64,000 nt of DNA. Source: Mycolicibacterium phlei (GTDB lineage Bacteria > Actinomycetota > Actinomycetes > Mycobacteriales > Mycobacteriaceae). The notes beneath the pieces are model-generated. The model searched no databases and was not told the DNA's origin. It saw only the letters and a program-made list of their open reading frames with translations. Location: positions 4,650,001 to 4,714,000 of the forward strand of contig NZ_CP014475.1 of NCBI RefSeq assembly GCF_001583415.1, read 5' to 3'. The translations under genes were made by a program, and so were the position numbers. This document shows, piece after piece, positions 1 through 64,000 of this stretch; the stretch's first letter is position 1; the number at the start of each line of letters is the position of its first letter.

Positions 1-1024
1 GCCCGATCTGGTCGCCGGAGACTACGAACCGGTGCTCCGGACGGTGTTCGAGGTGGCCGAGGACGTGGGGCTGCCGGTGACGTTCACGCTGGCGATCGGC
101 AACGCCGGCGAGCCGTTCTTCCTGGATGCGCTGACGATGGTGGAGAAGACCAACGCCACCGGCGGGGCCGACGGGCCGCGGGTCACCGCGCAGATCTTCC
201 CGCGCCCGATCGGGCTGGTGCTGGGGCTGGAGCTGTCGGGCAACCCGTTCGTGCTGTACCCCAGCTACCGGGAGATCGCCGGGCTGCCGCTGGCCGAGAA
301 GGTCGCCGAGATGCGCAAACCCGAAGTGCGCGAACGGATCCTCAACGACCAGCCCGCCTCCGACGGGCATCCGCTGATGTTCGCCGCACAGGCCTGGGAC
401 TACATGTTCCCGATGGCCGATCCGCCGAACTACGAACCGTCGCCGCAGGATTCGATCGGCGCCCGGGCGCGGGCCCGCGGGGTGAGCCCGCTGGAGGAGG
501 CCTACGACCGACTGCTCGACGACGACGGTCACGCGATGCTGCTGGTCACCCTGGCCAACTTCCGCAACGGCAACCTCGACACCGTCGCCGAACTGATCCG
601 CCGCGACGACGTGGTCCTCGGTCTGGGCGACGGCGGGGCGCACTACGGAATGATCTGCGACGCAAGCTTTCCCACGTACATGCTGGCGCACTGGTCCCGG
701 GACCGGGCGAGCGGCCGGCTCACGGTGGCCGAGACGGTGCGGGAGCTGACGTCGGTGCCTGCGCGGGTGGCCGGGCTGGCCGACCGCGGCCGGATCGCGG
801 TGGGCTACAAGGCCGACCTCAACGTCATCGACCACGCCGCGGTGCGCTTGCACCGGCCCGTGGTCACCCACGACCTGCCCGCCGGCGGCCGGCGTCTGGA
901 CCAGCGCGCCGACGGCTACGTCGCGACGATCGTCTCCGGGCAGATCATCGCCGAGAACGGTGTGCCGACGTCGGCACGTCCCGGCAGGCTGATCCGCGGC
1001 CGCAGGCCCGCGCCCGCCGCCTAA
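1..1024 (+). CDS. Amidohydrolase family protein, C-terminal part (gene truncated by window start)
   Basis: The reading frame is open from base 2 to the TAA at 1022-1024, so the gene starts upstream of the window; about 340 residues are visible. The protein resembles the C-terminal half of metal-dependent amidohydrolases of the N-acyl-D-amino-acid deacylase/dihydroorotase superfamily. The metal-ligand motif GDGGAHYG lies near residue 210 of the visible part, and a closing segment (GRIAVGYKADLNVID) is typical of the composite beta domain that ends these enzymes. Substrate cannot be told from sequence. The stop overlaps the stop of the convergent PE-PPE-type gene by 2 bases, so there is no room for a terminator between them. 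No signal peptide is visible, but the N-terminus is missing. Confidence 0.8.
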   Translation, partial: PDLVAGDYEPVLRTVFEVAEDVGLPVTFTLAIGNAGEPFFLDALTMVEKTNATGGADGPRVTAQIFPRPIGLVLGLELSGNPFVLYPSYREIAGLPLAEKVAEMRKPEVRERILNDQPASDGHPLMFAAQAWDYMFPMADPPNYEPSPQDSIGARARARGVSPLEEAYDRLLDDDGHAMLLVTLANFRNGNLDTVAELIRRDDVVLGLGDGGAHYGMICDASFPTYMLAHWSRDRASGRLTVAETVRELTSVPARVAGLADRGRIAVGYKADLNVIDHAAVRLHRPVVTHDLPAGGRRLDQRADGYVATIVSGQIIAENGVPTSARPGRLIRGRRPAPAA

Positions 1025-2078
1025 GCGGCAGCCTCGGCGTCATCTGGTCCGGTTTCCTCGGGATCAGTTGTCTCGGAATCGGTTTCGCTCTCGCCGTCGG
1101 CATCGTCGTGCTCCGGATCCGCGGCGGTTTCGGTCATCCCGGGGCTGAACTTGTTGCCGGACTTGACCTTGGCGCCCGAGCCGACCGGGACCGGCTCGTC
1201 GGCCGGCGGTTCCTCGCGGGTCAACTCGAACTGGTCGAGATCGACGTCGTCACGGGCGGTCACCGGCTCGTATCCGCGGCGGTCGTAGGCCGAGTCGATG
1301 ACGGGCCGCAGCAGCCTGTCGACGTCGTCGACCACACGGTCGGGCACGCCGAGCTGGCGCAGCGGCATCGTCAACGGCAACTGCCTGGTGGGCATCAGCA
1401 CGTACAGGTCTGTCCCGCCCTGGCTGTTGACGGCGGCGTCCACCAGCACCCCGGGTTCGGAGGTCGGGTCGACGCCGTTGTAGACGGGGTGGATGTAGAC
1501 CCACCCGGCCACCGCGTTGGCCACCGCGAGCAGGTTCCACGGCCGGTCGGGGAAGTCGGCGAACAGGTCGTACTCCCGGATCAGCCACAGGCTGTCGTAC
1601 GGCGTGTCCGGCGCGGGACCGGGGACGCCGAGGACGCCCTGCAGCACCGGCACCACCGCCGCCAGCCCGTTGCGGGCGTTGGACGGGTCACCGAACAGCA
1701 CGAAACTCAACTGGTCCGGGTCGGGCCGCTGCTCCGCCGGCAGGCTCATCAGGAAGCTCTTGTAGGCGTTGATGACCGGGCACCCTGGCTGATCCCCTGC
1801 AAGACAATCGGTTTCGGCGCACCCATGGAGGCCTTCAGCGATTCGAGGCCGGTAGCGATCGAGCGCCGGAAGTCCAGACTGCCCGGATAGGCGATGCCCT
1901 GGTAGGTCTGCACCCACTCCGGGTGCACGTACGCCGCGATCTGGCCGGGGGTCAGCGCCCCACCGCCGGTACCGCCCAGCATCAGCGCGGTGTGGGCGCC
2001 CGCCGGCGCCACGGCGATCCCCGCGGTGATCGCACACGACGCGGCCGCGACGCAGGCCGCCCTTCTGATGGTCCCCAC
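1021..2078 (-). pseudogene. PE-PPE-domain secreted hydrolase, interrupted by a frameshift
   Basis: Two consecutive minus-strand frames together encode one PE-PPE domain (PF08237, alpha/beta-hydrolase fold). Frame one starts at GTG 2078 with a signal peptide (about 28 residues ending APAGA), then a GGTGGG segment, the YQGIAYPG region and the nucleophile elbow GISQG. Right after QGA the frame slips: the continuation VINAYKSFLMSLP, LSFVLFGDP, the YDLFADFPDRPWNLLA region and LPLLMPLR-like segments lie in another frame, ending at TAG 1021-1023. The join is around 1780-1790, where one extra base is needed to restore frame. The C-terminus carries GAKVKSGNKFSPG followed by an acidic Asp/Glu/Thr tail, shared with the upstream neighbour. 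Either a real pseudogene or a sequencing error; the remainder looks undecayed. Confidence 0.75.
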
Positions 2079-2101
2079 TGCTGCACTCCCCCGGGATTGA
2101 G

Positions 2102-2131
2102 AAGGCCCGGTCCCCGAGGGGACCGGGCCTT
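2102..2131 (-). terminator. Hairpin terminator after the exported-protein gene
   Basis: A perfect 14-base inverted repeat (AAGGCCCGGTCCCC and its complement, 2 bases apart) sits between the stop of the exported-protein gene (2144) and the start of the PE-PPE gene (2078). Read on the minus strand it is followed by CTCAAT rather than a long U-tract, so it is a strong hairpin with a weak tail. It probably separates transcription of the two genes. Confidence 0.65.
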
Positions 2132-2143
2132 TCAGCGGATGAA

Positions 2144-3433
2144 TCAGGCGGTTGCTCCTGCGGACTCGTTCGAGCCCGTGTCCTCGCCGGCTCCGTCACC
2201 GGCACCCTCGTCGTTCGGCTCCGGGTCGGGGGTTTCGGCTTCGGGTGCGTCGCCACCGGTGGTGTCGTCATCGACCGCGGTGGTGCCGCCGGGGACGAAC
2301 TTGTTGCCGGTCTTGACCTTGGTGGTGCCCGGCAGCTTCGGCGCCACGTCGTCACCCTCGGCGTCATCGTCGGCCGTGGCCAGGTCGTCAGCGGTCTCGT
2401 CGTCGGCCGGCGCCCCGTCGTCGCCGGACTTGGCCTCGCCGCCCTCGTCGCCGTCGCCCTCGTCCTCGATGGAGGCCTGCAGTCCGGAGAACTCCTCGTC
2501 GTCCGCGGTGCGGTACACCTCGGAGTCGGACTTCTGCTGCAGCAGCGACGGGCTGGCGAACGGTGTCGGCGCGATCGGCGTCGGCAGCAGGCTCAGCAGG
2601 TTGTCGACGCCGTCGAACACCGCGTCGCGGATCTGCTCGGTGAGCGTGCTGAGCGGCCCGGGCAGCGCGATCAGCGGGTTGGTCAGGATCGTCGCGAGCG
2701 TCTGCAGCAGCCCATCCGGACCCGCCACCTCGTAGACCAGGTTGCTGAGCAGGTTCGGGATCTCGCTCGGGTCACGCAGCGCCGACTCGAAGGTGGCCTC
2801 GAGGGTGGCGGGCAGGTAGCCGAGGTAGCTGACGACGTTGTACGTCAGGTAGATCGGCACGGTCGCGGCCAGGTTCGCGGCCCACACCGTCCGGCCGATG
2901 TCCGACTGGTTCCAGAAGTAGTTGGTCGCACCGATGCCGGGCAGGGCGCTGGCCAGGTTGTCCTCGAGGAAGGCTCCGATCCCGTCGGCGATGTCGTTGA
3001 GCGCGTCGATGATCGGTGTGCTGAGCACCGGCGGCAGCGTGCTGACGATCAGCTCGAGCGAGGTCTTGAAGTCCCAGGCGTAGGTGTAGGCGGGATAGTA
3101 GTCACTGGGATTCAGGTAGCGCTGGACCAGCCAGCTGAACAGGCTCGGGGCGATCGACGGGGTGTTGAGCGCGATCAGCGTAGCGGTCGAGATGTCGAAC
3201 GGCAGCGAGGTGTTCGCGTCGGAGATGACGGTGACGGCGCCGATCGTGCCGTTGACGACATCACCGAAGTTGTACAGCAGGTCGGTGACGATCGAGGTGG
3301 GCGCGACCTCGGCCGTGATGACGTGGGCGGAGCGGTCATCGGGCACGGCCACCACGGCGCCGGTCGAGACGACGCCGGCGGCCACGATGGCTGCTGCGAG
3401 TTTGGTGGGCATTGGGCGAGCGGTAGCGGTCAT
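2144..3433 (-). CDS. Exported mycobacterial protein of unknown function with GNKFxPG motif and acidic tail
   Basis: 429 residues. ATG at 3433 follows a GGGGGAT ribosome-binding sequence. An N-terminal signal-type segment (about residues 10-32, Ala/Val-rich) indicates export. The middle (about 40-290) is hydrophobic/amphipathic, with Leu/Pro/Ser/Asn-rich stretches and no recognised catalytic motif. After about residue 300 comes a long Asp/Glu/Ala/Gly-rich disordered region, then TTKVKTGNKFVPGG about 55 residues from the end and an acidic tail. The same motif and tail occur in the next gene downstream, suggesting a common C-terminal module. I do not recognise a function; surface or secreted localisation is inferred. 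The 137-base AT-richer gap upstream presumably holds its promoter. Confidence 0.75.
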   Translation of the reverse strand: MTATARPMPTKLAAAIVAAGVVSTGAVVAVPDDRSAHVITAEVAPTSIVTDLLYNFGDVVNGTIGAVTVISDANTSLPFDISTATLIALNTPSIAPSLFSWLVQRYLNPSDYYPAYTYAWDFKTSLELIVSTLPPVLSTPIIDALNDIADGIGAFLEDNLASALPGIGATNYFWNQSDIGRTVWAANLAATVPIYLTYNVVSYLGYLPATLEATFESALRDPSEIPNLLSNLVYEVAGPDGLLQTLATILTNPLIALPGPLSTLTEQIRDAVFDGVDNLLSLLPTPIAPTPFASPSLLQQKSDSEVYRTADDEEFSGLQASIEDEGDGDEGGEAKSGDDGAPADDETADDLATADDDAEGDDVAPKLPGTTKVKTGNKFVPGGTTAVDDDTTGGDAPEAETPDPEPNDEGAGDGAGEDTGSNESAGATA

Positions 3434-3648
3434 GTATCCCCCTTCGGAAGTGACCCGCGGTTTACACGGGCCCGGCGGTGTGACGCCGCTTACGGAGCAT
3501 ACGGCCGTGATCTACACATTCGTCAATATTTACTGGCAAACTTTTTCGACGTTTCAGAAAATTAAAAACCGTGTCGGACCCCGTAGCCCCGCCCGCTACG
3601 GAGAAGATCAAAGCAACCGCGGCAGCGAACCCTGCCAAGATGGAGGAC

Positions 3649-4023
3649 ATGAGCGTCAAGGTGGACCTGGCCCGGCTGGCCGACGTGCTGGCCGACTTCC
3701 CGTTCGGATACCTGATCACGGTCGGCGACGACTACCGCGCGCATACCGTCGCGGTCGAGCCGGTCCTCACCGACGGCCGCCTCGACCTCGGCACGGTCGG
3801 TAGGCACACCCGGCAGAACACCGCCGCCCACCCCGACGTGACGCTCGTGTGGCCCCCGCGCGAACCGGGCGGGTACTCGCTGATCGTCGACGGCCGCGCC
3901 CTGCCCGCCGCCGACACCCTGACCGTCGAACCCGTCAAGGCCGTGCTGCACCGCAAGGCCACCGAGGCCTCGCCCGCGACCAGCCCGGACTGCCTGCACG
4001 ACTGTGTCCCGCTGAAGAAGTAG
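3649..4023 (+). CDS. Pyridoxamine 5'-phosphate oxidase-like split-barrel protein
   Basis: A small protein with the FMN/F420-binding split beta-barrel pattern: the opening [22 protein letters not shown], a central strand pair around [28 protein letters not shown] and a final strand ([10 protein letters not shown]). Mycobacteria carry many such deazaflavin- or flavin-binding proteins, and the reaction cannot be assigned. Start is uncertain: ATG 3649 (124 aa) matches where the fold begins; ATG 3640 and GTG 3571 (150 aa) are in frame. A GGAGG at 3642-3646 lies only 2 bases before 3649, too close for a normal Shine-Dalgarno. The C-terminus ends with a Cys-containing [11 protein letters not shown]. 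Confidence 0.7.
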
Positions 4024-4037
4024 CGCGACCCACCGCC

Positions 4038-4095
4038 CGAGTGTGGGCTTGTTACACGCCTTTCGCGGAAAAAGCGTGCGGGTAACCCACGTTCG
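4038..4095. repeat. Intergenic hairpin repeat, copy A
   Basis: An imperfect inverted repeat between the split-barrel gene and the groEL2 terminator. Its right arm contains gtgcgggtaacccacgttcg (4076-4095), identical to the right arm of the perfect hairpin at 26293-26350; the left arm (4038-4059) pairs with several mismatches. The loop also contains the CTTTCGCGG-type segment seen in the other copy. It lies after the stop of a plus-strand gene and may act as a U-tract-less transcription end. Confidence 0.6.
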
Positions 4096-4103
4096 CGGAC
4101 ATA

Positions 4104-4143
4104 GGAAAAAGCCCGGGGCGCCGAAGCGCTCCCGGGCTTTTCC
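4104..4143 (-). terminator. Intrinsic terminator of groEL2
   Basis: On the minus strand, 12 bases after the groEL2 stop, a GGAAAAGCCCGGG stem pairs across an approximately 14-base loop and ends in a CTTTTT run. Stem plus T-run is a classic factor-independent terminator, unusually good for a high-GC mycobacterial genome. Confidence 0.85.
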
Positions 4144-4155
4144 GAAAGGACTGAC

Positions 4156-5895
<1,740 letters not shown>

Positions 5896-5922
5896 CTAGC
5901 ACTCGCCGGTCGCGAGTGCCAA
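5896..5922. promoter_or_regulatory. CIRCE operator 1 (HrcA site) of groEL2
   Basis: CTAGCACTC, 9 spacer bases, GAGTGCCAA: nearly the CIRCE consensus TTAGCACTC-N9-GAGTGCTAA. It sits 115 bases upstream of the groEL2 ATG and is palindromic, so strand is not assigned. HrcA binding is known for this element in actinobacteria. Confidence 0.93.
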
Positions 5923-5930
5923 CTGCATTC

Positions 5931-5957
5931 TTAGCACTCGCCCAGGGAGAGTGCAAG
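5931..5957. promoter_or_regulatory. CIRCE operator 2 (HrcA site) of groEL2
   Basis: TTAGCACTC, 9 spacer bases, GAGTGCAAG: a second CIRCE, its left arm a perfect match to consensus. The two elements are 35 bases apart start to start, so two HrcA dimers could bind side by side. It is also within about 135 bases of the divergent ahpC start. Confidence 0.92.
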
Positions 5958-5997
5958 GTTGTTCGACCTGTGGCCGGAGGGCATCCATCGGCGTCAA

Positions 5998-6049
5998 CTA
6001 TTTGTGATCTTGCTATCAATCGCTTGAGGCAATCGATAGGTTCTACCTA
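5998..6049. promoter_or_regulatory. Candidate OxyR operator and promoter in front of ahpC
   Basis: Between the CIRCE elements and ahpC there is a run of CTAT/ATAG half-sites: CTAT at 5998, CTATC at 6013-6017 and GATAG at 6035-6039. The last two form an inverted repeat with further imperfect symmetry inside. TAGGT-TCT-ACCTA (6037-6049) is a second small palindrome and contains a possible -10, TAGGTT. LysR-type OxyR sites are built from ATAG/CTAT half-sites, and an oxyR gene lies downstream. Assignment is by pattern and context only. Confidence 0.5.
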
Positions 6050-6091
6050 AATTGCCTTACGGGAAAGTTAGTTCGATCCGATTGGAGCCAC

Positions 6092-6655
6092 ATGTCCATC
6101 CTCAACACCGAGATCAAGCCGTTCCAGGCCACCGCCTTCCGCAACGGCGAGTACGTCGAGGTCTCCGATGCCGACGTGCGCGGCAAGTGGTCGATCTTCT
6201 TCTTCTATCCGGCCGACTTCACGTTCGTCTGCCCGACCGAGCTCGGCGACATGGCCGACCTGTACGACGAGTTCCAGAAGCTCGGCGTCGAGATCTACGC
6301 GGTGTCCACCGACACCCACCACGTGCACGCCGCCTGGCACAAGGCCTCCGACACCATCGGCAAGATCCGCTACTACATGGTCGGTGACCCGTCGGGCACC
6401 ATCACCCGCAACTTCGACAACATGCGCGAGGGCCAGGGCCTGGCCGACCGCGGCACCTTCCTCGTCGACCCCGACGGCATCATCCAGTACCTGGAGATCA
6501 CCCCGGAGGGCGTCGGCCGCAACGCCGCCGAGCTGCTGCGCAAGGTGAAGGCCGCGCAGTACGTGCGCAACCACCCGGGCGAGGTCTGCCCCGCCAAGTG
6601 GGAAGAGGGCGAGGAGACCCTGGCTCCGTCGATCGACCTCGTGGGCAAGATCTGA
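6092..6655 (+). CDS. ahpC: Alkyl hydroperoxide reductase peroxiredoxin subunit AhpC
   Basis: 187 residues, the same length as and closely similar throughout to the enterobacterial AhpC. It is a typical 2-Cys peroxiredoxin that reduces H2O2, organic peroxides and peroxynitrite. Peroxidatic C47 sits in DFTFVCPTE and resolving C166 in [10 protein letters not shown]; the [12 protein letters not shown] and [12 protein letters not shown] segments are conserved. The end ([13 protein letters not shown]) is the normal C-terminus. It is not the 195-residue AhpC paired with AhpD that is usual in mycobacteria; here its reductant is the AhpF encoded 98 bases downstream. GGAG precedes the ATG by 6 bases. 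Probably OxyR-controlled. Confidence 0.97.
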
Positions 6656-6693
6656 CGTTCTGAACTGCCGGTGAGGCCGGCTCGCCCGGCACG

Positions 6694-6716
6694 GTCCCGC
6701 CCACCACGGGCGGGCC
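6694..6716 (+). promoter_or_regulatory. Intercistronic hairpin between ahpC and ahpF
   Basis: CCCGCCC, a 5-base loop, GGGCGGG (6696-6714), extendable by a few pairs, in the 98-base gap between ahpC and ahpF. No U-tract follows. Such a hairpin could act as a partial terminator or protect the ahpC 3' end, giving more peroxiredoxin than reductase; this role is inferred. Confidence 0.45.
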
Positions 6717-6753
6717 GGCCCCACCATCCCACCCCTTCTTTCAGGAGACCACC

Positions 6754-8325
6754 ATGCTCGACGCCTCGACCACCGCACAGCTGAAGACCTACCTGGAGAA
6801 GGTCACCACGCCGATCGAACTGGTGGCCTCCCTCGACGACAGCCCCAAGTCCGCGGAACTCGCCGCGCTCCTCGAGGAGACCGCGGCGCTGTCCGACAAG
6901 GTGACCTACCGCCGCGCCGACGACGACGCACGCCGTCCGTCGTTCCGCATCGAGCGGGTGGGCACCGACATCCGGGTGCAGTTCGCCGGCCTGCCGATGG
7001 GCCACGAGTTCAGCTCCTACGTCCTGGCGCTGCTGCAGGTGGGCGGGCATCCGGTCAAGGTCTCCGACGAACTGGCCGACACCATCAAGTCGCTCGACGG
7101 TGACTACCAGTTCGAGACGTACATGTCGCTGTCGTGCCAGAACTGCCCGGACGTCGTCCAGGCGCTCAACGCGATGAGCGTGCTCAACCCGCGCATCCGG
7201 GTGGTCGCCATCGACGGCGCCCTGTTCCAGGACGAGGTCGAGGCGCGCAAGGTGCTCGCGGTGCCCACCGTCTACCTCAACGGTGAACTGTTCGACTCCG
7301 GCCGGATGAGCATCGAGCAGATCGTCGCCAAGCTCGACACCGGCGCCGCCGCCCGCGACGCCGAGAAGATGAAGGGCAAGGCCCCGTTCGACGTGCTCGT
7401 CGTCGGCGCCGGCCCGGCGGGCGCCACCGCCGCCATCTACGCCGCCCGCAAGGGTCTGCGCACCGGTATGGCCGCCGAGCGGATCGGCGGTCAGGTGCTC
7501 GACACCATGGCGATCGAGAACTTCATCTCGGTGCCGCACACCGAGGGCCCCAAGCTGGCCGCCGCGCTCGAGGAGCACGTCCGCGAGTACGACGTCGACA
7601 TCATGCCGATGCAGGAGGCGGTCGAGCTGATCCCCGCTCTCGAGGAGGGCGGCCTGACCGAGATCCGCTTCCGCAACGGCGCCACGCTGTCGGCCCGCTC
7701 GGTGGTGCTCGCCACCGGCGCCCGCTGGCGCAACATGAACGTCCCCGGCGAGCAGGAGTACCGCAACAAGGGCGTCACCTTCTGCCCGCACTGCGACGGC
7801 CCGCTGTTCAAGGGCAAGCGCGTCGCCGTCATCGGCGGCGGTAACTCCGGCGTCGAGGCCGCCATCGACCTGGCCGGTGTGGTCGGCCACGTCACGCTGC
7901 TGGAGTTCGACACCAAGCTGCGCGCCGACGCGGTCCTGCAGCGCAAGCTGCACAGCCTGCCCAACGTCGACGTCATCCTCAACGCCGCCACCACCGAGGT
8001 CGTCGGCGACGGCACCCAGGTGACCGGGCTGCGCTACCGGGACCGCGACACCGACGAGCAGCACGAGCTCGCGCTCGAGGGCGTCTTCGTCCAGATCGGT
8101 CTGCTGCCCAACACCGAGTGGCTCAAGGGCACGCTCGAGCTGACCGACCGCGGCGAGGTCGTCGTCAACGCCGCGGGCGCCACCTCGGCGCCGGGTGTGT
8201 TCGCGGCCGGCGACTGCACGACCACGCCGTACAAGCAGATCGTCATCGCGCTGGGTGCCGGCGCGACCGCGTCGCTGAGCGCCTTCGACCATTTGATCCG
8301 CACGTCCGCGCCGACTGCCGGTTGA
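6754..8325 (+). CDS. ahpF: Alkyl hydroperoxide reductase flavoprotein subunit AhpF
   Basis: 523 residues, full length. N-terminal tandem thioredoxin-fold domain (about 1-195) with the redox pair C128/C131 (LSCQNCPD), then a thioredoxin-reductase-like FAD/NADH module: FAD motif [12 protein letters not shown] near 217, redox pair C344/C347 (TFCPHCDG), NAD(P) motif GGGNSG near 360 and the final [13 protein letters not shown] segment. It passes electrons from NADH through FAD and the two disulfides to AhpC. AGGAGA precedes the ATG at proper spacing. Long open frames on the other strand are shadows of its codon bias. Confidence 0.97.
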
Positions 8326-8353
8326 CGGGCGCCTACCAGCGCTAGCATCGGTC

Positions 8354-9304
8354 ATGGCCAGTACCCCCTCGGTCGCCCAGCTCCGCGCGTTCGTCGCGGT
8401 CAGCCGGCTACAGCATTTCGGGGCGGCCGCGACTCAGCTGGGGATCTCCCAACCGACGCTGAGCCAGCTGTTGTCCAAGCTGGAGGCCAACCTCGGCCTG
8501 CAGCTCATCGAACGCACCTCCCGGCGGGTGCTCGTCACCCCGGCGGGCCAGCGGCTGCTGCCGCACGCCGAGGCCGCGGTGGAGGCGGTGCACGCCATCG
8601 TCGACGCCGCGGAACCGGCGGGGTGGCTGTTCGGTGCACTGCGCGTGGGCATCATCCCGACGATCGCCCCCTACCTGCTGCCGACGCTGCTGGGCACGCT
8701 GCACGACGAGGCACCCGATCTGCGGCTGGTGGTGCGCGAGGAGCAGACCCACCGGCTGCTCGACGCGCTGCGCCGCGACGAGATCGACGTCGCGCTGCTG
8801 GCCCTGCCCATCAGCGAGCCGGGTCTGGTCGCCCAGCCGGTCTACGAGGAGGACTTCGTGCTGGCGGTCAGTGCGGACTCCGAACTCGCCGGCGCCACCG
8901 ACGTGCCGATCGAGGCGCTGCGCCGCCAGCCGCTGCTGCTGCTGGACGAGGGCCACTGCCTGCGCGACCAGGCGCTGGAGGTGTGCGCGCTGGCCAACGT
9001 CCAGGACACCGGCCACGACGCCGCCCGGGCCAGCTCACTGCCCACCGTCGTCCAGCTGGTGGCCGCCGGGATGGGCGCCACCCTGCTGCCCGCCACCGCG
9101 GTACCCGTCGAGACGCGCGGCGCCGCGCTCGGCATCGCCACCTTCGCCGACCCCGCCCCCGGCCGGCGGGTCGGCATCGTGTGGCGCGCCGCCAGCTCGC
9201 GCGGCGAACGTTTCCTCGACCTGGCCCGGGTCATCCGCCGCGCGGTGGTCGACGGCGGGCTGCCCGCCCGATCCGTGGTGGGCGTCGACTCGCTGGCCGG
9301 GTAG
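8354..9304 (+). CDS. oxyR: Hydrogen peroxide sensor-regulator OxyR (LysR family)
   Basis: 316 residues. N-terminal winged HTH (SVAQLRAFVAVSRLQHFGAAA, then ISQPTLSQ, to about residue 65) and an effector domain. The redox switch is intact: C202 and C211 in DEGHCLRDQALEVC match the spacing of E. coli C199/C208. The segment IPTIAPYLLP and the VAAGMGATLLPA stretch are also OxyR-specific. It lies 28 bases downstream of ahpF on the same strand rather than divergent from ahpC, so it may be co-transcribed with its likely targets. In M. tuberculosis oxyR is a decayed pseudogene; here nothing is missing. Confidence 0.93.
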   Translation: MASTPSVAQLRAFVAVSRLQHFGAAATQLGISQPTLSQLLSKLEANLGLQLIERTSRRVLVTPAGQRLLPHAEAAVEAVHAIVDAAEPAGWLFGALRVGIIPTIAPYLLPTLLGTLHDEAPDLRLVVREEQTHRLLDALRRDEIDVALLALPISEPGLVAQPVYEEDFVLAVSADSELAGATDVPIEALRRQPLLLLDEGHCLRDQALEVCALANVQDTGHDAARASSLPTVVQLVAAGMGATLLPATAVPVETRGAALGIATFADPAPGRRVGIVWRAASSRGERFLDLARVIRRAVVDGGLPARSVVGVDSLAG

Positions 9305-9306
9305 CG

Positions 9307-9416
9307 TATCCCTTCTGACACCCCCGGGAGTGCACACGAGTGCGCTGAGAGGACGGCTGAGCGGCCGTCGACCGGATGAACCTGACCGGGTAATGCCGGC
9401 GTAGGGAGAAGGGATA
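9307..9416 (+). ncRNA. TPP riboswitch controlling ykoEDC
   Basis: Contains the thi-box landmarks CTGAGAGGAC (about 9345-9354) and CCTGACCGGGTAATGCCGGC followed by GTAGGGA. A perfect 10-base closing helix P1 is visible: tatcccttct (9307-9316) with agaagggata (9407-9416). The 3' strand of P1 includes the GAAGGGA that serves as ykoE Shine-Dalgarno, 7 bases before the ATG, so TPP binding would hide the ribosome site; control is probably translational. The element begins 2 bases after the oxyR stop. Confidence 0.95.
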
Positions 9417-9421
9417 TCCGC

Positions 9422-10012
9422 ATGTCCAACCTGTCCTGGCGGTGGCGCGTGGTCGACATCGTCGTCGCGAGCGTTCTGGCCGTGGCCTCGGGCCTGGTGT
9501 TCCTGTTCTGGAACGTCGCGTCCAACTCGATCCAGGCGCCGCTGAGCGCCGCGCTGCCCGGGCTGCAGGCCCTGGCCGGCGGCGGCTGGCTGTTCGCCGG
9601 TGTGCTGGTGGCGCTGGTGGTGCGCAAGCCGGGCGCCGCCGTGTACGGCGAGCTGGTGGCGGCGACGGCCTCGGCGCTGGTCGGCAACGAGTGGGGGGTG
9701 CTGACCATCGAATGCGGCCTGGTGCAGGGCCTGGCCGCCGAGCTCGTGTTCGCGGCCTTCCTCTACCGGCGCTGGGGTATGCCCGTGTCGGTGCTGGCGG
9801 GCACGGTCGCGGGCGTGGCGATGGGCGTCAACGACCTGATCCTCTGGTACCCCGAGGCGACGACGGCGTTCCAGTCGATCTACGTGGTGTCCGGCGCGGT
9901 CTCGGGCGCGGTGATCGCGGGTGTGGTGCCGTTCTTCGTGGTGCGCGGGCTGGCCAGGACCGGGGCGCTGGGCCGGTTCGCCGCCGGCCGGGAGATCCCG
10001 GTCCGGCGATGA
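9422..10012 (+). CDS. ykoE: ECF transporter S component YkoE (thiamine/HMP)
   Basis: 196 residues, strongly hydrophobic, about five to six membrane segments. The opening WRWRVVDIVVASVLAVASGLVF and the acidic/aromatic stretch YGELVAATASALVGNEWG are characteristic of the YkoE family. It is the substrate-binding subunit of the YkoEDC energy-coupling-factor importer for the thiamine precursor hydroxymethylpyrimidine or thiamine. The upstream TPP riboswitch confirms the vitamin B1 role. The stop overlaps the ykoD start (ATGA at 10009-10012), so the three genes are translationally coupled. Confidence 0.93.
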   Translation: MSNLSWRWRVVDIVVASVLAVASGLVFLFWNVASNSIQAPLSAALPGLQALAGGGWLFAGVLVALVVRKPGAAVYGELVAATASALVGNEWGVLTIECGLVQGLAAELVFAAFLYRRWGMPVSVLAGTVAGVAMGVNDLILWYPEATTAFQSIYVVSGAVSGAVIAGVVPFFVVRGLARTGALGRFAAGREIPVRR

Positions 10013-11463
10013 CCGCGCGGCCCGTCGCGCGGGCCGGGGGCGTCGAGGTACGGGCCGAGGGTTGGGGCTGGCGGCACGCCGGTCACCAGCGCTGGGCGGT
10101 GCGCGACATCGACCTGCACATCCGCGCCGGTGAGCGCGTGCTGCTGCTGGGCGCCTCCGGCTCCGGCAAATCGACTCTGCTGCACGGACTTGCGGGCCTG
10201 CTCGGCGGGCACGACGAGGGTGAGCAGGCGGGCCGCCTGCTGGTCGACGGCGCCCCGCCCGCGGCCGGCCGCGCCCGCGTCGGCATGGTGCTGCAGGACC
10301 CCGACTCGCAGGTGATCCTGTCCCGCGTCGGCGACGACGTGGCGTTCGGACTGGAGAACCTCACCGTCCCCCGCGAGGAGATCTGGCCGCGGGTGGAGCG
10401 CGCTCTGCGGTCGGTGGGCCTGAATCTGCCGCTGGCGCAGGACACCTCGGTGCTGTCCGGCGGGCAGAAGCAGCGCCTGGCGCTGGCGGGTGTGCTGGCG
10501 ATGAGCCCGGGGCTGATCATCCTCGACGAGCCGACGGCCAACCTCGACGCCGACGGCGTGGTCGAGGTGCGTGACGCGGTGCGCGCGGTGGCCGACGAGA
10601 CCGGCGCCACCGTGATCGTCGTCGAGCACCGCACCCAGGTGTGGCTACCCGTGGTGGATCGCGTGGTGGTGCTCGACAGCGACGACGGTGTGCTGGCCGA
10701 CGGCACACCCGATGAGGTCCTGCACCGCCAGCGCGAACATCTGATCGACGCGGGCATCTGGATCCCCGCCGCCCCCACCCCGCGGATCACCCGGAACCGG
10801 TTGCCCGCCGAGGATCCCCTGCTGGTCGCCGACGCGCTCGCGGTGGGGTACCGCACCCCGGTGCGCACCGGCCTGGACTTCACCGTCACACCGGGCCGCA
10901 TCACCGCGGTGACCGGACCCAACGGCGCGGGTAAGTCGACGCTGGCGCTGACCCTCGGCGGCCTGATCCCCGCACAGGCGGGCCGGTTGCAGGCCGCCGC
11001 CGCGTTCGCACCGTCACCGAGACGACGGGAGCCGGTCCGGTGGCGGTCCAGGGAACTGCTGACCCGCATCGCCAGCGTGTTCCAGGATCCCGAGCACCAG
11101 TTCCTCTGCGGCACAGTGCTCGACGAGATCTCGCTGGGGCTGCGCGCACTCAAGCGTGACGCGCGGACGATCCGCGCGGCCGTCGACCCGGTGCTCGACC
11201 GGTTGCGCCTGGCGCATCTGGCCGACCGCAGCCCCTACACGCTGTCCGGCGGCGAGAAGCGGCGACTGTCGGTGGCCACCGTGCTGGTCACCGAACCGTC
11301 CGTCGTCGTGCTCGACGAACCCACCTTCGGCCAGGACCGGCGCACCTGGACCGAGATGCTGCACCTGCTGGCCGAACTCGCCGACCACGGCACCGCGGTG
11401 GTCACCGTCACCCACGACGACGAGTTCGTCGACCTGCTCGCCGACGATCGGATCCGGTTGTGA
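10009..11463 (+). CDS. ykoD: ECF transporter duplicated ATPase YkoD
   Basis: 484 residues, start ATG 10009 inside the ykoE stop. Two ABC ATPase domains in one chain. Domain 1: Walker A GASGSGKST near residue 46, signature LSGGQKQR and Walker B LIILDEPTANLD. Domain 2: Walker A GPNGAGKST near 303, Q-loop FQDPEHQFL, signature LSGGEKRR and Walker B VVVLDEPTFGQD. It is the fused A/A' module that powers the YkoE/YkoC membrane unit. A longer apparent frame starting at 9442 only overlies ykoE and is not real. Stop overlaps the GTG start of ykoC by 3 bases. Confidence 0.95.
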   Translation: MTARPVARAGGVEVRAEGWGWRHAGHQRWAVRDIDLHIRAGERVLLLGASGSGKSTLLHGLAGLLGGHDEGEQAGRLLVDGAPPAAGRARVGMVLQDPDSQVILSRVGDDVAFGLENLTVPREEIWPRVERALRSVGLNLPLAQDTSVLSGGQKQRLALAGVLAMSPGLIILDEPTANLDADGVVEVRDAVRAVADETGATVIVVEHRTQVWLPVVDRVVVLDSDDGVLADGTPDEVLHRQREHLIDAGIWIPAAPTPRITRNRLPAEDPLLVADALAVGYRTPVRTGLDFTVTPGRITAVTGPNGAGKSTLALTLGGLIPAQAGRLQAAAAFAPSPRRREPVRWRSRELLTRIASVFQDPEHQFLCGTVLDEISLGLRALKRDARTIRAAVDPVLDRLRLAHLADRSPYTLSGGEKRRLSVATVLVTEPSVVVLDEPTFGQDRRTWTEMLHLLAELADHGTAVVTVTHDDEFVDLLADDRIRL

Positions 11464-12206
11464 GACAGATCAATCCCGTCGCGAGGCTGTTGTGCGCGGC
11501 CGTGATCGCGGTCGCGCTGGTGCTGTCGGTGGACTGGGTGTCGGCGGCCACCGCACTGGCCCTGGAGCTCCCGCTGCTGCTGGCCGTGGGAGTTCGACTG
11601 CGGCCGTTGCTGATTCGCGGGTCCCTGGTGTTCATCGCCGCGGTCACCACCGCGCTGACCAACCTGTTGTACGGCCGGGTCTCCGGGGACGTGCACTGGC
11701 ACTTCGGGCTGATCAACGTCAGCGACGGCTCCATCGAGCTGGCGCTGGCGATGTTCCTGCGGGTGCTGGCCATCGGCCTGCCGTCGGTGTTCCTGTTCAT
11801 CGGCGTGCAGCCGATCGAGCTGGCCGACGGCCTGGGCCAGGTGCTGCGACTGCCCGCGCGGTTCGTGATCGGTGCGGTGGCCGGGATGCGCATGGTCGGC
11901 CTGCTGCGCCGCGACTGGCAGTACCTGGGCTATGCGCGCCGGGCCCGCGGCGTGGCCGACCACAACCGGGTGCGCCGGTTCGCGGGCCAGGCGTTCGCGC
12001 TGCTGGTGTTCGCGCTGCGGCGCGGTTCCAAGCTGGCCACGGCGATGGAGGCCCGCGGGTTCGGCGCCCACCCGACCCGCACGTGGGCCCGCCCGTCGGT
12101 GTTCGCAGGCCGCGAGGTGGCGCTCGTCGTCGCCGGCGTGCTCATCGCGGTGGCCGCGGTGGGCGTCTCCGTCGCCGTGGGCAGCTGGAACTTCGTCGGC
12201 GGCTGA
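11460..12206 (+). CDS. ykoC: ECF transporter T component YkoC
   Basis: 248 residues, GTG start overlapping the ykoD stop (GTGA). About five to six transmembrane helices; resembles the CbiQ/EcfT family. Two Ala-Arg-Gly-type coupling motifs expected in T components are visible: ARRARG around residue 160 and MEARGF around residue 200, which engage the two ATPase halves. It forms the transmembrane scaffold of the thiamine/HMP importer. It converges on ssuA with only 4 bases between the stops. Confidence 0.92.
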   Translation: MRQINPVARLLCAAVIAVALVLSVDWVSAATALALELPLLLAVGVRLRPLLIRGSLVFIAAVTTALTNLLYGRVSGDVHWHFGLINVSDGSIELALAMFLRVLAIGLPSVFLFIGVQPIELADGLGQVLRLPARFVIGAVAGMRMVGLLRRDWQYLGYARRARGVADHNRVRRFAGQAFALLVFALRRGSKLATAMEARGFGAHPTRTWARPSVFAGREVALVVAGVLIAVAAVGVSVAVGSWNFVGG

Positions 12207-12210
12207 CGGG

Positions 12211-13200
12211 TCAGCTGCCCTCGCCCTGGAACCGGTCGTCGACGTACTCGGCGAAGTCCACCTTGCCCGGGAACTCCTTGGCCTCGGTGAACGCGTCGGC
12301 GATCTCCTGCTCGGAGGCGATGATCTTGTCGGACAGCGGCACCGGGTACTTGATCGACCGGGTCCAGGTGATGCGCGAGGCCTCCGGGCTGATCTCGGTG
12401 AGCTCGGCGTACTTGGCCGACCATTCGTCGAGGTTGTCCGCCGACCACTTGGTGGCGACGGCGTAGCGGTCCAGGAAGTCCGCGATGGCCTCCGTCACCG
12501 CCGGATCCTTCAGCGCGGCACCCGAGGCGACCCAGAAGTTGTAGCCGTTGCCGGCGGTGTCGGCCGCGGCGATGATCCGCGCCCCGACCTCCTGCTCGGC
12601 GATCGCGGTGTAGGGGTCCCACACCGCCCAGGCGTCGACCTCACCGCGGGTCAGCGCGGCGTACCCGTCGGCGGGCGAGACGTAGACCGGCTCGATGTCG
12701 GACAGCCCCAGCCCGGCCTTCTGCAGGTGCAGCAGCAGGTTGGCGTTGGCCGAGCTGCCCTTGGTGACGGCGACCTTGCGGCCCTTGAGCTCGGCCACCC
12801 CGGTGATCGGGGAGTCCTTGGCCACCAGGATCGCGTCGCCCTTGCCGGTGGCCTCCAGCGCGCCGACGACCTTGATGTCGGCTCCGGCGGCGGCGCCGAA
12901 CACCGCGGGCGTGTTGCCGACCTGGGCCAGGTGGATGCCGCCGGCGCTGGCCGCCTCCACCATCGGCGGACCGGCGGTGAACGTCGAGAACTCCACCTTG
13001 TACGGGGTGTCCTTCAGCTGCCCCGAGGCGGTCATCAGCACCTCGATGGAGATGGCCCGCTGGTCGCCGACCTTCAGCGTCACGGTGGACAGGTCGACCG
13101 GGCCCTCCGAGGCGGCGGGCTCGGAGTCACCGCCGCCGCACGCCGACAGCAGCAGCGCGAACACGGCCAACAGGGCCGCGAACAGGGAGGTCTTCTTCAC
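12211..13200 (-). CDS. ssuA: Aliphatic sulfonate ABC transporter binding lipoprotein SsuA
   Basis: 329 residues with a lipoprotein signal (lipobox LLSAC, cysteine about residue 21). Type II periplasmic-binding fold of the NMT1/SsuA family: AKDSPITGVAELKGRKVAV, KGSSANANLLLHLQKAGL and GEVDAWAVWDPY are SsuA/TauA-like hallmarks. It would bind alkanesulfonates outside the membrane for sulfur scavenging. GTG start at 13200, since the adjacent ATG is out of frame and meets a stop at once. It is the last gene of ssuCBA, 39 bases after ssuB. A thiamine-precursor (ThiY-like) role is the main alternative because of the nearby ykoEDC, but there is no riboswitch on this operon. Confidence 0.85.
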   Translation of the reverse strand: MKKTSLFAALLAVFALLLSACGGGDSEPAASEGPVDLSTVTLKVGDQRAISIEVLMTASGQLKDTPYKVEFSTFTAGPPMVEAASAGGIHLAQVGNTPAVFGAAAGADIKVVGALEATGKGDAILVAKDSPITGVAELKGRKVAVTKGSSANANLLLHLQKAGLGLSDIEPVYVSPADGYAALTRGEVDAWAVWDPYTAIAEQEVGARIIAAADTAGNGYNFWVASGAALKDPAVTEAIADFLDRYAVATKWSADNLDEWSAKYAELTEISPEASRITWTRSIKYPVPLSDKIIASEQEIADAFTEAKEFPGKVDFAEYVDDRFQGEGS

Positions 13201-13239
13201 AGCATCGTCCTCAGGGTCGTTGGATCACGGGTTGTCAGG

Positions 13240-13974
13240 TCAGAATTGGCGCTGCAGTTCCTCGACGCCGAGCAGCTCCAGCAGCCGCGCGGAGTAGACG
13301 GCGGCCTCCGGGGAGGCGTGGCTGCGCGGGCGGTCCAGGTCGACATCCACCGTCGCGGCGATGCGGCCGTCCTCGAGCACCAGCACCCGGTCGGCCAGCG
13401 TGACCGCCTCGGTGACGTCGTGGGTGACCAGCAGCACGCCGAAGCCGTGCTCGGCGAACAGCCGCAGCAGCAGGTCGTGCATGGCCAGCCGGGTCAGCGC
13501 GTCGAGCGCGCCGAACGGCTCGTCGAGCAGCAGCAGGGTGGGTTCGGCGACCAGGGCACGGGCCAGCGCCGCACGCTGGGCCTCACCGCCGGACAGCGTC
13601 AACGGCCAGGCGTCGGTCCGGTGCGACAGGCCGACCTCGCCGAGCACTCGAACGGCCCTCTCCTCGGCGGCCTTCCGGCGGCGGCGCTGCGGATCGCCGA
13701 GCGCGACGTTGCGGGTCACCGACAGCCACGGCACCAGCCGCGGCTCCTGGAACACCACCGTCGGGGTGCCCTGCACCGTCACCTCGCCGGTGTGGTCGTC
13801 GGACAGCCCGGCCAGCACCCGCAGCAGCGTCGACTTGCCCGAGCCGCTGCGCCCGACCAGCGCGACGATCTCCCCGCGACCCACGGTCAGGTCGATGCCG
13901 TCGAGCACCACCCGGCCGTCGAAACTCTTTGTCAGACCACGTACTTCAGCGACGGGACCAGCGACGGGGCTCAT
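13240..13974 (-). CDS. ssuB: Sulfonate ABC transporter ATPase SsuB
   Basis: 244 residues from ATG 13974, which overlaps the ssuC stop (ATGA). The longer frame from 14022 runs into ssuC and is rejected. Walker A GRSGSGKST near residue 43, Q-loop VVFQEPRLVPW, signature LSGGEAQR, Walker B LLLLDEPFGALD and switch His in LLVTHDVTEA. The PW after the Q-loop and the short length fit the SsuB/TauB/NrtD group. It energises uptake through SsuC of substrate delivered by SsuA. Confidence 0.93.
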   Translation of the reverse strand: MSPVAGPVAEVRGLTKSFDGRVVLDGIDLTVGRGEIVALVGRSGSGKSTLLRVLAGLSDDHTGEVTVQGTPTVVFQEPRLVPWLSVTRNVALGDPQRRRRKAAEERAVRVLGEVGLSHRTDAWPLTLSGGEAQRAALARALVAEPTLLLLDEPFGALDALTRLAMHDLLLRLFAEHGFGVLLVTHDVTEAVTLADRVLVLEDGRIAATVDVDLDRPRSHASPEAAVYSARLLELLGVEELQRQF

Positions 13975-14825
13975 CGCACCACCGCCCCGGGCCGCCACCG
14001 CAGCGCCCACTTCTCGAACCACCGCACGATCGCGTCGGTGACCAGGCCCAGCAGCCCGTACACCAGCAGGCCGAAGATCACGATGTCGGTGCGCAGAAAC
14101 TCGCGGGCGTTGTTGACGATGTAGCCCAGCCCGGCGTTGGCGTTGATCTGCTCGGCCACGATCAGCGACAGCCAGGCGATGCCCAGGCTCTGCCGCATGC
14201 CGACCAGGATCTGCGGCAGCGCGCCCGGCAGGATCAGGTACCGCATCTGTTCGCCGCGGGACAGCCCCAGCACCTCGCCGAGTTCGACCAGCTTGGGGTC
14301 GAGGTGGCGGATCGCGGCGAAGGTGTTGAGGTACAGCGGGAATGCCACCCCCAGCGCGATCAGGTAGACCTTGGGCTCCTCGCCGATGCCGAACCAGATG
14401 ATGAACAGCGGGATGAGCCCGAACAGCGGGATGGTGCGCAGCATCTGCAGCGGCGGGTCGACGGCGTACTCCCCGATCCGGCTCAGCCCGGCGATGATGC
14501 CGAACCCGATCCCGACCGACGCGCCGAGCAGGAACCCGATCAGCGCGCGCTGCCCGGACACCAGCAGCGCGTCGCCGAGCTGTCCGGACCGGTACACCTG
14601 CAGCCCGGCCTCCAGGATGACCGACGGCGCGGGCAGGATGCGCGCCGACAGCACTCCGGTCTGACTGGCGATCTGCCAGACCGCGAGCAGCACGACCGGC
14701 GCAACCGACCTCAAGAACCCCGGGCGCCGGTACCAGGGCAGTGACTTGGCTGGAAGCGGTTTCCGGGCAGCCTGAAGCGCTGGGTCCTCGGTAACCACTG
14801 GGACCTCGCTAACCATTGGACGCAT
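13971..14825 (-). CDS. ssuC: Sulfonate ABC transporter permease SsuC
   Basis: BPD_transp_1 family permease, about 284 residues, six membrane segments after an N-terminal cytoplasmic stretch. The EAA loop (EVLGLSRGEQMRYLILPGALPQIL) that docks the ATPase is clear, and the closing region VWFEKWALRWRPG-type is common in SsuC. Start uncertain: ATG 14825 or ATG 14816; an in-frame TTG at 14861 is less likely. First gene of ssuCBA, divergent from the helicase gene with about 150 bases between starts; I see no clear operator there. Confidence 0.92.
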   Translation of the reverse strand: MRPMVSEVPVVTEDPALQAARKPLPAKSLPWYRRPGFLRSVAPVVLLAVWQIASQTGVLSARILPAPSVILEAGLQVYRSGQLGDALLVSGQRALIGFLLGASVGIGFGIIAGLSRIGEYAVDPPLQMLRTIPLFGLIPLFIIWFGIGEEPKVYLIALGVAFPLYLNTFAAIRHLDPKLVELGEVLGLSRGEQMRYLILPGALPQILVGMRQSLGIAWLSLIVAEQINANAGLGYIVNNAREFLRTDIVIFGLLVYGLLGLVTDAIVRWFEKWALRWRPGAVVR

Positions 14826-14981
14826 GGTGCCGTCCCCGGGCCGCTCCGCCCAGGTTTGCAATCGCCGTGACTAGAAATATCGCCGTAACCCGACGCGACA
14901 CGCCCGCCGGGACACGCCGCCCGCGTGCGCCCGGCGAGCCGCTTCGCGTACATTTTCATCCCGGCAGAAAGGAGGCCTCGG

Positions 14982-16682
14982 GTGCGGGCTGAAGCAGCGC
15001 CCAGCACCCAGGGTTTGCGGGGCTGGCAAAGAAGAGCGCTGGTCAAATACCTCGCCGAGAAGCCACGCGACTTCCTCGCCGTGGCCACTCCCGGCGCCGG
15101 TAAGACCACGTTCGCCCTGCGCCTGGCCAGCGAGCTGCTCGCCGACAACACCGTGCAGCAGGTCACGGTCGTCGTCCCGACCGAGCACCTCAAGACGCAG
15201 TGGGCGGCCGCCGCCGCGCGCATGGGCATCGCGCTGGACCCGAAGTTCTCCAACAGCAACTCCCACCACTCGTCGGAGTACCACGGCGTCGTCATCACCT
15301 ACGCTCAGGTGGCCAGCCACCCGACCCGGCACCGGGTGCGCACCGAGAACTACCGCACGCTGGTCATCTTCGACGAGATCCACCACGGTGGTGACGCCAA
15401 GAGCTGGGGCGACGCGATGCGCGAGGCCTTCAGCGACGCCACCCGCCGGCTGGCGCTGACCGGTACCCCGTTCCGCAGCGACGACAGCCCCATCCCGTTC
15501 GTCACCTACGAGCCCGACAACGAGGGTGTGCTGCGCTCCAAGGCCGACTACGTCTACGGCTACTCCGACGCGCTCGCCGACGGCGTGGTGCGCCCGGTGG
15601 TGTTCATGGCCTACTCCGGCGAGGCCCGCTGGCGCACCAGCGCGGGCGAGGAGTTCGAGGCGCGCCTCGGCGAACCACTGTCGGCCGAGCAGACCGCGCG
15701 GGCCTGGCGCACCGTGCTCAACCCCAGCGGCGACTGGATCCCCGCGGTGCTCAAGGCCGCCGACAAGCGGCTCACCCAGATCCGCAACGGCGGGGTGCCC
15801 GACGCCGGCGCGATGATCATCGCCTCCGACCAGAAGGCCGCCCGCGCCTACGCCAAGCTGCTGCGCGACATCGCGGGCGAGGAGCCGACGGTCGTGCTCT
15901 CCGACGACCCGAAGGCCTCGGGCCGCATCGAGGAGTACTCCAACGACACCAGCCGCTGGCTGGTCGCGGTCCGGATGGTCTCCGAGGGTGTCGACGTGCC
16001 GCGACTGTCGGTCGGCGTGTACGCCACCAGCGCGTCGACCCCGCTGTTCTTCGCCCAGGCGATCGGACGCTTCGTGCGGTCGCGGCGCCCGGGCGAGACC
16101 GCGAGCATCTTCCTGCCGTCGGTGCCGCAGCTGCTGAACCTGGCCAGCGAGATGGAGGCCCAGCGCAACCACGTGCTGGGCAAACCGCACCGCGAATCGC
16201 TGGGCGACGGCTGGGACGACGCCGCGCTGGAGGACGCCAACAAACGCAAGGACGAGGCCGACGCGCTGGACAACGGCTTCGAGATGCTCGGCGCCGAAGC
16301 CGAACTCGACCAGGTCATCTTCGACGGCGCCTCGTTCGGCACCGCCGCGCCGGTGGGCAGCGAGGAGGAGGCCGACTACCTCGGCATCCCCGGCCTACTC
16401 GATCCGCAGCAGATGCGAGACCTGTTGAGCCGCAGGCAGGAAGAGCAGCTGACCAAGCGCACCGCCTCCGGGGAGGTGCCGCGTCCGTCCACCCACAGCC
16501 AACTGCGCGAGTTGCGCAAGGAACTGCAGACGCTGGTGTCGATCGCGCATCACCGCACCGGCAAGCCGCACGGCTGGATTCACAACGAGCTGCGCCGGAT
16601 CTGCGGCGGCCCGCCGGTGGCGGCGGCGACGACGGATCAGCTGCGCGCCCGCATCGAGGCGGTGCGCAAACTGCAGGCCTAG
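14982..16682 (+). CDS. Superfamily 2 DEAD/DEAH-type helicase (RadD/type III restriction-like)
   Basis: 566 residues. GTG 14982 is chosen because an almost perfect AAAGGAGG lies 6 bases upstream; a longer frame from 14925 is not supported. Helicase motifs: Walker A ATPGAGKTT near residue 40, Ia VVVPTEHLKTQW, II DEIHHGG, III LALTGTPFRSD, V MVSEGVDVPRLSVGV and VI QAIGRFVRSRRPGE. The C-terminal 200 residues are charged and end with a helical RELRKELQTLV segment. Likely a DNA- or RNA-dependent ATPase in nucleic-acid repair or processing. No nuclease or methylase neighbour is present, so a restriction role is unlikely. Its last 4 bases overlap the convergent SRPBCC gene. Confidence 0.88.
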   Translation: MRAEAAPSTQGLRGWQRRALVKYLAEKPRDFLAVATPGAGKTTFALRLASELLADNTVQQVTVVVPTEHLKTQWAAAAARMGIALDPKFSNSNSHHSSEYHGVVITYAQVASHPTRHRVRTENYRTLVIFDEIHHGGDAKSWGDAMREAFSDATRRLALTGTPFRSDDSPIPFVTYEPDNEGVLRSKADYVYGYSDALADGVVRPVVFMAYSGEARWRTSAGEEFEARLGEPLSAEQTARAWRTVLNPSGDWIPAVLKAADKRLTQIRNGGVPDAGAMIIASDQKAARAYAKLLRDIAGEEPTVVLSDDPKASGRIEEYSNDTSRWLVAVRMVSEGVDVPRLSVGVYATSASTPLFFAQAIGRFVRSRRPGETASIFLPSVPQLLNLASEMEAQRNHVLGKPHRESLGDGWDDAALEDANKRKDEADALDNGFEMLGAEAELDQVIFDGASFGTAAPVGSEEEADYLGIPGLLDPQQMRDLLSRRQEEQLTKRTASGEVPRPSTHSQLRELRKELQTLVSIAHHRTGKPHGWIHNELRRICGGPPVAAATTDQLRARIEAVRKLQA

Positions 16683-17194
16683 CTTGGCTTTTCGCCGGAC
16701 CGGGACTCGGCCAGCGCCGCCAGGTTCTTCAGCGAGTTGTCCAGATGCTGCGGGTCGAACGGCGGGAACTCGACGAGGTTCAGCTGCTCGGGCCCCACAC
16801 CCGACCAGTCGTAGCTCAGCTCCACCTCGGTGCTTCGCGGGCCCAGCGGCCGCAGGTCGTAACGCCAGATCCAGCCGCCGAACACCCGCTCGTCGGCGGC
16901 CATCATGTTGCCGCGCTCCTGCGGTCCCTGCCCGGGCAGCCAGGCGATGGCGTGCGGCGGCTCGAACACCTCGACCCGGTTGGCCATCTCGTAGTGCCCG
17001 AGCGGATGGTTCTCGTGGTACATCGCGCAGCGGAAGATCTGGCCGACGGCGGTCAGCGGGCCGGGTTCCAGCGCTTCACGCACCCAGCCGGTGCCGTCGA
17101 TCGCCTGATGCGTCGACGGGTCGGCCAGCACCGCGAACACGGTGTCGATCGCTGCGTTGACGGTCGTGGTGGCACTGATGCGTTTCTCGGTCAT
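16679..17194 (-). CDS. SRPBCC family protein (polyketide cyclase/dehydrase-like)
   Basis: 171 residues, complete from ATG 17194. The START/Bet v 1-type hydrophobic-cavity fold is suggested by the opening SATTTVNAAIDTVFAVLADPSTH, the middle strand pattern VEVFEPPHAIAWLPG and a late WRYDLRPLGPRSTEVELSYDWSG segment. Mycobacteria have many such small lipid- or ligand-binding proteins with no assigned reaction. It converges with and overlaps the helicase gene by 4 bases. Confidence 0.8.
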   Translation of the reverse strand: MTEKRISATTTVNAAIDTVFAVLADPSTHQAIDGTGWVREALEPGPLTAVGQIFRCAMYHENHPLGHYEMANRVEVFEPPHAIAWLPGQGPQERGNMMAADERVFGGWIWRYDLRPLGPRSTEVELSYDWSGVGPEQLNLVEFPPFDPQHLDNSLKNLAALAESRSGEKPS

Positions 17195-17246
17195 ACCGGT
17201 ACCGACCGCACACAGCCGCGAAACTCATCGCGTCAGAACAGGCCCC

Positions 17247-17513
17247 CTAGAACAAGCCGCAACCGGCCACACCGCACACCAGCGAGCTGATCAGCAGCAC
17301 CGGCCACAGCAGCACCGCGGTCAGCAGCGCGGCGATGTTGGCGAAGATCGTGAAGTCCCCCGACAGCGCCGAGTCCAGCTGGCCGACCAGCTCCAGGTGC
17401 AGCGCCGCGTAGATGACCCCGAACACCGTGTACACCAACGCGATCCACAACCCAAGCTCGAGATAGGTGTTGATACCCAGGCGCAGCAGCGCCCGCTGCA
17501 GCCGATCCCACAC
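17247..17513 (-). CDS. Small membrane protein downstream of the HAD phosphatase
   Basis: 88 residues from GTG 17513, starting 2 bases after the stop of the HAD gene, so probably co-translated with it. About two to three hydrophobic segments: LELGLWIALVYTVFGVIYAAL (about 19-39) and FANIAALLTAVLLWPVLLIS (about 57-77), with a C-terminal Cys pair (LVCGVAGCGLF). No family recognised. Codon use matches the neighbours. The longer frame that overlies the HAD gene is not used. Confidence 0.65.
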   Translation of the reverse strand: MWDRLQRALLRLGINTYLELGLWIALVYTVFGVIYAALHLELVGQLDSALSGDFTIFANIAALLTAVLLWPVLLISSLVCGVAGCGLF

Positions 17514-17515
17514 GG

Positions 17516-18331
17516 TTACAGCCCGAGCAGCGCGGGCAGATCCGCGACCGAGTCGATCACATGGTTGGGTTGCATCGCGAATTCGTCTGCGGCCCAACGG
17601 TCCAGCGTGTCCTGCCGGAACTTGCCGGTGCGCACCAGCACACCGGTCATGCCGACCACCTGCGCGGCCAGCACGTCGTTGTTGAGGTCGTCGCCGACCA
17701 TGTACATCTCGTCGGGCTCCACCCCGAGCCGGTTGGCGGCGGCCAGGAACCCCTCCGGTGCCGGTTTGCCGACGGCGGTGGCCTTGCGGCCGGAGGTCTC
17801 CTCCATCCCGATCAGGTACATCCCGGTGTCGACGCGCAGCCCGTCGGTTGTCGTCCACGCGGTGCTGCGGTGCATCGCGACCACCGGCACCCCCTGGGCC
17901 ATCCAGTCGTACACCCACGACAGCGTCAGGTGGCTGTACTCCGGCCCGGCCCCGCCGAGCAGCACCACGTCCGGTTTCTCCGGGGCGCGTGGGCCCTCGA
18001 AGGCCGTGGAGTTGACCAGGTCCAGCCCGGGCATGTCCTCGGTGACGTCACCGCTGTTGACCAGGAAGCAGCGGGCGTCGGGGTATCTGTCCCGCACATA
18101 CTGGGCGGTCAGCACCGCGGCGGTGATCACCTCGTCGGGCCGAACCGCCATCCCGGCCGCGGTGAGCAGATCGGCGATCTGCGCCCGCGTCTTGGTCGTC
18201 GTGTTCGTCAGATACGAGCAGGCAATCTGGTTGTCGGCCAATGCCCGCACGGTGTCGGCCGCCCCTTCGATGGGCTTCCACGAGGTCACCAGCACGCCAT
18301 CGATGTCGAAGAGCACTCCACCGATCGCCAT
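17516..18331 (-). CDS. HAD-superfamily subclass IIA hydrolase (NagD/PGP-like phosphatase)
   Basis: 271 residues. Motif I DIDGVLV with the nucleophile and acid/base Asp near residues 9 and 11, motif II Thr in YLTNTTTKTR, motif III Lys in VGKPAPEGF and motif IV MVGDDLNNDV. A C2-type cap lies between motifs II and III. The family includes NMP, 4-nitrophenyl phosphate and phosphoglycolate phosphatases; the substrate is not deducible. The neighbouring 88-residue membrane protein follows immediately. Confidence 0.9.
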   Translation of the reverse strand: MAIGGVLFDIDGVLVTSWKPIEGAADTVRALADNQIACSYLTNTTTKTRAQIADLLTAAGMAVRPDEVITAAVLTAQYVRDRYPDARCFLVNSGDVTEDMPGLDLVNSTAFEGPRAPEKPDVVLLGGAGPEYSHLTLSWVYDWMAQGVPVVAMHRSTAWTTTDGLRVDTGMYLIGMEETSGRKATAVGKPAPEGFLAAANRLGVEPDEMYMVGDDLNNDVLAAQVVGMTGVLVRTGKFRQDTLDRWAADEFAMQPNHVIDSVADLPALLGL

Positions 18332-18358
18332 GGACTCCGACAGTAAACGCCCCGCCGG

Positions 18359-19822
18359 TCAGCGCAAGTCGTACCCCTCCCCGGCCCACCGCGTCCCGGC
18401 CAGCCAGGGCGTCGTCTCGGCGGCGATCGTCCACGCCAGATCCGCGGGCACGTCGAGCACCTGGTAGCGCTTGACGCCCGCCGCGGTGGCGGCCACCAGC
18501 GTGGCGACCCCGGCGCGCCGCTGGAAGAAGGTCTGGCGCACGGTCCAGCCGATGATGCCGGAGGCCTCGACGCAGTCCCGGCGCCGCTGCAGGCTGCCGG
18601 TGCGGGCGACCAGCCAGCCGTCGCCGACCCGGTGCCCCAGCGACCGCGCGCGGTCGGCGCCCAGCAGCGCGCAGCAGACGGTGACCACCACCCACAGCAC
18701 CCACGCCCACACCGGTACCGTCCCCGCGACCGAGGCCACCGCCAGTGCCACCGCGGCCACCGCAGGCACGATCAGCGCCCTGGTGTAGCGCCGACGGGTG
18801 GCGGCCGGGCCGTGCCCGCGCAGCGGACCGTCCACCGCGTCGCGGCGCGCGATCAGATCGGCCAGCACCGCCTGCGCTGTCGCCCGCGGGCACGGCGGCA
18901 GCAGCAGCGAGGCCTCCCCCTGCCCGCCGACCCCGGTCATCACGGCGTCCAGCCGGGCGCCGCCGAACAGCCGCACCAGCAGCGGCTCGCGCAGGGTGCC
19001 GCCGCGCAGCCGGCGCATGTCGAAGGTGTGCTCGCGCACCCGGATCAGCCCGTACCGCAGGTGCAGCACGTCGAAGTCGCGGCGCAGCTCGAGGTTGGCG
19101 TAGCTGACCAGCGACTGCAGCACCGACAGCACCACCGAGGCGACCAGCACCACCGCGACCGCCACCGCGGCGACGACCGCGGCGCCGAACCGCTCGGCGG
19201 CCGCCGCCCCCGACTCGGCGACCGGCGACCCGCGCAGCGCCGCCTCGGCGCCGATCTCGTACAGCACGCCGATCGCCGCGGCGATCATCGCCAGCCCGGT
19301 GAGGCTCAGCGGGCTGTACCGCAACCACGACGGGGACCAGCGGGCCAGCACCCGGCCCGGCTGCGACGTCGGCGCGGGCGCCAACGACTCGGCCAGCAGC
19401 ACCGCCCGCAGCCGGCCCACCTCCTCGGTGGGCACCGCGTCCAGCGCGAACACGGTGTCACCGGTGGCCTCCTGGCCGGTGCTGACCCTCAGCACGGTCA
19501 GCCCGAGCAGCCGGTGCAGCAGCCGGGCCTCCGTCGACACCGACCGAATCCTGTTGCGCGGCACCGACAGCACCTTGCGCTGCAGCACCCCCGTGCGCAG
19601 CTGCACCTCCGCGTCGCCGATCCGGTAGGCGGTGGTGAACCAGCGGGCCAGGCCGAACGCGACCGTCAGACCGATCACCAGCAGCACCACCGTGTGGTTG
19701 CCGGTCGCCGAGCCGAACACCAGCGACCCGGCGATCACCGGGATCTGGCGCAGCACCTCGTGCACCGGGTGCACGAGCAGCATCCGCGGGCTCAACCGCT
19801 GCCAGCCGTCGACCGTCGTCAC
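18359..19822 (-). CDS. Large bacterial PH-domain membrane protein (YdbT-like)
   Basis: 487 residues from GTG 19822, which overlaps the stop of the upstream PH-domain gene (GTGA). Repeated units of two hydrophobic helices followed by a bPH2 (DUF304) beta domain: strands such as YRIGDAEVQLRTGVLQRKVLSVPRNRIRSV, LHLRYGLIRVREHTFDMRRLRG and GWLVARTGSLQRRRDCVEAS mark three bPH2 copies. This layout matches B. subtilis YdbT, whose partner YdbS is encoded next to it. YdbST give resistance to the bacteriocin amylocyclicin; a role here in membrane protection is only by analogy. Confidence 0.82.
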   Translation of the reverse strand: MTTVDGWQRLSPRMLLVHPVHEVLRQIPVIAGSLVFGSATGNHTVVLLVIGLTVAFGLARWFTTAYRIGDAEVQLRTGVLQRKVLSVPRNRIRSVSTEARLLHRLLGLTVLRVSTGQEATGDTVFALDAVPTEEVGRLRAVLLAESLAPAPTSQPGRVLARWSPSWLRYSPLSLTGLAMIAAAIGVLYEIGAEAALRGSPVAESGAAAAERFGAAVVAAVAVAVVLVASVVLSVLQSLVSYANLELRRDFDVLHLRYGLIRVREHTFDMRRLRGGTLREPLLVRLFGGARLDAVMTGVGGQGEASLLLPPCPRATAQAVLADLIARRDAVDGPLRGHGPAATRRRYTRALIVPAVAAVALAVASVAGTVPVWAWVLWVVVTVCCALLGADRARSLGHRVGDGWLVARTGSLQRRRDCVEASGIIGWTVRQTFFQRRAGVATLVAATAAGVKRYQVLDVPADLAWTIAAETTPWLAGTRWAGEGYDLR

Positions 19823-20313
19823 GTCGCGTCCTGGTCCCCCAGCGCCGCGATGTCGGTCAACCGGGCGACGACGGCGTCGGCGACCTCGTTGTCCAGCGCG
19901 ACGATCCGCACCGCGCCCGCCGACGAGGCCGTGGTCACCGTGACCGTCGCCAGCCCGAACAACCGGTCCAGCGGGCCGCGTTCGGTGTCGACGGTCTGCA
20001 CCCGGGAGATCGGGGCGATGCGGCGCTCCTGGGTCAGCCAGCCGGTGCGGGTGTAGACGGCCCGCTCGTCGATGTCCCAGCGGTGCACCCGGTACCGCCA
20101 CCACGGCACCACCCCGACGAACAGCACGATGCCCGCCACCGTCGCGACCGCGGCCACCGCGTGCAGCCACGGCTCGCGCGGTTGCACCGCGAACCACACC
20201 AGCTGGGCCAGCACCAGCCCGGCCCACGGAATCGCCGCGCCCAGTGCCCACACCAGCGGCGCCTTGCGGCTGGGCCGGTGCGCGGGTTCGGTCAGCTCGA
20301 CCCGTTGCGACAT
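19819..20313 (-). CDS. Small bacterial PH-domain membrane protein (YdbS-like)
   Basis: 164 residues. Two N-terminal membrane helices (APLVWALGAAIPWAGLVLAQ and AVAAVATVAGIVLFVGVVP) followed by one bPH2 domain (VHRWDIDERAVYTRTGWLTQ, RRIAPISRVQTVDTERGPLDRLFG). First gene of a two-gene operon with the larger YdbT-like protein, the same order and size relation as ydbS-ydbT in Bacillus. Divergent from the SDR gene with 54 bases between starts, so promoters must overlap or be very compact. Confidence 0.85.
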   Translation of the reverse strand: MSQRVELTEPAHRPSRKAPLVWALGAAIPWAGLVLAQLVWFAVQPREPWLHAVAAVATVAGIVLFVGVVPWWRYRVHRWDIDERAVYTRTGWLTQERRIAPISRVQTVDTERGPLDRLFGLATVTVTTASSAGAVRIVALDNEVADAVVARLTDIAALGDQDAT

Positions 20314-20367
20314 GTGCCCAGACTAGAGAGGCCCCGCAACCGGCGCCGCTGAGTATGTTTGACGCTC

Positions 20368-21273
20368 ATGGGCAGCAAGTGGACCGCCGCCAACGTGCCG
20401 GACCAGACCGGCCGGACCGCCGTCGTCACCGGCTCCAACACCGGACTCGGCTATGACACCGCCGCCGTGCTGGCCGCCAGGGGTGCCCACGTGGTGCTCG
20501 CGGTACGCAACCCCGACAAGGGCGCCGAGGCCGCCGAGCGGATCAGGGCCGCGCATCCCGGCGCCGCGGTGACGGTGCAGCAACTGGACCTGTCGTCGCT
20601 GGCGAGTGTGCGTAAGGCGGCCGAGGAGATCCGCGCCAACCAGCCGCGCATCGACCTGCTGATCAACAACGCGGGCCTGATGTACGTGCCGCGCCGCGAG
20701 CTCACCGAAGACGGTTTCGAGATGCATTTCGGCACCAACCATCTCGGCCACTTCGCGTTGACGGGTCTGCTAGTCGACCACCTCGGCGAGGGCTCGCGGA
20801 TCGTGTCCGTCGCCAGCATCGCCCACCGGATCCTGGCGCGAATCCGCTTCGAGGACCCGCATTTCGAGTCCGGCTACAACCGCGTCGCGGCGTACGGGCA
20901 GTCGAAGCTGGCCAATCTGCTGTTCACCTACGAACTGCAGCGCAGGCTGGCCGCCGCGGGCAGGCCGACCATCGCCGTCGCCGCGCACCCGGGCATCTCC
21001 AACACCGAGCTGATGCGCTACATCCCGGTGCCCGTGCCCGACATCCTGTACCGGATCGCCACCCAGCCCGCCGAGCAGGGGGCGCTGCCGACGCTGCGCG
21101 CGGCGACCGACCCCGCCGTGCAGGACGGCCAGTACTACGGGCCCGACGGTCTCGGCGAGCTGCGCGGGCACCCGAAACTCGTTGCGTCCAGCGCACAGTC
21201 ACACAACCAGGACATCGCGCGCCGGTTGTGGACGATGTCGGAGGAACTGACCGGCGTGAGCTTCCCGATCTGA
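20368..21273 (+). CDS. Short-chain dehydrogenase/reductase (Rv0439c-like)
   Basis: 301 residues from ATG 20368; a TTG at 20359 is in frame but less likely. Classical SDR: cofactor motif TGSNTGLG near residue 22, NNAG at about 98, catalytic Ser in IVSVAS and YxxxK as YGQSK. Resembles the retinol-dehydrogenase/WWOX-like group of oxidoreductases. It is first in the core row SDR-moeA-psd-pssA-AAA and its TGA overlaps the moeA ATG by one base. Gene order matches the M. tuberculosis Rv0439c-Rv0435c row as I recall it. Confidence 0.92.
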
Positions 21274-22478
21274 TGCGCACGGTCGAGGAACATCAGCGTG
21301 TCGTCGCCGGGCTGTTCGCCCGCCGGCCCGCCCAGCACGTCCCGATCGCCGACGCGCTGGGCATGGTGCTGGCCGAGGACGTCGTCGCCCCGCTCTCGCT
21401 GCCCGGGTTCGACAACTCCGCGATGGACGGGTACGCGGTGATCGCCGAGGAGGTGGCCGGCGCGTCGGAGCAGTCGCCGGTGCGGCTGCCCGTCGCCGAG
21501 GACATCCCGGCCGGGCGCACCGATCTGCTGACGCTGCGACCCGGCACCGCGCACCGGATCATGACCGGCGCGATGCTGCCCGCAGGGGCGACGGCCGTCG
21601 TCCCGGTGGAGGCCACCAACGCCGCCACCGACACCGTGGAGATCTACCGCGACGCGCGGCCCGGCCAGCACATCCGGCGCGCGGGCGAGGACGTCACCGC
21701 GGGCACGACGGTGCTGCGCGCCGGCCAGCCGGTCACCCCGGCCGCGCTGGGGCTGGCGGCGGCGCTGGGCCTGGCGGAGCTGAGCGTGGTTCCGCGGCAA
21801 CGGGTGCTGGTGATGTCGACGGGCACCGAACTGGTCGCCCCCGGCACGCCGCTGGCGCCCGGTCAGATCTACGAGTCCAACGCGGTGATGCTGGCGGCGG
21901 CGATGCGTGACGCCGGGGCCGAGGTGGTCACCACCGCGATGAGCGGTGACGACGTCGACTCGTTCCGCGCCGCGCTGCGCGGCCACGCCGGCGAGGCCGA
22001 CCTGATCGTCACCTCCGGCGGGGTCAGCGCGGGCGCCTACGAGGTGGTCAAGGACGCGCTGGCCGGCGACGTGGAGTTCGTCAAGGTGGCGATGCAGCCC
22101 GGGATGCCGCAGGGCTGCGGGACGGTGACGGTCGACGGGCGCGCCATCCCGATCGTGACGCTGCCCGGCAACCCGGTCAGCGCGCTGGTGTCGTTCGAGG
22201 TGTTCCTGCGCAGCCCGCTGCGCGCGGCGATGGGCCTGCCGCAGCCGGGCCGGCCGCGGCGCACCGCCGTGCTCACCGAGGACCTGACCTCACCGCGCGG
22301 TAAGCGCCAGTTCCGCCGCGGGGTGTTCGACGCCGACGCCGGGACGGTCACCAGTTACGGCCCGCCGGCGTCGCACCACCTGCGCTGGCTGGCGTCGGCG
22401 AACTGTCTGCTGGAAATCGACGAGGATGTCGACGCGCTGACCGCCGGGGCCGCCGTGACGGTGTGGGACCTGACGTAG
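21273..22478 (+). CDS. moeA: Molybdopterin molybdenumtransferase MoeA
   Basis: 401 residues from ATG 21273 (TGATG with the SDR stop). Motifs: DNSAMDGYAV near residue 45, IMTGAMLPAGAT, VMSTGTELV, SGGVSAGAYE and LPGNPVSALV. It inserts molybdate into adenylylated molybdopterin in molybdenum cofactor synthesis. By position this is the mycobacterial moeA2. No other moa/moe genes lie nearby, so the link to psd/pssA downstream is positional, not functional. Confidence 0.95.
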   Translation: MRTVEEHQRVVAGLFARRPAQHVPIADALGMVLAEDVVAPLSLPGFDNSAMDGYAVIAEEVAGASEQSPVRLPVAEDIPAGRTDLLTLRPGTAHRIMTGAMLPAGATAVVPVEATNAATDTVEIYRDARPGQHIRRAGEDVTAGTTVLRAGQPVTPAALGLAAALGLAELSVVPRQRVLVMSTGTELVAPGTPLAPGQIYESNAVMLAAAMRDAGAEVVTTAMSGDDVDSFRAALRGHAGEADLIVTSGGVSAGAYEVVKDALAGDVEFVKVAMQPGMPQGCGTVTVDGRAIPIVTLPGNPVSALVSFEVFLRSPLRAAMGLPQPGRPRRTAVLTEDLTSPRGKRQFRRGVFDADAGTVTSYGPPASHHLRWLASANCLLEIDEDVDALTAGAAVTVWDLT

Positions 22479-22506
22479 CGCCCCAGGCCCGTAGAATCGC
22501 GACACG

Positions 22507-23205
22507 ATGGCCAGACGCCCCGATCTTCCCTCCGGCCCCGCGCGGCTCCTGGCGCTGGCCCGTACCACGATCCCGCCGATGCACCCCGCCGGACTGCCGT
22601 TCGTCGGGGCCAGCCTCGCCGTCGCGGCGCTGGGCCACCGCAAGCGCTGGCTGCGCACCGCGGCGCTGACGTCGGCGGCCGCCAACGCGCTGTTCTTCCG
22701 GCATCCGCCGCGGGTGCCACCGACCCGGCCGAACCTGGTCGTCGCGCCCGCCGACGGGCTGATCTGCCTGATCGAGGAGGCACCGCCGCCCGCCGAACTC
22801 GGTTTGCCGTCAACCCCGTTGCCGCGGATCAGCATCTTCCTGTCGGTGTTCGACGCGCACGTGCAACGCGCCCCGATCGCCGGTGAGGTGGCCGCGGTGG
22901 TGCACCGGCCGGGCAAGTTCGGCTCCGCCGAACTCGAGGCCGCCAGTGAGGACAACGAGCGCAACAGCGTGCTGATCCGCTCCGAGACCGGTGCGGAGGT
23001 GATCGCGGTGCAGATCGCGGGCCTGGTGGCGCGGCGCATCGTGTGTGAGGCCAAGGTCGGCGACAAGCTCGAGATCGGCCAGACCTACGGGCTGATCCGG
23101 TACGGCTCGCGGCTGGACACCTATCTGCCCGCCGGGTCGAACATCCTGGTGACGACGGGCCAGCGGGCGCTGGCCGGTGAGACGGTCCTGGCGGAGCTGC
23201 CATGA
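22507..23205 (+). CDS. psd: Phosphatidylserine decarboxylase proenzyme
   Basis: 232 residues. The archaeal/actinobacterial short type (PSD-A). It converts phosphatidylserine to phosphatidylethanolamine. The proenzyme self-cleaves at a Gly-Ser bond to make a pyruvoyl group; the conserved YGSR lies near residue 200. Also seen: [19 protein letters not shown] with its conserved His. A hydrophobic N-terminal region can anchor it to the membrane. Its stop overlaps the pssA ATG (ATGA), so the two steps of PE synthesis are coupled, though psd is encoded before pssA. Confidence 0.95.
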
Positions 23206-24062
23206 TCCGGCCGCGCATCAAACGCTCCGTGGTCAGCCTGCGGATCCTGCCCAGCGCGATGACGGTCGCGGCGATCTGCCTCGGGTTGTCCGCGGTGAAG
23301 ATGGCGCTGGACGACCGGCCGACCGAGGCGATGGCGTTCCTGGCGATCGCGGCGATCCTCGACGCGCTCGACGGCCGCATCGCCCGCGCGCTCAACGCCA
23401 CCTCCCGGATGGGCGAGGAGATCGACTCGCTGGCCGACGCGGTGAACTTCGGTGTGGCACCGGCGTTCATCGTGTACGGCACGCTGCTGTCGCAGTCGCG
23501 GCTGGGCTGGATCGTGGTGCTGCTGTACGCGGTGTGCATCGTGCTGAGGCTGGCCCGGTTCAACGCGATGCTCGACGTGGACCGGCCGGCCTACGAGAAG
23601 CAGTACTTCGTCGGGATGCCCGCACCGGCGGGGGCGATCGGCGCGATCGGTCCGCTGGCGGCCAAGATGCAGTTCGGCGAGGGCTGGTGGACGTCGGAGA
23701 TCGCGGTCGTGATCTGGATGATCGGCGTCTCGCTGCTGGTGGTGAGCACGGTCCCGATGCGCAAGATCCACACGTTCGCGATCCCGCCGAACATGGTGGC
23801 GCCGCTGCTGGCGCTCGTCGCGATCGGCGTCGCCGCCGCGATCCTCTACGGCTACCTGGTGATCCTGATCATCATCGCCGCCTACGTCATCCACATCCCG
23901 TTCGCGATCCGCACCCGGCGGTTCCTGGCTGAACACCCAGAGGTGTGGGACGACAAACCGCGCCAGCAGCGCGCGGCGCGGCGGGCGATCCGGCGGGCGC
24001 AGCCGCACCGCCGGTCGATGATGCGGCTCGGACTTCGGAGGCCGGGCGCCCCCCGTGACTGA
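23202..24062 (+). CDS. pssA: CDP-diacylglycerol-serine O-phosphatidyltransferase
   Basis: 286 residues, the same length as the M. tuberculosis enzyme. The CDP-alcohol phosphatidyltransferase signature DG-x2-AR-x8-G-x3-D-x3-D is complete: [15 protein letters not shown] then EEIDSLAD, residues about 53-75. Several membrane helices follow, then a basic cytoplasmic tail rich in Arg/Gln. Makes phosphatidylserine, the substrate of Psd. Overlaps psd upstream and the AAA ATPase downstream (8 bases). Confidence 0.96.
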
Positions 24063-26274
24063 ACTGCAGACCGCCGAGCAGGTGCCGCGCCGGCATCTCA
24101 CGCTGATCGCCCGGCTCAACACCTCCCCGCTGGACTCGCGCCGCGGCGTGGTCCGGCTGCATCCGGAAGCCCTTGCCGCACTCGGTATCCGGGAGTGGGA
24201 TGCGGTGTCGCTGACGGGCTCGCGTACAACGGCGGCGGTGGCCGCGGCGGCGGACCCGGACGTGCCCGCGGGCACCGCGCTGCTCGACGACGTCACGCTG
24301 TCCAACGCCAAGCTGGTGGAGAACGCCACCGTGCTGGTGGCGCCGGTGACGGTGCACGGCGCGAAGTCGGTGACGCTGGCCGGCTCCAAGCTCGCCACCA
24401 CCTCGATCAGCCCGGCCACGCTGCGCCAGGCACTGCTGGGCAAGGTGGTGACGGTCGGCGACACGGTGGCGCTGGCGCCGCGCGACCTCGGCCCGGAGTT
24501 CCCCGCGTCGCGGGCGACCCAGGCGCTGGCGGCGTCGGTGGGCATCCTGTGGACCTCCGAACTGCTGACGGTGACCGGCACCGATCCGGCCGGACCGGTG
24601 AGCGTGCAACCGAATTCGTCGGTCAACTGGGGTGACGGCTCGACCGCCCCGCAGCCGACGGCCGCCGCCCAGGCGGTGGTGCACACCCGGCAGAAACCGG
24701 CGATCACCGTCGAGGACCTCAAGGGCTCCCAGGCGCAGGCGGAGCGCCTGACCGAATGGCTCAAGCTCGCACTCGACCAGCCGGAGCTGCTCGAAACCCT
24801 GGGCGCCACAGCCAATCTCGGCGTGCTGGTGTCAGGCCCCGCCGGGGTCGGCAAGGCCGCGCTGGTGCGGGCGGTGTGTGCGGGCCGGCGGCTGGTCGAG
24901 CTTGACGGACCCGAGGTGGGTTCGCTGCGCGCCGAGGACCGGCTGTCGAGTGTGGCCTCGGCGGTGGCGACGGTGCGCGACGGCGGCGGGGTGCTGCTGA
25001 TCACCGACATCGACGCGCTGCTGCCGGATGCCGGTGAGCGCCAGCCCGACCCGGTGGCCACGCTGATCCTGGGCGAACTGCGCGACGCCGTGGCCACCAA
25101 GGGGGTGGCGTTCATCGCGACGACGCAGGCGCCCGACGGCATCGACCCGCGGCTGCGCGCGCCCGACCTGTGCGACCGTGAGCTCGGGTTGAGCCTGCCC
25201 GACGCCGCGATCCGCGCCCAGCTCCTCGAGGTGCTGCTGCGCGATGTGCCCGCCGAGAACCTCGACCTCAACGAAGTCGCCCAGCGCACACCGGGTTTCG
25301 TCGTCGCCGATCTTGCCGCGCTGGTGCGCGAGGCCGCGTTGCGGGCCGCGGCGCGGGCCAGTTCGGACGGGGCGTCACCGAAGCTGACCCAGGACGATCT
25401 GATGGGCGCGACGACGGTGATCCGGCCGCTGTCGCGCTCGGCGACCGAGGAGGTGTCGGTCGGCTCGGTCACCCTCGACGACGTCGGCGACATGGTCGCC
25501 ACCAAGCAGGCGCTGACCGAGGCGGTGCTGTGGCCGCTGCAGCATCCCGACACGTTCGCCCGGCTCGGCGTCGCGCCGCCGCGCGGGGTGCTGCTGTACG
25601 GGCCGCCCGGATGCGGCAAGACGTTCGTGGTGCGGGCGCTGGCCAGTTCGGGCCGGCTGTCGGTGCACGCGGTCAAGGGCGCCGAGCTGATGGACAAGTG
25701 GGTCGGCTCGTCGGAGAAGGCGGTGCGGGAACTGTTCCGGCGGGCCCGCGACTCCGCGCCGTCGCTGGTGTTCCTCGACGAGATCGACGCGCTGGCGCCG
25801 CGGCGCGGGCAGAGCTTCGACTCCGGGGTGACCGACCGTGTGGTGGCCGCGCTGCTGACCGAGCTCGACGGCATCGACCCGCTGCGTGACGTGGTGGTGC
25901 TGGGGGCGACCAACCGCCCGGACCTGATCGATCCGGCGCTGCTGCGGCCGGGCCGGCTGGAGAAGCTGGTGTTCGTCGAACCGCCCGACGCGGAGGCCCG
26001 CCGCGACATCCTGCGCACCGCGGGCAAGTCGATCCCGCTGGCCAGCGAGGGGGACGACGCCGTCGACCTCGACGCGCTGGCCGCCGACCTGGAGGGCTAC
26101 AGCGCCGCCGACTGTGTGGCGCTGCTGCGCGAGGCCGCGCTGACCGCGATGCGCCGTTCGATCGACGCGGCCGACGTCACCGCCGCCGACGTGGCCGCCG
26201 CCCGCGAGGCCGTGCGCCCGTCGCTGGATCCGGCGCAGGTCGAGGCGCTGCGCGCCTTCGCCGCCGGGCGGTAA
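24055..26274 (+). CDS. CDC48/p97-like double-AAA ATPase (Rv0435c/Msm0858 type)
   Basis: 739 residues. N-terminal double-psi barrel-type domain (about 12-185), then two AAA domains. D1: Walker A GPAGVGKAA (261-269) lacks the usual Ser/Thr after Lys, and Walker B reads LLITDID (314-320) without the catalytic Glu. D2 is canonical: Walker A GPPGCGKT (516-523), pore-loop KWVG near 548, Walker B LVFLDEIDA (571-579) and arginine fingers in LLRPGRLE. Probably a hexameric protein-unfolding machine driven mostly by D2. The M. smegmatis homologue Msm0858 has been crystallised. GTG start 24055 inside pssA; last gene of the core row, followed by a hairpin. Confidence 0.93.
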   Translation: MTELQTAEQVPRRHLTLIARLNTSPLDSRRGVVRLHPEALAALGIREWDAVSLTGSRTTAAVAAAADPDVPAGTALLDDVTLSNAKLVENATVLVAPVTVHGAKSVTLAGSKLATTSISPATLRQALLGKVVTVGDTVALAPRDLGPEFPASRATQALAASVGILWTSELLTVTGTDPAGPVSVQPNSSVNWGDGSTAPQPTAAAQAVVHTRQKPAITVEDLKGSQAQAERLTEWLKLALDQPELLETLGATANLGVLVSGPAGVGKAALVRAVCAGRRLVELDGPEVGSLRAEDRLSSVASAVATVRDGGGVLLITDIDALLPDAGERQPDPVATLILGELRDAVATKGVAFIATTQAPDGIDPRLRAPDLCDRELGLSLPDAAIRAQLLEVLLRDVPAENLDLNEVAQRTPGFVVADLAALVREAALRAAARASSDGASPKLTQDDLMGATTVIRPLSRSATEEVSVGSVTLDDVGDMVATKQALTEAVLWPLQHPDTFARLGVAPPRGVLLYGPPGCGKTFVVRALASSGRLSVHAVKGAELMDKWVGSSEKAVRELFRRARDSAPSLVFLDEIDALAPRRGQSFDSGVTDRVVAALLTELDGIDPLRDVVVLGATNRPDLIDPALLRPGRLEKLVFVEPPDAEARRDILRTAGKSIPLASEGDDAVDLDALAADLEGYSAADCVALLREAALTAMRRSIDAADVTAADVAAAREAVRPSLDPAQVEALRAFAAGR

Positions 26275-26292
26275 CTCCCGCGCCTTCCGCGC

Positions 26293-26350
26293 CGAACGTG
26301 GGTTACCCGCACGCTTTCTGGCCGAAAGGTGTGCGGGTAACCCACGTTCG
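26293..26350. repeat. Intergenic hairpin repeat, copy B (perfect 20-bp stem)
   Basis: Left arm 26293-26312 and right arm 26331-26350 (gtgcgggtaacccacgttcg) are exact complements. The 18-base loop itself contains CTTTC/GAAAG and can pair further. The right arm is identical to 20 bases at 4076-4095. It starts 19 bases after the stop of the AAA ATPase gene and has no U-tract; a transcription end or a short mobile palindromic repeat are both possible. Confidence 0.8.
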
Positions 26351-26365
26351 CCGTCGCGGATATCC

Positions 26366-26418
26366 ATCTTGACAGTGGCAAGATCAGTCGGCACAGTGAA
26401 ACTTGTCACTGACAAGAT
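26366..26418. promoter_or_regulatory. Tandem palindromic operators and promoter of the DUF1707 gene
   Basis: Two related palindromes: CTTGACAGTGGCAAG (26368-26382, nearly symmetric and extendable to ATCTTG...CAAGAT) and CTTGTCACTGACAAG (26402-26416, perfectly symmetric about one base). Centres are 34 bases apart, about three helical turns. The first contains TTGACA, a good -35; CACAGT at 26392-26397 fits the loose mycobacterial -10 (xAxxxT) at 17-base spacing, putting the start of transcription in the second palindrome. The Shine-Dalgarno AGGAGG begins 5 bases later. This looks like a repressed promoter; the regulator is unknown. Confidence 0.65.
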
Positions 26419-26432
26419 CTAGGAGGAACGCC

Positions 26433-26831
26433 ATGGAGATCCGCGCCGGCGACGCCGACCGGGAGGCCACCGCCCGCCTGCTCGGCCAGGCGTTCACGCA
26501 GGGCTACCTCACGATGCCCGAGTACGAGGCGCGCCTGCAGGACGCCTTCGCCGCGACCACACAGTCCCAGCTGCGTGCGCTCACCGCCGACCTGCCCCTG
26601 GCCCGCCGGATCGCCCGCCGTCAGGCCGCCCGGCGCAGCGTGCGCTACCACCTCGCCGGCTACCTGACCATGGTCGCCGTGGTGCTGACCGTGTGGCTGT
26701 CAGTCGGGTTGACCACCGGCGCCTGGTACTTCTGGCCGATCTGGCCGATCCTCGGCGCGGGCATCGGCCTGGTCGGCCACGCGCTGCCGGTCAGCCGCTA
26801 CGGCTCGATGAGCCCGGCGCGAATCGCGTAG
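26433..26831 (+). CDS. DUF1707 and 2TM domain small membrane protein
   Basis: 132 residues from ATG 26433, behind AGGAGG at 6-base spacing. Residues 1-58 are a DUF1707 (SHOCT-like) domain: MEIRAGDADREATARLLGQA, then GYLTMPEYEARLQDAFAA. After a basic linker (RRIARRQAARRS) come two transmembrane helices (YLTMVAVVLTVWLSVGL and FWPIWPILGAGIGLVGHAL), a 2TM-type domain. DUF1707 proteins are widespread in actinobacteria with no assigned biochemistry. Preceded by a double palindromic operator. Followed by 159 bases in which I see nothing distinctive. Confidence 0.85.
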   Translation: MEIRAGDADREATARLLGQAFTQGYLTMPEYEARLQDAFAATTQSQLRALTADLPLARRIARRQAARRSVRYHLAGYLTMVAVVLTVWLSVGLTTGAWYFWPIWPILGAGIGLVGHALPVSRYGSMSPARIA

Positions 26832-26990
26832 CGCGGCGGGCACCGCTTAAGCTACTGGCGATTCACCCGCTACGGCATCGTGGTGACACCAGTCAGCACG
26901 ATGCTGACCGGGGTGTACTTTTGGCTCCGTTAATTCTGGGGAGTCAGGTTTCTGAGCCAGTACGAGAACGGGCAGGTTGTCGATCGCGCC

Positions 26991-29090
26991 ATGAGCACCC
27001 TCGCGCCTGCACGCCCCGCCACCCGCACCCCGTTGATCCGCGACGATCTCGACGGGCTGCGCGGGCTGGCGATCGCCCTGGTGGTCGTCTACCACGTGTG
27101 GTTCGGCCGGGTCTCGGGCGGCGTCGACGTGTTCCTGGTGCTGTCCGGGTTCTTCCTCGGCGGCCGGCTGCTGCGCCAGGCCGCGGGCGAGCAACCCGAC
27201 GAGTCGTGGCCGCGGGCGATCCTGCGGATCGTGCGCCGGCTGGTGCCCGCGCTGGTCGTCGTGCTCGCCGCGTCGACGGTGCTGACGGTGCTGGTGCAGC
27301 CGCAGACCCGGTGGGAGTCGTTCGCCGACCAGAGCCTGGCCAGCCTGCTGTACTACCAGAACTGGTATTTGGCCGCCGAGACCAGCGACTACCTGCGCGC
27401 CGGGCAGGGTGTGACCCCGCTGCAGCACATCTGGTCGATGTCGGTGCAGGGCCAGTTCTTCGTCGCGGCGATCACGATCGCCGCGCTGATCGCGCTGCTC
27501 TGCCGCATCGACGGCTGGGCCCGGCAGCGGCGCACCATGCTGGTCGCGGTGCTGGCGGTGGCCACCGCGCTGTCGTTCTGGTACGCGATCGTGGCCCATC
27601 AGCTCGACCAGGCGCACGCCTACTACGACACCGCGGCCCGCGCGTGGGAGATGCTCGCCGGCATGCTGGCCGCAGCGGTGGTCGGCGTGGTGCGCATGCC
27701 CGGCTGGCTGCGGGTGGCGACGGCGACGGTGGCGCTGGCCGCGATCGCCTGCTGCGGGTTCCTCATCGACGGCGCCGCGCAGTTCCCGGGCCCGTGGGCG
27801 CTGGTGCCCGTCGGCGCGACGGTGCTGCTGATCTTCGCGGGCGCCCCGCGGGAGGACCGCGCGCCGTGGCCCAACCGGCTGCTGGCAAGCAGGCCGCTGA
27901 GGACGCTCGGTGAGATGGCCTACTCGCTGTACCTGTGGCACTGGCCGCTGCTGATCTTCTGGATGGCCCACACCGGCCAGGAACGGGTCGGTGTCCGCGA
28001 CGGTGTCGCGATCATCGCGGTGTCGCTGCTGCTGGCCTACCTGACGCTGCGGCTGGTCGAGGAGCCGCTGCGGGTTCCGAGCCGCACGCTCAGCCAGGGC
28101 GCACACCACCTCCCCCGCGGTGGCGCCCCGGCGCTGATCGGCGGGGCCGGGATTGCGCTGTTGGCGACGGCGGTGGTGATGGCGTCGCTGGGGTGGCGCG
28201 CCCACGTGGCCGAGGTGCGCGACAACGACGTCGAGCTACAGACGTTGTCGAGCCGCGACTACCCGGGGGCCCGCGCGCTGCTGGAGAACCGCCGGGTGCC
28301 GGACCTGCCGATGCGGCCCAGCGCGCTGGCCGCCGCCGACGAGGTGCCCACCACCACCGTCGACGGCTGCATCACCGACTTCGCGAGCATCGAGGTGATC
28401 CGCTGCGTGTACGGCGACGCCTCCGCCGACCGGACCATCGCGCTGGCCGGCGGCTCGCACTCGGAGCACTGGATCACCGCGCTGGACCTGCTCGGCCGCA
28501 GGCACGGCTTCCGCGTCGTCACCTACCTGAAGATGGGCTGCCCGCTGACCACCGACGAGGAGCCTCAGCTCGCCGTCGCCGAGGAGCCGTACCCGGAGTG
28601 CCGGGACTGGGTGCGCGAGGCGATGGATGCGCTGATCGCCGACCGACCGGACTACGTGTTCACCACCACCACGCGGCCCATTCAGGACGGCCCGGGTGAC
28701 CAGGTGCCCGAGGGCTACGTCGGGATCTGGGACGAGCTCAACGCCCACGGGATCCCGATCCTCGGTGTCCGCGACACCCCGTGGATGTTTATCCGCAGCT
28801 ACCTGTTCTCCCCCGTCGACTGCCTCTCCGACGGCGGCGATCCGGAGAGCTGCGGGCTGCCGCGCCGCGACGTGCTGTCCGACCGCAACCCCACCCTCGA
28901 CTACGCCGACCGCTACCCGCTGCTGCATCCGCTGGACCTCAGCGACGCGGTCTGCCGCCCCGACCACTGCCGCGCCGTCGAGGGGAACGTGCTGGTCTAC
29001 CACGACCCGCACCACCTGACGGCCACCTATGTGCGCACCATGGCCGACGAACTCGGCAGGCAGATCGCGGACGCGACGGGGTGGTGGTGA
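26991..29090 (+). CDS. Acyltransferase 3 family membrane protein with C-terminal SGNH domain
   Basis: 699 residues. N-terminal acyltransferase-3 domain (about 15-375): DLDGLRGLAIALVVVYHVW with its catalytic-type His, GGVDVFLVLSGFFLGG, about ten helices, and the SLYLWHWPLLIF motif. After one more helix (about 390) comes an extracytoplasmic SGNH-like domain (about 440-699): block I is LAGGSHSEHW, with Gly instead of Asp before GSH; the final block HDPHHLT keeps the Asp/His pair. Such OafB-like proteins transfer acyl groups to cell-wall glycans or lipids. It stands alone, with no sugar-biosynthesis genes beside it, so the acceptor is unknown. Confidence 0.9.
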   Translation: MSTLAPARPATRTPLIRDDLDGLRGLAIALVVVYHVWFGRVSGGVDVFLVLSGFFLGGRLLRQAAGEQPDESWPRAILRIVRRLVPALVVVLAASTVLTVLVQPQTRWESFADQSLASLLYYQNWYLAAETSDYLRAGQGVTPLQHIWSMSVQGQFFVAAITIAALIALLCRIDGWARQRRTMLVAVLAVATALSFWYAIVAHQLDQAHAYYDTAARAWEMLAGMLAAAVVGVVRMPGWLRVATATVALAAIACCGFLIDGAAQFPGPWALVPVGATVLLIFAGAPREDRAPWPNRLLASRPLRTLGEMAYSLYLWHWPLLIFWMAHTGQERVGVRDGVAIIAVSLLLAYLTLRLVEEPLRVPSRTLSQGAHHLPRGGAPALIGGAGIALLATAVVMASLGWRAHVAEVRDNDVELQTLSSRDYPGARALLENRRVPDLPMRPSALAAADEVPTTTVDGCITDFASIEVIRCVYGDASADRTIALAGGSHSEHWITALDLLGRRHGFRVVTYLKMGCPLTTDEEPQLAVAEEPYPECRDWVREAMDALIADRPDYVFTTTTRPIQDGPGDQVPEGYVGIWDELNAHGIPILGVRDTPWMFIRSYLFSPVDCLSDGGDPESCGLPRRDVLSDRNPTLDYADRYPLLHPLDLSDAVCRPDHCRAVEGNVLVYHDPHHLTATYVRTMADELGRQIADATGWW

Positions 29091-29173
29091 TCGGCACACG
29101 CGAGGCTCGCGCAGATCACCCCACGTAGACTGTGTTTCACCGAAAGCCTTTGCTCGGCTGACACCCCGACCAT

Positions 29174-32101
29174 TTGTCTCGGTGGCTGTACGCCGCCGAC
29201 CCGACCGATCGGAGTGCCCTGCTCGTCATTCTGCTTGCGCACGCGGCCGCGACCGCGCTGGCGCCCCTGCTTGTCTACCGATGGGGCCGGATGGCGTTCT
29301 ACCCGCTGGCGCTCGTCCCGCTGCTGTCGCTGATCTGGGTTGTCACGAACTGGCCCGAGCCCGGTCAGTCCACCCGCGTCGACCTGCCGTGGGTGCCCGA
29401 ACTGTCGATGGACATCGCGCTGCGCTTCGACTCGCTGGCCGCGATCATGAGCGTGCTGGTGCTGGCGATCGGCGCGCTGGTGCTGTTCTACTGCGCCGAC
29501 TACTTCCACCACCACGACGGCCAAATGGAGAAGCGGCTGCCGAGCTTCGCCGCCGAGATGGTCGCCTTCTCCGGTGCGATGTTCGGCCTGGTCACCGCCG
29601 ACAACACGCTGCTGCTGTACGTGTTCTGGGAGATCACCACGGTGCTGTCGTTCCTGCTGGTCGGCCATTACGCCGAGCGGCTGCACAGCAGGCGGGCGGC
29701 CACCCAGGCGCTGCTGGTGACGACGTTCGGCGGCCTGGCGATGCTGGTCGGCATCATCATGCTCGGCGAGTTGTCGGGCACCTACCTGCTCTCGGAGATG
29801 ATCGCCTCCCCGCCCGGCGGGCTGGTCACCCCGGTGGCGGTGACGCTGGTGCTGGTCGGCGCGCTGTCGAAGTCGGCGATCGTGCCGCTGCACTTCTGGC
29901 TGCCCGGCGCGATGGCCGCGCCCACCCCGGTGAGCGCCTACCTGCACGCCGCGGCGATGGTGAAGGCCGGCGTCTACCTGATCGCGCGCATGACCCCCGG
30001 GTTCGCCGACGTGCCGCCGTGGCGGCCGGTGGTCGTCATCCTCGGGCTGCTGACCATGCTGCTGGCCGGCTGGCGGGCGGTGCGCGAGTACGACCTGAAG
30101 CTGATCCTGGCGTTCGGCACGGTCAGCCAGCTGGGCCTGATCACCCTGATGGTCGGCACCGGCGGTGCCGACATGATGCTGGCCGGGCTGGCGATGCTGG
30201 TCGCGCACGCCATGTTCAAGGCCGCGCTGTTCATGGTGGTCGGCATCGTCGACCACTCCACCGGCACCCGTGACATCCGCCGGCTGGCCTGGCTGGGCGA
30301 CCGGGCCCGGCCACTGCTGGTCATCGCGGTGTGCGCGACGGCCAGCATGGCCGCGCTGCCGCCGTTCTTCGGGTTCGTCGCCAAGGAGGCCGACTTCGAG
30401 ACCGTGCTGCACAGCCCGCAGCTGGGCGGCTGGGCGCCGGTCGTGCTGGCGGGCATCGCGCTGGGCTCGGTGTTCACCACCATGTACAGCCTGCGGTTCC
30501 TGTTCGGCGCGTTCGGCCGCAAGGGTCAGTCCGAGCCGAGCCGCCGCGTCGCCGAGATGCACAGGCTGCACGTCGGGTTCCTGCTGCCGCCCGCCATCCT
30601 GGCCGTCTCGGGCCTGGGCTTCGGGCTGTATCCGAGCGGCCTCGGACACGCACTGGAGGACTACGCCGCCACCATCGCCGGCGGGCCCGACTACCACCTC
30701 GCGCTGTGGCACGGGGTGAACCTGCCGCTGCTGCTGTCGGTGCTGGTGCTGGGCACCGGTATCGCCGTGTACGTGAACCGGCAGCGGCTGCGCCGGTTCC
30801 GCACCGTGCGCGAACCGCTGGGCAACGCCGACCACGCCTACGAGGCCGTGGTGCGGTGGCTGGACCGCTGGTCGGTGGAGCTGACCGCGGTGACCCAGCG
30901 CGGGTCGATCCCGTTCACCCAGTCGGTGATCCTGTCGACGCTGGTGCTGCTGCCGACGATCGTGCTGGCGCTGGGTAACCGCGACCACCCGAACTTCGCG
31001 CTGTGGGGTTCACCGCTGCAGGTGGTGATCGGCCTGATCATCCTGGCCGCCGCGGTGGGCGCGATGGTGATGCGCAACCGGCTGGCCGCGGTGCTGCTGG
31101 TCGGCGTGACCGGGTACGGCTGCGGTGCGATCTTCGCGCTGCACGGCGCCCCGGACCTGGCGCTGACCCAGTTCCTCGTCGAGACGCTGACCCTGGTGAT
31201 CTTCGTGCTGGTGCTGCGCACGCTGCCCGCCGAGGCGGACCGGGTGCACATCCGGCGCTACCGCTGGCCGCGGGCGGCGCTGGCGCTGGCGGTGGGTGCG
31301 ACGGTGACCGGGCTGGCGGCGTTCGCGATGGCCGCGCGCAGCGCGACGCCGATCGCCGAGCTGATCCCCGACGCGGCCTACGAACGCGGCCACGGCGCCA
31401 ACGCGGTGAACGTGCTGCTGGTGGACATCCGCGCGTGGGACACCATGGGCGAGGTCATGGTGCTGCTGGTGGCGGCGACGGGTGTGGCGTCGATGGTGTT
31501 CCGGCACCGGCGGTTCGGCGCACCGCCGCGGGTCTCCGACGTCGGGCAGCCGGACATCGGTCTGCTGCCGGCGATCCCGGCCACCAGTCCCGCGGCCGGC
31601 GAGGTGACCTGGCTGCGCGGCAGCGAGCTGCGCGACCCGCGGCACCGGTCGCTTCTGCTGGAGGTCGCGACCCGGGTCATCTTCCCGGTGATCATGGTGC
31701 TGTCGGCGTACTTCTTCTTCGCCGGCCACAACCACCCGGGCGGCGGGTTCGCCGGCGGTCTGACCGCGGGCCTGGCGCTGGTGCTGCGGTATCTCGCCGG
31801 CGGCCGCTACGAGCTGGGTGAGACGCTGCCGCTGGACGCGGGCAAGGTGCTCGGCGCCGGGCTGACGTTGTCGGCGGGTACGGCGCTGGCCTCGGTCCTG
31901 GTGGGCGCGCCCGCGCTGTCGTCGGCGCTGATCCAGGTCGACCTGCCGGTGCTGGGCAGCATCAAGATCGTGACCGCTCTGTTCTTCGACCTGGGGGTGT
32001 ATCTGATCGTCGTCGGACTGGTGCTCGACGTGTTGCGCAGTCTCGGCGCCCGCATCGACGTCGAGCTGGGCCAGGATCGCAGCGCGGGGGTGACCCGGTG
32101 A
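29174..32101 (+). CDS. mrpA: Mrp Na+/H+ antiporter subunit A with fused B-type domain
   Basis: 975 residues, TTG start at 29174 (no better in-frame codon nearby and no obvious Shine-Dalgarno). N-terminal two thirds resemble complex I NuoL: many helices, ALVLFYCADYF, FGLVTADNTLLLYVFWEITTVLSFLLVGHY with the key Glu, and SKSAIVPLHFWLPGAMAAPTPVSAYLHAAAMVKAG. The C-terminal part carries the MrpB/MnhB domain (VIFPVIMVLSAYFFFAGHNHPGGGFAGGL), explaining why there is no separate mrpB. First gene of a six-gene antiporter operon for Na+ and pH homeostasis, each gene overlapping the next by 4 bases. Confidence 0.95.
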   Translation: MSRWLYAADPTDRSALLVILLAHAAATALAPLLVYRWGRMAFYPLALVPLLSLIWVVTNWPEPGQSTRVDLPWVPELSMDIALRFDSLAAIMSVLVLAIGALVLFYCADYFHHHDGQMEKRLPSFAAEMVAFSGAMFGLVTADNTLLLYVFWEITTVLSFLLVGHYAERLHSRRAATQALLVTTFGGLAMLVGIIMLGELSGTYLLSEMIASPPGGLVTPVAVTLVLVGALSKSAIVPLHFWLPGAMAAPTPVSAYLHAAAMVKAGVYLIARMTPGFADVPPWRPVVVILGLLTMLLAGWRAVREYDLKLILAFGTVSQLGLITLMVGTGGADMMLAGLAMLVAHAMFKAALFMVVGIVDHSTGTRDIRRLAWLGDRARPLLVIAVCATASMAALPPFFGFVAKEADFETVLHSPQLGGWAPVVLAGIALGSVFTTMYSLRFLFGAFGRKGQSEPSRRVAEMHRLHVGFLLPPAILAVSGLGFGLYPSGLGHALEDYAATIAGGPDYHLALWHGVNLPLLLSVLVLGTGIAVYVNRQRLRRFRTVREPLGNADHAYEAVVRWLDRWSVELTAVTQRGSIPFTQSVILSTLVLLPTIVLALGNRDHPNFALWGSPLQVVIGLIILAAAVGAMVMRNRLAAVLLVGVTGYGCGAIFALHGAPDLALTQFLVETLTLVIFVLVLRTLPAEADRVHIRRYRWPRAALALAVGATVTGLAAFAMAARSATPIAELIPDAAYERGHGANAVNVLLVDIRAWDTMGEVMVLLVAATGVASMVFRHRRFGAPPRVSDVGQPDIGLLPAIPATSPAAGEVTWLRGSELRDPRHRSLLLEVATRVIFPVIMVLSAYFFFAGHNHPGGGFAGGLTAGLALVLRYLAGGRYELGETLPLDAGKVLGAGLTLSAGTALASVLVGAPALSSALIQVDLPVLGSIKIVTALFFDLGVYLIVVGLVLDVLRSLGARIDVELGQDRSAGVTR

Positions 32102-32568
32102 CCACGTCGTTCGTTCCCCTGGTGCTGCTCGGCGGGCTCACCGCCGCCGGGGTGTACCTGCTGCTCGAGCGCAACCTGACGCGAATGCTGTTGGGGCTGC
32201 TGCTGATCAGCAACGCGATCAACCTGCTGATCCTGGTGGTGGGCGGCCCGTCCGGGAACCCGCCGATCCGCGGCCGCACCAGCGGGGACACCAGCATCAC
32301 CGCTGATCCGTTGGCGCAGGCCATGATTCTGACCTCGATCGTGATCACGATGGGGGTGGCGTCGTTCATCCTGGCGATGGCCTACCGGTCCTACCGGTTG
32401 ACCACCGAGGAGGAGGTCGGCGACGACCCCGAGGACGCGAAGGTGTCCGAACTGGCCGCGCGGGACACCGCGGCGGTCGAGGAGGAACGTCCGAAGCCGG
32501 ATCTGGGCCGCGACACCGACGCGCCCGACGAGCTCGACGCGGTCCCCGGATTCGAGGGATCGCAATGA
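32098..32568 (+). CDS. mrpC: Mrp antiporter subunit C
   Basis: 156 residues, GTG start overlapping the mrpA stop. Three helices with the NuoK-like pattern RNLTRMLLGLLLISNAINLLIL and DPLAQAMILTSIVITMGVASFIL. After the membrane part comes an acidic cytoplasmic extension of about 50 residues (Glu/Asp/Pro-rich), making it longer than the usual 113-residue MrpC. Works with MrpA and MrpD in the hydrophobic core of the antiporter. Confidence 0.94.
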   Translation: MTTSFVPLVLLGGLTAAGVYLLLERNLTRMLLGLLLISNAINLLILVVGGPSGNPPIRGRTSGDTSITADPLAQAMILTSIVITMGVASFILAMAYRSYRLTTEEEVGDDPEDAKVSELAARDTAAVEEERPKPDLGRDTDAPDELDAVPGFEGSQ

Positions 32569-34175
32569 CTTTCGACAGCACGACTCTCGCGTCCGCCCTG
32601 ATACCGCTGCCGGTGCTGATCCCGGCGCTGGGCGCCGCGGCCACGCTGATCGCCGGCCGTCAGCCCCGGCTGCAGCGGCTCATCACACTGGGCGGGTTGT
32701 CGGTCGTGGTGGCGGTGTGCTGTGCGCTGCTGTACCTGACCGACCGGGACGGCACGCTGGTGCTCAACGTCGGCGGCTGGGGTCAGAGCGTGCCCGGCAT
32801 GGGCCCGCTGGGCATCACGCTGGTGGTGGACCGGCTCAGTGCGCTGATGCTGGTGGTGTCGTCGATCGTGCTGCTGGCGGTGGTCTTCTACGCCATCGGG
32901 CAGGGCATCCGCGACGGCGACGAACGCCAGCCGGTGTCGATCTTCATGCCCACCTACATGGTGCTGTCGGCGGGCGTGTGCATGGCGTTTCTGGCCGGCG
33001 ACCTGTTCAACCTGTTCGTCGGCTTCGAGGTGCTGCTGTCGTCGAGCTACGTGCTGCTGACCATCGGGGCGAGCAAGGATCGGGTCCGCGCGGGCATCTC
33101 GTACGTGATGGTGTCGATGGTGTCGTCGCTGGTGTTCCTGTTCGGCATCGCGCTGGTCTACGCGGCGACCGGGACGCTGAACCTGGCCGAGATCGCGGTG
33201 CGCCTCGACGACGTGTCCGAGGGCACCCGCTCGGCGCTGTTCGCGGTGCTGCTGGTGGCGTTCGGCATCAAGGCGGCGGTGTTCCCGCTGTCGGCGTGGC
33301 TGCCGGACTCCTACCCGACCGCGCCCGCACCCGTCACCGCGGTGTTCGCCGGCCTGCTCACCAAGGTCGGTGTGTACGCGATCATCCGGGCGCACTCGCT
33401 GATGTTCCCGGTCGGCGGCCTGGACCGGGTGCTGATGGTGGCCGCGCTGCTGACCATGGTGGTCGGCATCATGGGTGCGATCGCGCAGAGCGACATCAAG
33501 CGTCTGCTGTCGTTCACCCTGGTCAGCCACATCGGCTACATGGTGTTCGGGGTGGCGCTGTCCAACCAGCTCGGCATGTCGGGCGCGATCTACTACGTCG
33601 CGCACCACATCCTGGTGCAGACCACACTGTTCCTCGTGGTGGGTCTGATCGAGCGGCAGGCCGGGGCGTCGACCCTGCAGCGGCTCGGCGGGCTGGCCGC
33701 GGCGAGCCCGCTGCTGGCGTTCGTGTTCGTCGTGCCCGCGCTCAATCTCGGTGGCATCCCGCCGTTCTCCGGGTTCATCGGCAAGGTGGCGCTGCTGGAG
33801 GCCGGTGCCCGGGACGGCTCGGTGCTGGCCTGGCTGCTGGTCGGCGGCGGCGTGCTGACCAGCCTGCTGACGCTGTACGTGGTGGCGCGGGTGTGGACGA
33901 AGGCGTTCTGGCGGGCCCGCGAGGACGCCCCGGAGGGGCACCTGTCGGCGGCGTCGCCCGCGGCGCTGCTCGACGAGCCCGAGGACATCAAGTTCGTCGA
34001 CCGCGACCATGTGGGCCGGATGCCGTTCGGGATGGTGGCGCCGACGGGCGCGCTGATCGCGGTCGGCCTGGCGCTGACGATCTTCGCGGGCCCGGTCTTC
34101 GCCTACAGCGAGCGCGCCGCGGCCGAGGTGATCGACCGGGGCCAGTACATCACGGCGGTGGTGGGCACGCCATGA
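32565..34175 (+). CDS. mrpD: Mrp antiporter subunit D
   Basis: 536 residues, ATG overlapping the mrpC stop. NuoM/NuoN-like proton-pumping subunit with about 14 helices: LAGDLFNLFVGFEVLLSSSYVLL with a membrane Glu, KAAVFPLSAWLPDSYPTAPAPVTAVFAGLLTKVGVY and IAQSDIKRLLSFTLVSHIGYM. These carry the conserved Lys/Glu residues of ion translocation. A hydrophilic segment near residues 445-475 precedes the last helix. The MrpE start overlaps its stop. Confidence 0.95.
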   Translation: MTFDSTTLASALIPLPVLIPALGAAATLIAGRQPRLQRLITLGGLSVVVAVCCALLYLTDRDGTLVLNVGGWGQSVPGMGPLGITLVVDRLSALMLVVSSIVLLAVVFYAIGQGIRDGDERQPVSIFMPTYMVLSAGVCMAFLAGDLFNLFVGFEVLLSSSYVLLTIGASKDRVRAGISYVMVSMVSSLVFLFGIALVYAATGTLNLAEIAVRLDDVSEGTRSALFAVLLVAFGIKAAVFPLSAWLPDSYPTAPAPVTAVFAGLLTKVGVYAIIRAHSLMFPVGGLDRVLMVAALLTMVVGIMGAIAQSDIKRLLSFTLVSHIGYMVFGVALSNQLGMSGAIYYVAHHILVQTTLFLVVGLIERQAGASTLQRLGGLAAASPLLAFVFVVPALNLGGIPPFSGFIGKVALLEAGARDGSVLAWLLVGGGVLTSLLTLYVVARVWTKAFWRAREDAPEGHLSAASPAALLDEPEDIKFVDRDHVGRMPFGMVAPTGALIAVGLALTIFAGPVFAYSERAAAEVIDRGQYITAVVGTP

Positions 34176-34702
34176 GGTCGACACTGCTGCGCATCTGGGT
34201 GCTGTGCTGGCTGATCCTGGTCTGGTGCCTGCTGTGGGGCGAGTTCACCCCGGCCAACGTCGTGTCGGGGCTGGCGGTCGCCCTGCTGATCACGCTGCTG
34301 CTGCCGCTGCCCGCGGTGCCGGTCGAGGGCAGGGTGCATCCGCTGTCGCTGGTGTGGCTCGTGCTCTCGGTCGCCTACCGTCTGGCGTTGTCGTCGGTGC
34401 AGGTGGCGCTGCTGGCGATCAAGCCGGGTCCACCACCGCTGTCGGCGGTGCTGCGCGCGCACCTGGCGGTGAAGTCGGACTTCGTGCTGGCCCTGGCGGT
34501 CACCATCTTCAACCTGATCCCCGGATCGATCGTGGTGGAGATCGACCAGACCCGCCGGATGCTGTACATGCACGTCATCGACGTCGGGTCCGAGCGCACG
34601 GTGCGGCAGTTCTACAAGCAGGTCGCGGTCGTCGAGCGGCTGCTGGTGCGCGCGTTCGAGCGTGATGAGGACTGGCGGCCGGCGAGGGAGGAGGCCCCAT
34701 GA
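34172..34702 (+). CDS. mrpE: Mrp antiporter subunit E
   Basis: 176 residues from ATG 34172; a much longer upstream frame in the same phase only shadows mrpD. Typical MrpE: short helices (LRIWVLCWLILVWCLLWG, NVVSGLAVALLITLLLPLP), then a cytoplasmic domain with TIFNLIPGSIVVEID and LYMHVIDVGSE. Needed for assembly or stability of the Mrp complex. Overlaps mrpD and mrpF by 4 bases each. Confidence 0.94.
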   Translation: MRSTLLRIWVLCWLILVWCLLWGEFTPANVVSGLAVALLITLLLPLPAVPVEGRVHPLSLVWLVLSVAYRLALSSVQVALLAIKPGPPPLSAVLRAHLAVKSDFVLALAVTIFNLIPGSIVVEIDQTRRMLYMHVIDVGSERTVRQFYKQVAVVERLLVRAFERDEDWRPAREEAP

Positions 34703-34986
34703 ATACCGTGTGGGCCATCGCGGCGGTGATGATCGTCGCCGCGGCGGCGATCACGATGTTCCGGCTGCTGGCCGGACCGAGCACGCTGGACCGGCTGGTC
34801 GCCGTCGACACGCTGATCGCGGTGACGATGTGCGGCATCGGAATCTGGGCGGCGTTCAGCCGCGACAGCACGGTCACCTACGGGCTGACCGCGCTGGCGC
34901 TGATCAGCTTCGTCGGGTCGGTGAGCGTGGCGCGCTTCCGGGTGCCCGACGTCAAGCAACCGCACGACGATCGGGGGCCGCGATGA
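34699..34986 (+). CDS. mrpF: Mrp antiporter subunit F
   Basis: 95 residues, three helices. The motif RLLAGPSTLDRLVAVDTL (about 22-39) is the MrpF/PhaF hallmark. A short hydrophilic tail follows. Small accessory membrane subunit of the antiporter, overlapping mrpE and mrpG. Confidence 0.94.
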   Translation: MNTVWAIAAVMIVAAAAITMFRLLAGPSTLDRLVAVDTLIAVTMCGIGIWAAFSRDSTVTYGLTALALISFVGSVSVARFRVPDVKQPHDDRGPR

Positions 34987-35345
34987 CCGTCGTCGATGTC
35001 CTCACCGCGGTGCTGGTGCTGGGCGGCTCGACGCTGGCCCTGACCGCCGCGATCGGCGTGGTCCGCTTCCCCGACACCCTGACCCGCATGCACGCCGCCT
35101 CCAAGCCGCAGGTGCTGGGCCTGCTGCTGGTGCTGGCCGGCGCCGCCATCCAGCTGCGCGGCCAGGCCGATGTCGGCATGGTGCTGCTCACCGGCCTGTT
35201 CACCATGATCACCGCTCCTGTGATCGCGAACCGGGTTGGCCAACTCGCATACCGGGAACAGAACGTCCGAGACGATCTGCTCACGGCGGACGAGGCCGAC
35301 GAGTTCGTCGAGCGCATGGAAAGCGGTGGAGATGACCGGAACTGA
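34983..35345 (+). CDS. mrpG: Mrp antiporter subunit G
   Basis: 120 residues from ATG 34983. Three helices with AIGVVRFPDTLTRMHAASKPQVLGLLLVL, the MrpG/PhaG signature, and an acidic C-terminal tail (TADEADEFVERMESGG). It completes the operon (A/B fusion, C, D, E, F, G). The last 14 bases overlap the following methyltransferase gene. Confidence 0.94.
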   Translation: MTVVDVLTAVLVLGGSTLALTAAIGVVRFPDTLTRMHAASKPQVLGLLLVLAGAAIQLRGQADVGMVLLTGLFTMITAPVIANRVGQLAYREQNVRDDLLTADEADEFVERMESGGDDRN

Positions 35346-36027
35346 AGACGCCATCGGTCTGGCCTGGACCAGGGCGCAGGAGCAGGGCAGTGAATGTCCG
35401 CTGTTCTCCGATCCGTACGCGCAGCGGTTCGTCGACGCCGCGGTCGCCGGCGGCTGGCGGCCGCCCGCCGACGCGCTCAGCGGATATCAGGTCGCCCGCA
35501 CCAAGTGGTTCGACGAGTTCCTGATCGCCGCGTGCGCCAACGGGGTCGTGCAGGCGGTGATCCTGGCGCCGGGGCTGGACGCGCGGGCGTGGCGGTTGCC
35601 GTGGGTCAGCGACTCGGTGCTCTACGAGATCGACGAGCCCCGGTTGCTGCCCCTCAAGACGCAGACGCTGCACGACACCACCCCGGCGGCCACCTACATC
35701 CCGGTGCCGTTGAGCGCCGACTGGCCAACGGCGCTGCCCGATGCGGGATTCGACCCCGACGAGCCGACGGCCTGGGTGGTGGAGGGTGCGGAACTGCTTG
35801 CCGCCGACCATGACTCGCTGTTCGGGCGGATCGCCGAGCTCAGTGCCCGGGACAGCCGGATCGCGGTGGAGCTGCCGGGCCGGCCGGACTGGCTGCGTGA
35901 GCACGGGTGGGAGGTCACCGTCGAGGACGTCACCGACCTGATGAACCGCTATGGCCGCTGCGCGGTCGGCGACCCCGACGCCTCGACGCCGGACACGTCG
36001 TTCGTCAGCGCGCGCCGGACCGGCTGA
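35332..36027 (+). CDS. Short class I SAM-dependent methyltransferase (mycobacterial TIGR00027 type)
   Basis: 231 residues from ATG 35332, overlapping mrpG. Family signs: PLFSDPYAQRFVDAA, ARTKWFDEFLIAA, VILAPGLDARAWRLPW (SAM site), LYEIDEPRLL and a final TSFVSARRTG. Members are usually about 300 residues; this one is shorter, and the usual EGLLVYL after the SAM fold reads EGAELLAAD, with the helical insertion that normally follows missing. It may be a compact or reduced version. Substrates of this family are mostly unknown. It ends directly against the convergent LON-domain gene. Confidence 0.82.
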   Translation: MTGTEDAIGLAWTRAQEQGSECPLFSDPYAQRFVDAAVAGGWRPPADALSGYQVARTKWFDEFLIAACANGVVQAVILAPGLDARAWRLPWVSDSVLYEIDEPRLLPLKTQTLHDTTPAATYIPVPLSADWPTALPDAGFDPDEPTAWVVEGAELLAADHDSLFGRIAELSARDSRIAVELPGRPDWLREHGWEVTVEDVTDLMNRYGRCAVGDPDASTPDTSFVSARRTG

Positions 36028-36663
36028 CTACTCCCCGGACAGCTGGAACTCGACCAGCGCGGTGACCGTCTCCAGACCTTCGCGCAGCGCCTCGAGCCGC
36101 TCGGCGGGTGACGGCGCGGCCAGCACGGCGTACCGGTCGGCCTGCCCCATCGGCAGCCGGGCGGCCAACGCGTACAACCACTTCCCGGCGTCGCCGGACT
36201 CGTCGGCGCCGGCCACCACCTCGCGAGGGTCGACCTGTGCGCCGCGGGCGGCGGCGATCCGCTCGAACAGCGCGACCATCCGGTCCTCGATCTCGCGGAT
36301 CGCGTCGACGGCGACGGCGGCACCGGGCTCGTCGGGCCAGACCTCGACGGCCGCGCGCGGATAGGGATCGTCGGGCTGCCATTCCAGCACCCGGATCCGT
36401 TCGCCCATCACGCATTTCAACCGGTAGCGGCCGTCACCGAAGTCGGCGACGTCGGTGATGTGGGCCATCGCGCCGACGTTGCTTCGGGTGTCGCCGCCGC
36501 CGACCTCGCGGCCGGCCTCGATCAGCACCACGCCGAACGCCGGGTCGTCGGTGGCCAGGCAGTCGCGCACCAGCGCGGTGTAGCGGGGCTCGAAGATGCG
36601 CAGCGGCAGCTCCTCACCGGGCAGCATCGCCACCTGCAGCGGGAACATCGGGATCGCGGCCAT
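36028..36663 (-). CDS. LON substrate-binding (N-terminal) domain protein (Rv0434-like)
   Basis: 211 residues. MFPLQVAMLPGEELPLRIFEPRYTALV is the typical start of the Lon N-terminal domain, with a later VGAMAHITDVADFGDGRYRLKCVMGERIRV strand set and a helical second half. There is no AAA or protease domain, so this is a stand-alone LON-domain protein, possibly an adaptor. Last gene of the minus-strand row DUF3263-virR-sodC-ybdK; 3 bases separate it from ybdK. Confidence 0.9.
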   Translation of the reverse strand: MAAIPMFPLQVAMLPGEELPLRIFEPRYTALVRDCLATDDPAFGVVLIEAGREVGGGDTRSNVGAMAHITDVADFGDGRYRLKCVMGERIRVLEWQPDDPYPRAAVEVWPDEPGAAVAVDAIREIEDRMVALFERIAAARGAQVDPREVVAGADESGDAGKWLYALAARLPMGQADRYAVLAAPSPAERLEALREGLETVTALVEFQLSGE

Positions 36664-36666
36664 GCG

Positions 36667-37797
36667 TCAGATGTCGAGTTCGGCGACCAGGGCGTCGACC
36701 ACGGCGAGAAGATCGCCGTCGTGTTCCTCGGCGATCCGGCGCTGCCGCTGATACGACGCGCCGTCACGCCAGATGTCGTCGACGTGGGCGAGTTCGTCGG
36801 CGCAGTGCAGTGACGCCGCAACGGGTTCCAGCCGGTTGAGCAGGTCCTCGAGGTCCTCGGTGACCAGCCGCTCGTTGCTGTCGGCGTCCTGGATGATGAT
36901 CGCGTCGAGCCCGTATCGCGCTGCCCGCCACTTGTTCTCCTGCACGTGCCAGGGCGGCATGGTGGGCAGGGGCTCCCCCGCGTCGAGGCGGCGGTCCAGA
37001 TCGACGACCAGGCACTGGGTCAGCGCGACCAGCGCGCTGAGCTCACGCAGGTTGGACACGCCGTCGAAGATCCGGATCTCGACGGTCCCGTTGTGCGGGG
37101 ACGGCCGGATGTCCCACCGGATCTCGTTCATGTGGTCGATGATGCCGGTCTTCTTCTGGTCGTGGACGAAGTTCTCCCACTCCGTCCACGTCTGGAAGTG
37201 GAACGGCAGCCCGGCCGTCGGCAGCTGCTGGAACATCATCGCGCGGTTGGACGCGTACCCGGTGTCCTGGCCGGCCCAGAACGGCGACGACGCCGACAGA
37301 GCCAGCAGATGCGGGTAGTGGTTGAGCAGCGAGGTGATGATCGCCATCACCTTGTGCGCCGAGCGGACCCCGACGTGCACGTGCACACCCCAGATCAGCA
37401 TCTGCCTGCCCCACCACTGGGTGCGCTTGATCAGTTCGGCGTACCGCGGCGCGTCGGTCAGGCTGTCGGGTGACCACGTCGCGAACGGATGGGTGCCCGC
37501 GCAGAACAACTCCATCCCACGCTCGCGCACGATGGGCCGCGTGGCCAGGAGCGTGCTGCGCAGGTCGTCCATCGCCTCGGGCACCGTTTCGCAGATGCCG
37601 GTGACGATCTCGACGGTGTTGCGCAGCAGCTCCTTGTGCACGCGCGGGTTGTCACCGAGTTCCTCGATGACAGCCGTGGCCTGATTGGTCAGGTCGCGGG
37701 TGTGTGCGTCGACAAGTGCGAACTCCCACTCGACACCGACCGTCGGCCGCGGTGAGCCGGCGAAGTCGATGTGGCGGTCAGCCTGCGGTGATGACAC
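36667..37797 (-). CDS. ybdK: Carboxylate-amine ligase of the glutamate-cysteine ligase 2 (YbdK) family
   Basis: 376 residues, GTG start 37797 within the sodC 3' end (20-base overlap). Family signs: [15 protein letters not shown] near residue 19 with metal-binding Glu, GVHVHVGV near 136 and [22 protein letters not shown]. YbdK-type proteins have weak glutamate-cysteine ligase activity; the true substrate is unknown. In M. tuberculosis the same gene (Rv0433) follows sodC, so the context is conserved. Confidence 0.92.
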
Positions 37798-38485
37798 CGC
37801 ACGCCACCCGCGCGCCGGCGTCGCCGGTCGCCAGAGTGGTCTGGTCCGGCGGCGGATCGCCGTTGATCTGGGTGTAGCGCTCCGGCGGGATGTTGGCGAA
37901 GTTGTCGGCCTTCTCGTGGATGATGATCGAGGTGCCGGCGCCGGAGGTCAGGTCCTCGGCGGTGAACGCGTCGGTCGTGGTCACCAGCTTGGCCGAACCG
38001 TCCTCACGCACCTGCAGCGAGGACAGGTCGCCGCTGGACGGGTGGCCGCTGTGGCCGGGGACCTGGAAGTGACCGCCCGCGGAGTTGAAGTTGCCCGGGT
38101 TGCCGCCGGTCGGCGCGACCGAGTTCGCCTCGCACTTGCCGACCTGGTGGATGTGCAGACCGTGGAAGCCGGGGGTGAGCTCACCCGACTTGGTGGTCTC
38201 GACGGTGACCGTCGCGTAGTCGCCGGTGAACTCGATGGTCGCCTCGGCGACCGGGGTGCCGTCGGCCAGCTTCAGCTCGGCGGTCAGGGTTTCGCCCTTG
38301 GCGGCCTGACCGTGCTCGTCACCGTGGCCGCTGTCCTCCTCGGGCGGCGCCGACGGGGCCGGCGAGCCGGTCCAGATCGACGGGGTGGTACCCGGGGCAT
38401 CGCTCGGAACCTCCGGCGAGGAGCAGGCACTGAGCGCGAGCGCCGGGACTGTGAACAAGGCAGCGGCAGCGACGGTCTTGAACAT
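37778..38485 (-). CDS. sodC: Cu,Zn superoxide dismutase lipoprotein SodC
   Basis: 235 residues from ATG 38485; the in-frame region further upstream overlaps virR and is not used. A lipoprotein signal (ALALSAC) places it on the outer face of the membrane. After a Pro/Ser linker comes the SOD domain: [15 protein letters not shown] with Cu ligands, [21 protein letters not shown] with the bridging His and Zn ligands, and [10 protein letters not shown]. The C-terminal GARVACGVI holds the disulfide cysteine. It removes superoxide at the cell surface. Preceded 10 bases upstream by virR. Confidence 0.96.
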
Positions 38486-38495
38486 GAGCAAGAGC

Positions 38496-38957
38496 CTAGC
38501 CGGTGACCACCACGACAACGCCCGGCGGTTGCTCGGCGAGTTCGGGGCGGCGTTCCTCGACGGGCGCCTCGAGCACCCGGCCCACCTCTTCGGCGGCCTC
38601 ACGCTCGCCGGGGGCGTCGGAGAAGTACACGGTCGTGACGGGCACGTCGGCCAGCTCGAGGTTGCCGGTCTCGGTCACGTCGAAGCCGGCGTCGCGCAGC
38701 CGGTTGGCGGTGTTCTCCGCGGCGCCGGGCACCTCGGAGATGTTGTAGACCCGCACGTCCACGTCGGCCGGCTCGGGCTTCTCCGAGGTGCTGGTCGGGG
38801 TGCTGGTCGTGGTGGTGGTCGCGATCGCCGGCGTGGTGTCGTCGCCGTCGTCGGACCCCATCGCCTGGAAGCCGACCAACAGGAACACCACGCCCAAGAA
38901 CAGCAGCACCATGACCATGGCGCGCAGGGGCAGACCGGACGAGTCTCGCTGATTCAT
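38496..38957 (-). CDS. virR: VirR-like LytR_C domain membrane protein (Rv0431-like)
   Basis: 153 residues from ATG 38957 (an in-frame GTG lies 9 bases upstream). A transmembrane helix (about 13-33), a Thr/Ser/Pro-rich linker, and a LytR C-terminal domain: [27 protein letters not shown]. In M. tuberculosis VirR (Rv0431) controls vesicle release and cell-wall stability. Symbol given by domain, size and conserved position next to sodC. Confidence 0.85.
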
Positions 38958-39021
38958 TGCGACCACCTTATCGACCGGACCGCCGTCTCCGGCTGCGCCC
39001 GCCCGACGTCAGCTACTGCGA

Positions 39022-39330
39022 TCAGGTGATCTCGAAGCCGAGCCGGCGCGCCGCGCGGGCCTTCTGCCTGCTGGCACGCAGCCGCCGCAGGCGCTTGACC
39101 AGCATCGGATCGAAGGCCAGGGCCTCCGGCCGGTCGATGAGGGCGTTGAGGATCTGGTAGTACCGCGTGGCCGACATGGAGAACAGCTCTTTGATGGCGT
39201 CTTCCTTGGAGCCCGCGTACTTCCACCACTGCCGCTCAAACGCGAGGATGTCCCGCTCGCGCCGCGTCAACCCGTCGGAGAGATCAGAGTCGTCCCCAGA
39301 TTGCTCAGTCCGCGCGATCGCGCCGTCCAT
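39022..39330 (-). CDS. DUF3263 protein (Rv0430-like)
   Basis: 102 residues from ATG 39330, the length expected for the M. tuberculosis homologue; a 121-residue frame from 39387 is less likely. LTRRERDILAFERQWWKYAGSKEDAIKELF followed by MSATRYYQILNALIDRPEALAFDPMLVKRL is the DUF3263 pattern, which looks like a helical DNA-binding fold. The C-terminus is strongly basic (RRLRRLRASRQKARAARR). Possibly a small regulator; divergent from def with 137 bases between starts. Confidence 0.9.
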   Translation of the reverse strand: MDGAIARTEQSGDDSDLSDGLTRRERDILAFERQWWKYAGSKEDAIKELFSMSATRYYQILNALIDRPEALAFDPMLVKRLRRLRASRQKARAARRLGFEIT

Positions 39331-39467
39331 CTCGCTCCTGGACCCTTCCGACAAACGTGAATGACATCGATGTGGTTCGGCGCTCATTCAACCACGGCTG
39401 TCGTTGATGAGCCGGTCGACATGCCCGCGAGTCGGCGGCAAAAGGTTGCCGACCTAAGATTTTGCGC

Positions 39468-40064
39468 ATGGCCGTCGTACCGATCCGCATCGTAGGAGAT
39501 CCGGTCCTGCACACCCCCACCGAGCCGGTGCCCGTCGGCGACGACGGCAAGCTGCCCGAGGATCTCGCAGATCTGATCCAAGACATGTTCGACACGATGG
39601 ACGCCGCCAACGGCGTCGGTCTGGCCGCCAACCAGATCGGCGTGTCCAAGCGGCTGTTCGTCTACGACTGCGCCGAGGAGCGCGGTAAGCCCCACTCCCG
39701 CCGGCGCGGCGTCGTCATCAACCCGGTGCTGGAGACCTCCGAGATCCCGGAGACCATGCCCGACCCGGACGAGGACGAGGAGGGCTGCCTGTCGGTGCCC
39801 GGCGAGCAGTTCCCCACCGGGCGGGCCACCTGGGCGCGGGTCACCGGGCTCGACGCCGAGGGCAACCCGGTCACGCTGGAGGGCACCGACCTGTTCGCCC
39901 GGATGCTGCAGCACGAGACCGGCCACCTCGACGGGTTCCTCTACATCGACAAGCTGATCGGCAGGCACGCCCGCAGCGCCAAGCGCGCGATCAAGGCGCA
40001 CGGCTGGGGCAAGCCCGGACTGTCCTGGATGCCGGGCAAGGACCCGGATCCGTTCGGGCACTGA
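39468..40064 (+). CDS. def: Peptide deformylase
   Basis: 198 residues from ATG 39468. It removes the formyl group from nascent proteins. All three motifs are present: [10 protein letters not shown] (about 48-57), EGCLSVP with metal ligand Cys, and QHETGHLDG with the HExxH metal site. The insertion between motifs 1 and 2 ([12 protein letters not shown]) is typical of mycobacterial enzymes. The TGA overlaps the GNAT start (TGATG). Confidence 0.97.
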
Positions 40065-40954
40065 TGCCGTTCCCCGCACCCGGGGTGCGGGTGATCATCC
40101 GCTACCGGTTGCCCGCCGGATCCGAACCGCCGCTCACCGACGTGATCGGGCTGCTCGAGCGGTCCGGGCCGACGCTGCGGGTACGCACCAAGGAGGGCGA
40201 CGTCGTCGACGTCGACCCGGCCGATGTGGTGGTCCTCAAGGAACTACCGCCGCGCACGGTACGCACCTCCGACATCCGCAAGGTCGAACACGCCGCCGCG
40301 CTGGCGTGGCCGGGCACCGAACAACGCTGGGTCGACGGCTGGCTGCTGCGCGCCGGCGGCGGGAACAGCCACCGCGGCAATTCGGCGGTGCCGCTGGGAT
40401 TCGAGGCCACCGCGTCGGCGCTGCCCGAGATCGTGGCGTGGTACGGCGAGCGGGGCCGCACGCCGTGGTTGTCGATCCCGGACCGGCTCTACCGGCTGGC
40501 CGACGCGCGCCCGCACCTGGAGACCCTGGTGATGGTGCGCGAGTTGACGGACGAGAAGGCCGATCCGGCAGTCACTCTCGAGTCCGTTCCGTCGGCGGAG
40601 TGGCTGCGGCTGTATCAGCGGGACCTGCCGGTGGAGGTGCTGACCGCGGTGGTCGACGGTGACGTGGTGTTCGGCATGGTGCCCGGGGCGGCGGTGGGCC
40701 GGGCCGCGGTGACCACGGCACCCGACGGGAGCCGGTTCGTGGGACTCTCGGCGGTGCGGGTCGACGAGGCCGCGCGCGGCCGCGGGCATGCCCGCCGGTT
40801 GTGTCAGACGCTGCTGCACTGGGGTTCGGGCCGGGGCGCGACGCGCGGGTATGTGCAGGTGCTGACGGACAACGCGGTGGCGATCGGGCTGTACGAGTCG
40901 ATGGGTTTCACTACGCAGCACCGCAGCCGGTTCGTCGACGCTCGTAGCCTGTAG
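40064..40954 (+). CDS. GNAT family N-acetyltransferase (Rv0428c-like)
   Basis: 296 residues. An N-terminal SH3-like region (IIRYRLPAGSEPPLTDVIGLL) is followed by a C-terminal GNAT domain: SAVRVDEAARGRGHARRLCQTLL is the acetyl-CoA pyrophosphate loop, and NAVAIGLYESMGFTTQHRSRFV the closing strand. Coupled to def by a one-base overlap, an arrangement I recall from M. tuberculosis, suggesting but not proving a role with nascent protein N-termini. Confidence 0.92.
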   Translation: MPFPAPGVRVIIRYRLPAGSEPPLTDVIGLLERSGPTLRVRTKEGDVVDVDPADVVVLKELPPRTVRTSDIRKVEHAAALAWPGTEQRWVDGWLLRAGGGNSHRGNSAVPLGFEATASALPEIVAWYGERGRTPWLSIPDRLYRLADARPHLETLVMVRELTDEKADPAVTLESVPSAEWLRLYQRDLPVEVLTAVVDGDVVFGMVPGAAVGRAAVTTAPDGSRFVGLSAVRVDEAARGRGHARRLCQTLLHWGSGRGATRGYVQVLTDNAVAIGLYESMGFTTQHRSRFVDARSL

Positions 40955-40957
40955 CCC

Positions 40958-41773
40958 ATGCGTATCGCGACGTGGAACGTCAACTCGATCCGGGCCCGGG
41001 TGGACCGGGTCACCGACTGGCTGCAGCGCGCCGACATCGATGTGCTGGCGATGCAGGAGACCAAGTGCAACGACGAGCAGTTCCCGTCGATGCCGTTCCT
41101 GGCCGCCGGTTACGAGGTGGTGCACTGCGGGTTCAACCAGTGGAACGGGGTGGCGATCGCGTCGCGGGTCGGCATCGACGACGTGCAGGTCGGGTTCGAC
41201 GGTCAGCCCACGTGGAGCGACAAGCCGGAGGCGGAGGGCACCGCGGAGGCCAGGGCGCTGGGGGCGACGTGCAACGGGGTGCGGGTGTGGAGCCTGTACG
41301 TGCCCAACGGCCGCACCGTCGACTCACCGCACTACGTGTACAAGCTGGAATGGCTTGCGGCGCTGCGCGACAGCGCGAACAAATGGCTCGCCGAGGACCC
41401 GTCGGCACAGATCGCACTGGTCGGCGACTGGAACATCGCACCCACCGACGAGGACGTGTGGGACATGGAGGTGTTCAAGGACAGCACCCATGTCACACCG
41501 CCGGAACGGGCCGCGTTCAACGCGATCCTCGAGGCGCAGTTCACCGACGTGGTGCGGCCGTTCACGCCCGGTCCCGGGGTGTACACCTACTGGGACTACA
41601 CGCAGCTTCGGTTCCCGAAGAACCGCGGGATGCGCATCGACTTCATCCTCGGCTCACCGGCTTTCGCGCAACGGGTGACCCACGCCGAGATCGTCCGCGA
41701 CGAACGCAAGAGCGGCAAGAACCGGATCGGCTCGCCCAGCGATCACGCTCCGGTGCTGGTGGAGCTGGGCTGA
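40958..41773 (+). CDS. xthA: Exodeoxyribonuclease III
   Basis: 271 residues, starting 3 bases after the GNAT stop. AP endonuclease/3'-5' exonuclease of base excision repair. ATWNVNSIRAR, QETKCND with the metal Glu, LYVPNGR, VGDWNIAP and PSDHAPV with the catalytic His are all present. YWDYTQLRFPKNRGMRIDFILGS is typical. A hairpin follows 2 bases after the stop. Confidence 0.97.
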   Translation: MRIATWNVNSIRARVDRVTDWLQRADIDVLAMQETKCNDEQFPSMPFLAAGYEVVHCGFNQWNGVAIASRVGIDDVQVGFDGQPTWSDKPEAEGTAEARALGATCNGVRVWSLYVPNGRTVDSPHYVYKLEWLAALRDSANKWLAEDPSAQIALVGDWNIAPTDEDVWDMEVFKDSTHVTPPERAAFNAILEAQFTDVVRPFTPGPGVYTYWDYTQLRFPKNRGMRIDFILGSPAFAQRVTHAEIVRDERKSGKNRIGSPSDHAPVLVELG

Positions 41774-41775
41774 TC

Positions 41776-41836
41776 CGTCGAACGTGCTTGTCTGCGAGAC
41801 ATCGCCGAAATCTCGCACATAACTTCACGTTCGACG
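41776..41836. repeat. Hairpin after xthA (related intergenic repeat, copy C)
   Basis: Outer arms CGTCGAACGTG (41776-41786) and CACGTTCGACG (41826-41836) are perfect complements; an inner pair TGCGAGA (41793-41799)/TCTCGCA (41811-41817) closes a CATCGCCGAAA loop. The core CGAACGTG/CACGTTCG is shared with the repeats at 4038 and 26293, but the inner sequence differs. No U-tract; probably the xthA transcription end. Confidence 0.65.
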
Positions 41837-41890
41837 CATTTGCGTGATCGCCCGACGCGATTTGTCGGACCCCGGTGGCATGATCGGGTC

Positions 41891-43492
41891 ATGGTCGAAC
41901 AGGAGTTCGAGCTCGCAGATCCGGACGGCTGCGTGGCTGTCCTCGAGGAGACGCGCCGCGACGAGTCCAGGCTGATGGCGCGCCAGATGACTGCCATCGC
42001 CGACCTGTTGGCCCATCGGACCGCCGAAGCGGAGGGCGTCGATCCCGATCCGGGCTGGTCCATGATCACCGGCTTCTCGCGCACCGTCGCCGAGGTGGGC
42101 GCCGCGCTGCACATGGCACCGAGGGAGGCGAACAAAGTGGTCGCCTGCGCGGAGGCACTCGACCTGCGGCTGCCCAGGATCCGCGATCTGCTCGCCGAGG
42201 GCCACATCGATTTCGCCAGCGTGCGCACCATCGTCACCCGCACCGAACTGGTGGAACAGGAGCTGATCGGCGCGCTCGACAGGCGACTGGCCGAACGCAT
42301 CCGCCGGTGGGAGTGCTGGTCGCACAAGCGGCTGGTCAACGCGGTCGACAAGGTGATCCTCACCATCGACCCGGACGCCGCCAAGGAGCGCCGTGCCCGC
42401 GCCGACGGTGACCGCTACATGAAGATCACGCCGCAGGTCGACGGGACCGCGAAGGTCCAGGGCCGCATCTCGGCGACCGCCGCCGCCGTCTACGAGCGGC
42501 GCATGGACCAGCTCGTGAAGACGTTGTGCGCCAACGACTCCCGCACGATGGACCAGCGCCGCGCCGACGCCATGCAGGCGATCGCCGAGAACCGCACCCG
42601 GCTCGACTGCACCTGCGGCAGCGACGACTGCCCCATGCGCACCGAGGATCCCGGACCGCAGCGCGCCGTTCCCGTCGTCATCAACGTCATCGCCACTGAG
42701 GCGACCGTCAGCGGGGAGAGTGAGGAGCCGGGCTACCTCGAGGGCTTCGGGGTGATCGACGCCGACACGGTGCGCGAGCTGACCGAAGACGCGAAGCTGC
42801 GCCCGCTGGCGGAGCCGACGGTGACCGAGGAGCGGGCCCACCGCTACCAGCCCACGCCGGCGGTGGCGCGGTGGGTGCGGTACCGGGACCTGACGTGCCG
42901 TTTCCCGTTCTGTGACCGCAAGGCGGCCATCTGCGACCTCGACCACACGACACCGTTCAATCACGAGGACCCGGCGACGGGCGGGTTGACCGTGCCATCG
43001 GATCTGGCCGCCTACTGCCGTCAGCACCACCGGCTCAAGACCTTCCTCAGCGGGTTGGACGGCTGGCAGGACGAACAGCTCGCCGACGGCACGATCGTGT
43101 GGAGGACGCCGACCGGCCGGGTGTACCGCACCACCCCCGACGGGCCCGAACTGTTCCCTCAGATGCGCCCGGACTGTACGGAACCCAAGCCGCGCAGACG
43201 GAATCGGCAGCGCGAACGCAAGGCACGGATCGCGCGGATGCGCGAGACACTGCGCGCGCAGCGCCCGGTCAACGCGGCGCAGCGCAACCTGGACCGGGCA
43301 CGCACGAAGGAGATTGAACTTCGCAAGTGGCGCAATGAATCTCGCCGATGGCTGCTGCTGTTCAAGGGTGAGCGCAAGAGCAGAAGTCCGTTCGCCCGCT
43401 GGATCAACGACCCCTTCGAGCCGGAGGATCTGACCCCGGACTGGCGACCACCGCCGGATCCGGAACCCCGGTTCGACGAGCCGCCGTTCTGA
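41891..43492 (+). CDS. 13E12-type DUF222/HNH endonuclease-domain protein
   Basis: 533 residues from ATG 41891. The N-terminal DUF222 region is rich in helices (MARQMTAIADLLAHRTAEAEG, SRTVAEVGAALHMAPREAN, LPRIRDLLAEGHIDFASVRTI). The HNH domain near residues 335-385 is YRDLTCRFPFCDRKAAICDLDHT then YCRQHHRLKT, with two Cys pairs and His residues for zinc and catalysis. The tail is basic and Pro-rich. This is the multicopy actinobacterial 13E12 family, often called REP13E12-associated. Function unproven. It occupies the place of Rv0424c-Rv0426c in the M. tuberculosis order, consistent with insertion. Confidence 0.9.
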   Translation: MVEQEFELADPDGCVAVLEETRRDESRLMARQMTAIADLLAHRTAEAEGVDPDPGWSMITGFSRTVAEVGAALHMAPREANKVVACAEALDLRLPRIRDLLAEGHIDFASVRTIVTRTELVEQELIGALDRRLAERIRRWECWSHKRLVNAVDKVILTIDPDAAKERRARADGDRYMKITPQVDGTAKVQGRISATAAAVYERRMDQLVKTLCANDSRTMDQRRADAMQAIAENRTRLDCTCGSDDCPMRTEDPGPQRAVPVVINVIATEATVSGESEEPGYLEGFGVIDADTVRELTEDAKLRPLAEPTVTEERAHRYQPTPAVARWVRYRDLTCRFPFCDRKAAICDLDHTTPFNHEDPATGGLTVPSDLAAYCRQHHRLKTFLSGLDGWQDEQLADGTIVWRTPTGRVYRTTPDGPELFPQMRPDCTEPKPRRRNRQRERKARIARMRETLRAQRPVNAAQRNLDRARTKEIELRKWRNESRRWLLLFKGERKSRSPFARWINDPFEPEDLTPDWRPPPDPEPRFDEPPF

Positions 43493-43549
43493 CGGGCGGC
43501 CGGTCGGACACATCCGCGCCTCCCCCTCCCGTTCCGGCGGTTCCTGCGC

Positions 43550-43555
43550 TAACGT
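43550..43555 (+). promoter_or_regulatory. Candidate -10 element for the thiC operon
   Basis: TAACGT fits the mycobacterial TAxxxT -10 and lies about 15 bases before the riboswitch, a sensible place for transcription start near 43562. No clear -35 is visible. Weak evidence. Confidence 0.35.
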
Positions 43556-43565
43556 GACCGATGTC

Positions 43566-46078
<2,513 letters not shown>

Positions 46079-46082
<4 letters not shown>

Positions 46083-46711
46083 GCCGCACGACCGATATCG
46101 AGCAGATCGCCGGGGTGGCCCACGAGCCCGACGGCACACCGCACGGCGTCGTCGTGCTCACCCACGGCGCAGGCGGCAGCCGGGAGGCGCCGCTGCTGGT
46201 GCGGATCTGCGACGAGTGGGCGGCGCGGGGCTGGCTGGCGGTGCGCTACAACCTGCCGTACCGGCGGCGACGGCCCAAGGGGCCGCCGTCGGGTTCGGCC
46301 AAGGCCGACCAGGCGGGCGTGGTGGAGGCGATCGCACTGGCCCGCACCCTGGCCGACGGCCCGGTGATCGCCGGCGGGCACTCCTACGGCGGCCGGATGA
46401 CCTCGATGGTGGCCGCCGAACACACGGCCGGCCTGGACGTGCTGACGCTGTTCTCCTATCCCCTGCACCCGCCGGGCAAGCCCGAGCGCGCCCGCACCGA
46501 GCACCTGCCCGCCATCACCGCGCCGACGGTGTTCACCCACGGCACCGCCGACCCGTTCGGCTCGATCGACGAGCTGCGTGCCGCGGCCGCGCTGGTCGGG
46601 GCGCCCACCGAGGTCGTGGAGATCACCGGTGCGCGGCACGACCTGGGCTCGAAGATGCTCGACGTGCCCGCGCTGGCCGTCGACGCGGCGCTGCGGTTGC
46701 TCGCGGGATAA
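46079..46711 (+). CDS. Alpha/beta-hydrolase, dienelactone-hydrolase-like (Rv0421c-like)
   Basis: 210 residues from ATG 46079, overlapping thiD. Pattern of the KANL3/TEX30-type hydrolases: VVVLTHGAGGSREAPLL (oxyanion region), nucleophile elbow GGHSYGGRM near residue 101, FTHGTADPFG with the Asp, and the late His in GARHDLG. Its stable position behind thiC-thiD suggests a thiamine link, but no reaction is known. Confidence 0.88.
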
Positions 46712-46747
46712 CCGCCCGACCGGCCGTCGCCGCGATACGGTGCCTGG

Positions 46748-47347
46748 GTGACCACGCCTCCTGGCCCGCCGCCGCCCCCGTACGGTGCGCAGCCGCCCTA
46801 CCAGCAGCCCTACGGCCAGCAGCCCTATGGTCAGCCCGGCTACCCGCCGCCCCCGCCCATGCCGTACTCCGGCGAGCAGCCCCACTACGGGCCGCCGCCG
46901 GCCAAGTCCCGCAGGCCGATGTACCTGGCGCTGGGTGCGCTGGCGGTGCTGGCCGTCCTGGTCGTGGGCGGTGTCGTGCTGTACCTGACCGTCGGCAGGG
47001 GCACCGTGACCGCCACCAGCATCGGGGTGGGCGACTGCCTGCGCGAGATCCCCGGCGACACCCGGGTGCTGACGGTGCGCACCGTCGACTGCGGCGAGAA
47101 CCACGCCGGCGAGGTGTTCGCGGTGCTGGAGATGCCCGCGGGTGATTTTCCGGGCCAGGCAGCGATCGACGCCTACGCCGAACAGTGCAGCCCGGCGCTG
47201 GCCGCCTATTCACCGCAGGCCATGACCGACGACTCGGTGCAGATGTACGTGCTCTACCCGACAGAGGAGACCTGGGCCCAGGGCGACCGGGCCGTGACCT
47301 GCATCGCGACGCTCGATCCGCCGCGGGCCGGGTCGCTGAGGGGCTGA
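46748..47347 (+). CDS. Pro/Tyr-rich septum-formation-domain membrane protein (Rv0420c-like)
   Basis: 199 residues, GTG start 46748. Residues 1-55 are Pro/Gln/Tyr/Gly repeats (PYQQPYGQQPYGQPGYPP), typical of actinobacterial division and membrane proteins. One helix (about 58-80) is followed by an extracytoplasmic domain: VGDCLREIPGD, VDCGENHAGEVFAVLEMP, and four cysteines in disulfide-like spacing, as in the Septum_form domain. It probably sits in the cell envelope with an outside C-terminus. Confidence 0.83.
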   Translation: MTTPPGPPPPPYGAQPPYQQPYGQQPYGQPGYPPPPPMPYSGEQPHYGPPPAKSRRPMYLALGALAVLAVLVVGGVVLYLTVGRGTVTATSIGVGDCLREIPGDTRVLTVRTVDCGENHAGEVFAVLEMPAGDFPGQAAIDAYAEQCSPALAAYSPQAMTDDSVQMYVLYPTEETWAQGDRAVTCIATLDPPRAGSLRG

Positions 47348-47389
47348 GGCTCCCCGAACCTATCTGTAACCTGGGGTACCGTTTTCTCC

Positions 47390-48901
47390 ATGACTTCGGG
47401 TGAGACTTCGAAGCGGACTTCGCAACCGTACGACGCCGTCATCGTGGGTGCCGGCTTCGGCGGGATCGGCGCCGCCATCCAGCTCAAGCGGCTCGGCTAC
47501 GAGAACTTCGTCATCCTCGACCGCGAGGACGGCCTGGGCGGCACCTGGCACGTCAACCGCTACCCCGGCCTGGCCGTCGACGTTCCCACCACCACCTACT
47601 CGTACTTCTTCGAGCCGAACCCGAACTGGTCGCGGCTGTTCTCCACCGGCAGTGAGATCAAGCAGTACGCCGACGACGTCGCCGACAAGTACGACGTGCG
47701 CAGGCACATGCGGTTCAACACCACCGTGGAGAGCGCCCGCTGGGACGACGAGGCGAAGATGTGGCGGGTCGCGCTGGCCGGCGGCGACACGCTCACCACG
47801 CGCTACCTGATCACCGCGACCGGGTTCCTGTCGCAGCCGCACACCCCCGACATCCCGGGCATCACGGAGTTCGCGGGCAAGATCATCCACACCACCGACT
47901 GGGACGACACCTACGACCTGACCGGTAAGCGGGTGGCGATCATCGGTACCGGCGCCACCGCCGTGCAGCTGATCCCCGAACTGGCCAAGCGGGTCGCCGA
48001 CCTGACCGTCTACCAGCGCACCCCGATCTGGGTGGTGCCCAAGATCGACTTCCACTTCTCCGAGCGGGCCAAGCGGCTGTTCGCGCGGTTTCCGTTGACG
48101 CAGCGCGCGATCCGCGCGATCACCGACGCGCTCTACGAGTTCTTCATCTACGTGGGCCTGCACCACCGCCAGACGCTGTTCCGGCGGCTGAACATCGCGG
48201 CGTCCGACCTGGCGAAGATCCACCGGTTCCTCTCGATCCGCGACCCCGAGCTGCGCAAGCAGCTCACCCCCGACTACGACTTCGGCTGCAAACGCCCGAC
48301 CTTCTCCAACAGCTACTACAGGGTGTTCACCAAACCGAATGTGCACCTGCAGAGTTCGGGGATCGCGCGGATCGAGCCGGACGGCATCGTGGCCAACGAC
48401 GGCACCAAGACCGAGATCGACACCCTGGTGCTGGCCACCGGCTTCGACCTGTGGGAGGCCAACTTCCCGGCCATCGAGGTCATCGGCCGCGAGGGCCGCA
48501 ACCTCGGAAAGTGGTGGCGGGAAACCAGGTTCCAGGCCTACCAGGGCATCACGGTGCCGTATTTCCCGAACTTCCTGAGCCTGGCCAGCCCGTACGCGTT
48601 CCTCGGGTTGAACTTCTTCAACACGATGGAATACCAGATGCGGCACATGGATCGGCTGTTCACCGAGGTGAAGCGCCGCGGCGCAACGACGTTCGAGGTC
48701 ACCGAGGAGGCCAACAGCCGCTACCTGGACCGGATGACCGAGTTGATCGGCGACTCGGTGTTCGCCGTCGGCAACTGCGCGTCGTCGCGCTCCTACTACT
48801 TCAACCCCAGTGGCGAGGCGACACTGCTGCGGCCGATGTCGACCCGCGCCGCCATCAAGGAAGCGTCTCAGTATCCTCTGAGCGACTACCGAATCGCGTG
48901 A
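47390..48901 (+). CDS. Flavin-containing monooxygenase, Baeyer-Villiger type
   Basis: 503 residues. FAD Rossmann motif VGAGFGGIGAAIQL near residue 20, GGTWHVNRYPGLAVDVPTTTYS (BVMO hallmark), the fingerprint-like FAGKIIHTTDWDD near 161, NADPH motif IGTGATAVQLIPEL near 187, and LVLATGFDLWE near 345. It would oxidise ketones or related lipophilic substrates with NADPH and O2. The final WP of the classical fingerprint FxGxxxHxxxWP reads WD, which is common among mycobacterial homologues. Eleven bases upstream of a DoxX-like gene. Confidence 0.92.
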   Translation: MTSGETSKRTSQPYDAVIVGAGFGGIGAAIQLKRLGYENFVILDREDGLGGTWHVNRYPGLAVDVPTTTYSYFFEPNPNWSRLFSTGSEIKQYADDVADKYDVRRHMRFNTTVESARWDDEAKMWRVALAGGDTLTTRYLITATGFLSQPHTPDIPGITEFAGKIIHTTDWDDTYDLTGKRVAIIGTGATAVQLIPELAKRVADLTVYQRTPIWVVPKIDFHFSERAKRLFARFPLTQRAIRAITDALYEFFIYVGLHHRQTLFRRLNIAASDLAKIHRFLSIRDPELRKQLTPDYDFGCKRPTFSNSYYRVFTKPNVHLQSSGIARIEPDGIVANDGTKTEIDTLVLATGFDLWEANFPAIEVIGREGRNLGKWWRETRFQAYQGITVPYFPNFLSLASPYAFLGLNFFNTMEYQMRHMDRLFTEVKRRGATTFEVTEEANSRYLDRMTELIGDSVFAVGNCASSRSYYFNPSGEATLLRPMSTRAAIKEASQYPLSDYRIA

Positions 48902-48912
48902 AAGGAACACCT

Positions 48913-49185
48913 GTGTCGACTGACTCGAATGGTTCGCGTGCGGCCACTGTGGCGGGGCTGGGCCTCGCCGGCGTCGGAGTTTCGCATTTCGTGAAACCCG
49001 AACTGTTCGAATCCATCACGGCGCCGGCCTTCCCGCGCGACACCCGCAAGTTCATCTACATCAACGGCGCGCTGGAGACCGCGATCGGGCTGGGGCTGGC
49101 GGTGCGCAAGACCCGCAAGCTGGCGCTGATCGGTGCGCTCGGTTACGGCGCCTACCTGGCCGTCAACGGGGCGCGTAACCGGTAG
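48913..49185 (+). CDS. Small DoxX-like membrane protein
   Basis: 90 residues from GTG 48913, preceded by AAAGGA. Hydrophobic segments ATVAGLGLAGVGVSHFV and LALIGALGYGAYLAV flank FPRDTRKFIYINGALETAIGLGL, a pattern seen in the DoxX-like/MauE group. Likely co-transcribed with the monooxygenase just upstream. Its last 34 bases overlap the 3' end of the convergent TetR gene. Confidence 0.75.
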   Translation: MSTDSNGSRAATVAGLGLAGVGVSHFVKPELFESITAPAFPRDTRKFIYINGALETAIGLGLAVRKTRKLALIGALGYGAYLAVNGARNR

Positions 49186-50405
49186 CGGCCCAACAACGTC
49201 ACATCCAGCAGACGCCGCAGAATCTCATGGTTCTGCGGCGTATTGCGATAGTCGGTCAGCCGGCCCAGGTCGATGACCAGTGACATGGCGGCGTGCACGA
49301 CGAACCGCGCCTGCGCGGGCGACCACTCGGGACGCACGGCGACCACCAACTCCACCCACGCCTCGACGATCGACCGCTGCATGTTGCGCAGGATCTTCTG
49401 GTCGGTGGGCGACATGTTCAGCCGCTCGGTGTAGTACACGTAGTCGAGTTCGGGCTGGGCGAACGACCGGGCCACGTAGGCGTCGATCAGCGCGGTCAGC
49501 GCGTCCTCGGCGTCGGTGTGCGCGCTGGTGATCGCGGTCATCTCCTCGGAGAGCCGGTCGGCGGCCCGGCGGAACGCGGCAGCCAGGATGTCACTCTTGC
49601 CCGCGAAGTAGCGGTAGATCCCCGACGCGGGCATGCCGACCGCGGCGGCGATCTCCTCCATGCTCGTGTCGCGGAACCCCTTGAGGTTGAACAGCCGCAT
49701 CGACTCGTTCAGCAGCGCTTCGTATTTCGAGGTCTCCGCGGGCGCGGGCGCGGCGGCAGCCTGCTGCGGTTCGGCGGCGTCGATGGTCTCGTCGATGGCG
49801 GGCAGTTCCGCCGCCATCAGCGTCTCGGCGAGATCGGCGAGCAGGCTGCGCACCTGCACTGCGGGCAGTTTGGCGCGATGGTCGACGATGCTGCCGATGA
49901 CCGACAGCACCGAGATCGACAGTGTCCAGCGCTGCCGCGACGACAGTTCCGGGCGCAGCGCGCGCAACGGCCGCTGCAGCCGCTGGTTGACGGTGTGCAT
50001 CTGCGCGATCAGCGACGCCTGATCGTCCCCGCGCAGATAGCGGGCCTCCCAGCGGTACAGCCCGCCGGACTCCCGGTTGGCCATCGAGGTGTCGACGAGC
50101 GCGGCCACCAGGCGGCGCAACTCATCGCGGGGATCGTCGAACTCGGTGTCCTCGACGAACGCGGTGCAGTCCACGAGCTGCTGGCCGAGGTTGAGCACCG
50201 CACCGCGGAACAGGTCGTACTTGCTGGCGTAGTGCCGGTACAGCGCGGCCGCGGAGATCCCGACCCGCGACGCGATGCCCTCCATGCTGACGCCGTGATA
50301 GCCCAGCGCGCTGAACGCCTCGGCGGATGCGCGGGCGATCTGCTCCTTGCGGTCCTTCGGCCGGCGACGGACCGTGCCACCGCTCGCCGGCCGGGTGCGC
50401 GACAT
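49152..50405 (-). CDS. Tandem TetR-family regulator (two TetR units in one chain)
   Basis: 417 residues from ATG 50405. Two complete TetR_N helix-turn-helix units: residues about 20-65 (SMEGIASRVGISAAALYRHYASK) and about 230-275 (SMEEIAAAVGMPASGIYRYFAGK), each followed by a helical ligand-type domain, joined by an Ala/Pro/Gln linker. One chain thus mimics a TetR dimer. The position next to the monooxygenase/DoxX pair suggests it controls them; no operator could be assigned confidently. Confidence 0.88.
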   Translation of the reverse strand: MSRTRPASGGTVRRRPKDRKEQIARASAEAFSALGYHGVSMEGIASRVGISAAALYRHYASKYDLFRGAVLNLGQQLVDCTAFVEDTEFDDPRDELRRLVAALVDTSMANRESGGLYRWEARYLRGDDQASLIAQMHTVNQRLQRPLRALRPELSSRQRWTLSISVLSVIGSIVDHRAKLPAVQVRSLLADLAETLMAAELPAIDETIDAAEPQQAAAAPAPAETSKYEALLNESMRLFNLKGFRDTSMEEIAAAVGMPASGIYRYFAGKSDILAAAFRRAADRLSEEMTAITSAHTDAEDALTALIDAYVARSFAQPELDYVYYTERLNMSPTDQKILRNMQRSIVEAWVELVVAVRPEWSPAQARFVVHAAMSLVIDLGRLTDYRNTPQNHEILRRLLDVTLLGRYRLRAPLTAR

Positions 50406-50508
50406 GGGCACCACGATATCGGACCGCTTCCCCACATAGCGCCCGACTTCGCTTGGAAAGAATCGTCAAACGTGTCACACCCGTGTGAACAGCCATTAAC
50501 ATAATGCC

Positions 50509-50733
50509 GTGTTGGGTGCGTTGCGCAAAGTTCTGAGCTATCAGGTGACGATCGGCGAGCTGATCGTCGTCGCGCTGGTGATCGGCACGCCGTACCTGGT
50601 CGTCGGCGCCGTGTGGTCGACGACGCACACCGACCACCTGGCCCACATGTCCGGTGCTGACCTGGCCGTTTCCTACCTCGGGTCCATCGTCTCCTGGCCG
50701 GTGCTGCTGTTCTCAGACGTCTGCATGACCTGA
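50509..50733 (+). CDS. Small membrane protein, unknown
   Basis: 74 residues from GTG 50509. Two hydrophobic segments (IGELIVVALVIGTPYLVVGAVW and AVSYLGSIVSWPVLLFSDVCM) with an extracytoplasmic-type TTHTDHLAHMSG between them. No family recognised. Divergent from the TetR gene by about 100 bases and 11 bases before the next small membrane gene, so probably one operon. Confidence 0.65.
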   Translation: MLGALRKVLSYQVTIGELIVVALVIGTPYLVVGAVWSTTHTDHLAHMSGADLAVSYLGSIVSWPVLLFSDVCMT

Positions 50734-50744
50734 CGGGAGTGTTC

Positions 50745-51068
50745 GTGTCCAACCGCCATCACCGCCTGGCGTACACCGGGATCGTCGCCGCCGTGGTGCT
50801 GCTCGTGGTCCTGCTGGCAATGAGTTTCCCGGTCTTCCTGGACAGCTACGACCAGTACGGCTTCCAGATCCGATGCGGTACCGCCTACCTGACCGATCTG
50901 GCCCAGGCGTCGGCGGCCGCCGGCGACGACGACTTCGTCGGCCGGTGCGAGAACGCCCTGCTGCTGCGCCGGCTGTGGACGATTCCGCTGGCGGTGCTCG
51001 CCGGGGTGACGCTGCTCGGCGTGCTGGTGGCCGCGGCGACCACCTCGACACGCGAGTCCCTGAACTAG
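50745..51068 (+). CDS. Small two-helix membrane protein, unknown
   Basis: 107 residues from GTG 50745, 5 bases after GGGAG; an in-frame GTG at 50739 is also possible. N-terminal helix YTGIVAAVVLLVVLLAMSF, an outside loop of about 50 residues with two Cys (IRCGTAY and GRCENA), and a C-terminal helix PLAVLAGVTLLGVLVAAAT. The paired cysteines suggest a disulfide-stabilised loop. Partner of the 74-residue protein upstream; 10 bases before the permease. Confidence 0.68.
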   Translation: MSNRHHRLAYTGIVAAVVLLVVLLAMSFPVFLDSYDQYGFQIRCGTAYLTDLAQASAAAGDDDFVGRCENALLLRRLWTIPLAVLAGVTLLGVLVAAATTSTRESLN

Positions 51069-51078
51069 CATTCCGGCG

Positions 51079-52293
51079 GTGAGCACGCCGCAGGGCCCAG
51101 CGCTGCCCCGTCGGCTCGGCACGGTCGATGCGGTGGTGATCGGGCTGGGCTCGATGATCGGTGCGGGCATCTTCGTGGCGCTGCCGCCGGCCGCCGCGGC
51201 CGCGGGGTCGGGGCTGCTGGCCGGGTTGGCGGTCGCCGCCGTCGTCGCCTACTGCAACGCCACCTCCTCGGCGCGCCTGGCCGCCCGGTATCCGCAGTCC
51301 GGCGGCACCTACGTGTACGGCCGCGAGCGGCTCGGACCGTTCTGGGGTCACACCGCGGGCTGGAGCTTCATCGTCGGCAAGACGGCCTCGTGCGCGGCGA
51401 TGGCGCTGACCGTCGGCCACTACGTGTGGCCGCAGTGGGCGCACGGGATCGCGGTGGCCACGGTGGTGGCGTTGACGGCGTTGAACTACGCGGGGATCCG
51501 AAAGTCCGCCGCGGCGACGCGGATCATCGTGGCGGTGGTGCTGGCGGTGCTGGCCGCGGTGGTGGTGACGGTGCTGGGTTTCGGCGGGCCGCAGGCCGAA
51601 CGGCTGGCGCCCGGCGGCGATGTCGGCGGTGTGCTGCAGGCCGCCGGTCTGCTGTTCTTCGCGTTCGCCGGCTACGCCCGGATCGCCACGCTGGGCGAGG
51701 AGGTGCGCGATCCGGAGCGCACCATCCCCCGCGCGATCACCATCGCGCTGGTGATCACACTGCTGGTGTACGCGGTCGTCGCGGTCGCGGTGCTCGCCGA
51801 ATTAGGCAGTGACACTTTGGCTTCCGCGACGGCTCCGCTGGCCGACGCCGTCGTCGCCGCCGGCTGTCCCGCGGTCGCCCCGGTGGTGCGCGCGGGTGCG
51901 GCGGTGGCCGCGGTGGGTGCGCTGCTGGCGTTGATCCTCGGGGTGTCGCGGACGACGCTGGCGATGGCGCGCGACGGGTACCTGCCGCGCACGCTGGCGA
52001 CCGTGCACCCGCGGTTCGGCAGCCCACACCGCGCGGAGATCGCCGTCGGCGTCGTGGTGGCCGTGGTGGCGGCGGTGGTCGACGTGCGCGGGGCGATCGG
52101 TTTCTCGTCGTTCGCGGTACTGCTGTACTACGCGATCGCGAACGCCTCGGCGTGGACGCTCGGGCACCGGGTGATCCCCGCCGTCGGCCTCACCGGGTGC
52201 GTGGTGCTGGCGGTGCTGCTGCCACTGCCGTCGGTGATTGCGGGGAGTTGCGTGGTGCTCGTGGGCGCGCTGGCCTACCGTCTTACTCCGTGA
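51079..52293 (+). CDS. APC-family amino acid permease
   Basis: 404 residues, GTG start 51079. The opening VIGLGSMIGAGIFVALPPAAAAAGSGLL is the APC substrate-site helix 1, followed by ARYPQSGGTYVYGRERLGPFWG and FFAFAGYARIATLGEEVRDPERTIPRAI (helix 6 region and loop). About 11-12 helices. Imports or exchanges amino acids or polyamines; specificity unclear. Its TGA overlaps the next permease start (GTGA). Confidence 0.9.
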   Translation: MSTPQGPALPRRLGTVDAVVIGLGSMIGAGIFVALPPAAAAAGSGLLAGLAVAAVVAYCNATSSARLAARYPQSGGTYVYGRERLGPFWGHTAGWSFIVGKTASCAAMALTVGHYVWPQWAHGIAVATVVALTALNYAGIRKSAAATRIIVAVVLAVLAAVVVTVLGFGGPQAERLAPGGDVGGVLQAAGLLFFAFAGYARIATLGEEVRDPERTIPRAITIALVITLLVYAVVAVAVLAELGSDTLASATAPLADAVVAAGCPAVAPVVRAGAAVAAVGALLALILGVSRTTLAMARDGYLPRTLATVHPRFGSPHRAEIAVGVVVAVVAAVVDVRGAIGFSSFAVLLYYAIANASAWTLGHRVIPAVGLTGCVVLAVLLPLPSVIAGSCVVLVGALAYRLTP

Positions 52294-53591
52294 TCGAGCT
52301 GACCTGGAAGCGCGTCGACGCGAAACCGGACGACGATTTCGTCGTCGCACCCGATGAACGACTCAGCTGGGGCCGCACCATCGGCCTGGGCGCCCAGCAT
52401 GTGGTCGCGATGTTCGGGGCCACGTTCCTGGTACCGGTGCTGACCGGTTTCCCACCCGCGACGACGCTGCTGTTCTCCGGCGTCGGCACGATCCTGTTCC
52501 TGCTGATCACCGGTAACCGGCTGCCGAGCTATCTGGGCTCGAGCTTCGCGGTGATCGCACCGGTGACCGCGGCGGTGGCGTCGCAGGGCACCGGCAGCGC
52601 CCTCGGCGGCCTGGTGGCCGTGGGGCTGGCGCTGATCGCGATCGGCGCGGTGGTGCACTTCGCGGGCACCCACTGGATCGACGTGACGCTGCCGCCGGTG
52701 GTGACCGGCGCCGTCGTCGCGCTGATCGGGTTCAACCTGGCGCCGGCGGCGAAGGGGAACTTCGAGAAGGGCCCGGTGGTCGCGACGGTGACCCTGGTGC
52801 TGCTGGTGGCGACGCTGGCGTTCTTCCGCGGTCTGGTCGGCCGGCTGGCGATCTTCGTGGCGGTGGTGGTCGGCTATCTGCTGGCGCTGGCGCTCGGCGA
52901 GGTCGACACGTCGGCGATCGCGGCCGCGCCGTGGGTGGGGCTGCCGGAGTTCCACACGCCGACGTTCTCGCTGGCGGTGCTGCCGATGTTCCTGCCCGCG
53001 GTGATCGCGCTGGTCGCCGAGAACATCGGGCATGTGAAGTCGGTGGGCCAGATGACCGGCGCCGATATGGATCCGGTGATGGGCCGCGCGCTGGCGGCCG
53101 ACGGCGTGGCCACGACGCTGGCCGGTTTCGGCGGCGGTTCGGCGACCACGACGTACGCCGAGAACATCGGCGTGATGGCCGCGACCCGGGTCTACTCGAC
53201 CGCGGCGTACTGGGTGGCGGCCGTGGTCGCGATCCTGCTGTCGTTGTGCCCCAAGGTCGGCGCGGTGATCTCGGCGATCCCCGCCGGCGTGCTGGGCGGT
53301 GCGACCGTGGTGCTCTACGGCCTGGTCGGCGTGCTGGGCATCCGCATCTGGCTGACCAACCGGGTGGACTTCTCCAAGCCGATCAACCAGATGACCGCGG
53401 CCATCCCGCTGATCATCGGTATCGCCGATTTCACCTGGAACGCGGGCAGTCTGACGTTCACCGGCATCGCGCTGGGGTCGATCGCCGCGCTGGTGGTGTA
53501 CCACGGGATGCGGCTGCTGGGGTTCCGTTCGGCGTCGGAGCCGGCTAGGGGGCCGTTCGATTCCGTTGATCCCGAGCCGGAACCCCGTTGA
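52290..53591 (+). CDS. Uracil/xanthine permease (NCS2 family)
   Basis: 433 residues from GTG 52290. LGAQHVVAMFGATFLVPVLTG near residue 32 is the NCS2 opening, with substrate-site segments VIALVAENIGHVKSVGQMTG (Glu) and GFGGGSATTTYAENIGVMAATRVYS. Closest in feel to UraA-type uracil carriers. Fourteen helices expected. Its last 47 bases overlap the convergent M28 gene, a long tail-to-tail overlap with both reading frames conserved. Confidence 0.92.
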   Translation: MIELTWKRVDAKPDDDFVVAPDERLSWGRTIGLGAQHVVAMFGATFLVPVLTGFPPATTLLFSGVGTILFLLITGNRLPSYLGSSFAVIAPVTAAVASQGTGSALGGLVAVGLALIAIGAVVHFAGTHWIDVTLPPVVTGAVVALIGFNLAPAAKGNFEKGPVVATVTLVLLVATLAFFRGLVGRLAIFVAVVVGYLLALALGEVDTSAIAAAPWVGLPEFHTPTFSLAVLPMFLPAVIALVAENIGHVKSVGQMTGADMDPVMGRALAADGVATTLAGFGGGSATTTYAENIGVMAATRVYSTAAYWVAAVVAILLSLCPKVGAVISAIPAGVLGGATVVLYGLVGVLGIRIWLTNRVDFSKPINQMTAAIPLIIGIADFTWNAGSLTFTGIALGSIAALVVYHGMRLLGFRSASEPARGPFDSVDPEPEPR

Positions 53592-54996
53592 CACCGTCGA
53601 TGCTCTCGGCGTAGCCGGCGACCGCGTACGCGGCGGCGGATCCGAGCACGCCCAGCGCGTCGCGGTTGATCTGGTCCAGCCGGTCGCGCTTGGTGCGGTA
53701 GTTCGGGTCGAATGCAACGTTGGCGCGCCCGCCCCAGAGCCGGGCCTGCACCTCGGTCTTGCGTTGTGACGCACCGGCGGTCAGGCCGCCGACCGGGATG
53801 CCCGCGGCCAGGAACGGGTAGTAGTCGGTGAACCGCGTCAGCGGCATGTCGGCGGGCCGCACCCCGGCGTTGTTGAGGTAGCCGGCCAGGGTCCGTTCGA
53901 TACCGGCCGACCCCTCGGGCACCGACTCGAGCGGGATGTCCGGGTTGAGCTGGGCGGTCTGGTCGCCGTCGTAGGTGAAGTAGCCGGCGTTCGGCGAGCC
54001 GAGCATGTCGAAGCCGAGATACAGCGCGATGTCGGCGAGTTCCTCCCGCGACAGCTCCTGCAGGTACTTCGTCGGCCCGGCCGAACCGTTCTCCTCCGAA
54101 GCCCAGAAGGCGAAGCGCACCGCGTTGGTGATCTTCGGCTCGGCCCCGAGCGCCGCCGCGGTCTCCAGCAGCGCGGCCACACCGGTGCCGTCGTCGTTGA
54201 TGCCGGGGCTGCCGCGTGAGCTGTCGAGGTGCGCACCGGCGACGACGACGTTGCGGGCGTCACCGGTCTTGGTCTGCGCCAGGATGTTTCGTGTCTTGCG
54301 CATCACCGGCCGGTTGTCGAGAACCAGCCGCACCGAGGCGTTGGTGCGACGCAGCGCGGCGTCGGTCTCGGAGTTGATGACACCGGCGGGCGCGGTCAGG
54401 CCGCGGTAGTAGCCGGGGGGGAACAGGCCGGCGGGGCTGCCGTCGGGACCCGGGTCGCTGACGACGAGCAGACCGACGGCGCCCTGGGACACGGCGGCGT
54501 TCTGTTTGTCGACGATCGAGCACCCGGTGTCGTCGACCACGGCGATCGCGTTGCGCACCGACCGCCCCGTGTAGTCGGAGGTGCGGCAGCCCGCGGGGTT
54601 GCGGGGCCTGGTCGTGATGGCGTTGAGTCCGCCGGGCGGGGTGGTGATGAGCAGCGACGCCTGGTCGACGGGGTACTCGCGGCCCGCGATGCGCAGCGAC
54701 GGGCGGCCGCCCTCGGTTCGGTCGAGCATCTCGAACTCGGGTGTGCTGACGTCGAAGCCCTTGTCGCGCAGGAACTGTGCGATGTAGTCGACGGTCGCGT
54801 CGAAGCCGGCGGTGCCGTCGGCGCGGGTCCCGTCGTGGGTGTCGGCGATGTCCTGCAGCCTCTGCAGGTGGGTGACCATCGCGTCGACGGTGACCTTGTC
54901 CGCGATGTCCTGCGGGGTCACGGGGGTCTGCTGTGCGCACGACGTCAGCGCGGCGACCGCACCGAGGACACCGACCGCGGCTACCCAGCGGCTCAT
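53545..54996 (-). CDS. M28-family lipoprotein peptidase paralogue lacking one zinc ligand
   Basis: 483 residues. Lipoprotein signal with lipobox LTSC (C20). PA insert (about 125-235), then M28 domain: H256 (AGAHLDSS), D268 (GINDDGTG), E301/E302 (WASEENG) and D330 (GFDMLGSP). The fifth ligand, a His in DPNYHKDTDTL of the adjacent LpqL-like protein, is Arg here (DPNYRTKRDRL, residue 434). Metal binding or activity is therefore doubtful. Its ATG overlaps the stop of the LpqL-like gene (ATGA), so it arose by tandem duplication and is co-expressed. The 3' end overlaps the uracil permease gene. Confidence 0.9.
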   Translation of the reverse strand: MSRWVAAVGVLGAVAALTSCAQQTPVTPQDIADKVTVDAMVTHLQRLQDIADTHDGTRADGTAGFDATVDYIAQFLRDKGFDVSTPEFEMLDRTEGGRPSLRIAGREYPVDQASLLITTPPGGLNAITTRPRNPAGCRTSDYTGRSVRNAIAVVDDTGCSIVDKQNAAVSQGAVGLLVVSDPGPDGSPAGLFPPGYYRGLTAPAGVINSETDAALRRTNASVRLVLDNRPVMRKTRNILAQTKTGDARNVVVAGAHLDSSRGSPGINDDGTGVAALLETAAALGAEPKITNAVRFAFWASEENGSAGPTKYLQELSREELADIALYLGFDMLGSPNAGYFTYDGDQTAQLNPDIPLESVPEGSAGIERTLAGYLNNAGVRPADMPLTRFTDYYPFLAAGIPVGGLTAGASQRKTEVQARLWGGRANVAFDPNYRTKRDRLDQINRDALGVLGSAAAYAVAGYAESIDGVNGVPARDQRNRTAP

Positions 54997-56501
54997 GCGC
55001 TCAGCTCATGCCGGACGCGCAGGTCGCGGACGGGAACACCGTTGGGGCCGCCCTGGTCCTGTGCGTAGAGGCCGACGGCGTAGGCGACGCCGGAGCCCTG
55101 GATGCCCAGTGCCGTGCGGTCGATGTGGTCGAGAGTGTCGGTGTCCTTGTGGTAGTTGGGATCGAACGGTTCGTCGGCGACGCCGCCCCATAGCTCGGCC
55201 TGCTCGGGTGTCTTCTTGTCCTCGGCGCCGGAGAAGGTGCCGCCGGAGGGGATGCCGGCGAGGGTGAACGCGTCGTAGTCGGAGCGGCCGTCGAAACCGG
55301 TGTCCTCGGCGGGTTTTCCGGCGGCGTCGAGGTAGGCAGCCAGGGTGCGCTCGATGCCGGGTGAGCCCTCGGGGACGCGGGGGTTGTATCCGTTCGGGTC
55401 GGGCGGCAGCGACATGTCGCCGTCATAGGTGAAGTAACCGGGGTTCGGCGAGGCCAGCATGTCGTAGTTGAGGTACAGCGAGATATCTTTCAGCGCTTCG
55501 ATATCCAGCGACCGCACATAGTTGTTGGACCCGTACAACCCGACCTCCTCGGCACCCCAGAACCCGAACCGTACCGTGTTCTGCACATCGGGGGAACTAC
55601 CGAGCTGCACGGCGGTCTCCAGGAGCGCGGCGACGCCGGAGCCGTTGTCGTTGATGCCGGGACCTTCGGGGACGCTGTCGAGATGCGCGCCGACCATCAC
55701 GACGTTGTGGGTGTCGCCGGTTGTGGTCTGGGCGATGACGTTACGGGTGCGCTCCTCGCGCACCCCGGCGTTGAGTTTGAGGGTGACGGTCCCGGGCTCC
55801 TCGCGCAGCCGCTGACCGTCGGCCTTGGTGACGCTGATGACGGGGATCGTCGGTCCGTGGGTCTCGCCGAGGGTTCCGCCCATCTCGTCGCCGTCCTGGT
55901 TGTTGGCGACGATCAGCGCGAGGGCACCGCGTTCGGCGGCGGCCTTCTCCTTCTCGGCGAACGGGCACTTACCGCGGTCGACGAGCACCACGGCGCCGCG
56001 CACGGGCAGCCCGTCGTAGTCGTCGGCGGTGCAGCCCGGGGAGTCCTCGACGCGGGCGGGCACCAGCGGTCCGCTGACCCCGTCGGGCGGGGTGCCGATG
56101 GTGTAGTTCAGCGGCCGGGCGGTGACCTTCGCGCCGTCGACGGTGAGCTCGGGCTCGTCGGCGAACGGCATGCGGATCTCGAACTCGGGTGTCTGCACCT
56201 CGAAGCCGTTGTCGCGCAGGACGCCGGCGACGTAGTCGACGCTCGCGTCGTAGCCGGGGGTGCCGAGCGCCCGGTTACCGCCGTGCTGGTCGGCGATCTC
56301 CTGCAGCCGCTCGAGATGGGTGTACATCGCGTCGGCGGTGGTGCGTCGAGCCAGCGACCGGGCGAAGTCGACGGCCTCCTGGGCGACCCCCGGCTGCGTC
56401 GACGGGGGCTGGACGGTCGGATCGGGTGCGGTGCCCCGTCCGCACCCGGCGGCCACGACGACCGCGACCGTCACCAGCGCGGCACTGCGAGAGATCTTCA
56501 T
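54993..56501 (-). CDS. lpqL: M28-family lipoprotein aminopeptidase LpqL
   Basis: 502 residues, ATG 56501. Lipobox VAAGC (C20). PA domain (about 140-245), then M28 zinc aminopeptidase domain with the full ligand set: H273 (GAHLDSVP), D285 (GINDNGSG), catalytic E318/E319 (WGAEEVG), D347 (NYDMLASP) and H451 (DPNYHKDTDT). It likely trims N-terminal residues from peptides at the cell surface. Symbol given by similarity in type and place to Rv0418 lpqL. Coupled to the downstream paralogue; 50 bases after the giant repeat gene, with no terminator seen between. Confidence 0.9.
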   Translation of the reverse strand: MKISRSAALVTVAVVVAAGCGRGTAPDPTVQPPSTQPGVAQEAVDFARSLARRTTADAMYTHLERLQEIADQHGGNRALGTPGYDASVDYVAGVLRDNGFEVQTPEFEIRMPFADEPELTVDGAKVTARPLNYTIGTPPDGVSGPLVPARVEDSPGCTADDYDGLPVRGAVVLVDRGKCPFAEKEKAAAERGALALIVANNQDGDEMGGTLGETHGPTIPVISVTKADGQRLREEPGTVTLKLNAGVREERTRNVIAQTTTGDTHNVVMVGAHLDSVPEGPGINDNGSGVAALLETAVQLGSSPDVQNTVRFGFWGAEEVGLYGSNNYVRSLDIEALKDISLYLNYDMLASPNPGYFTYDGDMSLPPDPNGYNPRVPEGSPGIERTLAAYLDAAGKPAEDTGFDGRSDYDAFTLAGIPSGGTFSGAEDKKTPEQAELWGGVADEPFDPNYHKDTDTLDHIDRTALGIQGSGVAYAVGLYAQDQGGPNGVPVRDLRVRHELSA

Positions 56502-56551
56502 CGCCCACTACGTTAGCGCCGCGCCGGCGACCGCCGATTCAGCCCGTTTCG

Positions 56552-59500
56552 CTACAGCACGGTCATCAGCAACAGGATCGCCGCGCTCGAGGCGTTCTGT
56601 GTGTCGGTGACCTGCACGGAGAACGTCCTGGCCAGCGAGGGCAGCCCGAGAACGGCCGGGGTGTAGAAGGTCACCGACCGCAGCGCCTGCTCGTACTCGT
56701 CGACGGTGGCGGTTCCGGTCAGCGTGAGCACACCGGTGCTGGAGTTGTAGGACCCCGTGATGTTGCTGCCGGCGGGCGGGGTGAACGCCAACACGTCGCC
56801 GCTGACCCTACCCACGGTGATCGCGACCGTCGCCTTCGAGAGGAACCCGGAGTCGTCGTCCACCCACATGAGGCTGTCGAGCTTGGTGGCCGGAGTCCCA
56901 CGCGTGTAGAGGAGGTCGCCGCCGATCAGTGAGGGACCGATGGTCGGGGGAAGGTTGATCGCATCGACGGTGAAGATCGTCAGGACCGGCACGCTCGTCG
57001 CGACGCCGTCGGTGACGGTGAACGTCACCGTGCGGCCCACCAGGCCGACGTTGGTCGTGGCGAAGGTGATCGACTGCAGTGCGGCCTCGTACTCCTCGAC
57101 GGTGGCCGTACCGGTCAGCGTCAGGGTGTACGTGGCCGCGTTCCACGTGCCTTCGATCTTGTCGGTGTTCACGAAGTTGAGCACGTCACCGCTGACCCCA
57201 CCGGCGGTGATCGCGATCGTGGCCCCTGTCAGGGTCTGGGAGTCCAGGTCGCTCACCGACAGCACGGCCGTCCCCAGTGCGGACGGGGGCTGGTTCAGCG
57301 TGTAGCCCGGCCCCAGCGGAGACGTCAGCACCACCGGGGGCAGGCTCACCGACGGGATGCCCGGCGCCACCACGAAGGCGGTGAACACCTCCAGCGACGC
57401 CTCGTTCTCGTCGTCGAACACCTTGAAGGTCAGCGTGCGGCTGAGCATCCCCGCGTCGGTGGTGGAGAACGTGATCGACCTCAACACCTGCTGATACTCG
57501 GCGGCCGTACCGGGGCCGGACAGGGTCAGGACCCCATCGGCGTAGTCACCCTCGATCGCACCGACCAGGGTGTACCCGAGTTCGTCGCCGTCCGTTCCGC
57601 CGAGACTGATCGTCACCTCCGCGCCGGACAGCATCTCGGAATCCAGGTCCGCCACGGTCAGCACCGCCGAGCCCACGTTCAACGGCGCACCGTTCTCGGT
57701 GGCAACCCCGACCACCGCCGGAACGACAACCACCACCGGAGCGATGTTGAGGCCAAGATCCGGTGCCACCAGAACAGCGGTGTACACCTCCACCGACTGC
57801 TTGTTCTCGTCGTCGAACACCTGGAAGGCCAACGTGCGGCTGAGGATTCCCGCCTCGCTGGTGGAGAACGTGATCGACTGCAGCACCTGCGTGTACTCGG
57901 CGGCCGTACCCGGGCCGTACAGGGTCAGAACCCCGTCGGCGTAATCGCCCTCGATCGCACCGACCAGGGTGTAGCCGAGCTCATCGCTGGGTTTACCGCC
58001 GGTCGTGATCGTGACCACCGCACCGGACAACATCGCCGAGTCCAGGTCGACCACACCCAGTACAGCCGAACCCACATTCGCCGGTGTCCCGTCGGCTGTG
58101 GCGACGTCGACCACCGCCGGCAGCACGGCCACCACCGGGGGCAGGTTCACGTCCAGTAGATCCGGCGCCACCAGCACCGCGGTCACCGCCTCCAGCGAGG
58201 GCGTGTTCTGTTCATCGAACACCTGGAAGATCAGGGTGCGGCTGAGGATTCCCGCATCGGTGGTGGCGAACGTGATCGACTGCAGCACCTGCGTGTACTC
58301 GGCGGCCGTGCCCGGACCGGTCAGGGTCAGGACCCCGCCGACATACTCGCCGCCGATCTGCCCGACCGGGGTGAAGTCGAGGACATCCTGGGCGGTCCCG
58401 CCCGGACCGATCGACACCACGGCTCCGGACAACATCTCGGAATCGAGGTCGACCACGCCCAGCACGGCCGAGCCCACGTTCACCGGCGTACCGTTCTCGA
58501 CGGCCACCACGGTGGCCGCCGGCAGGACCGCCACCACCGGGGGCAGGCCCGTGCCCAGCAGATCCGGAGTGACCACGAGAGCGGTCACGCCGGGCAGCGA
58601 CGCGGCTTCCTTGTCGTCGAAGACCTCAAAGGCGAAGGTGCGGCTCAGGATTCCCGCATTGGTGGTGGAGAAGGTGATCGACTGCAGCACCTGCTGGTAC
58701 TCGGCGGCCGTGCCCGGGCCGTGCAGGGTCAGGACCCCGTCGGCGTAGTCACCCTCGATCGCACCGACCAGGGTGTACCCGAGCACATCGGCATTCGTGC
58801 CGCCGGTCATGATCGTGACCACCGCACCGGTCAGCGTCGTCGAGTCCAGATCCGCGACGGCCAGCACCGACGAACCCACGTTCACCGCAGACCCGTTCGC
58901 GGTGGCAACCGCGGCGACCGCCGGAGCGACCACCACCACCGGAGCGAGGTTCAGACCCAGATCCGGAGCCACCACGACGCCGGTGGCGCCGGGCACGGAG
59001 GTGTACTCACCGTCGGTGACGGTGAAAACAATGACGCGGCTGAGAATTCCAGCGTTCTCGGCGGTGAACGTGATCGACTTGAGAGCCGCCTCGTACTCGG
59101 CCGCGGTGGCGTCACCGGTCAGCGTCAACGTGTGACTGTCCGCATCCCAGTGGCCCTCGATCTTCGTGGTGTCGACGAAGACCAGTTTGTCCCCGGCTTC
59201 CGCGCCGGTGGTGATCTGTACGGTCGCGCCCGTGAGGATCGCCGAGTTCAGGTCGGCGACAGTCAGCACTGCCGAGCCGACCTGCACCGGGTCACCGCCG
59301 GCGGTGGCCACATCCAGGACTGCGGGCGACACGATCACCACGGGTGGGACGTTGACGCTGCTGAGATCCGGGGCCACCACCACCGTCGTCACACCCGGCA
59401 GCGACTCGGCACCGTCGTTGACGACGAAGGTGAAGGTGCGCACCAGAGAGCCCGCACCGCCGGCGGTGAACGTGATCGACTGCAGCGCAGCCTCATACTC

Positions 59501-62500
59501 GGCCGCGGTGCCGTCACCGGACAGCGTCAACGTGTAGCTCGACGCATCCCACGAACCCTTGATGTCACCGATGTCGGTGAAGTGCAACTCATCCCCCTCG
59601 GTGCCGACCAGGATCGACACCGTCGCACCCGTGATCGTCGAGTTGTTCAGATCCCGAACCGTCAACACCGCCGAACCGACATCCAACGGATCCCCACCGA
59701 CGGTGGCCACACCCGCCACCACCGGCGACACCACCACCACCGGCGGCACGTTGAGGCCACCGAGATCCGGCGCCACCACCAGAGCGGTGAGTCCCGAGAT
59801 CGACTGGTACTGGCCGTCAGAGACCGTGAACGAGATCGTGCGGCCGAGTAGTCCCGCGTCCTGCGCGCTGAACGTGACGGACTGCAGCGCGGCCTCATAG
59901 TCCGCGACGCTGGCGTTGCCGCTGAGCGTCAGCGTGTAGCTCGACGCATCCCAGGAACCCGTGATGGTGTCGGTATCGACGAAGTGCAGCTTGTCACCAT
60001 TGGTCGCACCCGTCGTGATCCGCACGGTGGCACCGGCGAGGTTCGCCGAATCCAGGTCGGCGACGGCCAGGACGGCGGAGCCCACCTCCACCGGGCTTCC
60101 GCCGGCGGTCGCCACATCCAGCACGGCCGGTGATACCACCAGCACCGGCGGCACATTGACCGACGACAGGTCCGGGGCCACCGCGACGGTGGTCACGCCG
60201 GGCAGGGACTCGTCGCCGTCGGTGACGGTGAAGGTGATCGTGCGCAGCAGCAGACCGGGACCACCGGCGGTGAACGTGATCGACTGCAGCGCAGCCTCAT
60301 ACTCGGCCGCGGTGCCGTCACCGGACAGCGTCAACGTGTAGCTCGACGCATCCCACGAACCCTTGATGTCACCGATGTCGGTGAAGTGCAACTCATCACC
60401 CTCGGTGCCGACCAGGATCGACACCGTCGCACCCGTGATCGTCGAGTTGTTCAGATCCCGAACCGTCAACACCGCCGAACCGACATCCAACGGATCCCCA
60501 CCGACGGTGGCCACACCCGCCACCACCGGCGACACCACCACCACCGGCGGGACATTGATCGCACCCAGATCCGGCGCCACCACGACACCGGTCACCCCCG
60601 GAAGGGAGGTGTACTCGCCGTCGGACACCTCGAATGACACGGTGCGGCTGAGGATTCCGGCGCTGTCGGCGGTGAACGTGATCGACTGCAACGCGGCCTG
60701 ATACTCGGCGACGCTGGCGTTGCCGCTGAGCGTCAGCGTGTAGCTCGACGCATCCCAGGAACCCGTGATGGTGTCGGTATCGACGAAGTGCAGCTTGTCA
60801 CCATTCGTGCCGCCCAGCACGATCCGCACTGTCGCCCCGGCCAGGTTCCCCGAGTTCAGGTCGGCCACGCTCAGCACCGCCGAACCCACCTGGACAGGGT
60901 CCCCGCCGGCGGTGGCGATATCCAGCACGGCGGGCGAGACCAGCACCACCGGAGGGAGGTTCACCGCCGCAAGGTCGGGGGCGACGACGACACCGGTGAG
61001 TCCGTGAAGCGAGGTGAGTTCGCCGTCTGTGACGGTGAACGAGATCGAACGGCTCAGCAGGAGACCGGTGCTCTCGGCGCTGAAGGTGATCGACTTCAGC
61101 GCGGCCTCGTACTCCGCCACCGAGGCGTCACCGGTCAGCGTCAGCGTGTAGCTCGACGCATCCCAGGAGCCGGTGATCTTGTCGGTGTCGACGAAGTGCA
61201 GTGTGTCGCCGGACGTACCGCCGAGAATGATCTTGACCGTCGCCCCGGCCAGTTCCTCGGAGTTCAGATCGGTGACGCTCAGCACGGCGGCGCCCAGGTT
61301 CACCGGGTCACCGCCTGCGGTCGCGAGTTCCAGCAGACCCGGCGAGACCACCACCACCGGCGCAACGTTGATCGCCGACAGGTCCGGCGTGACCACCAGC
61401 GCGGTGATCGCGGCGGGCGACTGCGCCTCCTGGTCGTCTGTCACGCTGAATGACAGAGTGCGGCTGAGGAGTCCCGCGTTCGTCGCGCTGAAGGTGATCG
61501 ACTTCAGCGCGGCCTCGTACTCCGCCACCGAGGCGTCGCCGGTCAGCGTCAGCGTGTAGCTCGACGGATCCCAGGAGCCCGTGATGGTGTCGGTGTCGAC
61601 GAAGTGCAGTGTGTCGCCCGATGTGCCGCCCAGCACGATCTTCACCGTCGCACCGGTCAGGGTGTCCGAGTCGATGTCCGCGACCACCAGCACCGCGGAT
61701 CCGACCGCGGCCGGATCGCCACCGGCGGTGGCCACATCGAGCACGGCGGGCGAGACCACCACGACCGGAGGGGCGTTCAGGCTGCCGAGATCGGGTACCA
61801 CCACGACTGCGGTGAGGCCTGGCAGCGACTGCTCTTCGCCGTCATTGACAATGAAAGACACTGTGCGGCCGAGGATCCCGGCGTCTGTTGCCGTGAACGT
61901 GATCGACTGAAGCGCGGCCTTGTACTCGTCCGCCGTGGCGTCACCGGACAGCGTCAACGTGTAGCTCGACGCATCCCAGGAGCCCGTGATCTTGTCGGTG
62001 TCGACGAAGTGCAGTGTGTCGCCCGATGTGCCGCCCAGCACGATCTGCACCGTGGCGCCGCCGAGGGTGTCCGAGTCGAGGTCACCCACCGCCAGCACCG
62101 CGGACCCCACCTGCAGGGGGTCGCCACCGACCGTGGTCAGTCCTCCGGCCGGGGAGACCACCACCGTCGGCGGAATGTTCACCGCGGGCAGGACGGCGAG
62201 GACGGTCGCGGCGGGGATGCTGAGAATCGAGCCGTCGGTGGCGGTGAAGGTGACAGTCCTACCCACCAGGCCGAGCTGGGTGGCGGTGAACGTCACCGAC
62301 TGCAACGCCGCCTCATACTCCTCGACGGTCGCGTTGCCGGTGAGCGTCAGCGTGTAACTCGACGCGTCCCACGTTCCTTTGATGTTGTCGGTGTCGGTGA
62401 ACAGCAGGGTGTCACCTTCGGTCGCACCCGCCCCCAGCCGAACGGTCGCGCCGCTCAGCGTCGATGAGTCGAGGTCGATCAGTGACAGCACGGCGTCACC

Positions 62501-64000
62501 GACGGCGGCCGGATCACGGCCCAGGGTGTACGAGGGCGCCATCGGCAGAGCGACGATGACCGGACCCACCAGAGGCGGCAGTACCGACACAGTCGTGACC
62601 GCCGGGACGCCGGTGAACGTGCCGTCGGTGGCCACGAAGTTGATCGTGCGCACCACTGTGCTGACGCTGGAGGCGGTGAACGTGATCGACTGCAGCGCAG
62701 CCTGATACTCCGCGGCGCTGGCGTAGCCGGTCAGCGTCAGGGTGTACGAGTCGGCGTCCCAGACCCCTTTGATCTTGTCGGTGTTGACGAAGTGCAGCGT
62801 GTCTCCGCTCGTCGCCCCCAGCCCGATCGCCACCGTCGCACCGGTCAGCACCGACGAGTCCGGATCCGCCACCGAGATGACGGCCTTGCCGACCTCCGAC
62901 GGGTCCTGCCCCAGGGTGTAGGGGTCGGCGACCGGCAGGGCCACCACCACCGGAGCCACCAGCGACGGCACCACCTGCATCGTCACCGGCACGTCGACGA
63001 GCAGGTTGTCCCGCTGGGCGAGTCCGAAAAACCTTGCGGTGGTTTCGAATACGCCTTGGATGAGACCGAAGATCCCCGGCAGGTGCGTCGCCGCCGAGTC
63101 ACTGATCCGCACGGTGAAGCTGTCCTGCTCATCGCTGAGCAGGTGGGCGGCGTCGCGCGTGTAGACGTAGGTTCCGTCGGGGTTGACGACGACGGTGCCC
63201 AACCTGGGCCCGTTGACCACCGTGTACGTCAGCGGGTCGCCGTTGGGGTCGTGGGCGTCCAGATCGCCGGTGACCAGGCCCGGCACGAGCTGGATGTTCT
63301 GCTGCGGGTAGGCGATCGGCCGCCGGTTGAAGAAGGTGTGCGTGATCTCGCGCCGCACCCAGGCCAGCACCGTCCACAGCAGCGGCATCTGCGGCGGCGC
63401 GGCAGGCCCGTTGACCAGCAGCGGCGACAGGATCGCCGTCACGGCGAAGGTCGCGGCGTCGACGATAGCGCCGGGAATCGACATCACAGCCGCCACCAGG
63501 TCGACCGGCTTCTCGGTCGACGGCACAAGCTGGACCTTGGCGAACTTGGCCGCCGAGTTCAGGCCGGCCGGTTCGGAGTCCTCGTCGAGGGCGGCGGTGA
63601 GGAAGACGTGTTCGCCCTCACCGGTTTCCTGCTCGTCACCGGTATCCGCGGCTCGGCCGGCACCGCCGGGCGCCGGCGGCTCCCCCGCGCTGGGGCTCTC
63701 ATCGGACGGCACGGGGTCGACGTTCTCCGCGGCGTTCTCCGCGCCCTGGTCGGGGCCGGGCTGCTCGTCCGCCGCGGGAACCGCGGTGTCGGCGGGCGAC
63801 TCCGGCTGCGCCGGCGTCGCGTCGGTGGACTCCTCTGCGCCGCTCTCCTGTTCGGTGGCCTCCTGTTCGGCGTCCTCATCGTGCTCGTCTTCGTGCTCGT
63901 CATCGTGCTTGTCGATAGGGGACCCGACCGTCCCGTAGGTGGAGTCGATGGCGCCGCCCGAGCTGCCGACGTTCATCGTCGGCACATCGGTGCCGGTTGT
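56552..64000 (-). CDS. Giant repetitive surface protein (cadherin/Ig-like repeats), N-terminus outside window
   Basis: 2482 residues visible; the frame stays open to base 64000, so the signal peptide lies beyond it and the in-frame GTG 63985 is probably not the start. Order: acidic Asp/Glu/His/Pro linker (to about residue 130), a hydrophobic LVAAVMSIPGAIVDAATFAV region, a VCBS/cadherin-type unit (DPNGDPLTYTVVNGPRLGTV), then 16 repeats of about 134 residues to the end. Each repeat holds VGSAVL, a DxDS turn, LxGATV, GDxLHF, ITGSWDASSYTLTL and AEYxAALQSITF, as in large RTX-type adhesins. No C-terminal anchor or RTX nonapeptides are seen. Probably secreted or cell-wall associated, possibly calcium-binding at DxDS. 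Confidence 0.9.
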   Translation of the reverse strand, partial: TTGTDVPTMNVGSSGGAIDSTYGTVGSPIDKHDDEHEDEHDEDAEQEATEQESGAEESTDATPAQPESPADTAVPAADEQPGPDQGAENAAENVDPVPSDESPSAGEPPAPGGAGRAADTGDEQETGEGEHVFLTAALDEDSEPAGLNSAAKFAKVQLVPSTEKPVDLVAAVMSIPGAIVDAATFAVTAILSPLLVNGPAAPPQMPLLWTVLAWVRREITHTFFNRRPIAYPQQNIQLVPGLVTGDLDAHDPNGDPLTYTVVNGPRLGTVVVNPDGTYVYTRDAAHLLSDEQDSFTVRISDSAATHLPGIFGLIQGVFETTARFFGLAQRDNLLVDVPVTMQVVPSLVAPVVVALPVADPYTLGQDPSEVGKAVISVADPDSSVLTGATVAIGLGATSGDTLHFVNTDKIKGVWDADSYTLTLTGYASAAEYQAALQSITFTASSVSTVVRTINFVATDGTFTGVPAVTTVSVLPPLVGPVIVALPMAPSYTLGRDPAAVGDAVLSLIDLDSSTLSGATVRLGAGATEGDTLLFTDTDNIKGTWDASSYTLTLTGNATVEEYEAALQSVTFTATQLGLVGRTVTFTATDGSILSIPAATVLAVLPAVNIPPTVVVSPAGGLTTVGGDPLQVGSAVLAVGDLDSDTLGGATVQIVLGGTSGDTLHFVDTDKITGSWDASSYTLTLSGDATADEYKAALQSITFTATDAGILGRTVSFIVNDGEEQSLPGLTAVVVVPDLGSLNAPPVVVVSPAVLDVATAGGDPAAVGSAVLVVADIDSDTLTGATVKIVLGGTSGDTLHFVDTDTITGSWDPSSYTLTLTGDASVAEYEAALKSITFSATNAGLLSRTLSFSVTDDQEAQSPAAITALVVTPDLSAINVAPVVVVSPGLLELATAGGDPVNLGAAVLSVTDLNSEELAGATVKIILGGTSGDTLHFVDTDKITGSWDASSYTLTLTGDASVAEYEAALKSITFSAESTGLLLSRSISFTVTDGELTSLHGLTGVVVAPDLAAVNLPPVVLVSPAVLDIATAGGDPVQVGSAVLSVADLNSGNLAGATVRIVLGGTNGDKLHFVDTDTITGSWDASSYTLTLSGNASVAEYQAALQSITFTADSAGILSRTVSFEVSDGEYTSLPGVTGVVVAPDLGAINVPPVVVVSPVVAGVATVGGDPLDVGSAVLTVRDLNNSTITGATVSILVGTEGDELHFTDIGDIKGSWDASSYTLTLSGDGTAAEYEAALQSITFTAGGPGLLLRTITFTVTDGDESLPGVTTVAVAPDLSSVNVPPVLVVSPAVLDVATAGGSPVEVGSAVLAVADLDSANLAGATVRITTGATNGDKLHFVDTDTITGSWDASSYTLTLSGNASVADYEAALQSVTFSAQDAGLLGRTISFTVSDGQYQSISGLTALVVAPDLGGLNVPPVVVVSPVVAGVATVGGDPLDVGSAVLTVRDLNNSTITGATVSILVGTEGDELHFTDIGDIKGSWDASSYTLTLSGDGTAAEYEAALQSITFTAGGAGSLVRTFTFVVNDGAESLPGVTTVVVAPDLSSVNVPPVVIVSPAVLDVATAGGDPVQVGSAVLTVADLNSAILTGATVQITTGAEAGDKLVFVDTTKIEGHWDADSHTLTLTGDATAAEYEAALKSITFTAENAGILSRVIVFTVTDGEYTSVPGATGVVVAPDLGLNLAPVVVVAPAVAAVATANGSAVNVGSSVLAVADLDSTTLTGAVVTIMTGGTNADVLGYTLVGAIEGDYADGVLTLHGPGTAAEYQQVLQSITFSTTNAGILSRTFAFEVFDDKEAASLPGVTALVVTPDLLGTGLPPVVAVLPAATVVAVENGTPVNVGSAVLGVVDLDSEMLSGAVVSIGPGGTAQDVLDFTPVGQIGGEYVGGVLTLTGPGTAAEYTQVLQSITFATTDAGILSRTLIFQVFDEQNTPSLEAVTAVLVAPDLLDVNLPPVVAVLPAVVDVATADGTPANVGSAVLGVVDLDSAMLSGAVVTITTGGKPSDELGYTLVGAIEGDYADGVLTLYGPGTAAEYTQVLQSITFSTSEAGILSRTLAFQVFDDENKQSVEVYTAVLVAPDLGLNIAPVVVVVPAVVGVATENGAPLNVGSAVLTVADLDSEMLSGAEVTISLGGTDGDELGYTLVGAIEGDYADGVLTLSGPGTAAEYQQVLRSITFSTTDAGMLSRTLTFKVFDDENEASLEVFTAFVVAPGIPSVSLPPVVLTSPLGPGYTLNQPPSALGTAVLSVSDLDSQTLTGATIAITAGGVSGDVLNFVNTDKIEGTWNAATYTLTLTGTATVEEYEAALQSITFATTNVGLVGRTVTFTVTDGVATSVPVLTIFTVDAINLPPTIGPSLIGGDLLYTRGTPATKLDSLMWVDDDSGFLSKATVAITVGRVSGDVLAFTPPAGSNITGSYNSSTGVLTLTGTATVDEYEQALRSVTFYTPAVLGLPSLARTFSVQVTDTQNASSAAILLLMTVL
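59460..59746 (-). repeat. Near-identical 287-bp block, copy 1 (repeat unit 9)
   Basis: Matches 60264-60550 with a single visible mismatch (ATCCCC against ATCACC). Together with 59904-60001, which matches 60708-60805 at the same 804-base offset, it shows duplication of a two-repeat module. Confidence 0.88.
60264..60550 (-). repeat. Near-identical 287-bp block, copy 2 (repeat unit 7)
   Basis: Partner of 59460-59746, offset 804 bases. The encoded unit has the shortened form VSILVGTEGDELHFTDIGDIKGSWDA split over the block, one residue shorter in the loop than the other units, and shared only with unit 9. Confidence 0.88.

Follow-up and report, generated by a model that had tools for sequence, protein, structure and literature searches.

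A short motif near the C-terminus of unrelated exported mycobacterial proteins, a candidate recognition site in the envelope

Why do two neighbouring genes for exported proteins that are otherwise dissimilar carry almost the same short motif near their ends? The question is raised by the window, a stretch of 64,000 nucleotides (positions 4650001–4714000) of the one-contig 5.35 Mb genome of Mycolicibacterium phlei. Exported protein 1 (2144..3433, minus strand; 429 aa) has a signal-like N-terminus and a mostly helical domain up to approximately residue 295, followed by an acidic low-complexity linker, the motif and an acidic tail. The gene 3′ of it (1021..2078, minus strand) encodes a serine hydrolase with a PE-PPE domain. 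As the original prediction held, both proteins carry the motif on the minus strand: KVKTGNKFVPG in protein 1 (2288..2320) and KVKSGNKFSPG in the PE-PPE protein (1138..1170). They are followed by 47 and 38 residues, respectively, up to the C-terminus, close to the 45–55 first given. The tail of protein 1 (2147..2287, minus strand) is acidic and Thr/Gly-rich with a net charge of −14, and that of the PE-PPE protein (1024..1137, minus strand) is acidic with a net charge of −16. In a BLASTP comparison of the two proteins only the motif and the acidic tail aligned (21 of 38 residues identical, E 2e-5); the N-terminal parts gave no alignment, in agreement with the earlier claim that the remainder of the two genes is not alignable. 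An AlphaFold model of protein 1 built from three sequences was too poor for use (pLDDT 34). The two genes are separated by a G+C-rich palindrome (2100..2131, minus strand) that matches its own complement and is possibly a terminator, absent from the terminator-scan list because it has no T-run.

The C-terminal part of the PE-PPE gene product belongs to PF08237 (E 1.7e-43; 149 bits against a curated cut-off of 21), the domain of the PE-PPE serine hydrolases (PE16/Rv1430, Chp-type acyltransferases). Unlike these, the window protein has a signal peptide of its own, MGTIRRAACVAAASCAITAGIAVAPAGAHT, instead of a PE or PPE domain. In this assembly its gene is not a single open frame: the part at 1749–2078 starts the gene and 1021–1800, in another frame, finishes it (both minus strand), with a frameshift or indel near 1778. 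GISQGA, a candidate nucleophile elbow of GxSxG type, is present, and the frameshift falls between it and VINAYK, where relatives run through uninterrupted as GISQGAVVINYEK. The frameshift may come from a sequencing slip in a G/C run; alternatively, the gene is a pseudogene.

The DNA encoding the two motif copies is nearly identical, as had been noted (1148–1171 against 2298–2321, one difference in 24 bases). Since codon bias accounts for this near-identity, it is not needed as evidence. In other species the same motif residues are encoded by synonymous codons, for example GGGAACAAATTCGAGCCTGGG in L017, so that a recent DNA duplication of the motif is not needed as an explanation. Because the motif codons change synonymously, selection acts on the protein. 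This also bears on the idea that tails were shuffled between genes by recombination and that the motif is functionless, reflecting the common descent of a low-complexity tail. The adjoining positions of the window genes, their similarity in motif plus tail and the fast change of the tails would fit such an exchange. It is nevertheless an improbable explanation, given that the motif is kept while its flanks drift and its codons change synonymously, and that the same motif stands on unrelated tails (acidic, Thr-rich or basic helical). The gene pair itself was rejected as a conserved operon: the protein 1 relatives L063 and L064 have groEL or an amidohydrolase gene in their vicinity and no PE-PPE gene, nor was a PE-PPE gene seen downstream of the relative L024 (genome G011).

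A degenerate DNA pattern for GNKFxPG, GGNAAYAARTTYNNNCCNGG, matches the whole genome at exactly three sites, each of them in the tail of an exported protein. The third site (G000:C1:4177003) belongs to a further exported protein, within a cluster of three exported paralogs. The tail of this protein (L005, at 4177 kb) shifts frame approximately 45 residues past the motif, which adds approximately 75 Arg-rich residues; in the alternative frame it stops approximately 52 residues past the motif. Among 148 genomes of the genus the pattern was found 15 times, compared with no match for the reversed-pattern control. Thirteen of these matches fall, in frame, within C-terminal tails of exported proteins; the other two (L018 and L023) are chance matches. 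The 186 genomes searched from the family's other genera gave three matches, one in SdhA and two in frames that are short or far from the C-terminus. Export was called by eye from signal-like N-termini and with a simple hydropathy window rather than a trained predictor. The original prediction was to be given up if the motif were widespread in cytosolic proteins or randomly placed. This was not the case, because 13 of the 15 genus matches and none of the three in other genera lie in exported tails. Among the genomes searched, the motif in exported tails is confined to this genus.

GNKF proved to be one of two flavours in which a wider motif occurs, the other being VRDSLKAEPG. When 39 instances were aligned on their core (one row, APAADPG of L016, is spurious), the wider motif spanned approximately 13 residues, [VLI]-[KRST]-D-[GS]-[NLP]-K-[AFV]-[ETV]-P-G-x-[TV]-G, with the consensus V-K-D-G-N-K-F-E-P-G. 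It is located 31–73 residues from the C-terminus (median 62), and the one exception, at 124, is a frameshifted tail. At the same place relatives of protein 1 have NVVRDSIKVEPGDT (L025, L063) or KIKSGNKVQPGT (L064), and paralogs of the third protein carry VRDSLKAEPGET, VVKDSPKAEPGKT, DLSAGNKAEPGKIG and others. Both flavours occur in the GjpA-like family (L005 and L012; L050, L059 and L062), in the PE-PPE family (L006, L019 and L021; L060) and in the protein 1 family (L007 and L016; L025). A scan for VRxSxKxxPG with strict codons gave 12 matches, one clearly real, against four in the control; it was superseded by a wider-codon scan for the second flavour, in which four of six matches were real.

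To judge the wider motif against chance we used 95 non-redundant complete GjpA-like ORFs. The pattern [GS][NLPIFA]K[AVF].PG was present in 19 tails, whereas 0.07 were expected from shuffled tails, and neither reversed tails nor the N-terminal parts of the same ORFs gave a match. The loosest pattern was found in 26 tails compared with 1.2 expected; as it also matched seven N-terminal parts, it was set aside as evidence. Conservation extended to columns outside the search pattern, namely V/L/I at −3 (2.5 bits), K/R/S/T at −2, D at −1, T/V at +8 and G at +9, and the flanks beyond fell to background, mostly near 0.2–0.5 bits. Across four orthologs 57% of the columns were invariant in the motif, compared with 45% in the N-domain, 27% in the tail and 17% in the linker. 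The features of a short linear motif, that is a conserved motif in a disordered stretch with unconserved flanks, were thereby found, disorder being judged by composition only.

The proteins that carry the motif differ in their N-terminal domains. The main host family was present in 49 of 60 genomes with up to 14 copies. Over residues 11–234 it matches the GjpA outer membrane porin subfamily (NCBIfam NF033942, E 2.6e-14) with 53 bits against a curated cut-off of 100, and so is related to that subfamily without being a member; this likeness concerns the N-domain and not the tail motif. The protein 1 family occurs in 11 of the 148 genus genomes. No Pfam or NCBIfam model matched protein 1 (NCBIfam up to E 10); it gave no match to NF033942, and a profile comparison with the GjpA-like family yielded 1% probability. 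The two families are linked only via L033, which was found by both profiles, and L020 is a relative of the GjpA-like family. L014, L017 and L022 form a third family, which has a single hydrophobic segment at the N-terminus and resembles none of the other hosts. The scan of named genomes returned only two relatives, Mycobacterium yunnanensis and Mycolicibacterium sp. CBMA 234, and neither the PDB sequence search nor the plasmid collection gave a match. Given the L033 link, the number of distinct N-domain families may be smaller than it seems; it is safe to state that at least three unrelated ones carry the motif.

In the GjpA-like and PE-PPE families not every member carries the motif. Approximately 70 of the 95 GjpA-like paralogs are without it, so that it is not required throughout the family, and the PE-PPE hydrolases carry it only sometimes (L006, L019, L021, L060), most relatives of the window protein being without it. 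One could imagine that the motif is an intramolecular strap which pairs with the N-terminal domain of its own host as part of the fold. We consider this unlikely: the motif is indeed conserved within orthologs, but the host domains differ (PE-PPE hydrolase, GjpA-like, L014 family) and the intervening linkers vary strongly in length and composition.

The tails behind the motif are far more diverse than the two window genes suggest. Over the 39 instances, the stretch behind the motif has net charges between −22 and +12, and acidic, Thr- or Ser-rich and basic amphipathic helical tails all occur. The acidic tail, which was originally part of the proposed module, is excluded from it because of this range and because the flanks are unconserved. 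What stands of the transferable C-terminal module is one motif at one place on at least three N-domain families, with GNKF as only one of its flavours. No Pfam or NCBIfam model covers the tails.

Several other features of these tails were observed. Another short motif, G-[HRQGSK]-S-[AG]-R, was found in the last 40 residues of 13 of the 95 GjpA-like paralogs, compared with 0.6 in shuffled and none in reversed tails; examples are KGHSARH and, at the very end, GRGHSGR. Carriers include L012, L015, L068, L072, L104, L106, L108, L110, L132 and L137, and similar strings end the protein 1 relatives L028–L030 and L032. A basic segment resembling an amphipathic helix, for instance QRLRTSLQSAAGQVDRTARNVRDDIKQ, follows KxxPG in L013, L020, L078, L085, L113–L115, L117 and L062, sometimes preceded by PG[QE]R. 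Long Asp-rich repeats, DLDGDLGDDLDGD and DDLADDLADD, occur in the exported paralogs L053 and L049 (G000).

Its position in unrelated exported tails suggests that the motif may serve the mycobacterial envelope as a shared signal for handling or anchoring proteins. We read the shared feature as a real protein-level short linear motif in disordered tails of Sec-exported envelope proteins, and propose with about even confidence that it serves as a docking or recognition site for a putative envelope partner. The extracytoplasmic partner is a step that we infer. With two hydrophobic positions spaced by six (V at −3 and A/F/V at +3) around a charged, Gly-rich centre, and with a Pro-Gly turn, the motif might bind a groove or an edge strand of this partner, and the linker before the motif and the tail after it would act as spacers. 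Different host proteins could thus be held at, or delivered to, one layer of the envelope, the wall or the mycomembrane. The kinship with the GjpA porin subfamily and the presence of lipid-handling PE-PPE enzymes among the hosts suggest the mycomembrane as the probable location.

As the main rival to docking, the motif would signal processing or covalent anchoring: an envelope protease or transpeptidase would cut at or near Pro-Gly, and the 31–73-residue tail would be removed or the protein attached, similar to LPXTG but without a membrane helix. We regard this as possible and clearly less probable. The place near the C-terminus, the varied families and the highly variable tails resemble sorting signals. 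However, no hydrophobic helix follows the motif, the tails consisting of 81–100% polar or small residues without a transmembrane helix; this excludes the classic sortase or exosortase anatomy. Moreover, five of the 39 instances (one of these five being the spurious row) have A, V or L in place of Lys, which argues against Lys as the acceptor or linking residue. A still bolder and rather doubtful proposal covers both docking and processing: mycobacteria might possess a sortase- and membrane-helix-free C-terminal recognition system, in which a motif of the V-K-D-G-N-K-F-E-P-G type is cut or captured by a putative envelope enzyme or receptor that brings lipid hydrolases and porin-like proteins to their place in the mycomembrane or wall. 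It has long been asked by which routes proteins get to the outer membrane of mycobacteria and what keeps them there, and a motif common to porin-type proteins and envelope hydrolases is a direct handle on it.

In PE_PGRS proteins the GRPLI motif sits after the PE domain and before the PGRS domain rather than close to the C-terminus. GRPLI, discussed in PMC7550000 and PMC4229189, is likewise a short conserved motif of exported mycobacterial proteins, but its sequence is different. In the open literature, to which our search was confined, the motif strings were not found, and no mycobacterial C-terminal motif resembling the one described here turned up. The LPXTG signals of sortase substrates are similar in being short, near-C-terminal, ended by Gly and common to unrelated exported proteins; they differ in sequence, the motif here having neither the LPxTG pentapeptide nor a hydrophobic helix and short basic end behind it. 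PEP-CTERM, GlyGly-CTERM and similar tails of exosortase or rhombosortase type are also C-terminal modules on many exported paralogs and families. PEP-CTERM and GlyGly-CTERM, however, need a membrane helix beside the motif, whereas the tails studied here have none and match no NCBIfam model. The motif is undescribed in the literature searched; it would work like known C-terminal recognition motifs but is a member of none of the systems tested.
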